Positions 1 through 64,000 of a DNA stretch of 64,000 bases are shown here, one piece after another (position 1 is the first letter of the stretch; each line of letters starts with the position of its first letter). The notes under the pieces are model-generated. The model had not been told where the DNA came from. It saw only the letters and a list, made by a program, of their open reading frames with translations, and did no database searches. The translations under genes were made by a program, and so were the position numbers. The stretch is taken from positions 186,894 to 250,893 of the forward strand of contig NZ_SJPF01000004.1 in the NCBI RefSeq assembly GCF_007859755.1, written 5' to 3'. Source of the stretch: Blastopirellula retiformator. GTDB lineage: Bacteria > Planctomycetota > Planctomycetia > Pirellulales > Pirellulaceae.

Positions 1-2520
1 CATCGTCAGCGGCAGCTTGATGGTGAAGGTCGCTCCATGGCCAGGCGTACTCTCGACTTCGACGACGCCGTTGACGTTCTCGATCTTCGAGCGGACGATA
101 TCCATCCCCATCCCGCGACCCGAGATTTCAGTCACTTTCTCGGCAGTGCTGAAGCCCGGCTCCCAGATCAACTGCAGGATCTGCTGGTTGGTCAGCTTTT
201 CGGCCTCGGCCAGGTCGACGATTCCCTTGTCGATCGCTTTCCGCAAGATCAACTCGGGGTCGAGTCCCTTACCGTCGTCGGTCACTTGAATGATGATGCT
301 GTTGCCGCGATGGAACGCGTCGAGGCGAACCAGTCCTTGCGGCGACTTGCCGGCCGCTTTGCGCACCTCGGGCGATTCGATGCCATGATCGGCCGAGTTG
401 CGAACCATGTGGATCAATGGATCTCCCAACTCGTCGATCATTCGCTTGTCCAGTTCCGTCTTTTCGCCGGAAATGTCGAGCCGAATGTCTTTGCCGTTGC
501 TGCGAGAGACGTCGCGAACAACCCGCTTGAAACGACCGAACAGCGGCCCGATCGGGACCATCCTGGTATCCATCACGCATTTTTGAATGCCGTCAGAGAC
601 CCGCTCCAACTGATGAACCGCTTCGTGAAGTTCATTCGAGCGACTCCGCACCGTCTGGAATCGTGAGGTCTCACGCGCGATCGAGTCGAGATCGGCATGC
701 AACATCCGAATATGCGATTTGATCGCGTTCCATTCGCTTTGCCCTTTGCCGGAGGTCGGGTCGAGGCTGTCGATCATCTGCACCAACTTACCGCTCAGCC
801 CGCAGGCGTTCGACATCTTGTGCTGCGACGACTTGTGGGGAAGCGATTCTCGCAACCCATCGGTCAACTGCGAAAACCGAGCACGATTGATCACCAACTG
901 CCCGGCAAGATTCATTAGTTGATCAAGCCGTTCGATATCAACGCGGAGCGTCTCGGCCGGTTTGGCCATCGGCTCGTTCGATTTCGATCGTGACGACGAT
1001 TCGGCCGACGTCTTGCTCGACGCCGGTCGTGGAGTGGAAACCGGCGGTTTGGCAGGCGCCGCGGCGGGCGTCGGCTTTTCCGGCGTTACTGTCGCCGTCG
1101 GAGTAGGCGCTGGTTGTTCGATCTTCGTTTCGACCGGAGCCGCAGGCGGCGGCACATCGCTCGGCAACGCAGGTTCCGCGGCCCCATTGCGTTCGAGGAT
1201 ATTCGCCGAGACGACGCCCGAGACGTCAACCAAGGAATAGAGCGACTCCGACGATTCGCTGGTCGTCAATTCGATCGCCAGCTTGTCGAGCCGATCTAGG
1301 CTATCCAATTCTTCGTAGGCAGGTTCGCTACGATGGATCTGACCAACGCGTCCAACCTTCTCTAGCAGCAGCTGCGCTTTGAGGGTCGAGAGGGGCAAAT
1401 TTTGGTCAAAGACCAGTTCGATGCGGACTCCGCCTTCAACGTCACTGCCGGCATCGGCCTGCGCGACGGCGTCCGACGGGGAAACTTCGACCGCCTCGGC
1501 GGCTGGTTCCGCGGGCGAAGCGGCCGGTTGAATACCACGCCAGGCCATCAACAGCTCGACCGTGCGGTCTTCGAAGCTGTCGGTCTTGTCGGCGCCTTCT
1601 TTGAGTTGTTGCACGTAAACGCGCAGACCGTCGACGCAAGGCAGGAACGCATCGGCCAGGTCGGCGCTGACGACGCCGCCGGTATCCCGCAGTTCCTGCA
1701 AGATGTCTTCCATCACATGCGCCAGTCGCGCGGGACGATTCAGGCCGATCGACGCCGCCGAACCCTTGATGCGATGCGAGGTGACCAGCAACGTCTTGGT
1801 CGCTTCCTCCTCAAGATCGCTGTCCGACTCCACCAGGATGTCGCTCAATTCGTCAAGGGCCATTTCGGTTTCGTCAATAAAGATCGAAACGTACTTGGCC
1901 GGCACTTCGCCTTCGTCGGTAGCGCCAGAGAACAATGCGGCGACTTCCGCCTGGATCTGGGCCACTTGTGCGGCTGTGTCGACGACCGGTTCCGCTTCTA
2001 CCGGAGTTTCTTCCATGGCAACCTCGTCGCATGTCGCTTCCCAAACCGCCTGGGCGTCGGCCTGGCTGGTTTGTTCGCGTACCGAGCCTGTTTGCTGCAG
2101 CACCTCTTTGATCTGTTCAATCATCTCTTCGCACGGAATGTCGTCGGAAGACGTCTCCCGCAGATGTCCGAGCATGTCGCCCAGCAAGTCGACCGAGCGA
2201 AAGACGACCTCGACGACATGCGCCGTCACCTGCAGTTCGTCCCGTCGGGCTGCGTCGAAGATGTTCTCGACGTTGTGGGTCAAGCAGTTGATGTTGGGCA
2301 AGCCCAGCATCGCCGACAGCCCTTTGACGCTATGGGCCGAACGAAACATATCGTTCACCAGATCGGCGTCTAGAACCGCCCCCTCATCTTCGGCGGCGGC
2401 CTTGGCCCACTCGTCCAGCTCTAGCAAATTGTCATTGAGTCGATCGATCAACTGCGACGATTCGTCAAGGAAGTCGCTCAGCAGATTGTCGAAGAACTCG
2501 TCCTGCCCCGGCGCGGACAT
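1..2520 (-). CDS. cheA: Chemotaxis histidine kinase CheA (partial, runs off left edge)
   Basis: Cytoplasmic sensor kinase that phosphorylates CheY. My translation of the minus strand gives 840 codons before the window edge. Two HPt domains lie at the N-terminus: AHSVKG with phospho-acceptor His near residue 63 and SHRIKG with His near 249. A P2-like segment, a Pro/Ala-rich linker, the dimerisation helices and the HATPase core follow. The N box contains HMVRNSADHG, and DDGKG and GRGMGMDIV are visible. The CheW-like regulatory domain lies beyond the edge. The ATG immediately follows the cheR stop (stop ends at 2521, ATG at 2520), so the two genes are translationally coupled. The tandem HPt arrangement is unlike the single HPt of enteric CheA. 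Confident. Confidence 0.95.
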   Translation of the reverse strand, partial: MSAPGQDEFFDNLLSDFLDESSQLIDRLNDNLLELDEWAKAAAEDEGAVLDADLVNDMFRSAHSVKGLSAMLGLPNINCLTHNVENIFDAARRDELQVTAHVVEVVFRSVDLLGDMLGHLRETSSDDIPCEEMIEQIKEVLQQTGSVREQTSQADAQAVWEATCDEVAMEETPVEAEPVVDTAAQVAQIQAEVAALFSGATDEGEVPAKYVSIFIDETEMALDELSDILVESDSDLEEEATKTLLVTSHRIKGSAASIGLNRPARLAHVMEDILQELRDTGGVVSADLADAFLPCVDGLRVYVQQLKEGADKTDSFEDRTVELLMAWRGIQPAASPAEPAAEAVEVSPSDAVAQADAGSDVEGGVRIELVFDQNLPLSTLKAQLLLEKVGRVGQIHRSEPAYEELDSLDRLDKLAIELTTSESSESLYSLVDVSGVVSANILERNGAAEPALPSDVPPPAAPVETKIEQPAPTPTATVTPEKPTPAAAPAKPPVSTPRPASSKTSAESSSRSKSNEPMAKPAETLRVDIERLDQLMNLAGQLVINRARFSQLTDGLRESLPHKSSQHKMSNACGLSGKLVQMIDSLDPTSGKGQSEWNAIKSHIRMLHADLDSIARETSRFQTVRSRSNELHEAVHQLERVSDGIQKCVMDTRMVPIGPLFGRFKRVVRDVSRSNGKDIRLDISGEKTELDKRMIDELGDPLIHMVRNSADHGIESPEVRKAAGKSPQGLVRLDAFHRGNSIIIQVTDDGKGLDPELILRKAIDKGIVDLAEAEKLTNQQILQLIWEPGFSTAEKVTEISGRGMGMDIVRSKIENVNGVVEVESTPGHGATFTIKLPLTM

Positions 2521-3423
2521 CTAGACACCCGCCTTTCCGCTCGGCGAACCCGCCGAATTCGTGTAGCGATGCAACCAAGGGCGAATGCGTTCGTAACCGC
2601 TCAGCAGTTCGCTCACCCCCTCGGCGGCCCCCAGCACCAGCATCGAACCTGGCGACATGACGCGTTTGATGTTTTCGATGACGCGGGTCTTCGATTCGGT
2701 ATTGAAGTAAATCAACACGTTCTTCAGGAAGACGACGTCAAAAGGTCGCTCCCGCAGCGGATCCAGCAGATTGTGCTGTCGGAACGACATGGTCTTGCGG
2801 ACCGGCGGTTTCGGCGTCCAAAACGGTTCGCCCTTCACGTCGTCGAAGTAACGCTTCTTCAACGCATCGGGAACCAATCGCATCGAACGTTCGTTGAATT
2901 TCGCGGCGGTCGCCTCGCGGACGGCGCCGACGCCGATATCGGTGCCAATGACCTTGACGTCCCAACCCGCTTGCGACGCGAACCCTTCGGCGGCACAACA
3001 AGCGATAGTGCAAGCTTCGTCGCCGGTGCTGCACGCGGCCGACCAGACGCGGAGCGATTTCTGGCGTTTCCCTTGTCGAGCTTCGGAGACAAGCTGCGGC
3101 AGGTATTCGCTGCGAAACCAGTTCCAGTTGCTATCGTCGCGGAAGAGGTAGGTCTCGTGGGTCGTCACCTCTTGCAGAAAGTGATCCCACTCGTCGTCGG
3201 TCACCGGCAACGAAACCAACTTCTTGTAGTAATCCTCGAAGTTCGCGATGCCCGTCACTTTCAGGCGACGTCGCACGCGATTGGAGAGCAACTGCTTTTT
3301 TTGGGGCGAGATCTCGACGCCGGCGACGTCGTAGATCAGCTTGGCGTAACGCTTCAATTGGGCGTCGGTCACCAGTTCGTGCCCAGGTCGTGCTGCAGTC
3401 ATTGTTGTCGCTTTCTTCGTCAT
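2521..3423 (-). CDS. cheR: Chemoreceptor glutamate methyltransferase CheR
   Basis: SAM-dependent methyltransferase that methylates receptor glutamates for adaptation; 300 residues, a usual CheR length. The N-terminal helical domain is followed by TTHETYLFRD (about 87-96), matching the family's TTxETxFFRD. The SAM-binding segment WSAACSTGDEA is near 127-137, and VFLKNVLIYF corresponds to the family's FCRNVLIYF. It lies between the receptor gene and cheA on the same strand, abutting cheA. A perfect hairpin ends only three bases before its ATG and may mask the ribosome-binding region. No cheB partner is visible in the window; it could lie beyond the left edge. Confidence 0.95.
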   Translation of the reverse strand: MTKKATTMTAARPGHELVTDAQLKRYAKLIYDVAGVEISPQKKQLLSNRVRRRLKVTGIANFEDYYKKLVSLPVTDDEWDHFLQEVTTHETYLFRDDSNWNWFRSEYLPQLVSEARQGKRQKSLRVWSAACSTGDEACTIACCAAEGFASQAGWDVKVIGTDIGVGAVREATAAKFNERSMRLVPDALKKRYFDDVKGEPFWTPKPPVRKTMSFRQHNLLDPLRERPFDVVFLKNVLIYFNTESKTRVIENIKRVMSPGSMLVLGAAEGVSELLSGYERIRPWLHRYTNSAGSPSGKAGV

Positions 3424-3426
3424 CCT

Positions 3427-3447
3427 GACGCCCCAGATTGGGGCGTC
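3427..3447 (-). promoter_or_regulatory. Perfect hairpin abutting the cheR start codon
   Basis: A 9-bp perfect stem (GACGCCCCA pairing with TGGGGCGTC) around a 3-base loop ends three bases upstream of the cheR ATG at 3423. It leaves almost no free ribosome-binding sequence, so it may set cheR expression relative to the upstream receptor gene. The regulatory role is inferred; the structure is seen directly. Confidence 0.5.
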
Positions 3448-3461
3448 CTGTCCTAGTCGCA

Positions 3462-3488
3462 GCTCCTCTCAACCGATTTGAGAGGAGC
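3462..3488 (-). terminator. Hairpin between receptor gene and cheR, no T-tract
   Basis: An 11-bp perfect stem (GCTCCTCTCAA with TTGAGAGGAGC) around a 5-base loop lies 17 bp past the receptor stop codon. No run of T follows on the minus strand, so it is more likely an attenuator or mRNA-stability element than a full intrinsic terminator. Confidence 0.45.
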
Positions 3489-3504
3489 GGTATCGCGCGC
3501 CTCG

Positions 3505-5229
3505 TTACTCCGTACGGAACCGGGAAACCAGGTCACGCAACGTTTCGGCCTGGGCGCCCAGCTCTTCGCTGCTGGAGGCCATTTCTTCCGACGACGCGGC
3601 GTTCTGCTCGGTCACGTGCGAAATCGACTGGATGGCGTTGGCGACTTCGTTGGCGCTCTGTGCCTGCTCGACGGTCGCCGTGGCGATCTCGGCGATCTTC
3701 GCGGCGGTCGATTCGACCCCGTGAATGATCTTCTCGAGCGAGGCGCCCGCTTGTTCGCTCAACTTGGCGCCATCCTGGACGCGTTGGGTCGATTCTTTGA
3801 TCAACGAGGAAATCTCTTTGGCCGCTTCGCTGGAGCGTTCGGCCAGCTTGCGAACTTCGTCGGCGACGACCGCGAAACCAAGGCCATGTTCGCCGGCACG
3901 AGCCGCTTCGATCGCCGCGTTGAGGGCGAGCAGGTTGGTCTGGCTGGCAATTTCCGAAATGACCTGAATGATTTCGCTGATCTGCTCCGAGGAGTTCTTG
4001 ATCAGGTCCATCGCTTCGACCGACTTCTGAACGGCGGAGCCGCCATCTTCGGCCATGCGGCTGGTGTCGACGGCGACCTTGTTGGCTTCGCCGGCGTTGT
4101 CTTTGACCGCTTCGATCGATCGCGTCAGCTCTTCGATCGAGGCGCTCATCTGTTCGACCGACGCACTTTGCGTCTGAGCGCCTTGAGCCATTTGCTGCGA
4201 GCTTTCGGCGATCAGGCCGGCGCCTTCGGCAAACTGGTTGCCGCTTTCGATCACGCGGCCGATGACGTCACGCAGGTCGACGACCATTTTCTTCAAGCCG
4301 GCGGCCAAGGTGCCGATCGCGTCGGAGCCTTCGACCGTTACATCGCGGGTCAGATCCCCCTTGGCGGCCGCTTCGACCACGACCAACAGCGATTCGACCT
4401 TCTGTCGCACGAACTCTTGCTCTTCCCGCTCCCGTTCCAGGCGTTCCTTCTCGGCCTTCTCGGCGTTGACGCGGTCGGTGACCAGTTCCCATGAGACCAT
4501 CGGGCCCATGTACTCGCCGTTTTCGTCGTAGATGGCGGCCGCTTCCAGAGCGAACCATTGACCGCGAAGCTCAAACGTGGTGCTGTGCGGCAGGTTGTTG
4601 GGATCGGCCAGCAACTGACGCTGCTTGCTCGGGTTGGCGTGGAAGACGTCGTACGACGAGCCGACGATCTTGTCGACCGGAATCGGCAGGATCGAGGCGA
4701 TCGAACGCAACGTCTTTTCCGACGCCGGATTGACGTAGGTGATAATGCCATCGCGATTGGCCAGAATCAGGTTGATCGGAGCGTTCTCGATCATCGCCGT
4801 CTTTTCGGCCGCCGACTGCGCCAGACGACGCTTCTCGGTGATCACTTCCCAGGTCACCATCGGACCAAGGTACTCGCCAGCGTCGTCGAAGGTCGGGCTG
4901 ACCAACAGGTCGGCGAATTGATCGCCAATCTGAATGGTGGCGCGATGCGGCAGATTGCTCGGATTGGCGAGCATCCGACGCTGCATCGCCGGGTCTTTGT
5001 GGAAGATGTCGATCGACTGGCCGACGATCTGTTCCGGCTCGATCGGCAGGAACTTGCGCAGTTGCTTCAGCGTGTTGATGCTGGCGGCGTTCGCATAGGT
5101 GATGACCAGGTCGCGGTCGGCGACCAGGATGTTGATCGGAGAGTTGTCGCTCATCGCCTTGGCGAGCGAGAGTTCGCGTTTTAGAGCTTCGCCCGCAGTG
5201 GGCTTGGTGCGTGAGTTGGTGGCTGCCAT
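3505..5229 (-). CDS. Cytoplasmic methyl-accepting chemotaxis protein with two PAS domains
   Basis: Chemoreceptor of 574 residues without any hydrophobic membrane segment, so it senses an intracellular signal. Two similar PAS domains occupy about 25-135 and 145-260; each contains the phrase NILVADRD or NLILANRD followed by ITYANAAS or [13 protein letters not shown]-like helix pair near 285-330 leads into a long coiled-coil signalling domain. The tip [20 protein letters not shown] that binds CheA and CheW is intact. Q/E pairs such as SSQQMA and [12 protein letters not shown] are likely methylation sites. No C-terminal CheR-tethering pentapeptide is present. It lies between cheW and cheR on the same strand. 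Confidence 0.95.
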
Positions 5230-5363
5230 CGCAATAACTTTCTCGATTCCAGAGGTTGGATTGCTTACGTGGATGAAAATTTGGCGGGTAGGCGGACCGA
5301 GATCGAGCGAACCACGCTATTTTTCCCGTTGTGCATTTGCAAGGGCAGCCGCAAACAGCAACG

Positions 5364-5894
5364 CTAGAGAGACTCAATCAAGACGCTCTCACCATTGGTC
5401 AGGATCTTGTCCATATCCAACAGAATGAGGAGTCGCTTTTCGAGCTTGACCAAACCGGTCAGGTAGTCGCGATCCAGTCCCGCCACCGTCGGCGGGGGTG
5501 GGGCAATCTGATCCTTGCCGATCCGCAAGACTTCACTGACGGCGTCGACAATGATGCCGATTGTCTTGCCGGAGACGTTCATGACCATGATCCGAGTTTC
5601 ATCGGTCATCTTTTCTTCCGGCTGGCCGAAGCGGCGGCGCAGATCCACGATCGGAATGACCGTGTTGCGGAGATTGATCAGTCCCTTGATGAAGTCTGGC
5701 GTTTGCGGCACGCGTGTGATCTCGCCCATCAGGATGATTTCCTGAACGCGGGTAATCTCGATGCCGTATTCCTCTTGAGCGAGGCGAAAACTGACCAACT
5801 GCATCGAGTTGGCTGAGTCGCCTGGCGCCCCGCTGCCGGTACTTTCGAGACCGAAGTCTTGTATCGTGGCGGACAAGATTCGTTTCCTTAACAT
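5364..5894 (-). CDS. cheW: Chemotaxis coupling protein CheW
   Basis: Scaffold linking receptors to CheA; 176 residues. The CheW fold begins near residue 30 with SMQLVSFRLAQEEYGIEI and contains GLINLRNTVIPIVDLRRRFG, the family signature, and IIVDAVSEVLRI. The first 30 residues are a variable extension. It is first in the minus-strand chemotaxis cluster and is followed after 134 bp by the receptor gene. The region before its start is the 449-bp divergent spacer shared with cheY. Confidence 0.95.
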   Translation of the reverse strand: MLRKRILSATIQDFGLESTGSGAPGDSANSMQLVSFRLAQEEYGIEITRVQEIILMGEITRVPQTPDFIKGLINLRNTVIPIVDLRRRFGQPEEKMTDETRIMVMNVSGKTIGIIVDAVSEVLRIGKDQIAPPPPTVAGLDRDYLTGLVKLEKRLLILLDMDKILTNGESVLIESL

Positions 5895-6220
5895 GGTTGT
5901 GGAAAACTAGTCTTGAAGCCATCGCCGAGCGTCAAAGTCTGTATCGCCGCCCCGCGATAACTCCCCCCGAATTGCCCAAACAGACAACTCGCTGCTTGGT
6001 TAATTCGGCTACCGGCCCCGATACGAATTAGCCAAGACGAAGAGTTTTCTTAACTTCCTTGCAACCCCCTAACACCCTAGTCAGACCAATCCGTACAACC
6101 AGAACGCGTACGTCTAGTTTCAGCGACCGCGCCGTATAAGAGATCGCCGACCGAAGCGGAGACCTTGCATCGCGGTCATCCGCAAACAGATACAATTCCC
6201 CCGGTATGCCGTTTCGTCGC

Positions 6221-6248
6221 TTGACGTGCATTCGCCGCGACCTATCGT
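6221..6248 (+). promoter_or_regulatory. Possible sigma-70-type promoter of cheY
   Basis: TTGACG at 6221-6226 is separated by 16 bp from TATCGT at 6243-6248, about 100 bp before cheY. The -35 match is good and the -10 match weak. The rest of the 449-bp cheW-cheY spacer (5895-6343) shows no other feature I can support. Confidence 0.3.
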
Positions 6249-6343
6249 TCGTTAGCCCAAGAGAGGTGGGCAGAGATGCGTGCTAATAATGGCGCCGCTC
6301 TATTACGCAATTCATAGGGTTCGACTCAGGAGTCACCAGTTCC

Positions 6344-6706
6344 ATGTCCACTCGAGTTCTTGTCGCTGACGACTCAAGCACGATGCGCAAAATTATCCTC
6401 CGTTCGCTCCAGGCCGTCGGCGTACCGAACGCGACCGAAGCGGCGGATGGCGATGAAGCGCTCAAGATCTTCAAGCCGGGCGACTACGATTTGGTTCTGA
6501 CCGACTGGAACATGCCGGGCAAGAATGGCCTGGAAGTCGTTCAGGAAATTCGCAAGATCGACAAGGACGTGAAGATCATGATGGTCACGACCGAAGCCGA
6601 AAAATCGCGCGTTCTCGAAGCGATTCAGGCTGGCGTCTCGGACTATCTGGTCAAGCCGTTCACGGCCGATACGCTTCGCGAAAAGCTGGAAAAGCACGGC
6701 TGCTAA
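6344..6706 (+). CDS. cheY: Chemotaxis response regulator CheY
   Basis: Single-domain receiver of 120 residues. The acidic pair D9-D10, phospho-acceptor D54 (LVLTDWNMPG), the T82/T83 switch position and K104 (LVKPFTAD) are all present. There is no output domain, so it acts by protein contact, probably at the flagellar motor or another chemosensory target. The start is set by AGGAG at 6328-6332, eleven bases upstream of the ATG. It is transcribed divergently from the cheW-receptor-cheR-cheA block and is followed by a strong terminator. Confidence 0.95.
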   Translation: MSTRVLVADDSSTMRKIILRSLQAVGVPNATEAADGDEALKIFKPGDYDLVLTDWNMPGKNGLEVVQEIRKIDKDVKIMMVTTEAEKSRVLEAIQAGVSDYLVKPFTADTLREKLEKHGC

Positions 6707-6732
6707 GCCTTGCTTTGCCGACCGACCAACGC

Positions 6733-6768
6733 CGCCCGACGTCGCCGGTCGACGTCAGGGCGTTTTTT
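6733..6768 (+). terminator. Intrinsic terminator after cheY
   Basis: The stem CGCCCGACGTC pairs with GACGTC-A-GGGCG around a 7-base loop and is followed by six T at 6763-6768. It sits between convergent cheY and the STN-domain gene. Confidence 0.85.
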
Positions 6769-7882
6769 ATTTCTTGTTGGCCGTAATGGTCAGCGTCTCG
6801 CCGCTTAGCTGCCAGCGAACCGGGGTCTTCTCCATCGCCGCCTGCAGCAGGTCGACCAACGTCACCTTATCGACCGAAAACGAGATCCGCTGCTGCAAGA
6901 TCTCTTGGGCATCTTCGGCAACTTCGACCTTCAGCGACAACGACTGGGCCAGGCTGTTCAAGACGGCGCCCAGCGGCTGCTCTTTGATCTCCAGCGAATA
7001 GACTTTCTGTCCTGGATTTACCGCGATGCGACGGAAATTCTCGCCTCGCAGCATCTTGCCCGCCAGCGTCACCTCTTCGTACCTGCCGGTCACCGAGAGC
7101 CCGCCCGCTTGCGTCTCGATCGCCAACTCCGGAAACTCCGCTTTCACTTTGGCCGCCGCATCGTTGACGTCTCCACGGAACGGAAACCGCCGCGTCAGTT
7201 GGGGGTTCTCGGGCAAGGGAATCAGTTGCAACTGCGGATTGCCAGCGGCGTCTTTGCCAAACCGATAGGTCGCCCCGAATCCGGCCAGCAGCAGCGTCAG
7301 CGACTCGGCCTGAGCGATCTTGGGAAACTCGCCCCCACGCCACAAGTCATGCGAAACCGCGGCGTCGAGATTGGCGAACGTCAGCTTGTGCCGCTGCGCT
7401 AGTTCCATGAGCAACTTCCGCGGCTCGGTCAGTTCCGGCCAGACGAGCGTCTCCGCCGCAAACAACTGCCGCACCGCCGGATCACGCGACTGCCGCGCGA
7501 ACTCGGTCTGCACGGCGGCGACAGTCGCCAGGTCAGCCGCCGTCTCAGCCGGTCCGATGTAGATGACCGAACCGACATGGCAGCTTCCGCCCCCCGCACG
7601 TTGAGCCAGCATCTGGACAACCATCTCGAGCGGGGCGTCGCTGGCGCTGAGGGTGATCAGCCGATCAGGGTCGATGCGGCGATCCAGAAAAACGGCGATT
7701 TCCTGCGTCTTGGCGAGCGAATCGATCGCGTCCCGCAGCGGAACGTCCTCCCACTGCAGGTCGACCGCCGAATCGAGTTGTTTTTCGAACGCGACGCCTG
7801 TCTTCCATTCGACGCCATAGGCGCCTGTGCAGAAGGCCCCAACCATCAAAAGTGGGATGAAAAACTGTCGAAAGTCGCTCAT
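6767..7882 (-). CDS. Exported protein with STN-like (secretin/TonB N-terminal) domains
   Basis: Protein of 371 residues with a signal peptide (MSDFRQFFIPLLMVGAFCTG). The open frame extends upstream, but the ATG at 7882 is preceded by GGAG and begins the signal peptide, so I chose it. Near residues 35-75 VPLRDAIDSLAKTQEIAVFL, and near 290-370 QPLGAVLNSLAQ and VTLVDLLQAAM, resemble STN repeats found before secretins and in FecR-linked receptors. No secretin pore or TonB barrel follows, so the domains stand alone. The substrate is unknown. The neighbours give no functional hint. STN assignment is by pattern only. Confidence 0.65.
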   Translation of the reverse strand: MSDFRQFFIPLLMVGAFCTGAYGVEWKTGVAFEKQLDSAVDLQWEDVPLRDAIDSLAKTQEIAVFLDRRIDPDRLITLSASDAPLEMVVQMLAQRAGGGSCHVGSVIYIGPAETAADLATVAAVQTEFARQSRDPAVRQLFAAETLVWPELTEPRKLLMELAQRHKLTFANLDAAVSHDLWRGGEFPKIAQAESLTLLLAGFGATYRFGKDAAGNPQLQLIPLPENPQLTRRFPFRGDVNDAAAKVKAEFPELAIETQAGGLSVTGRYEEVTLAGKMLRGENFRRIAVNPGQKVYSLEIKEQPLGAVLNSLAQSLSLKVEVAEDAQEILQQRISFSVDKVTLVDLLQAAMEKTPVRWQLSGETLTITANKK

Positions 7883-8016
7883 TTTCCGCTCCGCCGGCCG
7901 GGAGTCTTCCCGGGAGAACAATTTGCCGTTTCGTTTCGCTCCAATTACACTCGAATCTTGTTCGGCGAGCGCGTCAAGTCTCCCGTCGCCGCAATCCTGC
8001 TGATGGTACCTCCCCT

Positions 8017-8679
8017 GTGAATGAACAACCGGAACGAGCGCCAACGCTGCTGCAATACTATCGCCAGTACTTGCAGCGCGAGAATACGGCTGCATTTATT
8101 CGCGACGTCTCGCGGCAATATCGTATCGGAACGCTAGAACGCCTGGCCGAAAACAACTCGCCGGAGGTCCGTCGTGCGGCGCTCCTGGCTCTTTGCTTTT
8201 TGGGCGATTTTGGCTCCAACGCGATCGTCGGCTGCGGCCTGACCGACATTGACCGCGGCGTTCGCCTGATCTCCGAAAACGGCATTCGCAACTTGTGGGT
8301 TCGCGCTGGCGCCACCACGCAGCGCCGCCAGTTGGAACGCGTCGCTGGACATCTGCGCGCCGCATCCTGGCACGACGCTGTGATTGACGCGACCACGCTC
8401 ATCCACCATGCTCCCTGGTATGCCGAAGCGCATTACTTTCGTGGAGAAGCTTATTTCCGACGTCAGGTCTGGGAATTGGCGGCTCGCGACAACCACCAGG
8501 CGTTAGAAATCAACCCGTATCATTTTCCGGCGGCGATCTGCCTGGCCCAGTGCAACCTGCATCAGGGCGAGATTATTTTGGCGCTAGAGAACTTTCGCCG
8601 AGCGCTGCGGTTGAATCCTAACCTCGACGCCGTACGTAGTCAGGTCGGCTACTTGGAACGCCAGCTCGAGGAAAACTAA
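8017..8679 (+). CDS. HEAT/TPR repeat protein of unknown function
   Basis: Soluble protein of 220 residues starting at GTG 8017; the nearby ATG at 8021 is out of frame. The N-terminal half looks like HEAT-type helices (ERLAENNSPEVRRAALLALC). The C-terminal half carries two or three TPR units, for example PWYAEAHYFRGEAYFRRQVW and LALENFRRALRLNPNLDAV. Such proteins act as interaction platforms. It ends 22 bp before glpD on the same strand, so it may be co-transcribed, but I see no direct link to glycerol metabolism. Confidence 0.75.
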   Translation: MNEQPERAPTLLQYYRQYLQRENTAAFIRDVSRQYRIGTLERLAENNSPEVRRAALLALCFLGDFGSNAIVGCGLTDIDRGVRLISENGIRNLWVRAGATTQRRQLERVAGHLRAASWHDAVIDATTLIHHAPWYAEAHYFRGEAYFRRQVWELAARDNHQALEINPYHFPAAICLAQCNLHQGEIILALENFRRALRLNPNLDAVRSQVGYLERQLEEN

Positions 8680-8701
8680 CCCGCCTTAAGCGGAGAGACG
8701 C

Positions 8702-10255
8702 ATGGCGACGGATCGCTTTCAGGTTGGCCCCATCGTGGTGCTGGGCGCCGGTATCAACGGCGCGGCAATCGCCCGCGAACTGACGCTGCAAGGCGCCGAA
8801 GTCTTGCTGGTCGACGCGGAAGATGTCGCTGGCGGCACCACCAGCTATTCTTCGCGACTGATACACGGCGGCCTCCGTTATCTGGAGTATGCCGAGATCT
8901 CGCTGGTCCGCGAATCGCTGACCGAGCGCGATCGTCTGTTGCGACTGGCTCCCGAGTTGGTTCGTCCGCTGGAACTGGTCATCCCGGTCGGCAATCGTCT
9001 CTCGGGACTGATCAGCGGCGCCCAACGCTTCTTCTTCAAGTCGGGCGCTGCCCCCAAAGATGGCCGCGGCTCGCTGGTCGTGCGGCTCGGACTGACGTTG
9101 TACGATCGCTTTGCCAGCGGCGCGGTCCCGGGACATCGCCGTCTCTCGTCGGCGCAGTTCGCCGAGTCGGGGCTGAGCACGTCCAAGTTCTTCACCGCGT
9201 TCAGCTACTTTGACGGGCAGTTGACGTTTCCTGAGCAATTCGCACTCTCCCTGGTTCAAGACGCCCAGGCCGCCGCGAAAGAGCAGGGGGGCGCGTTCTC
9301 GCTGCGGACCTATCAGCATGTCCGCCGCGAAGCCGAGACCCTCTTCTTCTCTTCCATTCATCCCAATCATGGCGCCGGCGAAATCGCCGTGACGCCTGCG
9401 GCGGTGATCAACGCCGCCGGACCATGGGTCGATACCGCGCTCGCGGGCCTGAATGTCCCCTCGAACAAACTGATTGGCGGCACCAAGGGGAGCCATCTGA
9501 TCACCCGGGCGCCCGACTTGTGCAAAACGATCGGTCCACGCGGCGTCTACGCCGAGGCCTCCGACGGACGCCCAATTTTCATCCTGCCTTGGAACAACGC
9601 CTGTTTGATAGGAACGACCGACATTCGCTACGACGGCGACCCGGCCGATGCGGTCGCCGACCAGGAAGAGATCGACTACCTGATCGACGCCACCAATGCG
9701 ATCTTTCCCGACGTCGGTCTGACCCGCGATGATATCCAGCAGCACTATTGCGGCGTCCGTCCGTTGCCCGCCGCAGGCGAAGGGGCGACTTCGTCGATCA
9801 CCCGCAGCCATGTCGTTCACCGACACAGCGGATCGCCGTTTCCGCTCTACTCAATCATTGGCGGCAAATTGACGACCTGCCGCTCGTTGGCCGAAGGCGT
9901 GGTAAAGGCGGTGCTGCCCGATCTTGGTCACGAAGTCGCCCGCAACTCGCGTGAACGTCCACTGCCGCCGCCCAATTTTGGCGAAACTCCGGCCGACGCG
10001 CCGCTGTTGCCGGACCTTGACGTTCCGATTGCCCACGCGTCGTATGCAATCGAGCATCTGGCGGCCAAAACGCTCGCCGATCTGGTCGAACGCCGGCTGA
10101 TGATCGTCTTTGATCCCAAACTATCGCGTTCCTGCTTACGCGTGCTGGCCGAACAATTGGCGACCGCCGGTTGGTTGGATCAAGCGCAGATCGACGCCGA
10201 GGTCGACCACTACGTCCATCGCTTGCAAGAACGTTACGGCAAACGAGTCTCCTGA
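8702..10255 (+). CDS. glpD: Glycerol-3-phosphate dehydrogenase, FAD-dependent (GlpD)
   Basis: Oxidises sn-glycerol 3-phosphate to dihydroxyacetone phosphate at the membrane, passing electrons to quinone. It has 517 residues. The FAD-binding GAGING motif lies near residue 16, followed by GGTTSYSSRLIHGGLRYLE, the family signature. KGSHLITR and a C-terminal helical domain are also present. The next gene, 21 bp downstream, is glycerol kinase, so the pair converts glycerol to triose phosphate. No glycerol facilitator gene is adjacent. Confidence 0.93.
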   Translation: MATDRFQVGPIVVLGAGINGAAIARELTLQGAEVLLVDAEDVAGGTTSYSSRLIHGGLRYLEYAEISLVRESLTERDRLLRLAPELVRPLELVIPVGNRLSGLISGAQRFFFKSGAAPKDGRGSLVVRLGLTLYDRFASGAVPGHRRLSSAQFAESGLSTSKFFTAFSYFDGQLTFPEQFALSLVQDAQAAAKEQGGAFSLRTYQHVRREAETLFFSSIHPNHGAGEIAVTPAAVINAAGPWVDTALAGLNVPSNKLIGGTKGSHLITRAPDLCKTIGPRGVYAEASDGRPIFILPWNNACLIGTTDIRYDGDPADAVADQEEIDYLIDATNAIFPDVGLTRDDIQQHYCGVRPLPAAGEGATSSITRSHVVHRHSGSPFPLYSIIGGKLTTCRSLAEGVVKAVLPDLGHEVARNSRERPLPPPNFGETPADAPLLPDLDVPIAHASYAIEHLAAKTLADLVERRLMIVFDPKLSRSCLRVLAEQLATAGWLDQAQIDAEVDHYVHRLQERYGKRVS

Positions 10256-10276
10256 CGCCCCGAGAGAGAAACGCCC

Positions 10277-11773
10277 GTGCAACAATACATCCTCGCCTTC
10301 GATCAAGGGACGACGTCGAGCCGCTCGATCGTCTTTGATCACAACGGCAAGATCGTTGGGCGAAGCCAACAAGAGTTTCGCCAAATTCTGCCTACGCCGG
10401 GGCATGTCGAACATGACCCGGAAGACATCTGGCGCACACAGATCGAAACGGCCCAAGCCGCCATCGCCGCCGCTCAAGTCGAAATCGAGCAGATCGCCGC
10501 CATCGGCGTCACCAATCAGCGCGAGACGACGCTGCTGTGGGAGCGGGCCACCGGCAAACCGGTCGCCAACGCCATCGTCTGGCAAAGCCGGATCTCGACG
10601 CCGATCTGCCACCAGCTTTCGCACGATGGGCATGGCGCCACGATCCGTGAGCGATCGGGCTTGATTATTGATCCCTACTTCGCCGGCACCAAGATTCGCT
10701 ATTTGCTCGACTCCGATCCAACCCTGCGTCGCCGCGCCGAAGCGGGCGAGCTTTGCTTCGGCACGGTCGACTCGTACCTGCTGTGGCGGATGACCGGCGG
10801 CAAGTTGCATGTCACCGACGTGACCAACGCCAGCCGCACGATGCTGATGAATATCCATACGCTGCAGTGGGATCCAGAGCTGCTCGAGATCCTCGACGTT
10901 CCCGCTGCGATCTTGCCTGAGATCCGCAGCAGCAGCGAAGTCTACGGCATGTGCGACGCATCGCTGCTGGGACGCGAAATCCCGATCGCTGGTATCGCCG
11001 GCGATCAGCAAGCGGCGACCTTCGGGCAGACCTGCTTTGAGGTCGGCAGCGCGAAGAACACTTACGGAACCGGCGCCTTCCTGCTGATGAACGTCGGGCA
11101 CGAGCCGATCTTGTCAGACAACAATCTGCTGACGACCGTCGGCTGGAAAGTGGGAGATCAGACGACCTACTGCCTGGAGGGATCGGTCTTTGTGGCCGGA
11201 GCGGTCGTCCAGTGGCTCCGCGATGGCCTGGGCGTGATCGAAAACTCCAGCGACGTCGAAAAACTAGCGAACTCGGTCGAAGACAATGACGGCGTCTATT
11301 TTGTCCCTGCGTTTGTGGGACTTGGCGCACCCTATTGGGATCCACGAGCCCGCGGCACAATTATTGGCCTGACGCGCGGCACAACGGCTGGGCACATCGC
11401 CAAAGCGGCGATCGAGTCAATGGCCTACCAGACGCGCGATCTGGTCGAAGCGATGCAGCGCGACGCTGGCGTTGCGCTGGCGCAACTGCAGGTCGATGGC
11501 GGCGCCGCAGTCAATGACGAACTAATGCAGTTCCAAGCCGACTTGCTCGGTACAAAGGTCCGGCGGCCGCAGGTCTTTGAGACGACCGCGCTGGGTGCGG
11601 CTTATCTCGCTGGACTGGCAGTCGGCTATTGGGACGACTTCACTGCGCTGAAACGCAACTGGCAGCTAGATCGCGAATTTGACGCGGCCGACGACCGCGC
11701 CGAGGTCGAGCGGCAGTATGGGCAATGGTTACGAGCGGTCGGGCGGAGCCGCGATTGGGCGCAAGAAGAATAG
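10277..11773 (+). CDS. glpK: Glycerol kinase
   Basis: ATP-dependent phosphorylation of glycerol to sn-glycerol 3-phosphate; 498 residues, the normal length. The N-terminal [15 protein letters not shown] contains the phosphate-binding [19 protein letters not shown] and the second-domain segment [13 protein letters not shown] are family hallmarks. The start follows GAGAGAAA after glpD. It is followed within 20 bp by a small membrane protein gene. Confidence 0.96.
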
Positions 11774-11792
11774 CGGAGAGAAGGGTATTTTT

Positions 11793-12008
11793 ATGCAGCT
11801 TCCGCCCACCCCATTCATGTTCGCCGTCGCTGCGTCGATTGGAATCGGCGCTCTCTGGGCCGCGTGGTCGAACCATGACGACGCCTTTGCGCTGCGAAAA
11901 GTGGCCTGGGTCGAGCGGCGCTGGGGGCGACGATCGTCGCGAACGGTGCTCGCCCTGCTGGGCTTGTTGCTGCTTGCGCTGGCCGTCAGCTTTCTGACGT
12001 TTCCCTAA
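11793..12008 (+). CDS. Small membrane protein, unknown
   Basis: Protein of 71 residues with two hydrophobic segments (about 8-23 and 51-68) separated by a charged, Arg-rich loop. The ATG at 11793 follows AGAGAAGGG, a good ribosome-binding site; the longer frame overlapping glpK is unlikely. It has no recognised family. It may be translated from the glpK transcript. Confidence 0.6.
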   Translation: MQLPPTPFMFAVAASIGIGALWAAWSNHDDAFALRKVAWVERRWGRRSSRTVLALLGLLLLALAVSFLTFP

Positions 12009-12104
12009 ATGTGGGCCGTCGCCGCTTCAATCTGTTGATTCGCCCCCACTTCGCTTTTATGCTGCTTAGATAGTAGTACCTCTTTGGGCGGGCCAGCGCA
12101 GCAG

Positions 12105-13406
12105 ATGTTCATTCCATATTCAACCGACGCTCCTCTCTACCATGCACCGATCGCCACCACGTCGCTGATCGTGGTGAACGTGCTGTTGCTCTTTCTGTGG
12201 CCTGTTCACTTTCCAGACTCGTCGTACGCGCTGCCCGCCCTTTACCAGCAAATGGAAGAGGCGCACGATTCCGGCGAACTGAGCGATGAAGATTGGCAGG
12301 AATTCCAAGACTTTTTTGGGGAAGCTCCGGACGACGCCGAAGCGGGCTCGAGCCCCAGCGACGACTTCGACTGGCGAACGCTTCATTACGGCGACGGCAT
12401 CAAGCCGTGGCAATGGCTGACCGGCAACTTCATGCATGCCGACGTCTGGCACCTCCTTGGCAACATGTTAATCCTGTGGCCCTTTGGCGCACTGATCGAA
12501 GGAAAAATCGGCTGGCTCCGTTTTCTGCTGCTGTATGCCGGCATTGGCGTCTTTCAGTCGATGATCGAGCAGTTCTTGTTTCTGTTTCTCGACGTTCCCA
12601 CTTTTTCCCTGGGCGCGTCGGCGATCATTTTCGGTCTGATCGCGATCGCGCTTGTTTGGGCCCCGATGAACGACGTGAAATGCTTCATGCTGTTTGGCAT
12701 GCGAGCCTGGTTTTTCGACTTGCCGGTTTCCGTCTACTGCGCATTTAGCATCGTGTTTGAAATGCTGATCATGTATTTCACGTACGACGCCGAGTCGGGA
12801 GGATTGATCAGCAGCAGCTTCTTTCACGTCTTCGGCGCCTTGATCGGACTGGCCGTCGGCGTAGTGATGGTCCGACAAAACTGGGTCGACTGCGACAATT
12901 ACGACTTTTTCACCGTCTATTTCGCCAACCCCGATGCGCCAAGAGAAGAGAAGGTTGACGAAGTGCGGCTCAAAGCGGCCCGTCAACGCTCCGCGAATCT
13001 GGGACTCGAACAGATTCGAAATATCCTCAACGAGGGGGGAGATCCAGCGATCGCCTATCGCGCCCACCAGAAGTTAGGACACTCCAACGCCGACTGGTAT
13101 CTTCCCGAAGAAGACCTGCTGGCGATCATCCAAAGCTATCTGAAACAAAAACGCGGCCAAGAAGCGTTGCCGGCGATGATCGAATACGCCCGCCGCGGCG
13201 CAGCCCACCAAGCTCCAGTGCGCCTGCGGATCGCCCACCTGATGGTCGATACCGAATCACGGCCTGCACAGGCGCTCCAGGTTCTATCTCGTATTGATCC
13301 TGGCACGCTCGCCGGCCAAGATCGCAAGCGGTATTCTGCGATCCGCAAGAAGGCCCAAGAAATGAAAGCCGCCGGCGTGATGGAGCCGGCGGCGGAAGAA
13401 ATCTAG
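12105..13406 (+). CDS. Rhomboid-family intramembrane serine protease with C-terminal TPR-like tail
   Basis: Predicted to cleave membrane proteins inside the bilayer. It has 433 residues from the ATG at 12105; a TTG at 12084 is in frame but less likely. The membrane core shows HADVWHLLGN (H116, N120), the catalytic serine in LGASA (S172) and the catalytic histidine in SSSFFHVFGALIG (H241), so the Ser-His dyad is complete. An acidic insertion (about 47-90) separates the first helix from the core. The region after 275 is soluble and helical, with repeat-like helices to the end. The substrate is unknown. Confidence 0.9.
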   Translation: MFIPYSTDAPLYHAPIATTSLIVVNVLLLFLWPVHFPDSSYALPALYQQMEEAHDSGELSDEDWQEFQDFFGEAPDDAEAGSSPSDDFDWRTLHYGDGIKPWQWLTGNFMHADVWHLLGNMLILWPFGALIEGKIGWLRFLLLYAGIGVFQSMIEQFLFLFLDVPTFSLGASAIIFGLIAIALVWAPMNDVKCFMLFGMRAWFFDLPVSVYCAFSIVFEMLIMYFTYDAESGGLISSSFFHVFGALIGLAVGVVMVRQNWVDCDNYDFFTVYFANPDAPREEKVDEVRLKAARQRSANLGLEQIRNILNEGGDPAIAYRAHQKLGHSNADWYLPEEDLLAIIQSYLKQKRGQEALPAMIEYARRGAAHQAPVRLRIAHLMVDTESRPAQALQVLSRIDPGTLAGQDRKRYSAIRKKAQEMKAAGVMEPAAEEI

Positions 13407-13427
13407 GCGCCTGTTCGCAGCGGCCGC

Positions 13428-14831
13428 TTAACGAAGCTGCTGCGAGTTGCGAAGCATCGCTTGCTGCACCTGAGCGGCGTACCGCTGCGGGGCCGACCAG
13501 AAGGTCTTTAGGTTGTCTTCGCTGGAGAAGAGATACAACACGCCGTTGTACGTCAAACCGTGTGAGCGATTGCCGTCGACCAAGCGACCTTGTTCGATGT
13601 AGGCGACCGGATCATTTCCCGACAGGACCGGGCTGAAGCGATCAGGCGAGGCCAGGAATTTTCGCTGCTGCACGTCCGAAGCGAACAGGTAAACGCGGCC
13701 CTGGTGGACGGCGCCCCAGCGAGCATCTCCTTTTTGCCACCTCATCCCCTCAGCCAACGTCACCGGGCAGAAGCCATCCAGCGCGAACTCAGGCTGCTGA
13801 GACTGTTGCGGTTGAGCCTGCGGCGCGGCGGCCGCGGCCGGAGCGGCAGCCGGTTGTCGCGACTGTGAAGCATACGAGCTTTGCGGCGGCGTCGACTGCG
13901 ACGCGTGTTGGCTTTGCGGCTGGGCGGCCGGTTGGGCGGCGAAGCGATCTTGCGGCTGAGCTTGCGGGGCCGGTCGCATAGGCGGTTGATTGGTCTGCGA
14001 AGGTTCGCCGTACGAAGATCCGCTCGGCTGAGTTGCAAACCGCGACTGGGTCGGCGGCGGAGTCGAAGGCTGAGCCTGCGGCGGGGCGGAAGCGGCCGCG
14101 TATTGGCTGCCGGCAGCAGGACCAGCGGAATAGCCGCTCGGCTGCGGGGTCGATTCGTTTGCCGGAGCAGCGGCGTAACCACCGGTCGAGAAACGCGATT
14201 GCGTCGGCTGGCTTGGCGCCGCGGCCGGAGCAGTCGCATCGTTTTGCGAGTAGGTCGAAGCCGCAGGCGGCATCGAGAAGCGCGACTGACTTTGCGGGGC
14301 AGCCGGAGCGGCGCCAAAGCGGGAGTAGCTACCGCCGGGGGCAGCCGCTTCGCCTGGGTACGAGACCGGCTGGGCTTCTGGAGTGGCCGTCGAGGCGAGC
14401 TGGCTCATGCCGGCGGTCTTGATGGCGACGCCATGCAGCACCGCCAGGTACTGCGCCTTATCCTTTTCCTGCTTGCTGACCATCCGGTAAACCATTTGGC
14501 CGCTGGGCAAAATAATCACGTCTTGAGGCCAACGATCAACGCCATATTGATTGGCGATTTCGGTCTGTTCGGCCGCGTTGATCTTTACCGGGACATAGTC
14601 TTTCGTCACCGCTGCAGCGAACGCGGGATCTTTAAACAAGGTCGCGTCCAACATGCGGCACGGGGGACAATTGGGCGCCCAGAAGTGCACCATTACAAGC
14701 TGGTTCTTCTGCGCAGCCAATCGCTTGGCCGATTCGAGGCTGGAGGCCCAGGGCATTGCGTCTTGCGCAGTTGCAGCCGAGCTGATGATCAGCAGTAATC
14801 CGATAGTCAAAATAGAGCAAATCGCTCTCAT
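13428..14831 (-). CDS. Exported thioredoxin-fold protein with low-complexity linker and two YHS-like domains
   Basis: Protein of 467 residues beginning with a signal peptide (MRAICSILTIGLLLIISSAA); the ATG at 14831 is chosen because it starts this peptide. A thioredoxin-like domain (about 25-145) carries WAPNCPPCRML with C55 and C58, so it is probably redox active. A Pro/Gln/Ala/Ser-rich linker of some 200 residues repeats the phrase SRF at intervals. The last 100 residues contain two related units, DGFCPVTL...VYLFASD and DPVAYIEQG...YLFSSEDN, that resemble YHS metal-binding domains. A role in periplasmic metal handling or cofactor protection is an inference. Confidence 0.75.
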   Translation of the reverse strand: MRAICSILTIGLLLIISSAATAQDAMPWASSLESAKRLAAQKNQLVMVHFWAPNCPPCRMLDATLFKDPAFAAAVTKDYVPVKINAAEQTEIANQYGVDRWPQDVIILPSGQMVYRMVSKQEKDKAQYLAVLHGVAIKTAGMSQLASTATPEAQPVSYPGEAAAPGGSYSRFGAAPAAPQSQSRFSMPPAASTYSQNDATAPAAAPSQPTQSRFSTGGYAAAPANESTPQPSGYSAGPAAGSQYAAASAPPQAQPSTPPPTQSRFATQPSGSSYGEPSQTNQPPMRPAPQAQPQDRFAAQPAAQPQSQHASQSTPPQSSYASQSRQPAAAPAAAAAPQAQPQQSQQPEFALDGFCPVTLAEGMRWQKGDARWGAVHQGRVYLFASDVQQRKFLASPDRFSPVLSGNDPVAYIEQGRLVDGNRSHGLTYNGVLYLFSSEDNLKTFWSAPQRYAAQVQQAMLRNSQQLR

Positions 14832-15038
14832 TTCGGCGCCTTTCGCTAGCAGCGTGGTCCCCCTCAAGCAAACATTCATTGCTGGGTATCGTCCATGCGA
14901 CTTTAACGACCGTAGCAAAAAGTCCGATTTTTCCTGCAAATCCCAATTCACGCATTATGAGAATTGCCGCAAGTGCTTTGGGCGCAGGGAAATCGAACAA
15001 TTTTTCCCGTTTCGCCGATTTCGGCGGGCGATGATAGC

Positions 15039-15068
15039 TTGACACGCCCGATAAATTGTGGATAAGAT
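15039..15068 (+). promoter_or_regulatory. Likely promoter of the rho transcript
   Basis: TTGACA at 15039-15044, an 18-bp spacer and TAAGAT at 15063-15068. If used, it gives rho a leader of roughly 730 nt. The 973-bp spacer (14832-15804) otherwise contains short hairpins, such as CGGTTTGAAAACCG near 15226 and GGACCTCCGGTCC near 15341, but no recognisable gene or riboswitch. Confidence 0.5.
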
Positions 15069-15805
15069 GCCGAAGGTTTAAGAATGCCGACTCGGCAGAA
15101 ACCCTCATGCCCAATTGTCTACGATGTCTTCGGGCGAAGTTCGGCGACGCGGTCGCGAGTCTTCACGTTTATTGTTGATTTCTCCTTCGCGTATGCGTCC
15201 GGCGAACCTAGACGCTTTTAAGGTTCGGTTTGAAAACCGTCGTCCTACTGTTTAGCGGCGACTGGGCCAAGCCAGCTTTAAGAAACCTTCCCCGCGGCGA
15301 TTTCGCCGACCCAGGCGGAAGTTTGAATTTGGGCGAGATGGACCTCCGGTCCTTGGCTTCCTTTGAGTCATACAGGACCTTTTGAACTACCCATCACCGG
15401 AAACGGTAGCGTTCCCACCACGGCAGTGAAGTTCATTGCCTACAGGGCAGGGCGCACCGGCAAGCCAAGTGCATCACAAACGACGCTGACAGCCAACTGA
15501 TTGGCCGCGACGCTTGTCACTTCGGTGTAATTTGATTCTTCCTGAGAGCAACGCCTGGCGCCACTTGTGCACCTTGTGACCTGGTGGACCGTGCGACCCT
15601 CTCAACCCGCGTTTCGGAATTGGCGCCGAGTCGTTCGATTCTGATCCATTCGGTTTCACGATCTTCGTTGATTCAAACCAAACGGAAGCTGCGCAAACGA
15701 CAACGGAATGTCGCTCGTTTGCCGGCGCATGACTAAGGCGGCGCTGTGGAAGCGCTCCATTCTCTTGACTATCTTGATTTGCTTCGCGCAACTTAGGTGA
15801 TTTCG

Positions 15806-17110
15806 ATGGCGAAAAAGAGGCAGGCCCGCTCTCGCTCTGGCGGCGGGCGGCGTCGAGGAGGCCAAAACGACGGACAACAAGGGGGACGTTCGCGTCGTCA
15901 GGGGGGACACCGTCGCTCTTCCGCTCCCAGTTCCAATGTGCCCCGCAACAATTTGGAACAAGAAGAATTTGAACCAGGCGAACCGATTCCGTTGGAACCT
16001 GGCTACGGCTTGCTCGAGATGCATCCCAACGGCTACGGCTTCCTTCGCAGTCCAGAAAACAACTACGCCCGCGAACGGACCGATCCGTTCGTGCCTGGCA
16101 CGATGATCGAGAAGTACCAACTGCGTGAAGGCCTGATGCTTCGCGGCATGGTGCAGCGATTCCGCCGCGGCCAAGGCCCGCGTCTCCGCGAACTGACCGA
16201 CGTCGACGGCATGCTTCCTGAGAAGTATGCGATGACCAGTCCGTTCGACAAGCTGACGCCGATCAATCCTCGCGAGCATCTCAAGCTCGAAATCGAAGGG
16301 GGCCCGCTCACCAATCGGGTCGTCGATCTGCTGACGCCGCTCGGCAAGGGGCAACGCGCCTTGGTCGTCGCTCCGCCGCGAACCGGCAAGACGATGCTGA
16401 TCCAAAATCTCAGCCGCGGCATCTCGGCAAACTATCCGGAAGTCAAGTTGGTCGTGCTGTTGATCGACGAACGGCCGGAAGAAGTGACCGACATGCAGCG
16501 GAACATCAATGGCGAAGTGATCGCCAGTAGCCTCGACCGCGATGTCGAAAGCCACGTTCGCTTGTCGCAGCTAGTGATCGAACGCGGCAAGCGTCTGGCC
16601 GAAATGGGCCACGACGTCTTCCTGCTGCTCGACTCAATCACTCGCTTGGCTCGCGCCTTCAACAAATGGGTTGGCGATAGCGGCGGCACGATGTCTGGCG
16701 GCGTCAACATCAAGGCGCTCGACATCCCAAAGAAGCTGTTCGCCACGGCCCGCGCTTTTGAAGAAGGGGGCTCGCTGACGATCGTCGGCACCGCTCTGAT
16801 CGACACCGGTAGCCGGATGGACGAGTTGATCTTCCAAGAGTTCAAAGGGACCGGCAACATGGAGTTGGTCCTCGATCGCAAGCTGGCCGACCGCCGCGTC
16901 TGGCCCGCGATCGACATCTCCCAGTCCGGCACTCGCCGCGAAGAGTTGCTGCTCGACGAAGGGACCTTGGGCGCCGTGGTCGCACTGCGACGCACCCTCA
17001 CTTCGATGCACCACATCGAAGCGATGGAACAGCTCACCCGACAGCTTGGCAAGTACAAGACCAACTTGGAATTCGTCAGCCTGATCGCCGGTACCCGCAA
17101 CGGGCACTAG
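15806..17110 (+). CDS. rho: Transcription termination factor Rho
   Basis: Hexameric RNA-dependent ATPase that terminates transcripts; 434 residues. AGGTGA at 15795-15800 sets the ATG at 15806 rather than the in-frame GTG at 15797. An Arg/Gly/Gln-rich, disordered N-terminal extension (1-50) precedes the RNA-binding domain (EMHPNGYGFLRSPENN). The Walker A motif is VAPPRTGKT with K195, Walker B is VFLLLDSITR, and the Q-loop/R-loop region around GGVNIKALDIPKK is intact. The stop codon TAG is completed by the first base of a small hairpin element. Confidence 0.97.
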   Translation: MAKKRQARSRSGGGRRRGGQNDGQQGGRSRRQGGHRRSSAPSSNVPRNNLEQEEFEPGEPIPLEPGYGLLEMHPNGYGFLRSPENNYARERTDPFVPGTMIEKYQLREGLMLRGMVQRFRRGQGPRLRELTDVDGMLPEKYAMTSPFDKLTPINPREHLKLEIEGGPLTNRVVDLLTPLGKGQRALVVAPPRTGKTMLIQNLSRGISANYPEVKLVVLLIDERPEEVTDMQRNINGEVIASSLDRDVESHVRLSQLVIERGKRLAEMGHDVFLLLDSITRLARAFNKWVGDSGGTMSGGVNIKALDIPKKLFATARAFEEGGSLTIVGTALIDTGSRMDELIFQEFKGTGNMELVLDRKLADRRVWPAIDISQSGTRREELLLDEGTLGAVVALRRTLTSMHHIEAMEQLTRQLGKYKTNLEFVSLIAGTRNGH

Positions 17111-17220
17111 AGCGGTTTTCTTCAATCTTTAGCGTTCTGGCTGGTTGCGGCCGCGCTGGTCGGCGTTGACCAGCTTGCCTCACCAACGCCAGAAACGCTA
17201 CAGCTATCAGAAAAACGCTC
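17110..17220 (+). repeat. Family 1 TA-flanked hairpin element (MITE-like), copy 1
   Basis: An 111-bp element beginning GAGCGGTTTTC and ending GAAAAACGCTC, flanked by TA at 17108-17109 and 17221-17222. Inner arms TAGCGTTCTGGC and GCCAGAAACGCTA extend the inverted repeat. The second copy is at 40552-40708 in reverse orientation. TA plus the first G forms the rho stop codon. It lies between convergent rho and the Lgt-like gene and may serve as a terminator for either. No transposase is encoded. Confidence 0.8.
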
Positions 17221-17242
17221 TAACTCTACCAAAATTAGAAAA

Positions 17243-17995
17243 TCAATCAGCAGCCGCGTCCGCCGGGCGCGGCTCTTTTTGTGCGTTTTCCGCCGCCAGC
17301 GCCGCGGCATCGCGTCGCCACAGCCAAACGAAGATGATCGCCAACAGAATCGCTCCCCACTGATACGCGGTCAGGCCGACCAGATACCGCGGCTCGGGAC
17401 GAATCATTTCGGTCAGAAAGCGATAGCTGAGGTAAACCAAGATGTAGAGCTTCATCAGTTGCCCGCGGAACCAACCCTTCCGCTCTAGCCACAAGAGCAG
17501 AAAACCCATCGTCAGGTGAAACAGGCTCTCGTAGATTTGCGTCGGATGCCGCAGGACGAGCGGATCGTCGACCGCCGTCGGAAACGCCACGCCCCAAGGC
17601 AACGTCGTCGGCGTTCCAAAACAACAGCCGCCAAAGAAACAGCCCCACCGGCCGATGGCGATCGCAAACGCCACCGGCGCTGCGAACGAGTCTCCCGTCT
17701 TGATCCGGATGTTCATCAGCCACTTGGCGATTTCCACTCCCAGATAGCCCCCCGCCAATCCGCACACGATCGTCTTGCCATGCGCAAACCAGGCGACGCC
17801 ATTCCACAGTCCCTCAAGGTCGTATAGCACGAAGGGCAACTTGGCGCCGATCATCGCGCCGCAAAAACCGCCCAATCCCAACCCGAACTTTTCTTCTCGG
17901 GTCAGCGGAAGCTTCTGCTGCGAGCGGCGCACCAGCAAACTGCAAAGCGCGATCGCCGTCGCCATGATCACGATATACGTCGGGTTGATCATCAT
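17243..17995 (-). CDS. Lgt-like (prolipoprotein diacylglyceryl transferase family) membrane protein
   Basis: Integral membrane protein of 250 residues with about seven hydrophobic segments. The Lgt-type phrases GLAGGYLGVEIAKW, GRWGCFFGGCCFG and RHPTQIYES are present. The central motif differs from the classical Lgt signature in having three cysteines (GCFFGGCCFG), so this is a divergent branch and not clearly the housekeeping enzyme. The start at 17995 follows the stop of the radical SAM gene by four bases. It is last in a ten-gene operon. Family knowledge suggests binding or transfer of a glycerolipid; the actual substrate is unknown. Confidence 0.8.
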   Translation of the reverse strand: MMINPTYIVIMATAIALCSLLVRRSQQKLPLTREEKFGLGLGGFCGAMIGAKLPFVLYDLEGLWNGVAWFAHGKTIVCGLAGGYLGVEIAKWLMNIRIKTGDSFAAPVAFAIAIGRWGCFFGGCCFGTPTTLPWGVAFPTAVDDPLVLRHPTQIYESLFHLTMGFLLLWLERKGWFRGQLMKLYILVYLSYRFLTEMIRPEPRYLVGLTAYQWGAILLAIIFVWLWRRDAAALAAENAQKEPRPADAAAD

Positions 17996-17999
17996 GGGG

Positions 18000-19511
18000 C
18001 TAGACGTGCTTTCGATCGAGCGGCGGTAGCGGCACATGGCCGTCACGATAGAGGACGTTGTACGCGCAGAACGGAATCAAGTGCCCACTCGGCAACACAT
18101 GATGAATGCAACACTTCATCACGCGGCGAACGTCAAAGTTATACGCGTCCAAAAACGAAGTGACCATCACGCGGAAGACGTCGCCGGCGCCCAGCTCTTG
18201 CCGCATCGCCTTGGTGAAGAAGTCGACCGCCGCCGCGCCAATCTCCGGATCGGCGAACATCTCCGGCGATAGCTCCAGTTCCGGCTCGCACGTCGGCGCG
18301 TCAATAATCGCAAACGGATCGTCGCTGGCCGCCGGCGGCGTCGTGCCGCAGTTGCCGCTGCTGCAGCAACCTTGTCGCACCAGGTAGCGCTCGAGCAGAT
18401 CTCGCACCGCGGGACGCGTAAAGGAAATGCCGCTCGCCAGTAGATCAATATGCTGCGTCGCGTCGATGAACCGCATCAGCGGGATCAGTTTCCCCTGATA
18501 CCGATAGGCGTAGCTCATTTGGTGGCAGTTGGGATGAGCGCATGGCAGCGGCATGAAGTCGCTTTGGCGGAAGCGTCCCGCCGTCTGCTCGTCGATACCG
18601 CGAATCACATCAGGGAAGGTGATCCGCCGCTCCAGCACTTCCGGCAGCACGTGTCGTCCGCTGTAAGTCGCCGGTTGAAAGCTAAGCCCGGTGATCCACG
18701 GCTTGTCGACGCAATAGTCGACCAGTGCCCCCAGCTGATCCTGATTGACGTCGGTCTGCAGCGTGGCGACCAGGTTCACGTGCAGGCCCGCTTCGCCGCA
18801 TCGCTCGACGGCCCGCTGTTTCGTTTCGACCAGCGATTCTCCCCGCAATTGCAGCGACGCCTCTTCGCTGAAGCCGTCAAACTGCAGATAGATCTCGATT
18901 CGATCGCGACGCTTCGCCAGCCGTTCGACCAGTTCCGCGTCGCGAGCCAATCGAATCCCGTTGGTGTTGATCATCACGTAGTCGATCGGCTGCGACAGGG
19001 CGTAGGCCAGGATCGTTTCTAACTCGGGATGAATCGTCGGCTCGCCGCCTGATAGCTGCAGCACTTCGGGGCGTCCTTCGACCTCGACCAAACGATCAAT
19101 CGCGGCCTGACACTGGGCGACGGTCAAATGATGGCCGCCGGGACCGCTGCCGGCGTAACACATCGGACAGGCCAGGTTACAGCTGGAAGTAATCTCGAGC
19201 AGGCCGATGCAACTGTGCTGTTCGTGCTCGGTACAAAGCCCGCAGTCGAGCGGACATCCTTTCTCCGGCAGTACGCCAAACTCGTGCGGCACCTTGCCAG
19301 GGACGCTGTACTGCAGCTGATCGTACTGGGCGACGTCCGAGCAGATGAAATCGTCTCGCGCGCCATGCTCGGGGCAGCGTTTGCGAAAATAGACGCGGTT
19401 CCCCTTGGTGATGATCTTGGCCGGGACCACCGCCAGGCATTCGGGACACAGGCTCTGCGTTACGCCCAGCAAGGTGTAATCGCGTCGAGCAAGTTCGTGC
19501 GGCTTGAGCAT
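18000..19511 (-). CDS. Radical SAM enzyme of the MJ0619/tetraether lipid synthase-like family
   Basis: Protein of 503 residues. The N-terminus has a rubredoxin-like SLCPECLAVVPAK with a matching RCPEHG (C22, C25, C46). GCPLDCGLCTEHEQHSC (C86, C90, C93, C101) is a family-specific extra cluster motif. The radical SAM motif is SSCNLACPMCY (C111, C115, C118). The C-terminal MKCCIHHV and IPFCAYNVLY are also typical. Archaeal relatives couple lipid tails (Tes, MJ0619). The adjacent Lgt-like gene fits a lipid substrate, but a C-C coupling or methylation reaction here is an inference. The ATG lies four bases after the zinc-ribbon gene upstream. Confidence 0.85.
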   Translation of the reverse strand: MLKPHELARRDYTLLGVTQSLCPECLAVVPAKIITKGNRVYFRKRCPEHGARDDFICSDVAQYDQLQYSVPGKVPHEFGVLPEKGCPLDCGLCTEHEQHSCIGLLEITSSCNLACPMCYAGSGPGGHHLTVAQCQAAIDRLVEVEGRPEVLQLSGGEPTIHPELETILAYALSQPIDYVMINTNGIRLARDAELVERLAKRRDRIEIYLQFDGFSEEASLQLRGESLVETKQRAVERCGEAGLHVNLVATLQTDVNQDQLGALVDYCVDKPWITGLSFQPATYSGRHVLPEVLERRITFPDVIRGIDEQTAGRFRQSDFMPLPCAHPNCHQMSYAYRYQGKLIPLMRFIDATQHIDLLASGISFTRPAVRDLLERYLVRQGCCSSGNCGTTPPAASDDPFAIIDAPTCEPELELSPEMFADPEIGAAAVDFFTKAMRQELGAGDVFRVMVTSFLDAYNFDVRRVMKCCIHHVLPSGHLIPFCAYNVLYRDGHVPLPPLDRKHV

Positions 19512-19515
19512 CGGA

Positions 19516-20052
19516 TCAATTCCCTGAGGGGTTCACATCAAAACAAGCTTGACCAAAAGCGGCAATTATGCTGACGAGGGCGAGGAGCACGATGGCGACC
19601 GCCAAGATCGCGACGCCGACCGTACCTAAAACCGTCATCAATATCGCGTAAACGGAGGCGAGGACGGCTCCTGTTTTTCGAATATTTTCGTCTTTGCTAA
19701 GCAGCGCTGTAAACAGCGCCGCCGCGGCCAATAGTAGGGGCGCGCCAAATGCCAGCGTGTAGAAAACGATCCAGTCTGGATTGACGTAATAAACGCCGAC
19801 CCCCATTATGATCAGCGCGAAGGAGGATAAGCCGAGCAGCAGGTAAGCGAAAACGCCACTGACGGCATCTGCATATGCTGGCGGGGACGATACATGGTCG
19901 GCGATATCCGCCTCTTCTTCCGCCAACGGCAAATGACAAATCCAACAATTGTCGGCAGACGTCTGGTTCTCGGCCCCGCACGCCTTACAAACAACTGACC
20001 GCCGTTCGCTGGGCGAAAAATGTCTTCCATCGGACTGATTCGCTTCGCTCAA
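19516..20052 (-). CDS. Zinc-ribbon membrane protein, paralogue 1
   Basis: Protein of 178 residues. CKACGAEN followed by CWICHLPL near residues 22-43 forms a four-cysteine zinc ribbon. Four hydrophobic segments fill the remainder. Two similar genes lie immediately upstream, and the CWIC phrase is shared by all three. It is the eighth gene of the ten-gene operon. Function unknown; the ribbon suggests a cytosolic interaction surface on a membrane protein. Confidence 0.75.
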   Translation of the reverse strand: MSEANQSDGRHFSPSERRSVVCKACGAENQTSADNCWICHLPLAEEEADIADHVSSPPAYADAVSGVFAYLLLGLSSFALIIMGVGVYYVNPDWIVFYTLAFGAPLLLAAAALFTALLSKDENIRKTGAVLASVYAILMTVLGTVGVAILAVAIVLLALVSIIAAFGQACFDVNPSGN

Positions 20053-20054
20053 AG

Positions 20055-20564
20055 TCAGTACCTAATCATGTCGATATTGTTCGTGCAGACCAGCAGAACG
20101 AAGACCACGATCCCAACGACGACCAAAATTGCCATGCCGACCGCCAGCATCAAAATCAAACTGATCGTGACCGCGATACTTCCCCCGACGCTTGCGGTGC
20201 GGCGATTGTTCCGGATTCCGCCGCGAATCATTAATGCGATCCCCAACATCGGCAGACTGACCACAAGCAAGTAAGGGAGCAGCAACCCCAAGTGCACCCG
20301 GGCCACCCCATAGCCAACCAATCCCAACGTTGGCAGCAAAATCAACACCGGCAGGTTGGCCGAGAACGTCGCCCGCGTCTGAGCGAACGCTGGCGTTTGG
20401 CCAACTTTCTCCGCCGCAACCAGTTCCTCCGTCTCCATCTCGCTTTGGCAAATCCAACATCGCGGCGCGAACGCGTAGTTCTCGGCGCCACACTGCGGGC
20501 AGGCCACCAACGGAATCGACCGCGGCTGTAGGTCTGCGCTTCGAAGTTGGCTAGGATCGCTCAT
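20055..20564 (-). CDS. Zinc-ribbon membrane protein, paralogue 2
   Basis: Protein of 169 residues with CPQCGAEN and CWICQSEM near the N-terminus and four hydrophobic segments after residue 70. The ATG at 20564 shares its A with the stop codon TGA of the preceding gene, which fixes the start; a longer frame upstream is only overlap with that gene. Function unknown. Confidence 0.75.
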   Translation of the reverse strand: MSDPSQLRSADLQPRSIPLVACPQCGAENYAFAPRCWICQSEMETEELVAAEKVGQTPAFAQTRATFSANLPVLILLPTLGLVGYGVARVHLGLLLPYLLVVSLPMLGIALMIRGGIRNNRRTASVGGSIAVTISLILMLAVGMAILVVVGIVVFVLLVCTNNIDMIRY

Positions 20565-21022
20565 CAATGAAAATTCTGATGGCCAAACATCTGCAAACAA
20601 ATCATGAAAAACAAGATTCCGATCGAAATCACCACCAGGCCGATGACGCTTACCAATACCAGTACAACGCTCAGCCCGCGGGTTGCGGTTGGTTTGTCCT
20701 TGGCCGCCAACACCTGCCGCAGCGTAATGCCAACGCCTAAACAGGGGACAACCACCAGAATCGCGTAGAAGATCAGCGCGACCGGATGGATCGTCGCCAC
20801 ACCGACGCCCACCAGCACCAGCGCCGCCAGCGTAAGCAGTAGCAGCACATTGCCCACCTTGGTATTGGCGCCGGCAACGAACTTCGGAGCCTCGACAGGC
20901 ACGGCGGCAACCAGTTCCACCTCGTCGACCAGCGCCCGCTGGCAGATCCAACAATTTGCAGCAAAGGCGTTGTTGTCGGCGCCACACTCGGGGCAGCGGA
21001 CTTGAGGAAGCGAACGACTCAT
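20564..21022 (-). CDS. Zinc-ribbon membrane protein, paralogue 3
   Basis: Protein of 152 residues starting with a near-terminal zinc ribbon, CPECGADN then CWICQRAL, followed by four hydrophobic segments. It overlaps the previous gene by four bases (ATGA) and the next by one (TGATG). The three ribbon proteins probably arose by tandem duplication. No family function is known to me. Confidence 0.75.
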   Translation of the reverse strand: MSRSLPQVRCPECGADNNAFAANCWICQRALVDEVELVAAVPVEAPKFVAGANTKVGNVLLLLTLAALVLVGVGVATIHPVALIFYAILVVVPCLGVGITLRQVLAAKDKPTATRGLSVVLVLVSVIGLVVISIGILFFMICLQMFGHQNFH

Positions 21023-21642
21023 GCTTCGCCCCCTCTCTGCCGGCGCTCGGCATAGGCGACCGCCAGATCTTTCGCCCGGCGGACCATCTGCCCTACCACG
21101 ATTCCGGCAGCGCCCAAGCTGACCAGCGTGATCGCCTGGCTGATTGGCGGCACCGCGTGATCGGCGTCAAACCAGGTCTTATCAACCGCGCCGACGCTCG
21201 CCATAAATCCCGCCATGCAGGCCAGCGTCGCAAACCAAACCAGCGGCAACTCAAACCGCAGGCCGGCCAAAATGATGATGAAGTAGTAGAACGTATCCAG
21301 TTGGGTCGCCGTCGGTCCGCCAGAGGCGGCGATTAATGTCGTCAAAAAGGCGATATCGACCGCGGTGCTGACGTAGCTGAGCAGCGGCGGAAACCAGCGC
21401 CGCAACAGCACCAGCCAAACGGCCAATGACAGGAAAAGCCAACCGCAGGCGATCAGCGTCGCCTGTTTATGAAAGTCGGCGTTGGCGGCTCTACCCGCTT
21501 CGTCCAACAAACCAAAATGATGCCATAACTGCAGCCCGTAGCAAACGACGATCGCCGCCATCCGCAGCGAAACAACGCGCATCTCGGCAACGTACGACTG
21601 CCAGCGGCGGACGATATACCAATCTCGATCAGGAGCGTTCAC
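21019..21642 (-). CDS. Polytopic membrane protein, unknown
   Basis: Protein of 207 residues with about six transmembrane segments, including GWLFLSLAVWLVLLRRWFP and TFYYFIIILAGLRFELPLVW. The layout resembles the membrane sensor half of some histidine kinases, but no kinase or cyclase domain follows. The C-terminus is short and basic. It overlaps both neighbours (14 bp upstream, 4 bp downstream), so it belongs to the operon. Confidence 0.7.
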   Translation of the reverse strand: MNAPDRDWYIVRRWQSYVAEMRVVSLRMAAIVVCYGLQLWHHFGLLDEAGRAANADFHKQATLIACGWLFLSLAVWLVLLRRWFPPLLSYVSTAVDIAFLTTLIAASGGPTATQLDTFYYFIIILAGLRFELPLVWFATLACMAGFMASVGAVDKTWFDADHAVPPISQAITLVSLGAAGIVVGQMVRRAKDLAVAYAERRQRGGEA

Positions 21643-21952
21643 GCGGTTGGGATCCTTCGTCGGGACTTGGGGACGATTTCTCGGTTGTCTCCGTCTGTCG
21701 TAGCGTATCGGACGAAGCTAGTCCAAGTCGATAGGCGAGCGTCACAGGAATCGAAACAAAAAAGAGGAAGGCGAACAACACGCAGGCCAGCGCAAGCAGG
21801 TTCGGGTCGACTCTCTCGGAAGTCGACGCGGCCTCATAGTTGGCAAGCGCCATCGCACATGTTCCGAAAAAAGCGACGCCGGACGCGATCATTACGAAGA
21901 GTGAAAGCGCCAGACAAATGGCCAATCTCTTCTTGTCTTTTCCTGCACTCAT
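21629..21952 (-). CDS. Small two-pass membrane protein, unknown
   Basis: Protein of 107 residues with hydrophobic segments at about 9-34 and 50-74 and a Ser/Glu/Pro-rich C-terminal tail. It overlaps its upstream neighbour by four bases (ATGA) and its downstream neighbour by 14. Its only clue is its place in the operon. Confidence 0.65.
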   Translation of the reverse strand: MSAGKDKKRLAICLALSLFVMIASGVAFFGTCAMALANYEAASTSERVDPNLLALACVLFAFLFFVSIPVTLAYRLGLASSDTLRQTETTEKSSPSPDEGSQPRERS

Positions 21953-22479
21953 GCCGGCTCCTTCGCTTCCCCCGCCGCGACGCGTCTATTCCAGAGCGAT
22001 TCGATCGAGGGGGGACCGAGGAAAACCAAAAGCACAATAGTTGTAACCAGCCCCAGTAAGCCATCGACCAAAACTGCATCGAACGCAGAAAATCGGTCGC
22101 CGAGCCAAAGAATCGCGCGAAACAAGATTCCCCCCAGCAAGCCAGCCAAGGCGGACATCGCCAGACCGCACACCACGGCAATCGTGACGCGAACCAGCGA
22201 GCCGAACAGGATCCACGTTGCGTCACACCGTCGAAACTGCCAACGGCCCCTCTGTTTGCGGGTCACTTCCGCCCACGCTCGAACGACGGCGAGGCTGACG
22301 CCAATCACCACGCAGTAGCCCAGCAGCGGGTGGGCAAGAAAGCTGAACAACGCCGCGACAAATGCCAGAACGATCCCAAACGCGAATTCGTTCTCCAATA
22401 GCACGGGATGCACAGCCGTCGCTTCAGCCGTCGGCGCCGTGGGCGACTGGAATGGGTTTTCGTCATCTTGATCACTCAT
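21949..22479 (-). CDS. NPFQSP-motif membrane protein, paralogue 1
   Basis: Protein of 176 residues beginning MSDQDDENPFQSP and containing four or more hydrophobic segments. The C-terminal phrase FLGPPSIESLW matches RLGPPSLEVL and RLGPKKLEVL in the next two genes, so the three are paralogues. The NP[FY]xSP motif near the N-terminus recurs in planctomycete membrane proteins; its function is unknown to me. It overlaps the upstream gene by eight bases. Confidence 0.75.
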   Translation of the reverse strand: MSDQDDENPFQSPTAPTAEATAVHPVLLENEFAFGIVLAFVAALFSFLAHPLLGYCVVIGVSLAVVRAWAEVTRKQRGRWQFRRCDATWILFGSLVRVTIAVVCGLAMSALAGLLGGILFRAILWLGDRFSAFDAVLVDGLLGLVTTIVLLVFLGPPSIESLWNRRVAAGEAKEPA

Positions 22480-22996
22480 GACGATCCGCCTCGCTTTTCG
22501 TCCGCGCCGCGCTCTGACGCCGCAGCACCTCCAGCGACGGCGGCCCCAGTCGCCAAATCACCCAGAAGAACGTTACGACCATCGCTCCGTAGGAGATTCC
22601 GAACACGAACGTCATCAAGACGCTACCGCCGGCAGGTGGACGAAAAAAGGGCGCATTGGTCACAATCGCCATGCCGGTACACGTGATCAAAAAGGCGATC
22701 GCTCCTGCCACCGCAGCGCCGATCGCCACCGACAACGCCTTTCCGAGAGAGTTGAGCTGTTGCAAGGGACCGATTGAACAACCGGCCAAGAATTTGCGAT
22801 GCAGTTCCAACAACGAGCGAAGAGAGACCCCCAGCGAACCGAAGAAGAGCAATCCGCCGGACCAAGGTTCACGATAAAACATCGGCGCCACGACAACAAA
22901 CATCACTGCCGAAACAATCCACCAGACATACCACTGCCGCCACGGTGCGGTGACGTTTGGCTCCTGCGGCGATTGGTAGGGATTGTCGTCGGTCAC
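22472..22996 (-). CDS. NPYQSP-motif membrane protein, paralogue 2
   Basis: Protein of 174 residues beginning MTDDNPYQSPQEP, with four hydrophobic segments and the shared C-terminal phrase RLGPPSLEVLRR. It overlaps both flanking paralogues (four bases upstream, eight downstream). Function unknown. Confidence 0.75.
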   Translation of the reverse strand: MTDDNPYQSPQEPNVTAPWRQWYVWWIVSAVMFVVVAPMFYREPWSGGLLFFGSLGVSLRSLLELHRKFLAGCSIGPLQQLNSLGKALSVAIGAAVAGAIAFLITCTGMAIVTNAPFFRPPAGGSVLMTFVFGISYGAMVVTFFWVIWRLGPPSLEVLRRQSAARTKSEADRHE

Positions 22997-23547
22997 GGCG
23001 AAGGCTGACTCTGGTTCGGTTCTGTCGAAATCGGTGGCTCACCACCATGCCGGTTCGCTTCCTGCTGCAGGACCTCTAGTTTCTTGGGGCCGAGTCGGTA
23101 GAACAGCCACCCCAGCAGGGCAAGACCCACAGGAATTGCGCCGAACATCAACACAATCCCAAACATTTCTCCCTGACCTTGCCCGACATTCGCAACGGCA
23201 ATCCCGCTGGCACATACGGTTGTTCCAGCGACACCGGCCGAAATGATCGTGATCATCGAAACCCCCAGCGAAACGCCAAGCGATTTCCACTGCACGCCGT
23301 AGTCGACCAACCAACCTGCCGCCAACTTGCGGTTGAGGTCACTGATCGTCCTCACCAACGCCGGCAAGCCAACCGCCACGATAAAGGCCAACAGCATCAG
23401 CAGCGTCTCGAAAAAGGCGCACAGGACACCTACCAGCACGAAAATGCCGGTTGCCCCGTAGAGCACCAACCAGGGAGGCTGACGATGGGCTGGCGTTTTT
23501 GCCGCGGGTGACTCGAACGGATTGGACTCTTCGTTTTCGGGGACCAT
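22993..23547 (-). CDS. NPFESP-motif membrane protein, paralogue 3 and first gene of the operon
   Basis: Protein of 184 residues. The ATG at 23547 gives MVPENEESNPFESP, placing the motif where it lies in the two paralogues; the longer frame upstream is rejected for that reason. Four hydrophobic segments follow, then RLGPKKLEVLQQEA and a polar tail. It heads the ten-gene block that ends with the Lgt-like gene. Confidence 0.72.
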   Translation of the reverse strand: MVPENEESNPFESPAAKTPAHRQPPWLVLYGATGIFVLVGVLCAFFETLLMLLAFIVAVGLPALVRTISDLNRKLAAGWLVDYGVQWKSLGVSLGVSMITIISAGVAGTTVCASGIAVANVGQGQGEMFGIVLMFGAIPVGLALLGWLFYRLGPKKLEVLQQEANRHGGEPPISTEPNQSQPSP

Positions 23548-23671
23548 GGCACGACTCACGCAGTAGGAAGAAACGTCTGGCGACGATTCTATCCGCACCA
23601 CTACCTGGATCGCGAGAAATGCCCCGGAAGGGGACAATTTTTTTTCGCCGCCCAAACGGAGCAGGGTGGCG

Positions 23672-23881
23672 CTAATTCTCGACCGGCGTAATCTCGGTCG
23701 CCCAGTTCCACTCGATGCTGTAGTCCTCGTCGTCCATATGCAGCACGCAGATCAAGCGGCGAAAATGGTGATCTAAACGCAAGAAGGTCGCTTCCAATTC
23801 GTATTGCGACTGGCCGACATCGACGTAGAAACGATACCGCCGGCCTTCGATCAGCTGATCTGGATGTTCAATTGTCGTCAT
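23672..23881 (-). CDS. Small acidic protein, unknown
   Basis: Protein of 69 residues from the ATG at 23881 (MTTIEHPDQLIEGRRYRFYV), chosen over an in-frame start 54 bp upstream. It has no membrane segment and an aromatic-rich beta-like pattern ending in EWNWATEITPVEN. It is on the same strand as the operon but 124 bp ahead of it, so linkage is uncertain. Confidence 0.55.
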   Translation of the reverse strand: MTTIEHPDQLIEGRRYRFYVDVGQSQYELEATFLRLDHHFRRLICVLHMDDEDYSIEWNWATEITPVEN

Positions 23882-24030
23882 GAAATCGAATCGCGGATGG
23901 GCCGGCAGGCGGAAAACGATAACGAGGAGAGCCAAGCCCTTATTTTATATTTGCGAATGTGCGATGGCAAACAAACCAGCCTCCCCCCCATCGTTAAGAC
24001 TCTGCCGCTCACCAGACGCCACAATAGCGC

Positions 24031-24069
24031 AAAAAAAGAAACGTGTCGGCCCGGGCCGACGCGTTTCTT
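24031..24069 (-). terminator. Intrinsic terminator of the DUF1559 gene
   Basis: The stem AAGAAACG-GTCGGC with GCCGAC-CGTTTCTT around CCGG is followed on the minus strand by a run of T. It lies about 100 bp after the stop codon at 24171. Confidence 0.8.
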
Positions 24070-24170
24070 CGCGTCGATGATTTCCCCACAGTCGTTGGGC
24101 AGCTAATCCCGGCTGTCAGGAAATCGATCGACTTGGTTCTGTCGGAGCCTCGCAGTTGGCCCCAATTCTG

Positions 24171-25190
24171 TTAGTAATTTCCTAGCACCTGGCCGTCGTT
24201 GCACGACAAGAGCCGTTCGTAGGTCGAGTCGTCGGGCCCGCCAAAGTTGTCGTCGATGTTTTCGCTGATGAAGTGAACCGAACCGTCGACGAAGACGAAC
24301 TGAGCGCCGCCGGGATGCAAACTGGCGAAGCCCTGCCGTCCATCGCGATCGTCGCAACCTGTTCCGCAGGTGTCGTTCGAGTTGATCGGCGTCTTGCCGC
24401 CGCCAACCACCTGGATGAACCCGTCGAGATAGTTGTGGCTGTTTTCGATGTCTTCGTTGCCAGTATGTCCGTAGATAACCGCGGCGCCCAGTTCGACGCC
24501 TCCCAGCATCCAGGCCCGCTCGCCGACCATTGCCGTGTTGCTCGTTCCATCGAGAACGTCGCGCATTCGGCAGACCATCCGATTGTTATTCTGCACGTCG
24601 GTCCCCGGCACAAAGACGCCGTTGATCCGAAAGTTTCGCGAGGAGGTTCGCGTGTTGGTCCGGCAGATGTCGCCGCTATGATTGACGCCGATATAGTTGG
24701 CGGTCGCGATTTCTACATCTTGCGATTGATTGCCCGAACCATTGTTGATGCCGAAGTGGCTGTTCAGCTCGGGACCGACGTCCGACGGACAGCGCCACGT
24801 GGCGATCGGCGCTTGCACTACGGCCAGCTTGTCGGCCTTGTTAACCGCTTCGTGCAATCGATCGGGACTGCTGGGAGCCAAAATGTCGTAGGCGGCCGAT
24901 TGTTCCATTTGGGGCAGAATGCAAGTTCCCCAGCTCCAACTGGCGTGGCGAGTCTCGTCGCCGCCGTTCACTTCGTGGTCGTAGCTGATCGCCGGCAATG
25001 CGCCGAACGTGTCATGATAGTTGTGCAGCGCCAATCCCAACTGTTTTAGGTGATTGGTGCACTGCATCCGCCGGGCCGCTTCGCGCGCTTGCTGCACCGC
25101 CGGCAACAGAAGCGCAATCAACACGCCGATGATCGCGATCACCACCAGCAGTTCCACGAGAGTAAACCCATTCTTGGCGCGAATCTTCAT
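24171..25190 (-). CDS. DUF1559 protein with pilin-like N-terminus, copy A
   Basis: Protein of 339 residues. [15 protein letters not shown] near the N-terminus is a prepilin-type cleavage and helix motif (G before F, E at +5), so it is probably processed by a prepilin peptidase and exported. The DUF1559 body ends with [16 protein letters not shown], the H-x9-DG motif. The ATG at 25190 is chosen because it puts the leader MKIRAKNG directly before the cleavage site. It is closely similar to copy B at 25958, for example both contain [15 protein letters not shown]. Function unknown; surface or pseudopilus-like location is inferred. Confidence 0.88.
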
Positions 25191-25441
25191 TGCAATGCCG
25201 TCCCCCGAAATAAGAAAAGATAAATTCACGCCTGGTCCGCATTTCCAAACGCCAGGCGAATTAGGCTCGTAAGCACTCCACGCAATGGCGGAAGATTGGC
25301 CGCGGATTTTGCGGATTTTCGCCAGTATGAGGAAATCCTCATCCAAGTCCCCGCTTCCGAGGAGGCGATCCGCCACAGAGAGCAGGGCGCATAAGAAGAC
25401 GCGACGGCCATAGCCGCCGCGTTGATTCGCGACGCTTGCTG

Positions 25442-25888
25442 TTATTCTCGCTGGCGGCTTTGCTTGCCGACGACGGGAAAGTCGATCTGGTTGTCCCAGT
25501 CGGTCACTTCGACGATCTGCGTCGACTTGCTGTTGTATTCCTTCGGGAAGACTTCTTTGCGTCCTTCGTCGCGGACCTGTCCTTCGTCGCTAACGACTCG
25601 ATCGCGAGCCGTCGTCAACTCGACGCGATGCTCGCCCACCAGCGCGCCATTGGCGGTAGCGCTATACTTCAACACGTAAAACCCTTCGGCGTCGGTCACG
25701 GCGCTCGAACTGCGTCCGATCTCTACCGGCACGAAAATAACGTTACAGCCTTCGACCGGCTTGCCGTTGAACGTCACCTGTCCATGAACGTCGCCCAGCG
25801 GCGGAGCGCCGTTGTCGCTGCACCCAACCAGCGCCGCGCCCGTCACAGCGATCGCCAGCAACCGGCCGAATTGAAAACCGCGAATCAT
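25442..25888 (-). CDS. Lipoprotein with carboxypeptidase-regulatory-like domain, copy A
   Basis: Protein of 148 residues with a lipoprotein signal ending ALVGC (C23). The body [19 protein letters not shown] followed by [13 protein letters not shown] is a transthyretin/carboxypeptidase regulatory fold common in planctomycetes. The ATG at 25888 starts the signal peptide. It is paralogous to the gene at 29341. It lies between two DUF1559 genes on the same strand. Confidence 0.8.
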
Positions 25889-25957
25889 AAAAAGCTCCTG
25901 GTTCGCCTCCGCTTTTCCCAATCAAAGCGAAGGCCGATGAGGGAATAGTCGAATGCG

Positions 25958-26965
25958 TTAGTAGTTGCCGATGACCTGTCCATCGTTGCAGGACAAGATC
26001 CGTTCGTACGTCGTGTCGACCGGACCGCCAAAGTCGTCGTCGATGTTCTCGCTTAGAAAATGGACCGAGCCGTCGGCAAAGGCGAATTGCGAACCGCCTA
26101 GGTGCAAGCTCGAGAAGCCTTGCCGTCCGTCGCGATCATCGCAGCCGGTGCCGCAGACGTCGTTCATATTGATGTGCGTCTTGCCGGCGCCAACCACCGA
26201 AATGAAACCGTCCAGGTAGTTGTGGCTCCGTTCGATGTCTTCGTTGCCGGTATGACCGTACAGCATGCCGGCGCCCAGTTCGACGCCGCCCAACATCCAG
26301 GCTCGTTCGCCAACCATCGCGGTGTTGCTGGTTCCGTCCAGCACGTCGCGCAAACGACAGACCATGCGGCGGTTTTGCTCCACATTGGTTCCGGCGACGA
26401 AGATTCCGTTGACCGCGGCGTTCTTGGTCGAGCGGCCGATGTCGCCGCTGTGGTTCACGCCCAGGTAGTTAGCCGTCGCGATCTGAACGTCTTGCGACTG
26501 GTCGCCTGATCCGTTGTTGATTCCAAAGTGGGTGTTCAACTCCGGACCGACGTCCGAAGGGCAACGCCAGGCCGAGATCGGCGTTTGCAGCACCCGCAGC
26601 TTATCGGCCTTGTTGACCGCCTCATGCAGTCGGTCGGGGCTGCTCGGCTCGAGAATGTCGTAGGCGCTCGCTTGCTCGATCTGCGGCAGAATCGCCGTCC
26701 CCCAACTCCAACTCGAATGCCGGGTTTCGTCGCCGCCGTTCACTTCGTGGTCATAGCTGATCGCCGGAAAGGCGCCGAACGTGTCGTGGTAGTTGTGCAG
26801 CGCCAGGGCGAGTTGCTTCAGATTGTTGGTGCATTGCATCCGCCGGGCCGCTTCGCGGGCTTGTTGTACCGCCGGCAAGAGCAGGGCGATCAATACGCCG
26901 ATAATGGCGATCACGACCAATAGTTCCACCAAGGTGAAACCTTTCCGTTGGGTTGGGGCGTTCAT
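25958..26965 (-). CDS. DUF1559 protein with pilin-like N-terminus, copy B
   Basis: Protein of 335 residues with leader MNAPTQRKG then [14 protein letters not shown], and the C-terminal H-x9-DG motif HLGGSQFAFADGSVHF. It matches copy A over most of its length, including [20 protein letters not shown], so the two are recent duplicates. It lies 63 bp after the FecR gene, suggesting co-transcription from the ECF sigma unit. Confidence 0.88.
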   Translation of the reverse strand: MNAPTQRKGFTLVELLVVIAIIGVLIALLLPAVQQAREAARRMQCTNNLKQLALALHNYHDTFGAFPAISYDHEVNGGDETRHSSWSWGTAILPQIEQASAYDILEPSSPDRLHEAVNKADKLRVLQTPISAWRCPSDVGPELNTHFGINNGSGDQSQDVQIATANYLGVNHSGDIGRSTKNAAVNGIFVAGTNVEQNRRMVCRLRDVLDGTSNTAMVGERAWMLGGVELGAGMLYGHTGNEDIERSHNYLDGFISVVGAGKTHINMNDVCGTGCDDRDGRQGFSSLHLGGSQFAFADGSVHFLSENIDDDFGGPVDTTYERILSCNDGQVIGNY

Positions 26966-27028
26966 AAAGATAGAGACTCCTGTGAGAAATGAAATGATGG
27001 ATGTGCCACATGTGCGAACCTCGATTGG

Positions 27029-28462
27029 CTAGATCGGACGTGCCACCAGACAAGGAACGACCCAGTCGTCCTTCTGATTTCCAATCGGACCAATCTTCAA
27101 CTCGCCACCTTCCGGCAACACGACGCGCCAAACTCGCAGTAAGACGTCAATCGAGGCGCCGGCGCCTTTCGCCTGTTCCAAGGTGTAGTTGAGCCCAGTC
27201 TCGGGATCGCGATGCGTCCCTTTGTCGAGCCCGATTAACCAGCCGGTATCTCTGAATTCCTGTCGCAACCACTCAGGGCGGGCAATTCGCTCGTCCACTA
27301 GCAGATAGGCGACTGCCGGCCGATTAAATTCGTAGGTGATTTCCAAGTCGTCGCGGAGATTGCCGTCCTCTTCAAATTTCCAGTCATTGGCCATTTTGAC
27401 GTAGTCGAGGCCAACCAGTTGCGGCGGTATTCCAGAGGACAAGATCCCATTCCACTGATGAACCCGATCGGTGTACGCCAGCGAATCCTCTTGAAAGCCG
27501 GCGCGCACAATCTGATAAGTCGCGCTGCGATCGGCGCCGTTGTGCATTACCTTGCCGATCACCGAAGGGGGAATGTCACCCGCCTCGAGGAAGCTAAACG
27601 GATCGGCATAAGCGAGCGGATCGAACTGCTCCATGGTCGGAATCTGCCAGGCGTCCCCTTCCGTCATCGACTTCTTCTTCGTGCCCGATACGACTTCTAC
27701 CCGACCGTCATAGACGACCACCTTGGTATCGCCGTCGCGACCAACCGCGACGCCAAACTTGGTCCCCAAGTCGATCACCCGCGCCTGGTCCGTTTGAATG
27801 GTGAACCCATACCCTTCGGCCGGCACCTCGGCGATCAGCTTTCCGTAGAAAAGCCGCCATTTCAGCGGGCTCTCAACCCGCACGCGAATCGGGCCAGTCA
27901 GTTGAATCTGGGCGCCGGCGGAGGTCTCGACTTGATAGCTGCCGCTGGGCAGTTCAAAAACTTCGCCGCCAAAAACCTCACGCGGCTCCGTTTCGCCAGA
28001 GACTCCAAAGATCCGGACCGCCGGCGGCACGCTACCGCTCGCCAATTGCGGAGCAGGGCCGCTCGTATCGATCCAGCTCGGATAGCCGATGATCGCGCCA
28101 TAGCCAATCAGCACCAGCAAAATGCTGGCTGCCAGCGTCACCAACGCTCCACGACTGACCGGCAAGCGGACCGACGGAAGTCGGTTGATCCAAGTGCGTT
28201 TCGGCGGCGACGGCAGATCGAGCGCGACTTGCGTCGCCAATTGCTCTTCTGGCGAACGCTCAAGTCCGGCGATCAGCGCTAAGCGCGATCCGGCGATCGC
28301 CTGGGCGGCGAAACAGTCGCAGACCTGCGGTTGGTCGACGATCAATTGGCTGAGCGTGCTCCATTGCTCGGGCGTCGCGCGATCGGTCAGACAAAGATCG
28401 ATCAAATCGAGCACCGCCGCATTAGCGACCAGCTTTCCTTGTACGGCGCGGCGTGAATTCAT
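27029..28462 (-). CDS. FecR-domain membrane protein (anti-sigma-like)
   Basis: Protein of 477 residues. The cytoplasmic part (about 1-105) is helical. A membrane segment (about 109-130, LVTLAASILLVLIGYGAIIG) is followed by a FecR domain (about 150-275; VFELPSGSYQVETSAGAQI and VIDLGTKFGV). The C-terminal 190 residues form a beta-rich extracellular part with no clear family. The ATG at 28462 overlaps the sigma gene stop by four bases (ATGA), so the two are coupled. It probably holds the sigma factor inactive until a surface signal arrives; no TonB receptor is next to it. Confidence 0.88.
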   Translation of the reverse strand: MNSRRAVQGKLVANAAVLDLIDLCLTDRATPEQWSTLSQLIVDQPQVCDCFAAQAIAGSRLALIAGLERSPEEQLATQVALDLPSPPKRTWINRLPSVRLPVSRGALVTLAASILLVLIGYGAIIGYPSWIDTSGPAPQLASGSVPPAVRIFGVSGETEPREVFGGEVFELPSGSYQVETSAGAQIQLTGPIRVRVESPLKWRLFYGKLIAEVPAEGYGFTIQTDQARVIDLGTKFGVAVGRDGDTKVVVYDGRVEVVSGTKKKSMTEGDAWQIPTMEQFDPLAYADPFSFLEAGDIPPSVIGKVMHNGADRSATYQIVRAGFQEDSLAYTDRVHQWNGILSSGIPPQLVGLDYVKMANDWKFEEDGNLRDDLEITYEFNRPAVAYLLVDERIARPEWLRQEFRDTGWLIGLDKGTHRDPETGLNYTLEQAKGAGASIDVLLRVWRVVLPEGGELKIGPIGNQKDDWVVPCLVARPI

Positions 28463-29004
28463 TTTCCGTCCCCTCCCATTGCGATTCGCAGGTCGATGCA
28501 TTGATGCAATTGCTCGCGAATGCGACGCAGTCGCTTGTAGACGGCGTTCGCCGACAGGCCAAACATCTGGCCGATCTGCTCGACGCTGGTCGATCTCTTA
28601 TAAGAAGCCCACAACATCGAGCGTTGTTGCGAGGGGAGTTTCTTGACGCACTGTTCCAGCGCGGCCAGACGCTCGTTCCAACCGTCGGCCCGTTCGACCA
28701 GCGCCGCTTCGAGCGATTCCATCGCCGCGTCGCTGAGCATCAATTCCTGCTTTCCCTTCTCGGCCAGAAAACGCTTCGCCTCGATGCGAGCCATTCCAAA
28801 CGCCCACGGCAGAAACTCGCGTTCTGGGTCGAACTGTTCCCACTTCTTCCACAACCCCAGGCTGGTCCGCTGGAAAACCTCCTCCGCATCGTTCCAGTTG
28901 AAGATCAACGAGTAGACGTAACCTCTAAGCCGCTCCTGATTGGCGATGTACGTCTTGGCGAAGCTGGTCTGGTTCGTCACTGATGGATCAGGAGTCGATA
29001 TCAT
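28459..29004 (-). CDS. ECF-type RNA polymerase sigma factor
   Basis: Protein of 181 residues with region 2 (NWNDAEEVFQRTSLGLWKK) and region 4 (RSTSVEQIGQMFGLSANAVY). It resembles the planctomycete/verrucomicrobial ECF subfamily. It is translationally coupled to the FecR gene, which is its likely anti-sigma partner. It probably directs transcription of the cassette and distant surface genes. The 336-bp spacer before it (29005-29340) contains only the lipoprotein terminator. Confidence 0.92.
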   Translation of the reverse strand: MISTPDPSVTNQTSFAKTYIANQERLRGYVYSLIFNWNDAEEVFQRTSLGLWKKWEQFDPEREFLPWAFGMARIEAKRFLAEKGKQELMLSDAAMESLEAALVERADGWNERLAALEQCVKKLPSQQRSMLWASYKRSTSVEQIGQMFGLSANAVYKRLRRIREQLHQCIDLRIAMGGDGK

Positions 29005-29281
29005 GATTGTCGCCGGCTTCCGCGCCCGGGCCTTTTACAGATCAACGTGGGGTATCGTATCCAGGTGCACTCCCTGGATTTGCCCTAGTTTGGCCATCGA
29101 TTTTGGCGAATCGCAGCAATTTTTCCTGGATATGAGGAAATCATCACAGAAACTCCTCCTCTCAGGGAAAGCCGCAGCACCACCGGGCCAGAAAGTACAA
29201 ACCTCCTGGGGGTATGGAGCCTCCACCCCCAACAGGAACGAGGGGGCGACATCCGCCGCAGATTGGCGGAGAGAATCGCAT

Positions 29282-29310
29282 AAAAAGAGGGCGGCTTGGC
29301 CGCCCCCTCT
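29282..29310 (-). terminator. Intrinsic terminator of lipoprotein gene copy B
   Basis: The stem GAGGGCGGC / GCCGCCCCCTC around TTG is followed on the minus strand by five T (29282-29286). Confidence 0.8.
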
Positions 29311-29340
29311 ACGAAGATCTCGATCGTTGGAAACCGTGGG

Positions 29341-29772
29341 CTACTTCGAGCTATCAACCTCAAAGTCGATCGGGTTGTCGCCGGAAGTCACCTCGACGAC
29401 CTGCGTCGTCTCCGAGTTGTACTCCTTCGGCATCTTTTCTTTCTGGCCAGGGTCGACGCCCCGACCTTTGTCATCACGTCGGGCTCCCCGAGCCGTGATC
29501 AGGCGCACCTTGTGCTTGCCCAACAACGCTCCGGCGGCGTCTCCGTTGTAGCGCAACGTGTAGCGCCCGTCGGCGTCGGTCATGGCGGTCGAACTACGCC
29601 CACCGGCTACCGGCTCGAACATCACCTGGCAACCGTCGACCGGTTGGCCGTTGAGCTTGACCTGTCCGTAAACCTCACCGACCGGTGGAATATCGCCATT
29701 GCCGCAACCGACAATCGCCGCCGTCACGATTGCGATGGCCGCACAACCGATGTGAGCAGGGACTCGTTTCAT
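29341..29772 (-). CDS. Lipoprotein with carboxypeptidase-regulatory-like domain, copy B
   Basis: Protein of 143 residues with a lipobox AIVGC (C23). YGQVKLNGQPVDGCQVMFEP and MTDADGRYTLRY match copy A at 25442, as does KEYNSETTQVVEVT near the end. It lies just upstream of the sigma gene on the same strand, with a DUF1559 remnant before it. The arrangement DUF1559 then lipoprotein is the same as in the cassette downstream, so this is a second, decaying copy. Confidence 0.82.
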   Translation of the reverse strand: MKRVPAHIGCAAIAIVTAAIVGCGNGDIPPVGEVYGQVKLNGQPVDGCQVMFEPVAGGRSSTAMTDADGRYTLRYNGDAAGALLGKHKVRLITARGARRDDKGRGVDPGQKEKMPKEYNSETTQVVEVTSGDNPIDFEVDSSK

Positions 29773-29853
29773 AGTATCTCCAAAGTGTTGACTTTCGACG
29801 CTTGACGCGGCGCCGCCTGCAACATGTCGGCGTCGCGATTGGCGAACCCTTCG

Positions 29854-30057
29854 TTAGAACGTTCCGACCGGTTGTCCGTCGTAACGATTCATCAACCGTT
29901 CGTACGTCGAGTCGGTACCACCGCCGATGTTGTCGTCAATGTTCTCGCTCAAAAAATGGACCGAACCATCCCCAAACATGAACTGGGCGCCGCCAGGATG
30001 CATGCTGGAGAACCCTTGGCGTCCATCGATGTCGTTGCCGTCGATCGATGAATGCAT
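29854..30057 (-). pseudogene. C-terminal remnant of a DUF1559 gene
   Basis: 67 codons matching only the end of DUF1559 copies A and [21 protein letters not shown] (with the H-x9-DG motif), then NIDDN and STYERLM. No pilin-like N-terminus can be read upstream, where the sequence becomes unrelated. It is a truncated third copy. Confidence 0.75.
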
Positions 30058-30287
30058 GGGGGCAGATAAGGGGCAATCTCGATTAGCAAATGCGAGCCGT
30101 ACCGCGACTCCTCAGTAGCAGTCGTTCCTTTGGCTGGTATTTTGGCCAAAATTCTCTTTATTTTTTGCAACCTCGCAGAATCCGCGAAAATTGCCTCCGC
30201 AAACCTCGCCACAGAGGAGACGTGAACCCCGCAAAGGCCCTGCGTGTCTAGCAAAAATTGGCATGCGACTCCGCTGGCAGGGCTCCG

Positions 30288-30316
30288 TTGTGGGATCGGG
30301 GGTCGCCAGCTAGAAT
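30288..30316 (+). promoter_or_regulatory. Likely promoter of the tRNA-Ser gene
   Basis: TTGTGG at 30288-30293, a 17-bp spacer and TAGAAT at 30311-30316, about 65 bp before the tRNA. Confidence 0.45.
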
Positions 30317-30381
30317 GGGCGTCGAGAGTTGCCCTTAGGCAAGATCGTGCTGTGGGAAAGCCTTCCCCAGGACGTAGCCCC

Positions 30382-30463
30382 GGAGGGTAAGCGAATGGTT
30401 AGCGGCTTCATTGGAAATGAAGTGCTCCGTAAGGAGTTGCGAGTTCGAATCTCGTGCCCTCCG
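30382..30463 (+). tRNA. tRNA-Ser (anticodon GGA), atypical D-arm
   Basis: The acceptor GGAGGGT pairs with GCCCTCC (30456-30462), with discriminator G at 30463 as expected for serine. The anticodon arm CTTCA-TTGGAAA-TGAAG places GGA at 30413-30415. A class II variable arm CTCC-GTAA-GGAG and a T-arm GCGAG-TTCGAAT-CTCGT are present. The D-arm is poor: position 8 is A rather than T and only two pairs form. CCA is not encoded. Confidence 0.78.
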
Positions 30464-30535
30464 CTACCAGAACAGGCCGTCAACGCAAGTCGTTGGCGGC
30501 CTTTCTCTTGCGCACCGCGGTAGAGCGACCGGCGA

Positions 30536-32104
30536 CTACTTGCCACCCATTTGTCGCAGCCACGTATCGATCGCACTGGCTGAGCCTTCAGCCGCGATCA
30601 CTCCGTCGGCACGAACCAGCACGCCCGAGTCGGCCGACAAGCCGAACGCTTTGCTGAAATGCCCTTCGGGATCATTAAAGTCGATGTCGAGTTGCCGGCA
30701 TTGGACGAGCGATCCCATGGGCCAGGCGTCGGCATTGGCCTCTGGCATCAGGACCAACGTATAAAAAACGTCTTTCCGCTGCGGCCGGAGCAATTCAATG
30801 GAACTGACGCGCTGGCCATCGATCTCGATCGGCACGTCGGGAAAGGTTACGCCCGCTTCGATCTTGCCGGCGCTCTCACCAGCGAGCGAACTGTTCAGAT
30901 ATTTGACGTCATCTTCGGCCAGGATCGACGTCACCGTTTTGCGGACCGCCGGAATATGCGTGACGATCGACTGAATTACGTCCTGCACGCCGCGCGTCAA
31001 GCGATTGGTGTTCATCGTCATCCGCATCGCCCGGCCGCTCATCTTGATCACGCGGGCGGCGACCGGGTGGCGTTCTTCCTGGTAGGTCTCTAGCAGCGAC
31101 GCGTCAGCCGCACCTCGCATCACCAGCGCAATCTTCCAGCCCAAGTTCGCAGCGTCTTGTATCCCGGTGTTCATTCCTTGTCCGCCAGCCGGACTGTGGA
31201 CGTGCGCCGCATCGCCAGCAAGGAAGACGTTGCCGTGCACATATTGCGAAACCTGACGCTCGCTAATCCGAAAGTCGGCCAGCCAGTACGAGTTGGTGAT
31301 TCGCCACTGTAATCGGGTCCGGGCGATCAGCGCCGCTTGTAGATCGGCGATCGTTGGATCTTGGCGGGGCGTCTCGGGACCGGCCATCCCGGCCTCGACA
31401 AAGATGCGATAACGCGAGTCGTTGATGGGGAACAGCTGCAGACTCCCTTCGTCGGAATTCGTCGAATACAACCAGCCATGCGTCAACGTTCGCTCTCGCT
31501 CATCCTGCGGCGTATGCGGATTGACGCCATCTTCGACCTTCACCTCGATATCGCCCAACAGCCATCGCTGGGCAACGGACTCGCCGGCGAAATCAAGTCC
31601 CAGCGTATGCCGGACCTGCGAATGGGCGCCATCACATCCAAGCAGATAGGGCGTCTCGACTTGTTGTTCTCCCTGCGGCGTCTCCAACTGACAAACGACG
31701 CGATCCGCCGCCCGCTCGAACGAAACCAAGCGCGTCCGCCGCTCGACCTGAATTCCGCGCTGCCGCAGCGCCGCAATCATCGTCGCCTCGACGTTCGACT
31801 GCGGAATCAACAGCCCCGGCGGCATGGTATGCCCGGCGTTATCCAGCTTCATCGTCGCGTGATACGCGCCTTGGTCGTAGAAATGCAAACCATTAGGAAC
31901 GATTCCATCCCCTAGCCACTGCTCGTACGGGATCATGGGATCCAGGTTGATCAGCGAGCGGCGCCATAAGACCAGCGCCTTCGAGAGGCTCGTCGGTGCG
32001 TCGTTTTGATCAACGATCCGGACCGCAGCGCCAAACCAAGAGAGCGTCAAAGCGGCCGCTAGCCCGACCGGGCCGGCTCCGACAACCAGAACAGGAGCGT
32101 CCAT
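30536..32104 (-). CDS. FAD-dependent aromatic-ring-type monooxygenase
   Basis: Protein of 522 residues of the PheA/TfdB flavin hydroxylase family. It starts MDAPVLVVGAGPVGL with the dinucleotide motif G9-G11-G14. GCDGAHSQVRHTLG (DG motif) and GNVFLAGDAAHVHSPAGGQG (GD motif) are intact. The C-terminal 130 residues form a thioredoxin-like tail common in this family. The ATG at 32104 is preferred over an upstream in-frame start because it begins the nucleotide-binding strand. Substrate unknown; an aromatic compound is the family norm. Confidence 0.9.
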   Translation of the reverse strand: MDAPVLVVGAGPVGLAAALTLSWFGAAVRIVDQNDAPTSLSKALVLWRRSLINLDPMIPYEQWLGDGIVPNGLHFYDQGAYHATMKLDNAGHTMPPGLLIPQSNVEATMIAALRQRGIQVERRTRLVSFERAADRVVCQLETPQGEQQVETPYLLGCDGAHSQVRHTLGLDFAGESVAQRWLLGDIEVKVEDGVNPHTPQDERERTLTHGWLYSTNSDEGSLQLFPINDSRYRIFVEAGMAGPETPRQDPTIADLQAALIARTRLQWRITNSYWLADFRISERQVSQYVHGNVFLAGDAAHVHSPAGGQGMNTGIQDAANLGWKIALVMRGAADASLLETYQEERHPVAARVIKMSGRAMRMTMNTNRLTRGVQDVIQSIVTHIPAVRKTVTSILAEDDVKYLNSSLAGESAGKIEAGVTFPDVPIEIDGQRVSSIELLRPQRKDVFYTLVLMPEANADAWPMGSLVQCRQLDIDFNDPEGHFSKAFGLSADSGVLVRADGVIAAEGSASAIDTWLRQMGGK

Positions 32105-32221
32105 CGCACATTCCCAAACGTCAGGAGGAAGAACATCTCTGCGATCATCAGGCGACGCCTGCGTCACTGGACGACGATTGTAGCTCGTTTCTCTCCTCCC
32201 CCCAACGCCAAGCGTGCGCAT

Positions 32222-32252
32222 AAAAAACAGGGGCGAGACAAATCTCGCCTCT
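32222..32252 (-). terminator. Intrinsic terminator of the broken gene
   Basis: The stem AGGGGCGAGA / TCTCGCCTCT is followed on the minus strand by TGTTTTTT, just after the end of the interrupted gene. Confidence 0.75.
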
Positions 32253-32259
32253 GAATCGT

Positions 32260-32741
32260 TTACGCAGTTGGTATGGAGCAGTCAGACTTACTACGGAACG
32301 ATCGCGCGAATCGCATACGGATCGGTTGTCCCGGGACGCGGACCTCGGCGCCGCCATACGGCGTGTAGTACTGATAGGTCGTGCGACCCCAAAACAACGA
32401 CGTAAGTCGTTATTTTGCGAGCCGCGAAGAGCGATGCTCTGAGCCTGGCGAGGTTGGAAAATGCGACGAGGGCATTTTTCAACAGGCAGGTAGAGGACCG
32501 GTTGCGGCGACGTATACAGCGACGAGTTGTAGACCGGCGGATAGACCGACGAACTGTAGGTGGGCGAGTAAACGCGAACCGGGGTCGGGGCGTAGTAGCT
32601 GGTCACCGGCACGGTGGTGGTTGTCGTCGAGCGAGTGTAGAGAACCGTCGTCGGGCTCCCGAAGCTCCCGTGATAATAAGTCGTCACCTGCTGCGACATC
32701 GCCGCCGCAGGAATCAACAAGCGACTTCCGATCCTAATGCG
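32260..32741 (-). pseudogene. Tyr/Ser/Thr-rich exported-type protein broken by a hairpin element
   Basis: The N-terminal part reads TTYYHGSFGSPTTVLYTRST through SPQPVLY. At that point a 114-bp element (32377-32490) shifts the frame by two. Removing it with one TA joins PVLY directly to QYYTPYGGAEVRVPGQPIR in one frame ending at 32260. The start is also uncertain: a stop at 32744 limits the frame and only a TTG at 32720 or a weak signal peptide is seen. The present product would be wrong after the element, so I call a pseudogene. Confidence 0.7.
32377..32490 (-). repeat. Family 2 TA-flanked hairpin element, short variant inside a gene
   Basis: A 114-bp element flanked by TA at 32375-32376 and 32491-32492. 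In its own orientation it starts CCTGCCTGTTGAAAAATGCC, like the copies at 54751, 59629 and 63485, but ends early at GGTCGCACGACC. The third hairpin module of the full copies is missing. It causes a frameshift in the host gene. Confidence 0.8.
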
Positions 32742-33037
32742 CTATCGGGCGGTTCGCCTCCGATCAACATGGCCCCCAAGCGGCCACCGACACAACCGCA
32801 TATCGACCTCTGGTGATCGGAAATTTTTTCAATCGCAGCCAGCGATGCGTTTGGCAATTCGATTTCGCCCGAGTTTTTTTGGCCCCAATAGAAGGCGAAT
32901 CGCACTCGGCGGCGACGTATTCGCGTTGGCGACTCGCAACTGGCACGCGAGTCGCATTAGAGGTGAAGCGCATCTAGGGCTACGCCTACCAGACAACACA
33001 GGGGCAACTTGCGATGAACGCAAAGGAGTTTTCGAGA

Positions 33038-33388
33038 ATGGAAATCCTGAAACGCATTTGGGACGACGAAGCGGGATTCATCATTTCGGTCGAGCTACTC
33101 TTGCTCGCCACCGTCGTCGTGATTGGCATTTTGGTCGGGCTCGCCGCTGTGCGTGATTCGATTACCGGCGAACTATCGGACGTCGGCGGCGCCATCGGCG
33201 ACATGGATCAATCGTTCACCCTCTACGGAATCACCGGTCCTTCGGCGGCGGTTTCCGGCAGCGACTTCGGCGACGCCGCCGATTCCAGTGACGCCAATGG
33301 TGATCCTCCTGGCGTGATGGACAACTGCATTGTCGTAGTCCCCAATGACGGCGACGAATCGGGCGTCGCTCCTTTACCCAACGGCTAA
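33038..33388 (+). CDS. Small Flp/pilin-like membrane protein
   Basis: Protein of 116 residues. AAAGGAG at 33022-33028 fixes the ATG at 33038. KRIWDDEAGFIISVELLLLA then TVVVIGILVGLAAVRD resembles the short hydrophobic domain and preceding Gly-Phe of Flp-type pilins; E is present shortly after the Phe. The C-terminal half is acidic (DGDESGV). A surface pilin or pseudopilin role is an inference. No tad assembly genes lie nearby. It is followed by a strong terminator. Confidence 0.6.
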   Translation: MEILKRIWDDEAGFIISVELLLLATVVVIGILVGLAAVRDSITGELSDVGGAIGDMDQSFTLYGITGPSAAVSGSDFGDAADSSDANGDPPGVMDNCIVVVPNDGDESGVAPLPNG

Positions 33389-33409
33389 CGCCCCAGCCCA
33401 TCAATAAAT

Positions 33410-33445
33410 AAAGCGACGCGTCAGGCATTCCCGACGCGTCGCTTT
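33410..33445 (+). terminator. Intrinsic terminator, bidirectional type
   Basis: The stem AAAGCGACGCGTC / GACGCGTCGCTTT around a 10-base loop lies between the pilin-like gene and the convergent sulfatase gene. Confidence 0.8.
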
Positions 33446-33471
33446 GATTTCTCCGCTCAATCGCAACCGCT

Positions 33472-34887
33472 CTATTTGCTGGGCGCCGCCCAGTCAGGGG
33501 CTTCGTCCAGCACGGCGTCGTATTTCGTCTGCAGTTTCTTTTTCAGCGCAGAAACAACCTCCGGCTTCTCCGCCGCCAGATCATGCTTTTCGGCCAGATT
33601 ATCCGCCAGATTGTAAAGCTCCAGCGTCGTCAGCTTTCCCTGTTTGATCGCCTGCGAAACCTCAGGACGAAAATAACCGCCCGCTTTCTTGGTCCCCAGA
33701 TCGATATGGGCGACCAGTTTCCAATCACCATCACGGATCGCCACCTTGGCGGGACTGATCGCGTTGTAGTAATGCCAAAAGAGCGGGGCAGGGCGGTCAA
33801 CCTTTCCCCCGTCCAGCGATTGGGCGAAACTAGCGCCGTCGAGCGTTCGATCCTTTGGGGCGCTCACTTCCGCCAGTTCGCAAATCGTCGGCAATAGATC
33901 GAGCCCGCAGATCGGCTCGTCGCTTTCGCTAGCCGGCGTAATCCGACCCGGAAAACGCACGATCCCCGGAACCCGAATTCCTCCTTCGTAGATGTGCAGC
34001 TTCATCCCGCGGAGCGGCCCCGGCGAACCATGCGAACGCCAGGCGTTGCGATAGCGATTGAGCGTTTCCGGTCCGTTGTCGCTGGTAAAGAAGACGAACG
34101 TGTTCTCCGCCAGTTTTAGGTCGTCGACCGCCTTCATCAACCGGCCGACCGCGCGGTCCATGTTCTCGACGTTGGCGTAATAGAGAGCTTCTCCCTCCTT
34201 CTTCGCGTCGCCGTAGTGAGCGACCAGTTCGTCAGGCGAGGCGATCGGTTCATGCGGCTCATGGAAGCAGACGAACGCGAAGAATGGTTTGTCGGCGTCG
34301 CGACCTGACTTCAGCCAGTGGATCGCTTCGTCGGCGACCACCTGGCACGAGTAGCCCTCTTGCTGGCCAACCGCCTTGCCGTTGCGGACAAAGTTGTTGG
34401 GGTTTTCGTGCGTGGGCGACGCGTTGTTCTGCGTGCTGAACCAGTGACTAAAGCCTTGGTCGCCTGGCTGTGGCTGTTGGTCGCTGTTGAACTTGCCGTT
34501 CAAGTGCCATTTGCCGACGTGACACGTAGCATACCCATCGGCCTGCAAGAGCGACGCGATCGTCTTCTCGCTTGCCTGCAGATGCATCACGTTGTCGGCC
34601 GGGATCCAGTCGTAGACGCCAATGCGGCTTGGCGTGCGGCCAGTCATCAGACCGGCGCGCGATGACGAACAGACCGGCGCCGACGCATAACAGGCGGTCA
34701 AACGCATGCCTTGCTTGGCGAGCGCATTCAAATTGGGAGTCTGAATCGTGGAGTTGCCGTAGCACCCCAGATCGCCGTATCCCAAGTCGTCGCACAAGAT
34801 CACCAGAAAGTTCGGGCGATCTTCGCCGTCGGCCGCCCAAGCGACTGTCGCCGTCAACAAGACCAACGCCAGTGAGAGAATTCGCAT
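33472..34887 (-). CDS. Secreted sulfatase (arylsulfatase family)
   Basis: Predicted to release sulfate from sulfated polysaccharides or other esters. 471 residues with a signal peptide ([18 protein letters not shown]). [19 protein letters not shown] binds the metal. The formylglycine site is C73 in VCSSSRAGLMTGR; the third position is Ser rather than the usual Pro or Ala. HVGKWHL and TSDNGPE are intact. The gene overlaps the next sulfatase by one base (TAATG), so the two are co-expressed. Confidence 0.92.
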   Translation of the reverse strand: MRILSLALVLLTATVAWAADGEDRPNFLVILCDDLGYGDLGCYGNSTIQTPNLNALAKQGMRLTACYASAPVCSSSRAGLMTGRTPSRIGVYDWIPADNVMHLQASEKTIASLLQADGYATCHVGKWHLNGKFNSDQQPQPGDQGFSHWFSTQNNASPTHENPNNFVRNGKAVGQQEGYSCQVVADEAIHWLKSGRDADKPFFAFVCFHEPHEPIASPDELVAHYGDAKKEGEALYYANVENMDRAVGRLMKAVDDLKLAENTFVFFTSDNGPETLNRYRNAWRSHGSPGPLRGMKLHIYEGGIRVPGIVRFPGRITPASESDEPICGLDLLPTICELAEVSAPKDRTLDGASFAQSLDGGKVDRPAPLFWHYYNAISPAKVAIRDGDWKLVAHIDLGTKKAGGYFRPEVSQAIKQGKLTTLELYNLADNLAEKHDLAAEKPEVVSALKKKLQTKYDAVLDEAPDWAAPSK

Positions 34888-36302
34888 TAGTTCTTTCCTT
34901 TCGCGTTGTTCTTTTTCGGCTTCGGCTGCGGAAACTTCCAGCTGTCGCTGGGCGAGTAAGCGGCCGCCATCATCTTGGTCATCTCGGCGACCTTTTCGGG
35001 ATGGTCGGCGGCCAGGTTATGCTCTTCCCCCAAATCGTCCTTCAGGTTGTAAAGCCGAACCGGCGTATTGATCGGCTGCTGGATCGCTTTCCAATCTCCC
35101 TGACGAACCGCCTGGGCGCCCCCTCGTTCGTAGAAGGCCCAATAGAGATAGTCATGCTCTTTTTGCGCTCCCTTGCCGGTGATCGTCGGCAGGAAGGAGA
35201 CGCCATCGATGTCGCTGGGAACTTCGTCGGTCACTCCAGCGACTGCCGCCAAGGTCGGCATGACGTCCCAGAAGGCGCCGGCCCAATCAGACTGGCTGCC
35301 CGCTTTCACATGCCCCGGCCAGCGGACGATCGTCGGCACGCGAATGCCCCCTTCGTGCAGACTTCGCTTGATCCCTTGCAGAGGACCATTGGAGTCGGCG
35401 AAGTCGGGATCATTGCCTCCTTCGCGATGCGGACCATTGTCGGAGGTGAAGATCACCAGCGTATTGTCGTCGATCCCATCCGCTTTCAATTTGGCGAACA
35501 GCTTGCCGAGATCGCGATCCATCCGCGAGATCATCGCGGCATGCCCCTTTTGCGGCTCAGGCCAATCTTTGTCGGCGTATTGTCCATACTCGGGAACTTC
35601 CATCCCGGCTTTGCCCGCTTCGTTGTTGGCGTGCGGTATCGTCAGCGAGAGATAAAGAAAGAACGGGGCGTCCTTCTTCGCGGCGCCATCGATCCACTGC
35701 ATCGCCTCATCAAAGCAGAGGTCGTGCGAGTAATCGACCTTCTCCTTGGCGATTCCCTGTCCCCAGGGGCCTTCTTTCAGCGGCACGTTCTTCAGCGGGA
35801 CGCGTTCTTCGTTCCGCATCAGGAAGGTCGGGTAGTAGTTGTGGGCGTGCGTCTGATCGAGGTACCCAAAGAAGTAATCGAATCCTTGACGGGTCGGAAC
35901 GCCGGTAGAGCCTTCATGCCCCAATCCCCATTTGCCAATCAGCGCCGTTTGATAGCCCGCCTTCTTCAAGACTTCGGCGACCGTCACGTCGCTTGGCCGC
36001 AGATTATCTTTGGCGTTGCCGCGAATGAAACAATGTCCGGTATGCAGTCCGGTCATCAAGACGCAGCGTGACGGAGCGCAGACGGTGCAGCCCGCATAGA
36101 AGTCGGTCATCCGCATCCCTTGGCGAGCCATCTCGTCGAGGTTGGGCGTGGCGATTTTCTGCTGTCCGAAAGAGCCGAGATCGCCGTAACCGAGATCGTC
36201 GGCCATAACGAAGATGATGTTCGGCTTCTCCGCAGCTTCGGCGGTAGCGACCGCCGTGAGGAGGAACAAGGCGCAAAAGGCGGCAAAACGGAGTAGATGC
36301 AT
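34887..36302 (-). CDS. Secreted sulfatase, canonical formylglycine site
   Basis: Also 471 residues, signal peptide [20 protein letters not shown]. Metal-binding [14 protein letters not shown], formylglycine motif C75-A-P-S-R79 followed by [21 protein letters not shown] and [11 protein letters not shown] are all intact. The last residues are Lys/Pro/Asn-rich. It is upstream of the other sulfatase in a two-gene unit. Specificity cannot be read from the sequence. Confidence 0.94.
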
Positions 36303-36642
36303 GCTTCGACTCTCTGGATCGAGTACGAGGTGGGAAACTGGGAGGGTATTAACAAGATAGTCGAAATCAGGGCCATTCTGTATTGCGTAAGGTGAAATTA
36401 ATCTACCAAGGGCCTCTTAAACCTCCGTAAAACGGCTCAACTGCCCGACTACGGGAACGAGGCGAATTTCGTGGATTTTCGCGAAAAGGCAAGGGAGTAG
36501 GTTGACGAGTTGCTCCCATCGCCACTAGGCTATTGAGACTCAGTATCCATGCCTAACGCCAGCCAATCGCACTCTTGCTCAGCCAGCTACTTCCGGGGCG
36601 TGGGAATTTCCCAGGACAAGATGTAGCTGGAGCAACCAGATA

Positions 36643-37650
36643 ATGCGAGAAAAACGCGCGTTCACGCTCGTTGAATTGTTGGTCGTCATCGCCATTATTG
36701 GCGTTCTTATTAGCTTGTTGTTGCCGGCGGTTCAGCAAGCGCGCGAAGCGGCCCGGCGAATGTCGTGTTCGAACAATCTGAAGCAGATCGGGCTTTCGCT
36801 GCACAACTACGAGAGCGCCATGCGGCAGTTCCCGCCCATTGGCGATTCGATCAACTATTCGTTTTCGACCCAGGCCCAGCTGCTGCCGTTCTGCGAACAA
36901 GAAAACTTGCGGCGCCTGATCGACTTCAACATCGAGCTCGGTCACCCGCGAAACGGCGTCGACCCGGCCCATGTCGTCGCGGCCAAGACGCCGGTGCCGT
37001 TCTTTTCCTGTCCCAGCGAGGACATCCCCGTCGTGAAGACGGTCGAAACCGCCAAAGGCGGGCCCTTTGACTACGCCGGCATCAACTACTGTATTAATGT
37101 CGGTACCGGCGTCGGCGACTACGTCAGCTTTGGCGATCCGACCGATGGCATCGCCTGGTCAGGCGGCAAGATCAAGTTTCGGGACGTCACCGACGGCACT
37201 TCGAACACGATCGCGTTCGCAGAAACGCTGATGGGTCCGGGTACGGAATCGACAACCACGCCGGAAGGTCGCCAGATGCAAAAGTATATTGCCGGCGGCT
37301 CTGGCAAAAACGTCTCGGACATGCACGCGTTGCAAGCCTATTTCGAGGCGAACGATCTGGCGGGAATGTTGGCCGCAGCGACTGGCTGGGATGGTCAGCG
37401 GGGCTCGACCTGGATTCGCGGTTTCGGCAGCGGCGGCGGTTCGATCAACGGCTATCTTCCGCCCAATAGCAAGTTCCCCGACATGTCGATTCGCGCCTAT
37501 CTGGCGGCCGGCCCGCGGAGCAATCACCCAGGCGGCGCCATGGCGGTCTTCGTCGACGGCAGCGTCCACTTCCTGCCGGACACGATCAATATCGCCACCC
37601 AGCGCCGGCTGTTCGCCCGCAACGATGGCGAAGTGGTCGGCGAGTACTAG
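36643..37650 (+). CDS. DUF1559 protein with pilin-like N-terminus, copy C
   Basis: Protein of 335 residues starting [20 protein letters not shown], with GGAG about ten bases before the ATG. The H-x9-DG motif reads [16 protein letters not shown]. It is more distant from copies A and B than they are from each other, so it is not part of that duplication. The 340-bp spacer before it (36303-36642) shows nothing else. It is followed by the PepSY gene. Confidence 0.9.
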   Translation: MREKRAFTLVELLVVIAIIGVLISLLLPAVQQAREAARRMSCSNNLKQIGLSLHNYESAMRQFPPIGDSINYSFSTQAQLLPFCEQENLRRLIDFNIELGHPRNGVDPAHVVAAKTPVPFFSCPSEDIPVVKTVETAKGGPFDYAGINYCINVGTGVGDYVSFGDPTDGIAWSGGKIKFRDVTDGTSNTIAFAETLMGPGTESTTTPEGRQMQKYIAGGSGKNVSDMHALQAYFEANDLAGMLAAATGWDGQRGSTWIRGFGSGGGSINGYLPPNSKFPDMSIRAYLAAGPRSNHPGGAMAVFVDGSVHFLPDTINIATQRRLFARNDGEVVGEY

Positions 37651-37698
37651 CCCGCTTCAAGATTCTTCCGCACCTTCCTTCCCTTGGGACTACGAGCT

Positions 37699-38847
37699 AT
37701 GTCGACGACCGAATCGTCATCCGCGGCTGCGACCAGCGACAATACGCAAGCGATTCTCGCCAAGGCCCGCGCCAGCGCCCAGCCAAGCGACAAGCCGACC
37801 CCCAAGTCGAAAAGCTTCGCTTCCCGCGCCTGGGGCGAAGCGCTTAAGCTGATTCGTCGCATCCACCTTTACTCTGGCATCTTCATGCTGCCATGGGTCT
37901 TGCTGTACGGTTTCACCGGCTGGTTCTTCAACCATCCCGGCTACTTTACCGGCGATCAGGTCCAGTCATTCCAGGCGGCGGAGGTTGCCGACGGTCAATT
38001 GGCGTCGCTTCCCAAGGCGGACGTGATGGCGGCTCAAATCGTGGAAGAATTGAATGTCGAGTCGTTCCTGGTCGATGGTCCGGAGATCAAGCTGACCGAC
38101 AGTCGCCCGGCCGAGTTCAGCGGCTTCCTGACGTTTAACGTTGCAGCCGACGGCGCTAACCATTCGGTTTCGATTGATCCAGTCTCGGGCGCCGGCGAAG
38201 TTCGCACGAACTTCATTACGCCGGAGATCGAGGAATCGGCCGATACGCCGCCAACCAATCCGCTGCAAGATGTTCGCTCGGTGACGATTCGGGACAACGC
38301 CCTGACGAAAGCCCAAGATGCGACGCCACAAGTGCTAACCGACTTGGGACTCGCTTCCGGCAGTGCGATTGCCGGACGACGGTCGCCGAGTTTGGTCTTT
38401 TCCGCAGAGGTCGACGGCGTTCCGACCATCGTGACCTGCAACCTCGGCAACGGGGGAGTGACGGCGCTGCGAGAAGACTCGCGACCGTCGATCGAAACGA
38501 AGAGCTTTCTCCAACGACTTCACTTGGCCCGCAGCTATTCTCCCCATTGGAACGTCCGCTGGTTCTGGGCGGCGATGGTCGACCTGATGTTTCTGTCGAT
38601 GGTCTTCTGGGGAATCTCGGGCGTCTTGATGTGGTGGCAGATCAAACGTACGCGACTGTGGGGAACCGGCTTTCTAGTCGCCAGCGTCGTCTGCGCCACG
38701 CTGCTGATGGTCGGAATGCATGACAGCCTGACGACGGGTGGAGGGCGCGGAGGCCGTGGCGGCGGCGGAAGCGGTCGTCCCGCTGGCGGCGGAGGACGCG
38801 CCGAAGCGGTTCAAGTCGAAGTCGACGAGGTCGCAACCGCCCGCTAG
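37699..38847 (+). CDS. PepSY-associated transmembrane protein
   Basis: Membrane protein of 382 residues. The first 45 residues are polar. RRIHLYSGIFMLPWVLLYGF starts the characteristic first helix of PepSY_TM proteins. A long extracytoplasmic domain (about 70-275) is followed by HLARSYSPHWNVRWFWAAMV, two more helices and a Gly/Arg-rich C-terminal tail. Relatives are linked to metal or flavin redox chemistry at the membrane. The next gene, 49 bp downstream, encodes an EF-hand protein with similar Gly/Arg-rich runs. Confidence 0.82.
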   Translation: MSTTESSSAAATSDNTQAILAKARASAQPSDKPTPKSKSFASRAWGEALKLIRRIHLYSGIFMLPWVLLYGFTGWFFNHPGYFTGDQVQSFQAAEVADGQLASLPKADVMAAQIVEELNVESFLVDGPEIKLTDSRPAEFSGFLTFNVAADGANHSVSIDPVSGAGEVRTNFITPEIEESADTPPTNPLQDVRSVTIRDNALTKAQDATPQVLTDLGLASGSAIAGRRSPSLVFSAEVDGVPTIVTCNLGNGGVTALREDSRPSIETKSFLQRLHLARSYSPHWNVRWFWAAMVDLMFLSMVFWGISGVLMWWQIKRTRLWGTGFLVASVVCATLLMVGMHDSLTTGGGRGGRGGGGSGRPAGGGGRAEAVQVEVDEVATAR

Positions 38848-38896
38848 TCGCCGCCTCTCAATACCTCGATCACAAAACAAACTAGGGAATAGCCAA

Positions 38897-39979
38897 ATGC
38901 ACAACTCGATCTACCTGACGCTCGCGATCTTGCTGACTTGTTGCTCGCTCGTCTCCGCTGCGGACGCTTCGGAAAGCGGCGACGAACTAGTGACGCCGGT
39001 CGTCGAACAAGGCTTCGCCACCCTGGACGACGATCGTGATGGCGCCGTTTCGCTGCTGGAAATGATCAAGGCGGTTCGCCCACTCGGCTTTGGCGCCCAG
39101 GAAGCGGCCGCCGCCTCACCGCGCGGACGTGGACGGGGCGGCAACCGCGGCGGTGGCGCCAGTGGCGGTGAGGGGGAAAGCCGCGGAGCTGGAAATCGCG
39201 GCGGCCGCGGCGGATTTGATCCAGCAGATCGCTTCAAGTCGTTCGATCAGGATGGCGACGGCGTGTTGCAGGGCGCCGAGATCAACGCTCGACTAACCGG
39301 GTCAAAATATGCCGAGGATGGCAAAGTGACGCTCGACGAATTCCAGGCCGCCTTTGAAGAGATGCGCAGCCAGATGGCGGCGGGCGGTGGACACAACCAC
39401 GGCAACGGTCACAGTCATGGTGGTGAAGGGGGAAGGGGAGGTCGCGGCGGCAGTCCGACAGCGACCACGTCCGAGGACGCCGCTTTGCTCGTGTCGTTCG
39501 ACATCGATCGCGATCGGAAAATCACACTGACGGAAATTCGCACGGCACTAAAAAACGAGGCCGAGCGACTGATGGAGTTGCGAATGGGGGCAGACAAGGA
39601 TGGCGACGGCAAGATCAGCATTTTTGAAGTCGCCGGTTCGCTCGAGGCGGAAGAGGGAACGCAACTTGACGAGGAAGGGCTCGATCGTCGTTCGCGAATG
39701 ACGTTCGCCCGCGAAGACGCCGATCAGGATGGCTTCGTTTCCGCAGCCGAGATTCGTGCGCAAGTCGACGCTCAACTGCGCAATCGCGCCACGGCCCTCG
39801 GCTATTGCTTGCTGGCCGCCAAAGTTGATGCGGATGGCGACAAGCAAGTCTCGGCCGTAGAAGCGGGCAAGCTCCAAGACAAGGAACTGATCGAGTTGCT
39901 TCGGATTACGGAGGACCAGCCGCTTGATCTCGCTTCGTTCTACGCAACGACGCTGCGGCGGCTGTCGCGTCGCCGATAG
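38897..39979 (+). CDS. Exported multi-EF-hand calcium-binding protein with RG- and His-rich linkers
   Basis: Protein of 360 residues with a signal peptide (MHNSIYLTLAILLTCCSLVS). Six EF-hand-like loops can be read: DDDRDGAVSLLE, DQDGDGVLQGAE, DIDRDRKITLTE, DKDGDGKISIFE, DADQDGFVSAAE and DADGDKQVSAVE. Between the first and second lies an RG/GG-rich stretch, and before the third a His/Gly-rich one (GGGHNHGNGHSHGG) that could bind a transition metal. Its start follows AGGGAATAGCC. It pairs with the PepSY gene upstream. Confidence 0.85.
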   Translation: MHNSIYLTLAILLTCCSLVSAADASESGDELVTPVVEQGFATLDDDRDGAVSLLEMIKAVRPLGFGAQEAAAASPRGRGRGGNRGGGASGGEGESRGAGNRGGRGGFDPADRFKSFDQDGDGVLQGAEINARLTGSKYAEDGKVTLDEFQAAFEEMRSQMAAGGGHNHGNGHSHGGEGGRGGRGGSPTATTSEDAALLVSFDIDRDRKITLTEIRTALKNEAERLMELRMGADKDGDGKISIFEVAGSLEAEEGTQLDEEGLDRRSRMTFAREDADQDGFVSAAEIRAQVDAQLRNRATALGYCLLAAKVDADGDKQVSAVEAGKLQDKELIELLRITEDQPLDLASFYATTLRRLSRRR

Positions 39980-40007
39980 TTCCATCACTTACCAGTCGGC
40001 AGAGATC

Positions 40008-40034
40008 GGGCGCAAGTTCTGGCGCCCTGTTTTT
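40008..40034 (+). terminator. Intrinsic terminator of the EF-hand gene
   Basis: The stem GGGCGC / GCGCCC around an 8-base loop is followed by TGTTTTT. Confidence 0.7.
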
Positions 40035-40044
40035 GTCCTTGCGA

Positions 40045-40518
40045 CTACCCAGGATCGGCCTTCACCGGCAACTCCATCTGAAAGTTGATCAACCGCTCTT
40101 CTCCCAGGGCAACCTGCTGCCGCTTAACGACGCGAAACCCTTTCTTCTCGAAGACGGGTCGCGCGCAGAGAGACGCCTCGACAAAGGCTCGCGGCAGGCC
40201 GGCTTCGATACATTTCTCGATCGCCACGTCGATCAGCGCCGAGGCGACGCCTTGACGGCCTGCGTCGGGATGGACGTACATGCAGTCGATGTGCCCGTCG
40301 TCATCCAGTTCGAGAAATCCCACAACGCGCCCGTTGCGAACGTAGACGTAGGGACGTTTTCGCTCACACCGCTTGCGCCAATGTTCAAGATTCGGCGCCT
40401 TGTCGCTCCAGGCGGCGCACTGCGCCGGCGTGTAGACTTCACACGCGACCTCGTGAATCGCCCGAGTGAAGATTTCGGCGATCGCGGGATGGTCTCCCGG
40501 CTGATACCTGCGAATCAT
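40045..40518 (-). CDS. GNAT-family N-acetyltransferase
   Basis: Protein of 157 residues. The acetyl-CoA-binding segment MYVHPDAGRQGVASALID contains the R/Q-x-x-G-x-A pattern, and ARPVFEKKGFRVVKRQQV is the typical C-terminal strand-helix. The acceptor substrate is unknown. Its start lies 34 bp from the family 1 element. Confidence 0.88.
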   Translation of the reverse strand: MIRRYQPGDHPAIAEIFTRAIHEVACEVYTPAQCAAWSDKAPNLEHWRKRCERKRPYVYVRNGRVVGFLELDDDGHIDCMYVHPDAGRQGVASALIDVAIEKCIEAGLPRAFVEASLCARPVFEKKGFRVVKRQQVALGEERLINFQMELPVKADPG

Positions 40519-40551
40519 GAACTTCCTGCACGGTCGAGTGGCGAACGTTTG

Positions 40552-40708
40552 GAGCGTTTTTCTGATAGCTGTCGCGTTTCTGGCGTTAGTGAGGCGAGCT
40601 GGTCAAGGCGACCGAAGCAGGCGAATCCTCAAGATTCGTCGATGCAGGTCAACGCCGACCAGCGCGGCCGCAACCAGCCAGAACGATACAGATGGAGGAA
40701 AACCGCTC
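40552..40708 (-). repeat. Family 1 TA-flanked hairpin element, copy 2 with extra internal hairpin
   Basis: Read on the minus strand, it starts GAGCGGTTTTC next to TA (40709-40710) and ends GAAAAACGCTC. It matches copy 1 at 17110-17220 except for about 45 extra bases in the middle, including a small stem GAATC-TTGAG-GATTC. The other flank is not TA. TA and the first G supply the stop codon of the downstream TPR gene. Confidence 0.8.
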
Positions 40709-41505
40709 TAGTCGGCGTTCTTCCGCTGGCTGGCTTGCTTCTGAATCCAATGAATACGGGCGACGTCACCCATGTAACTGTTGATCGCCCCTTGGGCGGT
40801 CTTCTGCAAGTCGGCGTCGGCCGCCTGTTTCAAAAACGGCGTCGCCTTGGCCTCCTCGCCGATCGCTTCGTAATAGAGCCCCAAATAAAGAGCGGCGTAG
40901 AAGCGGCGTCCGGCTCGCATCGCTGCGGTCGCTTCGCCCGCTTCGACCTCTTTCAAGATCTCCGCTTCGGTCGCCTGGCCGCGATAAAAGCGATGGAGCG
41001 TCATCATCGGCGCCCGACCATCCCCTTCGATCGGCAATAACTCGGCTTTGGCTTTCTCGACGCCGTCGGCTTGCGCCATGCACAAGAACCGCCAAGCGGC
41101 GTTCTCCACATCGTTGCTGAGATACTTTTGATAGAGCGCGAATTGATCGGCGCCCTCTTGATAACGTTCCGCATAGTAGAGCGTGATGCCCCGCTCCCAC
41201 AGCTTCGGCTTCTCACGGGGAAAGAGCTGGGCGTATTTGTCGAAATCGGCGGCTGACTCGGCGATCTTGCCGAGCCGAAACTGTTCACGACCGCGCAGAT
41301 AGTAAAGAAACGTCACGGCATCCGACTGCGGCTCTTGCTGGAGGGCCTGCGTCGCCAGCGAGACCGCCTTGGCGCTCTCGCCGCTGGCTGCGGCAGTGCG
41401 AGCCTCCAGCGCAAGCTCGACCGCTTTCCCTTCCTGGGCGACCGCCGGGGAAGAGACCAGCAACAGCGACGTCAACAAGCAACCACGGATCAAGAGGAAA
41501 CGCAT
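40708..41505 (-). CDS. Exported TPR protein
   Basis: Protein of 265 residues with a signal peptide (MRFLLIRGCLLTSLLLVSSP ending AVA). Several TPR units follow, such as AKAVSLATQALQQEPQSDAV and SAADFDKYAQLFPREKPKLW. It probably acts as a periplasmic scaffold. The TAG stop overlaps the terminus of the family 1 element, so the last codons may be altered from the ancestor. Confidence 0.78.
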   Translation of the reverse strand: MRFLLIRGCLLTSLLLVSSPAVAQEGKAVELALEARTAAASGESAKAVSLATQALQQEPQSDAVTFLYYLRGREQFRLGKIAESAADFDKYAQLFPREKPKLWERGITLYYAERYQEGADQFALYQKYLSNDVENAAWRFLCMAQADGVEKAKAELLPIEGDGRAPMMTLHRFYRGQATEAEILKEVEAGEATAAMRAGRRFYAALYLGLYYEAIGEEAKATPFLKQAADADLQKTAQGAINSYMGDVARIHWIQKQASQRKNAD

Positions 41506-41541
41506 CGAATAATTCCAAGCGAGAACCAGCGACAGCCAGAG

Positions 41542-41955
41542 TCAGCTCTTCCATTCTTCCAATTTCCTGACCGCGTTGTCAATCAACCGCTGAATTGGCT
41601 TGCGACGGACGCGCGACTGGGCCTCGTCGGACAAACACCAGCGACGACGGAATTCGTCGCGTCGCCGCCAAGCAGAATACTCGACATCGACCCGCAGTAA
41701 GTAGGCGTGAATATCGCCTGGGGCCTCATGGCGCGAAGTCGGAAACTGATCAATCGGCTCGGGAAAGCGAAACGAGCACTCCAGTCCCAGATCGGTAGCG
41801 AAAACGCGGAGCAGCTGCTCCAGATCGTCCGAATCGTAAGGCGTCGTATGAAATTCCCACCGCACTCCATTCGAATTGGAACTGAGACAAAACATGGGCC
41901 CCCGGTTCGTCATGCGGTAGGGGACCCCACACAGAAAAACTTGCTGCTCCGGCAT
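41542..41955 (-). CDS. Hypothetical protein
   Basis: Protein of 137 residues, soluble, with no recognised family. It has a beta-rich start (VFLCGVPYRMTNRGPMFCLS) and a basic, helical C-terminus. It lies 36 bp upstream of the TPR gene on the same strand. The 566-bp spacer beyond it toward csrA (41956-42521) holds no other gene I can support. Confidence 0.6.
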   Translation of the reverse strand: MPEQQVFLCGVPYRMTNRGPMFCLSSNSNGVRWEFHTTPYDSDDLEQLLRVFATDLGLECSFRFPEPIDQFPTSRHEAPGDIHAYLLRVDVEYSAWRRRDEFRRRWCLSDEAQSRVRRKPIQRLIDNAVRKLEEWKS

Positions 41956-42521
41956 TCCATCCCTTGGGGCGTAACTAGTCAGACTCTGGTTGGGAGTGAT
42001 GCCACAAGAGTTAGTCGAACCACCCTACAAGGCCCCCTCCACAATAGTAATACGTATCTAATAATCTGGACAAGCGGGAGGTGAATTTTTCAGCAGTTCG
42101 CGCCCAAATCTTTCTGTTTTCTCTCCGTAATCGCCCTTTTAACGCAATAGATGGCGATCGATCTTTGCGCTCAATCGGCAATGCCGACGACGGTGCGGCT
42201 GGTCGGGTCGCAGTTTTCGGCGACCAAACCATCTCACAATGAAGAGCCATTCTCAAAATGAGACAACTTCTGCCGGCGGATGCCCCCGGAAAGACTGCGC
42301 CATCACCGCCCAAAAAGAAAACGCAAACCCTTTACCAGAAAAGATTTGCGATTACATCCAGTCTGCCTTTTGAAAATTTTTCCATCTTTGGCCTTCCGCT
42401 TGCTTATCCAGAGGGCAGGCAAACGCAAGGCGCCGTGCTCGCCGCCTCCGCTTGCTTAACTCCCCCCTCGTAATTTGCGATGAACGCATTAGTCCAGCGA
42501 CCACTGGAAGGAACCCAAGAC

Positions 42522-42725
42522 ATGTTGATCCTCAGCCGTAAGATCGGAGAAACCATTCACGTAGGCGACAACGTCACCATCGTGATCAATCGAATCTCAG
42601 GCAATCGCGTGACCGTCGGTATCGATGCCCCGAATCAGGTCCGTATTTTGCGTGGCGAAGTCATGGAAGAAACGGACGAACATGCTTGTCTGGCCGAGAC
42701 GATGCTGCTGTCAGGCACCCGTTGA
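42522..42725 (+). CDS. csrA: Carbon storage regulator CsrA, copy 1
   Basis: RNA-binding translational regulator of 67 residues. MLILSRKIGETIHVGD and VRILRGEV, with the RNA-binding R44, are typical. The ATG at 42522 is the family start; an upstream in-frame ATG at 42480 adds an unrelated extension. The leader CTGGAAGGAACCC just before it has two GGA triplets, the CsrA target, so autoregulation is plausible. A second csrA lies 5 kb away. Confidence 0.93.
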   Translation: MLILSRKIGETIHVGDNVTIVINRISGNRVTVGIDAPNQVRILRGEVMEETDEHACLAETMLLSGTR

Positions 42726-42771
42726 AGCGGACCGCGGCCCAGCAGGCCGCAACCAACCGAGCAATCTCCAG

Positions 42772-42808
42772 ACAAATGACCCGGCAGAGGTGGAAGCCGG
42801 GTCGTTTG
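42772..42808 (+). terminator. Intrinsic terminator of csrA copy 1
   Basis: The stem CAAATGACCCGGC / GCCGGGTCGTTTG lies 47 bp after the stop codon, with a short T run in the distal arm. Confidence 0.65.
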
Positions 42809-42831
42809 CGTTCTTGCGGCCGCCGATCGAT

Positions 42832-43926
42832 CTAACCGCCGGCAACCTGCCGCACGACGCCGACAGCCTGCGCTAGTTCCGCTTCGTTGCCCAGCAAGAC
42901 CGGGTGATGCAGTGTGATCGTCCCCTCGGCCGCACGTCGCGCCTGCGACAAATCACCCACCTTGCGACACCACGCCGCCGGACGTTTGGCGAACCCGCGA
43001 AACCCGGCGGCGATCGCCACACCGCTCGCTTGTAGTTGAGTGCAGACCGCGGCTCGTGTTGCAGGATCGGCCAGCGTCCAACCAACCTTGTAGTAAACCG
43101 AGTAGCCGTCGCTGGGCGGCGGCGAGATCCACCCGGCTGAGTCGCGCATCGCTTCACGAAACTGCGAGACCGCTTTCCTGCGCTGGTCGTTCCGGGCGTC
43201 CAATTTGGCCAGCTGCGGCAGCAGCACAGCCGACTGCAGTTCGCTCAGCGGAAACGCATGGTTCCCGCGTTCACAATAGACGCGAGCCCGCTGCTGCAGA
43301 TCGGCGCGTGAGGTGATGACGGCGCCGCCTCTTCCGGAAGTCAGTAGTTTGCTGCCGCCAAAACTAAGCGTGCCGACATCCCCCCAACTGCCCGCTTTCC
43401 GGCCGTCGATGATCGCCCCCGGCGATTGACAGGCATCTTCCACAACCTGCAACTGACGCCGCTGGGCGATCTCCATCACCGCGGGCATGTCAGCCAGATC
43501 GCCATGCAGGTGGGAAACGACGATTCCGCGCGTCTCGGGCGTGATCGCCGCTTCGATCTCGGCCACGTCGATCCGCCACCGATTCGCCTCGATATCAACG
43601 AGCGCCGGCCGCAGTCCGGCCGCTTGAATCGCCCGAAAGTTACCGGCGAAATCATACGCCGCCAGCAGCACCTCGGATCCTTCCGGCAAGTTCAACGAGC
43701 GCAGTGCGATCTCGACCGCGATCGTGCCCGACGCGCAGGTCAACGCATGCGGCGCCTCAAAGTAGTGCGACAGCTCCTCTTCCAGACGCGCAACGTGCGG
43801 TCCGTGGTACTTGCCCCAACTGCCATCAGCGTACGCGGCCAACAGGGCGACGCGTACGTCCTCATCTTTCAGCGGCCAGTCAGGCCCTAGCGGCGACTCC
43901 GATTCGCTCAACGGACCGACCACCAC
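42832..43926 (-). CDS. DegT/DnrJ/EryC1/StrS-family aminotransferase
   Basis: PLP-dependent sugar aminotransferase-like protein of 364 residues. The PLP lysine is K193 in FGGSKLLTSGRGGAV; D164 (VVEDACQSPGA) and ASGTIAVEIAL are also conserved. Such enzymes make amino or deoxy sugars for surface polysaccharides. The gene overlaps the sulfatase gene upstream by 19 bp, so the two are likely translated from one transcript. Confidence 0.88.
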   Translation of the reverse strand: MVVGPLSESESPLGPDWPLKDEDVRVALLAAYADGSWGKYHGPHVARLEEELSHYFEAPHALTCASGTIAVEIALRSLNLPEGSEVLLAAYDFAGNFRAIQAAGLRPALVDIEANRWRIDVAEIEAAITPETRGIVVSHLHGDLADMPAVMEIAQRRQLQVVEDACQSPGAIIDGRKAGSWGDVGTLSFGGSKLLTSGRGGAVITSRADLQQRARVYCERGNHAFPLSELQSAVLLPQLAKLDARNDQRRKAVSQFREAMRDSAGWISPPPSDGYSVYYKVGWTLADPATRAAVCTQLQASGVAIAAGFRGFAKRPAAWCRKVGDLSQARRAAEGTITLHHPVLLGNEAELAQAVGVVRQVAGG

Positions 43927-45215
43927 GCATCCAGCTTCGCTTGCAATCGCTTGACCAACTCGGGCTGCTCGGCAGCCAGGTTGGTCTCTTCGGTCGGATC
44001 GTTCACCACGTTGAACAGCTCAATCTTCTCGTTCGGTTCATTTGGGGCATACGGCACGATCAGCTTCCAAGGGCCTTCGATTACCCAGCGGAAACGCAAG
44101 CTCTTGACCGGGTCGTCCATCGCGCGGACGTCATGCTCAAATATCTCGCCGTAGATCGCGTCGCGGGCAGCGACCGCTTTGGCGTCAAGTAAGTCGATCC
44201 CTTCCATCTCGGGCTGCTTTTCGATTCCTACCGCAGTCAAGACCGTTGGCACGATGTCGATCGAACTGGCCAGTTCCGTCGAGTTGATTTGCGGCTTTGC
44301 GTGGCCGGGCCAACGGACCATGATCGGCGTCCGCACGCCCCCTTCGTACTGCGAGCGTTTCGATCGGGGAGCGTACTTGCTGGCGTCCTTCTGGTTGATC
44401 CAACCGTTGTCGCAGACGTAGATGACGATCGTGTTGTCGGCCAGATTCTCTTCATCCAGGAAGTCCATCAGCTGGCCGCAGGTCTCATCAAACCATTCGC
44501 ACATCGCCCAATACTTGGCCATCGGCAAGCTGTCGGTCTTGTCGCGATACTTGGCTAACAATCGCTCTGGCGGCGTGTGCGGGGTATGCGGCATGAAGGG
44601 AGCATACCAGACGAAAAAAGGCTTGCCGTCTCCCTTCGCTTCTTTCATAAAGTCGAACACCGGCGCCATTCCCTTGCGGCCGATCGTCAAACCGGCGTCG
44701 CCATGGCGCCCGCCTCGTTTGATGTCGCCATGGGTCATCCCCTGGTCGAACCCGCCGCGCGAGAAGTTTCCTTCCCACCATTTGCCCGATTGATGCGAGA
44801 CGTAGCCTTTCTCTTGTTTCAATATCTTGGCCAGCGACGGCATCTTGTCGATGTGCTGCAGGAAGTCGTTTCGCGTGCCGGTTTGATAGGGCGAAGACGG
44901 ATCTCCCTTGGCCGACTTGGGCGGATCGTTGCCGACGATGCCGTGCTGATGCGGATAAAGGCCCGAGATGATCGTCGCTAGCGACGGCCGGCACAAGCTG
45001 TCCGGCACGTAGCCGCGGGTAAACGTCAGCGACTGCTTGGCCAACTTATCCAAGCACGGGGTCTGAATCGTCTCGTGCTCCATGAAACCATAGTCCGACC
45101 AGGCCTGATCGTCCGACAGGATCAAGACGACGTTGGGCGGGGTATCGGCTGCGGCGGCCCAGCTGCACAGCAGGGCGGCTAGCAGCAGCGAACGACAGCA
45201 ATGATAGAAGTGCAT
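43908..45215 (-). CDS. Secreted sulfatase with non-canonical formylglycine motif
   Basis: Protein of 435 residues with a signal peptide (MHFYHCCRSLLLAALLCSWA). Metal-binding VVLILSDDQAWSDYG is present. The catalytic motif is SLCRPSLATIISG, C75-R-P-S-L79, in which the usual Arg at the fifth position is Leu. ISGLYPHQHGI follows. Other active-site parts (HQSGKWW, VCDNGW) are intact. Formylglycine maturation with this motif is uncertain. Confidence 0.9.
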   Translation of the reverse strand: MHFYHCCRSLLLAALLCSWAAAADTPPNVVLILSDDQAWSDYGFMEHETIQTPCLDKLAKQSLTFTRGYVPDSLCRPSLATIISGLYPHQHGIVGNDPPKSAKGDPSSPYQTGTRNDFLQHIDKMPSLAKILKQEKGYVSHQSGKWWEGNFSRGGFDQGMTHGDIKRGGRHGDAGLTIGRKGMAPVFDFMKEAKGDGKPFFVWYAPFMPHTPHTPPERLLAKYRDKTDSLPMAKYWAMCEWFDETCGQLMDFLDEENLADNTIVIYVCDNGWINQKDASKYAPRSKRSQYEGGVRTPIMVRWPGHAKPQINSTELASSIDIVPTVLTAVGIEKQPEMEGIDLLDAKAVAARDAIYGEIFEHDVRAMDDPVKSLRFRWVIEGPWKLIVPYAPNEPNEKIELFNVVNDPTEETNLAAEQPELVKRLQAKLDAWWSVR

Positions 45216-45345
45216 GAAAAATCCTCATCGGGGTGGGAGGTTTGCCTTGACGTGGGGTGGGCAGAATTCGTATTGTCTCCCGACCAAACTACCGAGTCCA
45301 GTTCTCTTCTGGGATTTCCGCTAGAGATGGGGGGATAGCGGATCA

Positions 45346-47427
45346 ATGCCAACGCCGCCGCATAACCGACAATTCGTTCGCTCATTGCTCGTCCTGGGCC
45401 TGTTCGCCTTGTTGCTGACTGCCACAGGATGCGCCGGCGATACCTTCATGTCGGTGCGCAAGTCGCCCCGCAATCCGCTGGCCGGGCAACTGCAGCTGCT
45501 CTCGCGACAAGGCCCGCAGGCGACCGAGCGCACCAAGCAACTGTTGCGTCAGTACGATCTCGAAAAATACGCCGAAGGAGATCATCGCGAGGCGCTTGAT
45601 CAGCTCGCCAAAGAGCTCAAGCAAGAGCCGACCGCCGAAAAGACCTACGCCTTTGCGGAACTCTGCTATATCGCCGGCACGCGAGCCGAAGCGCTCGGCA
45701 AAAAGGCGACGGCGCTCGAACTGTTCGCCTCCTGTGCAGCCCACTCCTACTACTACCTGTTCGATCCCAACTTTGCCCGGCAAGATCACGTCTACGATCC
45801 GCAGTTCCGCGGCGCTTGCGACTTGTACAACGGCTCGCTCGAGTCGGCCCTGCGAATCGTCCGCGCCCAAGGCAAGTTGACGCCGGGCTCGGTCTATCGC
45901 ATCACCACGCCGCAGCACGAGTTCCACGTAGCGCTGCAGCTTTCGGGACGCTGGAACCCAGAAGACTTCGACCATTTCGAGTTCGCCTCCGACTACGAAG
46001 TGAAAGGGCTCCGCAACCAGCATCGCCAATACGGCCTGGGCGTGCCGCTGATCGCCATCTGCAAAGGCGCCGACACCGGCAAGGCCGAAGACCGCTACCT
46101 GCCGCCGGGTCTCGCCTATCCGCTGACCGCCTTCCTCGAAGTCACGCCGCAAAAGCAAACGCAAGGCTCGGCCGTTCACTTCTGCAAGATCGAGCTTTAC
46201 GATCCGCTGATGCAAAACGAGGTGCAGATCGGCGGCAGGACGACGCCGCTTGAAGCCGACATCAGCACGCCGCTCGCCTACTACCTCGACCAACCGCAGT
46301 TCCGCGACACCGATCTGGCGACCTGGGGCTTGCTATTGCCCGGGCACACCGAAGCGGTGCAGGGGCTCTACATGCTCGAACCGTACGATCCGCAAAAGAT
46401 CCCGGTCGTCATGGTGCATGGCCTGTGGTCGAGCCCGATCACCTGGATGGAAATGTTCAACGATCTCCGCGCTCAGCCCGAGATCCGCGACAACTACCAG
46501 TTCTGGTTCTATCTCTATCCAACCGGCGAGCCGTTCTGGATCAGCGCGACGCAGTTCCGCCAAGATCTGCAGAAGGCCCGTGAAGATCTTGACCCGCAGC
46601 ATCAAGCGCTCGCCCTCGATCAGACCGTACTGATTGGTCACAGCATGGGCGGCCTCATCTCGCGATGGCAAACCATCGATAGCCAGAAAGACTTCTGGGC
46701 GATGGTCACCGATCAGTCGCCGGAACAGTTGCAAGGATCCGAGCAAGACAAACAACAGCTGATGAGCATGCTCTTCTTCGAGCCTAGCCCATCGGTTCGT
46801 CAGGTGATCACCCTCGGCACGCCGCATCGCGGCAGCGACTTCGCCAATCCGACCACCAAATGGCTCGGTCGGCATTTGATCGCCCTGCCAGAGACCTTAA
46901 CCGCCGCCGAAAAGCGTCTGAAAAACGCCAATCCGAACTTCTTCCGCGATGCCGAGATGTTGGCGGTCGCGACCAGCATCGACTCGCTGGCGCCAGACTC
47001 GCCGGTTCTGCCGAAGATCATCGAGGCGCCCAAAGCGCCGTGGGTCAAATACCACACGGTGATCGGGGTCGTCGATCAAGATACCTGGCTTGGCACCTTC
47101 GCCGGCAAGAGTGATGGGGTTGTGGAATACGCAAGCGCCCATTTGGAAGAGGCCGCTTCGGAATTGGTCGTTACTTCTGATCATGCGAATGTTCACCGAC
47201 ATCCACGCAGCATCCTGCGAGTCCGAAACATTCTACGAGACCATATCGAAGGACTACGTCAGGAGTATGTCGCCGCGACGCAGACAGGCGCTCCGCTACA
47301 CCCAGCGTTTCCAAATTCCACTGTGATGCAAGCTGGGCATTCAGCGCCGCTTCCAAGTACCGCCCCTTCAGGCGGCTACGGCGGTCGGTCGATGTCCGAA
47401 TCATTTCCCTTGACTCCGTCCAAGTAG
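45346..47427 (+). CDS. Lipoprotein with alpha/beta-hydrolase (lipase-like) domain
   Basis: Protein of 693 residues with a lipoprotein signal ending LLTATGC (C29). The first 350 residues are helical then beta-rich. The hydrolase domain starts with VVMVHGLWSSPITWMEMFND, has the nucleophile elbow LIGHSMGGLISRW with S433, and LGTPHRGSDFAN. It probably hydrolyses an acyl ester at the outer or inner membrane. The C-terminal tail is Pro/Ser/Gly-rich. It is followed by a hairpin. Confidence 0.85.
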   Translation: MPTPPHNRQFVRSLLVLGLFALLLTATGCAGDTFMSVRKSPRNPLAGQLQLLSRQGPQATERTKQLLRQYDLEKYAEGDHREALDQLAKELKQEPTAEKTYAFAELCYIAGTRAEALGKKATALELFASCAAHSYYYLFDPNFARQDHVYDPQFRGACDLYNGSLESALRIVRAQGKLTPGSVYRITTPQHEFHVALQLSGRWNPEDFDHFEFASDYEVKGLRNQHRQYGLGVPLIAICKGADTGKAEDRYLPPGLAYPLTAFLEVTPQKQTQGSAVHFCKIELYDPLMQNEVQIGGRTTPLEADISTPLAYYLDQPQFRDTDLATWGLLLPGHTEAVQGLYMLEPYDPQKIPVVMVHGLWSSPITWMEMFNDLRAQPEIRDNYQFWFYLYPTGEPFWISATQFRQDLQKAREDLDPQHQALALDQTVLIGHSMGGLISRWQTIDSQKDFWAMVTDQSPEQLQGSEQDKQQLMSMLFFEPSPSVRQVITLGTPHRGSDFANPTTKWLGRHLIALPETLTAAEKRLKNANPNFFRDAEMLAVATSIDSLAPDSPVLPKIIEAPKAPWVKYHTVIGVVDQDTWLGTFAGKSDGVVEYASAHLEEAASELVVTSDHANVHRHPRSILRVRNILRDHIEGLRQEYVAATQTGAPLHPAFPNSTVMQAGHSAPLPSTAPSGGYGGRSMSESFPLTPSK

Positions 47428-47453
47428 AAACAAAAGCGATAAAGCGTCATGGC

Positions 47454-47483
47454 GACGCCTGGCATGCCCAACCAGGCGTCTTT
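47454..47483 (+). terminator. Intrinsic terminator of the lipase-like gene
   Basis: The stem GACGCCTGG / CCAGGCGTC around a 9-base loop is followed by TTT. It lies between convergent genes. Confidence 0.6.
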
Positions 47484-47492
47484 GCGATCGAA

Positions 47493-47861
47493 TTAGCGGT
47501 TGGCCATATATTCACGCATCGTCTGCAGCCGGGCTTTCGGACGCTCAAACTGCTGCGGTTCCTGCTGCGGCTCTTCGGCCGAGATCCGGAACGACAAGAC
47601 CCGGTAATCGTCGCCGTTTTGCTGGGTGCTCAGAAAGGGATTCAGCCCGGTTTGGCTATCCTCGCTCGGCTGAGCGGCAGCCGACTGATCCGCATCGGCG
47701 ACTTCCGTCTCCGTTTTGGGCAGTTCGCCGCGAACGACGCGAACGTCTTTGGGGGCCTCAATACCGACGCGAATCGAGTTGCCTTTCACCTTCAAGATAG
47801 TGATCACAACGTCGTCGCCAATCTGAATCTTTTCCTGTTGTTTCCGGGTCAAAACCAGCAT
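47493..47861 (-). CDS. CsrA copy 2 with long C-terminal extension
   Basis: Protein of 122 residues, nearly double the usual CsrA length. Residues 1-47 ([19 protein letters not shown] and VRVVRGELP) form a normal CsrA core. The remaining 75 residues are Gln/Glu/Ser-rich, then [13 protein letters not shown], and match no domain I know. The extension might carry a partner-binding or regulatory role. Confidence 0.85.
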
Positions 47862-48129
47862 CCTACACTCCTTTGCTTGGAAGAATCCTTGGGTAAGCGA
47901 TTGCGAAGAGAATCATTGCATTTGCCATGCCAAAGACTATCCAACTTTTTCCGTTTCCATAAAAGTCATTTCCAGATAACAACTTACGCCATTTCTGGCC
48001 GGCGATAGAAACCTGGACAGTTGGTGTACATACTTACAAAATCGTTGCAGGATTTACCGAGCCGCGGCAGTCGAAGGTACAAAATGGCGGTCGAGTGGGG
48101 ACCTGAGCGGAAAGTGGAAAGCGGAAAAA

Positions 48130-48232
48130 TAGTAGCCCGACGCGCCAGCGAGGGAATGCGGCGTTCATGCCAATGACGAATGCCGAAACCAGAATGACGA
48201 ATCGAATCCGAATGCCCGAATGACGAACCGGA
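48130..48232 (+). repeat. Intergenic repeat R-A, copy 1
   Basis: Sequence of the type TAGCCCG...GAGGGAATGCGGC followed by several AATGACGAA phrases. Other copies are at 50760, 51206 and 54897. The stretch 47862-48779 is otherwise repeats and the tail duplication of the ATPase gene; I see no gene in it. Confidence 0.7.
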
Positions 48233-48289
48233 CCGGACGATTCTTGAATTCCCCGGGTGGCCCGACCAGTCTGCCAAGACTGGCTCACG

Positions 48290-48742
48290 TTGCGCAGCAA
48301 CAAGATGCCTCACCATCCAGATGGCACAACAACATTCGTCTCCATCGCCCTCAATCTTCAGCCCCGCCAACATCTCAGGCCCAAAGGGCCGTTCCAACCT
48401 AGCCTGGGGCGCAGTCGCGCTTCGCGACGCAGCCCCAGGTTGGTGCGATTCAATCGATTGTTGACGCCGGACTGGACCGGTCCTCTTATTGGGTCGCCCC
48501 TCCGGGGCTTTTTGGGTGGGACTCGACTGTTTCGTGGATTCGTGCGGTTCGACGGGACTGAGGCTGTTTCCAATTTTCGCCGGATTGCGCAGCAACAAGA
48601 TGCCTCACCATCCAGATGGCACAACAACATTCGTCTCCATCGCCCTCAATCTTCAGCCCCGCCAACATCCCAGGCCCGGAGGGCCGTCCCAACCTAGCCT
48701 GGGGCGCAGTCGCGCTTCGCGACGCAGCCCCAGGTTGGTGCG
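48290..48742 (+). repeat. Two tandem copies (period 295 bp) of a CAACAAGATGCCTCACC repeat
   Basis: The block from TTGCGCAGCAACAAGATGCC to GCAGCCCCAGGTTGGTGCG occurs at 48290-48447 and 48585-48742 with few differences. Each copy ends in repeat R-B (CCTAGCCTGGGGC...AGCCCCAGG), which folds as a long hairpin. The segment between the blocks encodes a degenerate version of the C-terminal tail of the ATPase gene next door. Confidence 0.8.
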
Positions 48743-48779
48743 CGAAGTCCTTCGTTGACATTGGACTGGACCGTTTCTC

Positions 48780-50339
48780 TTATTGGGTCGCCCCTCCGGG
48801 GCTTGCGATCTTGGTGGCGACTTTTCCTAGGGCTGCGTCGCTGGCGCGACTTCGCCCTAGGCTAGGTTGGCGGCGCCCCTCCGGGGCTTTTTGGGTCGGA
48901 CTGGACTTGTTCGTGGATTCGTGCGGTTCGACGGGACTGGACTGTTTTGATTTATCCGCAACCGGACTGGACTGTTTTGGTTTTTCCGCGATGGGACTCG
49001 CTGGCGACTCTTTCTGGTTCGTGGCGTTGTTGATGACTTGATCATCGTCATCGTTTGGCGGGGTCTTGGTCCGCATAGCGGACCCTACGGGTGGTTCTTG
49101 CAACTCGGGCGGACCGGACTGGACTGTTTCGTTTTTTGGGGTGGGTGGACTTTGTTCGGGGTGGTCGCTCGTGCTCTCGGCAGGCACGGCCTGCCCTACG
49201 CTGGATTGCCCTACGTTTTTCAACTGGAAGGTGGCGAAGCCGCTTCGCCGGGTGGGGGTTACTTTTTCGATTTCGCCGGCTTCTTCTAGCCGCTCCCACG
49301 CGGCCGCGAACATTGTGCCGTTCATCCCGGCATGTTCACGGACCGTTTGCTTCATCGCTCGGTCGGGGCCGAGGTTTTCGATCACGACGCGCAGTTTGGC
49401 GTCGTGCCGCTCGTCGCGGGTCATCGCTTCGCGGGCGGCTTGTTCGTTCTTCAGCGAATCGACAGTACGAACCTTCGTCGACCATCTGCGGCCGGCGGAA
49501 TCATCGAGTCTTCCTTCCTCCACATCAACGCCCCACAGACTATCTTGCCCAGCGTCGCCGCCCACGGTCAGCCACAACTTGTGCTGCCCGCTGCCAAGTT
49601 CATAGCTTTGGCGGCGATTCACCAGCAGCCATTGCCGGGCCAAATCGTGACAGCCGGCGCTTTGCAAGTCGGTCACGTCGAGCGTTCGCGGGCGAATCGT
49701 CTTGCGCGTCGCGCAGCACAAAATCGGCGTCGCGCCGCACTCAAGACAACAGCGGATCATCGCCTGCAGGTGCAACGTGTGAGCCCGTTTTGTTTTGGCC
49801 GCGACGTCGAGCGGGTCGATCATCACCACTTCCAACTCGTACTTGCCGATCCACGCGCGCAACTGCCGCAGCTGTTTTTCAAGATTCGCGCTCGCCCCTT
49901 GCAGCGCGCAGACGAACCGGGGCGTCTCTTGTTTCTGTTTGCTCGTCATCCACCGCCGCGTTAAGTCGGTCAGCGCATGCTTCGCTTGCTCGCCGCTGAA
50001 GAAGCCGACGCGCACCTTGCGCTTGGTCGCAAATCGCCCCAAGAACTTTTCGCCCGTCGACAAGGCCGCCACCAGGTCGACCGCCAGCGACGTTTTCAAA
50101 CATTTGCTCGGCCCGCAAATCACCGCCGGAGCGCCGCGCGAGAGCAGGCCGGGCACCAGCCAGTCGACTTCGTGCGGCGCTTCGAGCAATTCGACCGAGG
50201 TGAACTCTTGCAGCGGTTTGTTGGTCGAGTCAAACCGGTCGACCGCCGCCTCGATCATCGGATCAGGCACCGCGATCGGGAACATCCCTTGCCCTTGCAA
50301 CAACTCCCGCAGCCGCTCGATCCGATCACTACGATTCAT
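48780..50339 (-). CDS. RepA-like AAA ATPase with repeat-derived C-terminal tail
   Basis: Protein of 519 residues from the ATG at 50339, preceded by GGGGAGGC. Walker A is CGPSKCLKTSLAVDL, with Leu in place of Gly before Lys; Walker B is LEVVMIDPLD. This fits the AAA_25/RepA group of plasmid or phage helicase-like proteins. A winged-helix-like segment (about 325-395) follows. From about residue 400 the sequence is low complexity, with SSP repeats, and its last 30 residues are encoded by the R-B repeat itself. The whole gene lies in a repeat island next to an IS3-family element. Confidence 0.75.
   Translation of the reverse strand: MNRSDRIERLRELLQGQGMFPIAVPDPMIEAAVDRFDSTNKPLQEFTSVELLEAPHEVDWLVPGLLSRGAPAVICGPSKCLKTSLAVDLVAALSTGEKFLGRFATKRKVRVGFFSGEQAKHALTDLTRRWMTSKQKQETPRFVCALQGASANLEKQLRQLRAWIGKYELEVVMIDPLDVAAKTKRAHTLHLQAMIRCCLECGATPILCCATRKTIRPRTLDVTDLQSAGCHDLARQWLLVNRRQSYELGSGQHKLWLTVGGDAGQDSLWGVDVEEGRLDDSAGRRWSTKVRTVDSLKNEQAAREAMTRDERHDAKLRVVIENLGPDRAMKQTVREHAGMNGTMFAAAWERLEEAGEIEKVTPTRRSGFATFQLKNVGQSSVGQAVPAESTSDHPEQSPPTPKNETVQSGPPELQEPPVGSAMRTKTPPNDDDDQVINNATNQKESPASPIAEKPKQSSPVADKSKQSSPVEPHESTNKSSPTQKAPEGRRQPSLGRSRASDAALGKVATKIASPGGATQ
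48826..48888 (-). repeat. Repeat R-B, inverted copy forming the 3' end of the ATPase gene
   Basis: CCTAGGGCTGCGTCG...GCGACTTCGCCCTAGGCTAGG, the inverted counterpart of the R-B hairpins at 48376 and 48671. The open frame of the ATPase reads through it. Confidence 0.7.
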
Positions 50340-50759
50340 GATTTTGCCTCCCCAAAAAAGTTGAACGAGAAACCGGCCGGAATGAGAAACAGAGCCGATT
50401 GAGAAACAGGATCTGGTCTCTTTTTCGCGAGTAAGTTTTCCACACGCGCAGCACGCGACCGCGAAAAAGCGACCTGACCCTTTTTCGAATCGCGCAAGCA
50501 AACGCGCTGCCGTGGTCCGCACAGCGGACCCTACGAGTTATTTACGCTGCCTGCAGACACGGCTGGACAAGCCAGCAGTGGCACACGTTTCGTTACATTT
50601 CGTCATGTTTGATGGCCACGGCGAAGAGCGTCGCCAGGCCGGCGGGAAGAATCGACGGGCATCCGTCACCCATGTTGCGAGAGGCATTAGCCCAAAAGTC
50701 GAGCAATTTGTCAAACCAATTTTGACCCGAGAAAACAAGGGCGAAATCGCACAAAATCG

Positions 50760-50843
50760 TAGCCCGAGGCGCGAGCCGAGGGAATGCGGCGTCCATTTCA
50801 ATGACGAATGTCGAATCAAATCCGAAGGTCCGAATGACGAACG
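50760..50843 (+). repeat. Repeat R-A, copy 2
   Basis: AGCCCGAGGCGCGAGCCGAG, GGAATGCGGC, then AATGACGAATGTCGAA. The 50340-51282 interval upstream of the ATPase contains only this and neighbouring repeats. Confidence 0.7.
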
Positions 50844-50848
50844 TCATC

Positions 50849-51067
50849 AGGCCCGGAGGGCCGTTCCAACCTAGCCTGGGGCGTAGTCGCGCTTCGCGAC
50901 GCAGCCCCAGGAACGGTGCACGAAATCAATCGTTGACGTTGGACCGGATTGGTCGCTCGTTAGGTTCGCCCCTCCGGGGCTTTCGATCAGGGTGGCGACG
51001 TTACCTAGGGCTGCGTCGCCTGGTGGGCGACTTCGCCCTAGGCTAGGTTGGCTTGCCCCTCCGGGGC
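50849..51067 (+). repeat. Pair of R-B repeats in opposite orientation
   Basis: One R-B hairpin (50849-50910, CCTAGCCTGGGGCG...) and an inverted one (51003-51067, CCTAGGGCTGCG...CGCCCTAGG) are separated by GC-rich GCCCCTCCGGGGC palindromes. The arrangement mirrors that on the other side of the ATPase gene. Confidence 0.7.
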
Positions 51068-51205
51068 GGAAGAAGGATGGGGATGTTGGTTGCAGGGCAT
51101 GACGGATGGAGGCGTTGCTGAAGAGACAATCCGGATTGTGAGGCATCTTGTTGCTGCGCAACCCGGCCAGTCGAAAGCCGACGTGACCGGGCCACCCGGT
51201 TTGTT

Positions 51206-51262
51206 GTTCGTCATTCGTCATTGACCTTGCGGCCGCATTCCCTCGGCTTGCGCTGCGGGCTA
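51206..51262 (-). repeat. Repeat R-A, copy 3
   Basis: Inverted copy with CGTCATTCGTCATTGACC, GCATTCCCTCGG and GCGGGCTAC. Confidence 0.65.
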
Positions 51263-51282
51263 CAACGACGCCGCTTTCCGCA

Positions 51283-51424
51283 CTATCGTTTTGGCTTCTT
51301 TGTTTTCTTGGCTTGCTTTTTTTTCAGTGTCGTGCGGCGTTTCTTCAGGCGATCACGTTCGAACTTATAATACTGGGCGAACATAAATTCGACATAGCCA
51401 TCTGTTTCCTGCCAGGCCTCGCCC
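51283..51424 (-). pseudogene. Displaced C-terminal piece of the IS-interrupted gene
   Basis: Read on the minus strand from the IS edge, this encodes EAWQETDGYVEFMFAQYYKF followed by a Lys/Arg-rich tail and a stop at 51283. When the IS3-family element and one CCC target copy are removed, this continues in frame from IETWG of the gene at 52507-54534. It no longer has its own start. Confidence 0.85.
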
Positions 51425-51489
51425 TGAGGTGGTGCCCGAAATGGAGGCGCGTCCGGGGCTTATAATGGCCGGTTCAGGAGACCGCCAGG

Positions 51490-51789
51490 ATGAGCGCAAA
51501 AGCGAAGCGGAAACAGCCCCCGTCACGACGTCGCTTCACCGATGAATTCAAACGCGATGCGGTGCAGATGCTGCTGGACGGCCATTCGGCCGATTCGGTC
51601 GTCCAGCGGCTTGGCCTGTCAAGCACGAATTTACTCTACCGCTGGAAACGCGAGCAGTTGCGAGGCAGCGGCCCGGTCGCCGCTTCGCTGGAAAGCCGCG
51701 TGAAGGAATTGGAACTGGAGCTGAAACGTGTCGAGCGTGAGCGAGACGTGTTAAAAAAAGCGTTAGCTATTTTCAGCCGGAGCGATTGA
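51490..51789 (+). CDS. IS3-family transposase OrfA
   Basis: 99 residues. RRFTDEFKRDAVQMLLDGHS and LGLSSTNLLYRWKREQL form the DNA-binding helix-turn-helix, and a leucine zipper (LESRVKELELELKRVERERD) follows. AGGAG precedes the ATG. The codons TTA AAA AAA (51751-51759) contain the -1 frameshift heptamer A-AAA-AAA; shifting there continues SVSYFQPERLSDR into OrfB. OrfA alone is a regulator in this family. Confidence 0.93.
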   Translation: MSAKAKRKQPPSRRRFTDEFKRDAVQMLLDGHSADSVVQRLGLSSTNLLYRWKREQLRGSGPVAASLESRVKELELELKRVERERDVLKKALAIFSRSD

Positions 51790-52664
51790 GCGATCGGATC
51801 GCCGCGGCGGAACAGATCGTCGCCGAGAAGGTGGCGAGCGTACGCGAGGTTTGCGACTGCCTGGCGATTGGTCGCGCCGATTTTTACAAGCGGCGAAGCT
51901 TGCCCATTGCGACCAAGCGTCAGGCGACCGCCAACCTGACGCCGCTGGTGATCGACATTTTTTGGCGACATCGCAGACGCTATGGCACGCGAAGAATCGT
52001 CGACGAACTGAAGGATCTCGGCATTCCCGCGGCGCGTCGCACCGTGGCGAATATTCTGAAAAACCAGGGCTTAAAAGCGATTCAACCGAAATCATTCCAG
52101 CCGCGCACCACCGACAGTCGCCATTGTTTGGGCTACAGCCCGAACCTGTTGCTGGAAGAGTTTGTGCTGCGTGAAATAAATCAGCTGTGGGTCGCCGACA
52201 TCACCTACGTGCCGCTCGCCGAAAAGCGTTTCGCTTACCTGGCGATGGTGATGGATCGTTTCTCGCGGCGATTAATCGGTTGGCGTTTTGAACTGTCGAT
52301 GACGGAGGACTTGGTGATCGGAGCGTTAAGAGATGCGATCCGAATGCGGCGGCCGCCGCCTGACTTGATTCACCATAGCGATCGAGGAGGCCAGTACGCA
52401 GGGAAGCGGTTCCGATCGCTGCTGCGCCGCGCGTCGATTCGGCAAAGCATGAGCCGGGCCGCCGACTGCTACGACAACGCATTCATGGAATCTTGCTTCG
52501 GAACGATCAAGACGGAACTGGAAATGACCGAATACGAGGATGTGGGCGTTGGGGCGCGCGAGTTGGGAGAGTACTTTCGCTACTACAACTGCGACCGAAA
52601 GCACTCCAGCCTCGGCTACCAAACGCCAGTGCAATTCGAGAACAATCAGCCGTGCCGAAAATAA
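51786..52664 (+). CDS. IS3-family transposase OrfB (DDE integrase domain)
   Basis: 292 residues. The catalytic acid residues are in WVADITYVPL, HHSDRGGQYAG and DNAFMESCFGTIKTE, the DD(35)E arrangement. LVIDIFWRHRRRYGTRRIVD is the usual N-terminal HTH_21-like portion. It starts at TTG 51786 overlapping OrfA; the active OrfAB product is probably made by -1 frameshifting. Length is typical. Confidence 0.93.
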   Translation: MSDRIAAAEQIVAEKVASVREVCDCLAIGRADFYKRRSLPIATKRQATANLTPLVIDIFWRHRRRYGTRRIVDELKDLGIPAARRTVANILKNQGLKAIQPKSFQPRTTDSRHCLGYSPNLLLEEFVLREINQLWVADITYVPLAEKRFAYLAMVMDRFSRRLIGWRFELSMTEDLVIGALRDAIRMRRPPPDLIHHSDRGGQYAGKRFRSLLRRASIRQSMSRAADCYDNAFMESCFGTIKTELEMTEYEDVGVGARELGEYFRYYNCDRKHSSLGYQTPVQFENNQPCRK

Positions 52665-54534
52665 GCCCTCGGCGCGCCTTCATTTCGGGCACCACCTCAC
52701 CCCATGTCTCGATGCAGACGCAAGCTTCTTCGACGCTTCCAAGTTGATAGCGATCTGGCCGAGGAATGGGGGCGTCGGACTGCATGACTTGGACGACATG
52801 CTCGTTGAACTTCAGCGCCTCCCTCATCGCCTCTTGGGCGGTTCGCGATTTCGCTCCCCCCAGGCGGAATTGCAGCAACGCATGCGAGTAGTACCAAAGG
52901 CCGGTCTCCTCCCCGTACTCGTCCATCACGTCAAGCGCTTCCAGGTTGCGATCGCCGCTGATCAGCATCGCGATCATGTCATATCGCACCCCTAGGTTGT
53001 CTCCTGGGTTCAGGTGCAACATTTCCTGATATTGGGCAATCGCGTCATTCGGCCGCCCGCAATCTTCCAGCGCATGCGCCAACCCATGACAGGCTCGCAT
53101 AAAGGGGCGGGTTTCCAAGAGGCCCCAAAAATTCCCGACCTCGTGTTCCATGATCGCGCCCAGTTGCCGCCGGCCAGCGTCGGCCGCCTGCTGAAACGCG
53201 TCAAGCCGTCGCTCGGCATCGGTCATCCATTCGGCCAACAGGGTGAGCGACTCCACATGCTCGGGATCTTCTTGCAAAGCCTGACGGACCAATTGCAGGC
53301 GCCGCCGTCCATAGGAATCGATTGCCTGCCGGGCCTTGGCGGCGGCTCGATCGGCAGGCGTATCCATCGGATACTCAACCTCGTCAATCTCCCCGATAAA
53401 CTTCTCGTTCAGCAGACGCTGCAATTCTTCGATCTCCAAGCCTTCGTTCTGCTCGATGAACTGCTGAGCTAACTGCTGCATGCCCTCAAGGCCGCGCGTC
53501 TCGGGCGCCATTCCCCGTCGGATCCACTCCTGCCGATCAGGCGGATCGATCAGGTTGGGAATCGAAAACTGGCAAACCGTTCGCTCGCCCAAAACCTCGA
53601 CCGTTTTGGCCCATTTTCCCGCGTCGATTTCATCCTCGGTCGTCTCGGCCAAGGCCTGCAAGATTTCGGTTGCGGTGATTAATTCGGGAAGCGTCGGTTG
53701 CCGCGGAACCATTTGATCGAAGCCATAAAAGCTGGGAAACGCATCCCAGGTCTCGAGCGGCAAATCATGCCTTCGCCAGAATTCGGCGTCCTCGGCGTTG
53801 ATTTCGTCGAATGGATCGTAGGCTACGCTCAAGACCGACACGCTTTCCATGCTAGCGCGCTGAGCCATCACATCGTAGTGGTCTTGTTCTTGGGCGTAGA
53901 AACCAATTCCGACGATCTCTCCTCCAGCACCCAGAATTACGCCATATCGCATCGACTCTGGTACCGTAGGAGAATCGAATCGGATGACGTCAACATCGTC
54001 GAGGTGATTCCAGAATTGGGCACGGAAGAAATTCGCGGCAGCCATTGCAAAGGCGCGCCATTGATCGAGATCGGCGCCGACTTCGATCATCTTGGGGGGC
54101 GAAGTTCCGCCCCCCATTTGCGCCGCAAAGTCGCTTGCGAAATCGGCGATCACTTCTTCCCACTCCGGCATCGAAGGCTGGTGCTCAACGACCAGTTCTG
54201 GAACCGCTAACTTTTTGTCGAGCGCGATCGCCAATTTTTTGTCGTGGCATTCGAGCCGCGCGGGGCGAAACGGAAACTCATGCAATTCAAAAAAAGCGAG
54301 CATGCTCTCTGCGAACTGATTGACGAAACTCGTCTGTGAGGCGGCGTTGGCGACAAACGGGGTGACGTTGATCAGGCCACTGGAACTGGAACGCCAAAGG
54401 GCGATGAACATCTCGTTGCCATCTTCATCGACGGGCGCGCCCATCGCCTCCGCCGCGTTGAGTACGCCCCCTTGCCAGATTTCTTCTGGATTGACGGGAA
54501 GAGCGGTAATCGGACGTAGTTCCGACTTGCGCAT
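52507..54534 (-). CDS. TPR-containing protein, C-terminus replaced by IS sequence
   Basis: 675 residues in its present form; the last 64 or so are read from the inserted IS. The N-terminal region (about 1-330) includes RPARLECHDKKLAIALDKKL and RYGVILGAGGEIVGIGFYAQ, which I only tentatively compare with DUF6930/DUF7309 proteins. A TPR-like region (about 400-600) includes EDCGRPNDAIAQYQEMLHLN. The native end was ETWGEAWQETDGYVEFMFAQ and a basic tail (see 51283-51424). Most of the protein is intact, so it may still function. Confidence 0.8.
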   Translation of the reverse strand: MRKSELRPITALPVNPEEIWQGGVLNAAEAMGAPVDEDGNEMFIALWRSSSSGLINVTPFVANAASQTSFVNQFAESMLAFFELHEFPFRPARLECHDKKLAIALDKKLAVPELVVEHQPSMPEWEEVIADFASDFAAQMGGGTSPPKMIEVGADLDQWRAFAMAAANFFRAQFWNHLDDVDVIRFDSPTVPESMRYGVILGAGGEIVGIGFYAQEQDHYDVMAQRASMESVSVLSVAYDPFDEINAEDAEFWRRHDLPLETWDAFPSFYGFDQMVPRQPTLPELITATEILQALAETTEDEIDAGKWAKTVEVLGERTVCQFSIPNLIDPPDRQEWIRRGMAPETRGLEGMQQLAQQFIEQNEGLEIEELQRLLNEKFIGEIDEVEYPMDTPADRAAAKARQAIDSYGRRRLQLVRQALQEDPEHVESLTLLAEWMTDAERRLDAFQQAADAGRRQLGAIMEHEVGNFWGLLETRPFMRACHGLAHALEDCGRPNDAIAQYQEMLHLNPGDNLGVRYDMIAMLISGDRNLEALDVMDEYGEETGLWYYSHALLQFRLGGAKSRTAQEAMREALKFNEHVVQVMQSDAPIPRPDRYQLGSVEEACVCIETWGEVVPEMKARRGLIFGTADCSRIALAFGSRGWSAFGRSCSSESTLPTRAPQRPHPRIRSFPVPS

Positions 54535-54750
54535 AGAAGTGCTCCTCGCAATTAGAGCGTATCGTGACGCTCCCCAAATAGAAAAACTAGCGAGGCGTCA
54601 AGAAAATAGAATCTATTGCTCGCATCCAAGATGTCGCGGAGTTCTCGTGCGTCCTATTCTCGCGAATTGTGGGCCATCCGCCAAGCTAGCTAGACCAACT
54701 TTTCTTTGCCATGCATCGTTTCGGTCCGACGTTGAGGCATCTTGTTGCTA

Positions 54751-54845
54751 ACGGCCTGTTGAAAAATGCCCTCGTGGCATTTTCCAACCGCGCCAGGCTC
54801 GCATCCGTGCGATCACGCAGTCCGTCGAGAAAATCAACGGACTGC
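54751..54845 (+). repeat. Family 2 TA-flanked hairpin element, copy nested in another repeat
   Basis: 95 bp between TA at 54749-54750 and 54846-54847. It has the first module (AAAATGCC-CTCGT-GGCATTTT) and the last (CAGTCCGT...ACGGACTG) but lacks the middle one. It sits inside a copy of the repeat GAGGCATCTTGTTGC|TA|AGCAACCCGGCC, whose uninterrupted form at 51128 has the same length. The 449-bp spacer 54535-54983 is composed of such repeats. Confidence 0.8.
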
Positions 54846-54896
54846 TAAGCAACCCGGCCAGTTCTGGCGAATGTGGCCGGGCCACCCTTGTTTGGG

Positions 54897-54967
54897 TTCG
54901 TCATTCGGGCTTCGACATTCGTCATTTACGTTGCGGCCGCATCTCCCTCGCTGGCGCTGCGGGCTAC
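54897..54967 (-). repeat. Repeat R-A, copy 4
   Basis: TTCGTCATTCGGGCTTCGAC, CATTCGTCATTTACG, GCTGGCGCTGCGGGCTAC; inverted relative to copies 1 and 2. Confidence 0.65.
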
Positions 54968-54983
54968 TATTTTTCCGCTTTTC

Positions 54984-55547
54984 TTAGATCGGCTCAACCA
55001 ACCGGCCGGCTTGTTCGCCGCGGGGGTCGTACGTTTCGTATTCGGCGACGCGCCATTTGCCGTCCTCTTCTTTGATCAGGTCGAGGACGAGGAACGCGGC
55101 GAAGCGGTCTCCGCCGACGTAGGCGCCTGATTTGAGATGGCCCATCACGACGACGTTGAACTTGGCGTGGCAGTGAGTCTTCTGTGGATCGTGGAAGATC
55201 ACTTCGATCGGTTGTTTGATGCTGACGCTGTCGATTTCGACCAGGTTCATGATCTGCCGGGCCCGTTGTTTCATTTGCGGGCGGATGTCGGACAGCACGT
55301 CCATCACGCGGGCCTCGTCGTTGCTTTGCAGCGCCGCGCCAAAGTACTGCACCGAGTCGCGGACCTTTTCGGTCGGTGTGACGACCGCCATTTCAATCAG
55401 CGCCGCGCAGCCGGCCAAGGCGAGCCAGAGGAAGAAGATCGGAATAAAGACCTTCTTACCGGTCTGCACCAGGCAGCCAGCGAGGATGGCGGCGCCAATG
55501 ACGCCGACGACCAGAATCGTCGTTTGCTGTTCCAGCAGGATGTTCAT
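54984..55547 (-). CDS. Membrane protein with C-terminal soluble domain, unknown
   Basis: 187 residues from the ATG at 55547 (MNILLEQQTTILVVGVIGAA), which overlaps the stop of the upstream gene by four bases. Two hydrophobic segments near 10-28 and 32-58 precede a soluble domain (about 65-187), with ALQSNDEARVMDVLSDIRPQ and KWRVAEYETYDPRGEQAG, reminiscent of an NTF2-like or SnoaL-like fold. Function unknown. Confidence 0.7.
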   Translation of the reverse strand: MNILLEQQTTILVVGVIGAAILAGCLVQTGKKVFIPIFFLWLALAGCAALIEMAVVTPTEKVRDSVQYFGAALQSNDEARVMDVLSDIRPQMKQRARQIMNLVEIDSVSIKQPIEVIFHDPQKTHCHAKFNVVVMGHLKSGAYVGGDRFAAFLVLDLIKEEDGKWRVAEYETYDPRGEQAGRLVEPI

Positions 55548-55891
55548 GTCGACGTTCCTTCCCTTGGCGTTTGATTGATCGTCGTGTCGCCGCGTGATCC
55601 CCACCGCGTCCACCACAGCCGCGCCCAGCCGACGCTGACCAAAACCAACAGCACCAAGTACAGAGGCCGCAGGTCAATCAACGTATCGTCGGCCGACGAG
55701 ATGGCGCCTTGCGGCGTATCTCCCTGACGGATTTGCTCGGCACGCTGGCGAGCCTGGTACTGTTTTTCGAGCGTCGCCTGGCGGGCGCCATATTTGGGCG
55801 CCATCACCAGTCCGCCGGCCAGGGCGCACATGGCGAACAGATAGAGCCAAAACCAGGGAGAATCGGCGATGGGGGGCTGCGAGGTTTCCAT
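55544..55891 (-). CDS. Two-pass membrane protein, unknown
   Basis: 115 residues with hydrophobic segments at about 12-30 and 75-93 separated by a charged helix (LEKQYQARQRAEQIRQG). It overlaps the gene downstream by ATGA, so the two proteins probably work together. Confidence 0.65.
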   Translation of the reverse strand: METSQPPIADSPWFWLYLFAMCALAGGLVMAPKYGARQATLEKQYQARQRAEQIRQGDTPQGAISSADDTLIDLRPLYLVLLVLVSVGWARLWWTRWGSRGDTTINQTPREGTST

Positions 55892-55995
55892 GAAGGTCGA
55901 TTATACACGTGACGAGCAATTTCTGGTTGAAATTGCAGGCCCTCGATTGGCGCAGACCTGCAGGGCCGGATTGCCTACTCACAGACAAGAAATGC

Positions 55996-56024
55996 AAAAG
56001 GCGCCGATCCTGGGACCGGCGCCT
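55996..56024 (-). terminator. Intrinsic terminator of the enolase gene
   Basis: The stem AGGCGCCG / CGGCGCCT around a 10-base loop is followed on the minus strand by TTTTGC. Confidence 0.75.
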
Positions 56025-56058
56025 GTTCGTTCTGTCACGACTGCTCGCGGCTTGAAGA

Positions 56059-57546
<1,488 letters not shown>

Positions 57547-57648
57547 TCATTAACTACGGACCGTCTGTAACCGAATGCTGACTCTCGCCGCTGCGCTGCG
57601 ATTGCGGCGCTGTTTTTCCACCTTGTTCCTTCCAAAAGGCGATTGCTC

Positions 57649-58251
57649 ATGTTTACCGGACTGGTCGAAGCCCTCGGCTCGATCGTCGCCATCACCCGTC
57701 AGGGGCCCGGCGTCCTGCTGCTGGTCGAATGCGGCCCGGTTGCCGAAGGCGCTGTGATTGGCGACAGCGTGGCGATCAACGGCGCCTGTTTGACCGTGAT
57801 CGAGATCTCCGGCTCGCAGTTGGCGTTTGAGGCGGGCGAAGAAACCTTGAGTAAGACCAACCTCGGCCGGCTGTCGGCTGGCGATCCGGTCAACCTCGAG
57901 CGAGCCCTGCGTGCCGGCGACCGATTGGGGGGGCATTACGTCACCGGACATGTCGACGGGGTAGGGCAGGTCGACCAGCGGCAGGACGACGCCGAGTGGT
58001 CGAAGTTCTGGTTTCGCGTGCCGCGCGAACTGGCGCTGCAGATGGCCAGCAAAGGCTCGGTCGCGGTCGACGGGGTGAGCCTGACGCTGGTGGATGTGGA
58101 AGACGAGCGGTTCAGCGTCGCCCTGATTCCCCATACCCTGGCGGTTACGACTCTCGGCGGACGCCAAGTTGGCGACAACGTCAACATCGAGACCGACCTA
58201 TTGGCCAAATATGTAGAACGGCAGCTCCGCGGCGGCCAACTCGCTTCCTAA
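57649..58251 (+). CDS. ribE: Riboflavin synthase alpha chain
   Basis: Dismutates two 6,7-dimethyl-8-ribityllumazine molecules to riboflavin; 200 residues in two similar lumazine-binding halves. MFTGLVEALGSI is the family start. SVAINGACLTV and SVAVDGVSLTLV are the two matching active-site segments, and GHYVTGHVDGVG is present. No FMN riboswitch can be seen in the short upstream region. It is followed after 47 bp by ksgA. Confidence 0.95.
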   Translation: MFTGLVEALGSIVAITRQGPGVLLLVECGPVAEGAVIGDSVAINGACLTVIEISGSQLAFEAGEETLSKTNLGRLSAGDPVNLERALRAGDRLGGHYVTGHVDGVGQVDQRQDDAEWSKFWFRVPRELALQMASKGSVAVDGVSLTLVDVEDERFSVALIPHTLAVTTLGGRQVGDNVNIETDLLAKYVERQLRGGQLAS

Positions 58252-58298
58252 CTGATTCGATTCCATTTAATTTCACTTGGCGACTTGTTCGCATACGC

Positions 58299-59213
58299 AT
58301 GCCCAAATTTCAGAATCAAACGATCTCCTTTCTGACCAAACGGTTCCGCGAAGTCGGCATTCGCCCGGTATCGCGCCATGGGCAGAACTTTCTGATCGAC
58401 ATGAACATTCTCGATCTGATCGTTCGCTCGGCCGATCTTGGCCCGCAAGACGTCGTGCTCGAAATCGGGACCGGCACCGGTTCGCTCACCACGCGGATGG
58501 CGGCCGAAGCGGGACATGTGATCACGGTCGAAATCGACGAGCACCTGCACACGCTGGCCTCGGAAGAGCTGTTTGAGTTCGACAACGTCACGATGCTGCA
58601 GTTTGACGTGCTGAAGAACAAAAACGCGTTTCGTCCCGAAGTGATGGAGACGATCAAAGAGAAGCTAGCCGAGATCCCTGGCGGGCGGCTGAAGCTGTCG
58701 GCCAACTTGCCGTACAACGTGGCGACGCCGATTATCTCGAACCTGCTGCGGACCGAGATCATCCCGTACTCGATGACCGCGACCATTCAAAAAGAAGTGG
58801 CCGAGCGGATCGTCGCCCAGCCGAGCACCAAGGACTATGGGGCGCTCAGCATCTGGCTGCAGTCGCAATGTCGCTGCGAGATCGTTCGCATCTTGCCGCC
58901 CAGCGTTTTCTGGCCCCGGCCGAAGATCGAGTCAGCGATTGTGAACCTGGTAATCGACGACGAGCTACGCGGGCGAATCCCCGATCTCGAATTCTTCCAC
59001 ACCTTCAGCCGGGCGATCTTCTTCCACCGCCGCAAGTTCCTCCGTAGCGTGCTGATGAGCGCGTTCAAAGGGCGGCTAGAGAAAGAAGAAGTGGATGAGG
59101 TGATCGCCGAGAACAACTTGCAGCCCGACGCCCGGGCCGAGCAGTTTACGCCGGACGAAGTGCTGGCGATGAGTGAGATGTTCCGGCAGAAGCTGGCGGC
59201 GCAGGGGAAATAA
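58299..59213 (+). CDS. ksgA: 16S rRNA adenine dimethyltransferase KsgA
   Basis: 304 residues. The SAM-binding LEIGTGTGSLTTRMA, acidic VEIDEHL and the catalytic SANLPYNVAT are all present. Upstream RHGQNFLID is the family N-terminal motif. It methylates the two adenines in the 3' hairpin of 16S rRNA. The ATG at 58299 begins MPKFQNQT; the overlapping longer frame into ribE is rejected. Confidence 0.95.
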   Translation: MPKFQNQTISFLTKRFREVGIRPVSRHGQNFLIDMNILDLIVRSADLGPQDVVLEIGTGTGSLTTRMAAEAGHVITVEIDEHLHTLASEELFEFDNVTMLQFDVLKNKNAFRPEVMETIKEKLAEIPGGRLKLSANLPYNVATPIISNLLRTEIIPYSMTATIQKEVAERIVAQPSTKDYGALSIWLQSQCRCEIVRILPPSVFWPRPKIESAIVNLVIDDELRGRIPDLEFFHTFSRAIFFHRRKFLRSVLMSAFKGRLEKEEVDEVIAENNLQPDARAEQFTPDEVLAMSEMFRQKLAAQGK

Positions 59214-59401
59214 CGTTCCCGCGCTGTGACGCCCCCCCAATTCGACGAGCGAAAATCGCGACGTTTGCCCCCAAAGGGACAGGAATCTCGTGGCATTCCG
59301 CCGACTTGGATTTTGGGGGCCGATCAAGGATAATGGAGACTCGAAATTGAACGACGCCGCTGCGTCGTCTTCCCATGTCTGGTTGGTTTGTTGGCGGTTC
59401 T

Positions 59402-59629
59402 ATGAAATTCATCGAGATGACTGGCGGAACGTTGATCAGCGCGTTGCACGAAGACGAGCTGAGTCCCGACGAATTGCGCAAGGCCGGCGTCGCCGAAGCA
59501 ACGATCGTGCGCATCAATCAGCAAGGGGATATCGAAGTCCGACGCCCAGAAGGGTGGGATATCATCGGCGGGCTGATTGGCGACTACGAGAAGCGAATTC
59601 AAAAAGCGAGCGGGCTTGGCTGGGCGTAG
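59402..59629 (+). CDS. Small conserved-type protein, unknown
   Basis: 75 residues starting MKFIEMTGGTLISALHEDEL, with GDIEVRRPEGWDIIGGLIGD and a C-terminal basic helix. I have the impression of similar short proteins in other planctomycetes, but no function is known to me. An in-frame ATG at 59375 is possible. The stop TAG is TA from the target plus G from the adjoining family 2 element. Confidence 0.6.
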   Translation: MKFIEMTGGTLISALHEDELSPDELRKAGVAEATIVRINQQGDIEVRRPEGWDIIGGLIGDYEKRIQKASGLGWA

Positions 59630-59779
59630 CTGCCTGTTGAAAAATGCCCTCGTGGCATTTTCCAACCTCGCCAGGCTCAGAGCATAGCTCTTCGCGGCTC
59701 GCAAAATAACGACATACGTCGCTATTTTGGGATCGCATCCATGCGATCACGCAGTCCGTCGACAAAATCAACGGACTGG
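59629..59779 (+). repeat. Family 2 TA-flanked hairpin element, full copy 1
   Basis: 151 bp between TA at 59627-59628 and 59780-59781. It is a chain of hairpins: AAAATGCC/GGCATTTT, AGAGC/GCTCT, AAAATAACGAC/GTCGCTATTTT, GATCGCAT/ATGCGATC and CAGTCCGT/ACGGACTG. The ends form a weak inverted repeat (C-n-G-n-C-n-GTTGA). The 421-bp spacer 59630-60050 otherwise shows nothing. Confidence 0.85.
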
Positions 59780-60050
59780 TAGGCAAACGCCTGGACAAGC
59801 ATCAAACGCGACGATTCTCTGCGCAAAGAGCCAAGCTGGTCTTGCGAGATTCTTCCGGTTAAATCGAGTTTCCGGGCTCGATTCTGCGATGCGCTTCTTC
59901 GACAGCGACGCGAAATGCAATAAAATGCCGGATTAGTCTACCTAGTCTGCCTGGCCGTAAGGCTGGGAAGCTTGGTTAAAACAGTTAACACCAGTACGCC
60001 GATCTAATCCATATCTCCCGCTGCATCAATTTCTTGGCGGCGGCGAGAGT

Positions 60051-63000
60051 ATGTCTTTCCCTAATTGCAGAGGCGATAGCCGCGTGACAACCGAATCTGC
60101 TGGTTCGTTTTCCCCCCCAACATCCACCGTCGTTGATCGACTGCGGTACCGGGCGGAACATCAGGGCCCGCACCTCGCCTATACCTATCTGGTCGACGGG
60201 GAAGACGAGAAGATCGAAATGACCTACGCCGAGCTGGACCAAGCGGCTCGTGCGCTGGCGGCTCGACTGCAAGCGATGAACATGGCAGGCGAGCGTGCGC
60301 TGCTGCTGTTTCCGCCCGGTCTCGACTTTGTCGTGGCGTTTTACGCCTGCTTGTATGCCGGCGCGGTGGCGGTGCCTGCCTATCCGCCGCGGCGCAACCG
60401 CAACATGGTCCGGATCCAGGCGATCGCCGACGACGCCGAAGCGAAGATCGCGCTGACGACCAGCGACGTGCTCGACCGCGTCACGCCGATGCTGGACGAA
60501 ACGCCCCACCTGAAGCAGATCCAGTGGCTAGCGACCGATGGACCGCTGCTGGCCGATCCCGATTCGTGGCACATGCCGCGGATCGGCGAGAAGACGCTCG
60601 CCTTCCTGCAGTACACCTCCGGCTCGACCGGAACGCCGAAAGGGGTCATGTTGTCGCACAGCAACATGATGCACAACTCGGCCCTCATTTCGTATGCGTT
60701 TGAGCATACCCGCAGCGTCCGGGCGGTCTTCTGGCTGCCGATGTACCACGACATGGGGCTGATCGGCGGCGTGCTGCAGCCGATGCAGATTGGTCACCCG
60801 ACGACGCTGATGTCGCCGATGGCCTTCTTGCAGCAGCCGTATCGCTGGCTGCGGGCGATCTCGAAGGTGCAGGCGACGATCAGCGGTGGGCCGAATTTCG
60901 CCTACGAGCTGTGCGTGAACAAGATCACGCCGGAACAGCGCGAGAAGCTTGACCTTTCGAGCTGGGACTTGGCCTTCAATGGCGCCGAGCCGATCAAGCC
61001 GGAAACGATCGATCGCTTTGTCGAAGCGTTCGAGCCGTGCGGTTTCCGTCGCGAGGCGTTTTATCCCTGCTACGGCATGGCCGAAGCGACGCTGATCATC
61101 TCGGGCGGTTTGAAGAAGAGCCCGCCGGTCATTCTGACGGTCGATGGAGACGTGCTCGATCAAGGGGTCGCCGTCGACTGCGATCCGGACGAAGCCGGAG
61201 CCCGGCCGATTGTCGGCTGCGGAAGCTGCCTGCCGGACCAAGAGATATTAATCGTCGATCCCGATACCCAGACGCAACAGCCGGGCAACAAGGTGGGCGA
61301 GATCTGGATCTCTGGCCCGAGCGTCGCCAAAGGCTACTGGCGGAACGAAGAAGACACCGAGCGGTGCTTTAAAGCCCATCTTTCCGACACCAAAGCGGGT
61401 CCTTACCTGCGAACGGGCGACTTGGGCTTTTTGAAAGATGGCGAATTGTTCGTCACCGGCCGCCTAAAAGACCTGATCATCGTTCGCGGGGTCAATCGCT
61501 ACCCGCAAGATATCGAAGCGACCGTCTGCGCGTCGCACGAACACCTGGAGAACTCGACGGCCGCCGCCTTCTCGACCGAGATTGCCGGCAAAGAGCGACT
61601 GGTCATCGTGGTCGAAGCGCCCCGTTTGCGGTCCAACGTTTACAGCGAAATCATCAGCGCGATCCGCAAGGAAGTGGCGCTGGAGCATGAGATGGCGGTC
61701 GACGGCGTGGCGCTGATTCGTCGCGGCTCGATCCCGAAGACCTCTAGCGGCAAGATTCAGCGGCATGCCTGCCGCAATCACTTCATGCAGAACGTGCTGG
61801 CGATCGTCGATCGTTGGGTCAGCTGGGACGAAACCCAGATGCTCGACGAAGTTCGCAAGGTGCGGCTGCGGCGCTCGCAATTGGAATCGGCTCGCGCCGA
61901 CGCCGAAGGCTTGGCCGTTTCCGATCCGGAACTGCGAGATCGCACGACCAAGCTGGTCATGGAAAAAATCCACGCGGTCGCCAAAGAGCGGGCGACCAAT
62001 CTGGATATGAACACCGACCTGTTATCGCTGGGCCTCGATTCGCTGGAACGGATGGAGATCATCGCGTCGATCGAAGACGCGTATGGCGTGCAGTTCCCCG
62101 ATCACATCTTGCCGACCCTGAAGACCTGCCGCGAAGTGACCGAAGCGGTCGAGATTTATCTCGGCGGCGAGCCGCGAGCGCAAGCGTTCGTCGATGACGT
62201 GCCGGCCGAAATGTACAGCTTCTCGGCGCTGCCGGAATACCGCCAGGTGAAGCAAACCGCCGACGAACTGGAAGCGCTCGGCATGCCGAATCCGTACTTC
62301 CAGACGCACGACAAAGCGACCGGCGGCACGACCTCGATCGACGGGACCGAAGTGGTCAACTTCGCCGGCTATAACTATCTCGGCCTAGCGCAGCATCCCC
62401 GCGTCTGCGAGGCGGCCAAGGCGGCGATCGACCAGTATGGCGCCAGCGTTTCGGCCAGCCGCCTGGTCTCGGGGGAACGCCCGATCCATGCTGAGCTGGA
62501 AGAAGCGATCGCCAAATGGACCGGCGTCGACGCCTCTGTGGCGATGCTGGGCGGACATGCGACCAACGAGACGACGATCGGCCACCTGGTGCGTACCGGC
62601 GACCTGGTTTTGCACGATTCGCTAGCCCACAACAGCATCATCCAAGGCGCCAGTCTCAGCGGCGCCAGAAGACGTCCCTTCCCGCACAACGACTGGGAAG
62701 AGCTGGACCAGATTCTGCAAGACATCCGCCGCGATTACCGCCGTGTGCTAATCGTGACCGAAGGGGTGTTCGGCATGGAAGGGGATTACCCCGACTTGCC
62801 CCGATTTGTGGAAATCAAGCGTCGTCACAAGGCATGGTTGATGGTCGACGAGGCGCATTCGGTCGGCACGATGGGCGCCACGGGCCGCGGCATCGCCGAG
62901 CACTTCAAAATCGCACCGACCGACGTCGACATCTGGATGGGAACGCTTAGCAAGGCGCTGGGCAGCTGCGGCGGTTACATCGCCGGCAGCGCCGACCTGG

Positions 63001-63458
63001 TCGAGTACCTAAAGTACACGGCGCCTGGGTTTGTCTTTAGCGTCGGCATGCCGCCAGCCAGTGCGGCGGCGGCGCTAGAAGCGCTGAAGATCCTGGCCGA
63101 AGAGCCGCAGCGCGTCTCGTCCTTGCATCGTAACGCCGAGTTCTTCCTGCGGGTCGCCCGTCAGGCGGGTCTCGACACCGGCCGCAGCCGGCAAACGCCA
63201 ATCGTGCCGGTGATCCTGGGAGACTCGATGATGACGATGTTCGTCGCCCAGCGGCTGCTGCTGCAGGGGATCAACGTCCGTCCGATCATCTATCCGGCGG
63301 TCGACGAGTCGGCGGCTCGCCTGCGGTTCTTCATTAACTCGGAACATACCGAGGCGCAGATTCGCAGCACCATCAACATCCTGCGACAGCTGTGCGATGA
63401 GATCCGCACCGAGGACTCCGACTTCTTAAACAACGGCGGCGCTAACGTGCGGGCGTAG
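60051..63458 (+). CDS. Fatty acyl-AMP ligase - acyl carrier protein - alpha-oxoamine synthase fusion
   Basis: 1135 residues in three parts. The first (about 25-610) is a FAAL-type adenylating domain, with YTSGSTGTPKG near 188-198, YHDMGLIGG and YLRTGDLGFLKDGELFVTG. The second (about 635-710) is an acyl carrier with S664 in LGLDSLERMEI. The third (about 745-1115) is a PLP enzyme of the serine palmitoyltransferase/KBL group, with VDEAHSVGTMGATGRG and TLSKALGSCGG (K968). The protein could activate a fatty acid, load it on the carrier and condense it with an amino acid to a long-chain keto-amine. The amino acid is unknown. A possible route to sphingolipid-like lipids is inferred. Confidence 0.92.
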   Translation: MSFPNCRGDSRVTTESAGSFSPPTSTVVDRLRYRAEHQGPHLAYTYLVDGEDEKIEMTYAELDQAARALAARLQAMNMAGERALLLFPPGLDFVVAFYACLYAGAVAVPAYPPRRNRNMVRIQAIADDAEAKIALTTSDVLDRVTPMLDETPHLKQIQWLATDGPLLADPDSWHMPRIGEKTLAFLQYTSGSTGTPKGVMLSHSNMMHNSALISYAFEHTRSVRAVFWLPMYHDMGLIGGVLQPMQIGHPTTLMSPMAFLQQPYRWLRAISKVQATISGGPNFAYELCVNKITPEQREKLDLSSWDLAFNGAEPIKPETIDRFVEAFEPCGFRREAFYPCYGMAEATLIISGGLKKSPPVILTVDGDVLDQGVAVDCDPDEAGARPIVGCGSCLPDQEILIVDPDTQTQQPGNKVGEIWISGPSVAKGYWRNEEDTERCFKAHLSDTKAGPYLRTGDLGFLKDGELFVTGRLKDLIIVRGVNRYPQDIEATVCASHEHLENSTAAAFSTEIAGKERLVIVVEAPRLRSNVYSEIISAIRKEVALEHEMAVDGVALIRRGSIPKTSSGKIQRHACRNHFMQNVLAIVDRWVSWDETQMLDEVRKVRLRRSQLESARADAEGLAVSDPELRDRTTKLVMEKIHAVAKERATNLDMNTDLLSLGLDSLERMEIIASIEDAYGVQFPDHILPTLKTCREVTEAVEIYLGGEPRAQAFVDDVPAEMYSFSALPEYRQVKQTADELEALGMPNPYFQTHDKATGGTTSIDGTEVVNFAGYNYLGLAQHPRVCEAAKAAIDQYGASVSASRLVSGERPIHAELEEAIAKWTGVDASVAMLGGHATNETTIGHLVRTGDLVLHDSLAHNSIIQGASLSGARRRPFPHNDWEELDQILQDIRRDYRRVLIVTEGVFGMEGDYPDLPRFVEIKRRHKAWLMVDEAHSVGTMGATGRGIAEHFKIAPTDVDIWMGTLSKALGSCGGYIAGSADLVEYLKYTAPGFVFSVGMPPASAAAALEALKILAEEPQRVSSLHRNAEFFLRVARQAGLDTGRSRQTPIVPVILGDSMMTMFVAQRLLLQGINVRPIIYPAVDESAARLRFFINSEHTEAQIRSTINILRQLCDEIRTEDSDFLNNGGANVRA

Positions 63459-63484
63459 CGAGTTTATTCTCGCCCAACGCTCTA

Positions 63485-63635
63485 GCTGCCGGTTGAAAAA
63501 TGCCCTCGTGGCATTTTCCAACCTCGCCAGGCTCAGAGCATAGCTCTTCGCGGCTCGCAAAATAACGACTTACGTCGCTATTTTGGGATCGCATCCATGC
63601 GATCAAGCAGTCCGTCGAGAAAATCAACGGACTGC
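63485..63635 (+). repeat. Family 2 TA-flanked hairpin element, full copy 2
   Basis: 151 bp between TA at 63483-63484 and 63636-63637, the same length and modules as the copy at 59629. The two flank the fusion gene in direct orientation. Confidence 0.85.
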
Positions 63636-63655
63636 TAACCTTTCAATCAGCGCAT

Positions 63656-63689
63656 AAAAAAAGGACGACCAACGGGTCGTCCTTTTTTT
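63656..63689. terminator. Strong bidirectional intrinsic terminator
   Basis: Seven A, the stem GGACGACC / GGTCGTCC with a 4-base loop, then seven T. It serves both the fusion gene and the convergent outer-membrane protein gene. Confidence 0.9.
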
Positions 63690-63709
63690 CGATTGTTGTC
63701 GTCGCCGGC

Positions 63710-64000
63710 TTAGCGATGGAACGTAAAGCCGAAGCCGAGACCGGAGATAAAGAGCGACTCGCCCTGGTTACCGGCGGTCAGGATCGGGTTACGACCGACG
63801 CCATCGGGGAAGTAGATCGTATCCCACTGGAAGTCGATCGCGATTTCGCGAGTCAGGTAGTAAGCACAGCCGAGGGTGATCTGGGTGCCCATGATACCCT
63901 TGGAGTAGGTGTTGTCCTGCTGCATGCGGTAGACCCAGTTGTTACCGCCCATGACCTGCCACTCGCCGTACAGTTTCCAGTGACCGCGATGGGTATGGGC
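63710..64000 (-). CDS. Outer-membrane beta-barrel protein, C-terminal part (runs off right edge)
   Basis: 97 codons in the window. Alternating aromatic and polar strands (WKLYGEWQVM, IMGTQITLGCAYYL, IAIDFQWDTIYF, SLFISGLGFGFTF) fit an outer-membrane barrel. It ends FTFHR, not the strict terminal Phe. The start lies beyond the window. Confidence 0.6.
   Translation of the reverse strand, partial: AHTHRGHWKLYGEWQVMGGNNWVYRMQQDNTYSKGIMGTQITLGCAYYLTREIAIDFQWDTIYFPDGVGRNPILTAGNQGESLFISGLGFGFTFHR

Follow-up and report, generated by a model that had tools for sequence, protein, structure and literature searches.

What would a planctomycete do with a radical SAM enzyme resembling the archaeal tetraether synthase Tes, which couples lipid tails, encoded beside a relative of Lgt, the prolipoprotein diacylglyceryl transferase, and eight small membrane proteins? 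The question is raised by an operon of Blastopirellula retiformator, located within a stretch of 64,000 nucleotides of contig NZ_SJPF01000004.1 (the window). An earlier note on this DNA had read positions 17243-23547 as ten coupled minus-strand genes, and had proposed that they make or organize an unusual membrane lipid with the small proteins as partners.

A compact operon with a two-gene core

The coupled arrangement was borne out by an ORF check of the window, in which all ten minus-strand reading frames are present, and by measurement of the junctions, which, from 23547 downward, overlap by 4, 8, 4, 14, 4 and 4 bases and are then separated by gaps of 2, 4 and 4 bases. The gene inventory was likewise confirmed. 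Three small membrane proteins share an NP[FY]xSP motif: A1 (22993-23547, 184 aa, NPFESP), A2 (22472-22996, 174 aa, NPYQSP) and A3 (21949-22479, 176 aa, NPFQSP). They are followed by the two-TM protein B4 (21629-21952, 107 aa) and the multi-TM protein B5 (21019-21642, 207 aa), and then by three proteins with an N-terminal CxxC...CWIC zinc ribbon, namely Z6 (20564-21022, 152 aa, with three TM segments), Z7 (20055-20567, 170 aa) and Z8 (19516-20052, 178 aa), the latter two being small TM proteins. The last two genes encode the radical SAM protein RS (18000-19511, 503 aa), a member of the Tes/TrsS superfamily, and a compact Lgt paralog of an RS-paired subfamily (17243-17995, 250 aa). The called start codon is GTG for A2 and B5 and TTG for Z7 and Z8; the start of the Lgt paralog is most likely the ATG at 17995, to which it was corrected.

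The expectation that the ten-gene order would be conserved across planctomycetes fails even within the genus, where B4 has a BLAST match in only one of three loci, and the A-type genes reach only two further loci; this patchy distribution rules out the full set as a conserved unit. B5 is the best conserved small gene within the family, being seen at 15 other loci. The lasting core of the operon is the pair formed by its last two genes. That the arrangement is not a product of chance follows from the recurrence of this pair across phyla, as well as from the confinement of the A-type and Z-type proteins, neither of which has a match elsewhere in the same genome at E <= 0.01.

RS and Lgt genes are adjacent (same strand, at most 300 bp apart) in 28 of 40 loci from the family and in 16/22 wider planctomycete loci. 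Across bacteria, 49 of the 80 loci scanned carry both on the same strand, with a spacing of at most 300 bp in 36 and of 321-3909 bp in the other 13. The order is RS-Lgt in the clade of the window and mostly Lgt-RS elsewhere. In a set of 61 genomes (60 from the Bacteroidota phylum and the chosen centre), RS was found in four and a high-scoring Lgt-like protein (at least 227 bits, all others at most 101.5) in five, including all four with RS; one of these four has the pair split across contigs (G597: L246, L247), and the fifth genome, G580, has the Lgt-like protein without RS. With the centre left out, co-occurrence is 3/3, with a chance probability of 1.2e-4 when kinship is ignored. RS also occurs independently of Lgt, since many of its relatives are accompanied by a methyltransferase or lack Lgt: at 12 other loci a class I methyltransferase lies downstream, which we take to be TrsM, and ten rows of the RS tree, mostly actinobacterial records, are among the relatives with a methyltransferase or without Lgt.

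These distributions, together with the small proteins described below, provide good support for a gene module of RS, Lgt and cysteine-bearing small membrane proteins in several bacterial phyla, which is also present in records of cultured Bacteroidota, a cyanobacterium and a Paenibacillus. What had been an isolated planctomycete curiosity thereby becomes a testable multi-phylum module, and the bacterial Tes-like radical SAM proteins gain a genomic context. The module is apparently new to the literature: among the papers listed in searches of mainly open-access literature, none was seen to place Lgt and a Tes-like radical SAM protein together in one module.

Two enzymes apart from their canonical relatives

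The structural comparison of RS with Tes (7tom) gave a match over the whole length (Z 47.6, rmsd 2.5, 429 residues), the next family scoring Z 20.7; the folds nearest after Tes include the peptide maturases SuiB and SkfB (Z 19-21), level with MoaA. The cysteine motifs of MJ0619/Tes that had been noticed earlier are indeed all there, cysteine and histidine positions alike aligning with eight archaeal Tes sequences at the rubredoxin-like, N-cluster, radical SAM and C-cluster sites, where the Tes residues that would bind the C cluster were assigned from the alignment. Cysteines aligned with the C-terminal cysteines of Tes are kept in most of the 12-row planctomycete clade that contains the window RS (C329 10/12, C467 10/12, C482 11/12), whereas they are mostly gone from its broad Lgt-paired sister clade.

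In other respects RS departs from Tes (GDGT-MAS, MJ0619), a protein that copurifies with phospholipid. It scores 300.7 bits against the NCBIfam model NF045702, under the cut-off of 450, and is split from archaeal Tes with a support of 100 in a quick tree with SH-aLRT support only, so that a simple membership of Tes is ruled out. Three extra cysteines, C101, C324 and C468, are present in all 65 rows counted in the three non-Tes clades, the rows with a methyltransferase neighbor sharing them, but in 0/8 archaeal Tes; three long-branch rows outside the counted clades (L072-L074) have them as well. The label "tetraether-synthase-like" therefore holds for the fold but not for the function. TrsS (NF045646) is the best NCBIfam match at 358.3 bits, yet this too is under its cut-off of 490, a value reached in none of 392 genomes of the planctomycete phylum; as the operon has no methyltransferase among its ten genes and the TrsM-type relatives fall in another branch, RS was rejected as a TrsS member. 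An anti-phage role was also dismissed: what RS matches in PADLOC are viperin models, with 38-42 bits and confined to its radical SAM part, and five other window proteins had no match at E <= 0.01. In one related locus (L236), the stop in the RS gene is a frameshift and not a selenocysteine.

Mss and Ger, which couple tails and form ether bonds in bacterial lipids, offer a likeness by description, and homologs of them are reported in some planctomycetes (PMC13274423, PMC11868695). The function of bacterial Tes-like radical SAM proteins is described as unconfirmed (PMC11868695). Our results advise caution in calling carriers of Tes-like proteins brGDGT producers from homology alone.

The last gene had been assigned to the Lgt family, and this assignment stands: the protein reaches 123.1 bits against PF01790 (cut-off 24.9), and 5azb is the only solved fold found at E <= 0.001 (E 1.7e-6; Z 13.0, rmsd 4.7, 233 residues). 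It is nevertheless distinct from canonical Lgt, with 71.5 bits against the TIGR00544 equivalog (cut-off 118.9), and 40 RS-paired Lgts fall on one side of a branch with a support of 96. All nine Lgt-RS genomes checked contain another Lgt-family gene, and the same is true of the genome of the window. Among 29 aligned RS-paired Lgts, the equivalents of R143, Y235 and R239 are present in all, and the E243 position is E or D in all, whereas H103, a residue that the E. coli enzyme cannot do without (PMC4728403), is not conserved, N146 is replaced by Cys in 27/29, and part of the periplasmic head region is missing. In the same alignment, the other Lgt-family protein of the genome likewise lacks H103 and N146.

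Small membrane proteins and their cysteine

For the small proteins tested, no Pfam or NCBIfam family was found over its cut-off. B5 has a weak likeness to PilS (19.3 bits, cut-off 27) but no kinase domain, B4 is weakly A-type (E 0.0038), and the paralogs of the window are 25-39% identical. Seven of the eight have in common a feature observed here for the first time, a cysteine that lies within a TM helix or at its end. This cysteine is Cys112 in A1 (23212-23214), where a second helix-end cysteine is also found, Cys106 in A2 (22679-22681), Cys104 in A3 (22168-22170, mid-helix and not at the end), Cys32 in the AFFGTC motif of B4 (21857-21859), Cys142 in the FFMIC motif of Z6, ten residues from the C terminus (20597-20599), Cys161 in Z7 (20085-20087) and Cys170 in Z8 (19543-19545); the cysteines of B5 lie within helices. 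When the A and Z types are aligned, 38 of the 39 residues in one column are Cys, with 17 of the 56 rows gapped there and Cys170 of Z8 falling outside it.

Small proteins beside RS-Lgt in other phyla, although without detectable similarity, likewise have a TM-end cysteine. Among small proteins with a C-terminal TM segment at Lgt-type loci, a cysteine occurs in the last 30 residues of 39/44 within 1000 bp of RS compared with 5/14 at a distance of at least 1500 bp (Fisher p 2e-4), a count from which nine loci with RS missed by the gene caller were excluded and in which one of the five background hits (L170), resembling a member of the system, was left. Near and far were redefined in this way because the first background (38/43 near, 18/35 background, p 4e-4) was contaminated by RS-adjacent genes from loci that showed no Lgt. 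RS-Lgt pairs inspected afterwards have a small protein with a TM cysteine in 11 of 15 cases, selected by adjacency and transmembrane content with the cysteine judged by eye; two further pairs (L251, L261) gain such a protein on a looser look and are counted separately. None was seen at pairs L259 and L260 or in the split genome G597, and the cysteine is absent from one c3 protein (L141).

As to its location, the side of the helix carrying the conserved or last cysteine is less positively charged in 70 of 83 proteins, equal in 8 and more so in 5, a count favored by short C-terminal tails; an earlier count, which took the cysteine nearest any helix edge and so not always the conserved one, gave 65 outward, 19 inward and 19 equal (n=103). 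TM segments were called by a simple hydropathy scan, which found none in RS. These charges suggest that the cysteine faces outward, and RS would presumably be cytoplasmic, on the opposite side. In bacterial lipoproteins the lipobox, [LVI][ASTVI][GAS]C, follows an N-terminal signal peptide. The cysteine of the small proteins is instead at a C-terminal or internal TM end, and is not part of a lipobox since, as judged by eye, the residue before it is often I, T, V or F.

Possible roles of the module

We tentatively favor, at somewhat less than an even chance, a reading of the operon as a membrane-protein modification module with three parts: RS, the Lgt paralog and dedicated small membrane proteins, whose conserved cysteine would lie at the outer end of a TM helix. 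Most likely, the Lgt paralog would transfer a diacylglyceryl-type lipid onto this cysteine, which is predicted to be the acceptor and would sit where the lipobox cysteine does in a lipoprotein precursor, with no signal peptide being cleaved; RS would most likely make or alter the lipid, by functionalization or coupling of its tails, before or after transfer. The module may thus represent a novel route by which membrane proteins acquire an unusual lipid. The small proteins, previously taken for partners, are more probably substrates, because what they share is a single cysteine at a TM-helix end. A lipid-related role, as proposed before, is reasonable given the full Tes architecture and the recurrence of RS-Lgt in both orders; the ether or membrane-spanning lipid envisaged with it goes beyond these data. 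A broader version, in which the module is a widespread second bacterial lipidation system acting on uncleaved small TM proteins with a dedicated Lgt paralog and a lipid built by the Tes-fold RS, possibly membrane-spanning, is doubtful; if true, it would mean a protein covalently joined to a radical-tailored lipid.

Several other explanations were weighed. RS could couple or alter phospholipid tails while the Lgt paralog moves diacylglyceryl between lipids and the small proteins serve as scaffolds or lipid chaperones. The full Tes fold and the C-terminal cysteines kept in most of the window clade agree with this, as does the proposal that bacterial Tes homologs, reported in Planctomycetota MAGs, make membrane-spanning lipids (PMC8941075, PMC11868695). 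We consider it unlikely, however, given the position of RS outside the Tes branch and the scarcity of those cysteines in the broad Lgt-paired clade, and it leaves the TM-end cysteine common to dissimilar small proteins unexplained. This explanation, in which the products of RS would be membrane-spanning or cyclic lipids, is close to the idea of the earlier note. A RiPP-like pathway, with RS introducing a crosslink, such as a thioether, at the small-protein cysteine and the Lgt paralog in an accessory role, holding the product or lipidating it, draws on the small, multi-copy and fast-changing peptides adjoining a radical SAM enzyme and on SuiB and SkfB among the nearest folds; but the whole-length match of RS is to a lipid enzyme, and the cysteine is apparently at the outer membrane face while RS has no transmembrane segment, making such a pathway quite improbable.

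Less probable again are structural or metal/redox partners, whose cysteines would pair or bind metal while the Lgt paralog merely binds lipid and anchors RS. Many planctomycete small proteins do have an N-terminal zinc ribbon, and the loss of H103 and of part of the head region would suit a non-catalytic Lgt, but the invariant R143, Y235 and R239 equivalents speak against it, as do the listed Bacteroidota small proteins, in which the ribbon is absent and nearly all have the cysteine. Very little weight is given to the eight small genes being unrelated passengers of a sole RS-Lgt unit: the ten-gene set is not conserved and some RS-Lgt pairs have no such small protein, but the genome-wide A/Z searches, and the recurrence of small TM-Cys genes beside RS-Lgt in several phyla and at the later-inspected pairs, make this unlikely.

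The gene set around RS and Lgt

The ten open reading frames that the earlier note had placed on the minus strand at 17243-23547 were borne out in position. In order from 23547 down they encode the small proteins A1-A3, B4, B5 and Z6-Z8, the radical SAM protein (RS) and the Lgt paralogue, with successive junctions overlapping by 4, 8, 4, 14, 4 and 4 bases, followed by gaps of 2, 4 and 4. A1, A2 and A3 carry the motifs NPFESP, NPYQSP and NPFQSP, Z6-Z8 are zinc ribbons, and none of the small proteins scored over any Pfam or NCBIfam family cut-off. B5 (21019-21642), a membrane protein weakly similar to PilS and without the kinase, is the best conserved small gene within the family.

The ten-gene order, whose conservation the same note had named as a check, did not hold; the set breaks down even among same-genus loci: BLAST found B4 in one of three (L035), and A-type genes in all three as well as in loci L038 and L039. 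B5 and Z-type genes adjoin RS more broadly than B4 or A-type genes, with B5 recovered in 15 other loci by profile search. Inside the genus (L035, L036, L037) the A- and Z-type genes vary in number and sequence, although RS and Lgt keep an identity of about 90%; given this turnover beside a steady pair, we read the A- and Z-type proteins as fast-evolving substrates or partners.

RS matches (E ≤1e-76, at least 50% identity) occur in 53 of 149 family genomes, its own included. Among 40 family loci fetched (37 from the other 52 positive genomes and three more distant ones), RS adjoins Lgt in 28, and two of the 12 loci without the pair (L042, L071) sit at a contig edge. Beyond the family the pair is present in 16 of 22 further loci of the phylum; L085 and L098, among the six without it, group with the tetraether lipid synthase Tes in the RS tree. 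In a wider scan of the genome contig collection, an Lgt-like gene was found in 49 of the best 80 loci among the matches listed, always on the same strand as RS and at a distance of up to 300 bp in 36 and of 321-3909 bp in 13, and 12 of these 80 carry in its place, 3' of RS, a class I methyltransferase, which we take to be TrsM. Record titles of the 80 name Planctomycetota, Bacteroidota groups, Cylindrospermum, Paenibacillus, Chloroflexota groups, Vicinamibacteria, Obscuribacterales and a Rhizobiales MAG, although MAG titles may be wrong. Two or three RS-family genes lie close together in some planctomycete-phylum genomes (G296:C15, G192:C132, G270:C218, G213:C299).

Co-occurrence was assessed in the phylum Bacteroidota, using 60 drawn genomes and a centre picked because it holds the module, 61 in all. 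RS occurs in four and the Lgt-like form (at least 227 bits, all others reaching at most 101.5) in five, which include all four RS genomes; in one, G597, the two lie on separate contigs. Excluding the centre, the chance of three of three RS genomes falling within four of 60 is 1.2e-4, kinship being ignored. No description of an RS-Lgt-small-protein module was found in the literature searched.

Helix cysteines and the Lgt paralogue

A cysteine recurs in the helices of the small proteins: AFFGTC in B4, GTTVC in A1, FLITC in A2, FFMIC in Z6, LLVC in Z7, FGQAC in Z8 and, mid-helix, IAVVC in A3, with helix cysteines also present in B5. In records of Bacteroidota, Cyanobacteria, Paenibacillus and Chloroflexota, the small proteins adjoining Lgt-RS have C-terminal ends like LISLGICGSMM, LIGFSTC, VIGFGAC, LLNAACFG, LLNGTCSL and FTVWCFAM, and several of these sets form separate BLAST clusters. 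Iterative profiles joined the A and Z types, in a run without bias filters where composition may have helped; a late column of their alignment is Cys in 38 of 39 residues and a gap in 17 of 56 rows.

At Lgt-type loci, 39 of 44 small proteins with a C-terminal transmembrane helix near RS have a Cys within the last 30 residues, compared with 5 of 14 at a greater distance (p 2e-4), and 41 of the 47 such Cys sit 4-14 residues from the C-terminal end. Fifteen RS-Lgt pairs were fetched afterwards, 13 of them as wider stretches round already-seen pairs whose small proteins were inspected there for the first time. A small Cys protein adjoins in 11 (L249, L250, L252-L258, L262, L263); looser inspection brought in L251 and, at L261, a divergent gene, and none was found at L259 and L260. 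One was present at the RS-only locus L264, and none was found at RS-only L247 or Lgt-only L246 and L248. With the conserved-column Cys used for A/Z proteins and the last Cys for all others, the side of the helix that bears it has less positive charge in 70 of 83, the same in 8 and more in 5, a result that short tails favour. A cruder count using the Cys nearest a helix edge gave 65, 19 and 19 (n=103). The less positive side bearing the Cys is presumably the outer one.

The paralogue belongs to PF01790 (123 bits) and scores below the cut-off of the lipoprotein Lgt equivalog. The same genome has one further Lgt-family gene, and a second was likewise present in 9 of 9 Lgt-RS genomes checked. The paralogue's model (pLDDT 91) has 5azb as sole Foldseek match at E ≤0.001 (1.7e-6; Z 13.0). 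Equivalents of R143, Y235 and R239 occur in all 29 RS-paired Lgts aligned, E202 in 28, and E243 as E or D in 29. H103 and N146, essential in E. coli Lgt according to the available text of PMC4728403 and PMC13251419, are absent here, where N146 is replaced by Cys in 27 of 29, and likewise, in the same alignment, absent from the genome's other Lgt-family protein. Much of the stretch from the signature motif to HPTQxYE, where the E. coli head domain sits, is missing in the RS-paired forms.

The substrate of canonical Lgt is a helix running from inside to outside that bears a Cys at the outer end, so a paralogue beside helix-Cys proteins would most simply mean lipid transfer to that Cys. We infer three steps: the paralogue would transfer lipid to the helix Cys of dedicated small proteins, the Cys would be lipidated without cleavage, and RS would tailor the lipid. 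Judged from the sequences, cleavage is unlikely because residue -1 is often not small and the Cys is often close to the C terminus. Tailoring by RS would fit its modelled Tes fold.

RS compared with Tes

RS contains the Pfam domains Radical_SAM and HMPTM zinc ribbon, and scores under both NCBIfam cut-offs (TrsS, 358 bits against 490; Tes, 301 against 450), and is thus neither TrsS nor Tes. Its closest solved sequence is MJ0619/GDGT-MAS (7tol, E 6e-76). The likeness to Tes proposed in the earlier note is upheld in fold by the structure model (pLDDT 85, pTM 0.86), which matches 7tom over 429 residues with Z 47.6 and rmsd 2.5; MoaA follows as the second-best family (Z 20.7). Planctomycetota are on record as holding Tes homologues (110 of 684 MAGs, Black Sea; PMC11868695), and bacterial Tes homologues with function unproven are described as well (available text of PMC8941075); PMC13188914 lists TrsS in a table.

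Window RS and eight archaeal Tes share C22/C25/C46/H49, C86/C90/C93 and C111/C115/C118 (window numbering). C329, C467 and C482 align with C-terminal cysteines of Tes; of the 12 window-clade rows, 10, 10 and 11 respectively retain them. In a broad 28-row clade, column 329 is A (20), C (7) or S, column 467 S or T (27) and column 482 E or D (27). All 65 rows that make up the three non-Tes clades have Cys at C101, C324 and C468, where the eight archaeal Tes have none; among other Tes-side rows L098 alone carries one extra Cys, at 324. The available text of PMC9433317 describes a C-terminal cluster with labile Met439 in Tes, and M439A and Y459 variants that are still active. On this ligand comparison, it would not be safe to assume that RS chemistry is the same as that of Tes.

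Residues ~375-400 of RS (~18310-18390) form a low-confidence model loop. In the window RS clade this loop holds, in most of the 36 sequences listed, a motif of the form CC-x(2-4)-C or CGSDCGC, a possible metal or redox site. At L087 (2617-2619, genome G263), an in-frame TGA within the RS gene lies opposite a Cys of the relative L078 in a Cys-rich loop (PGES*GP vs PGESCGP); a hairpin with a GGU loop is present in a 45-base fold and absent in a 60-base fold, and SelB is over cut-off in G263. This TGA possibly encodes selenocysteine in an Lgt-paired RS.

The RS tree (79 rows, quick method, SH-aLRT support only; L074 and L187 are long branches) splits the eight archaeal Tes with L085, L098 and L187 from the other 68 rows (support 100). 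The window clade comprises 12 planctomycete rows (99), nine with Lgt, and a second clade 28 rows across phyla (96), all with Lgt. L117 and L167, both Lgt-paired, are nested in the TrsM clade, a position that suggests Lgt joined RS repeatedly; exchange may account for these rows instead. As for the Lgts themselves, a tree of 57 rows places the 40 RS-paired ones on one side of a branch (96), opposite 15 other Lgts, that of E. coli among them, together with two more Lgt-family rows. By their placement with archaeal Tes, the planctomycete-phylum relatives L085 and L098 are better candidates for true tetraether-type chemistry.
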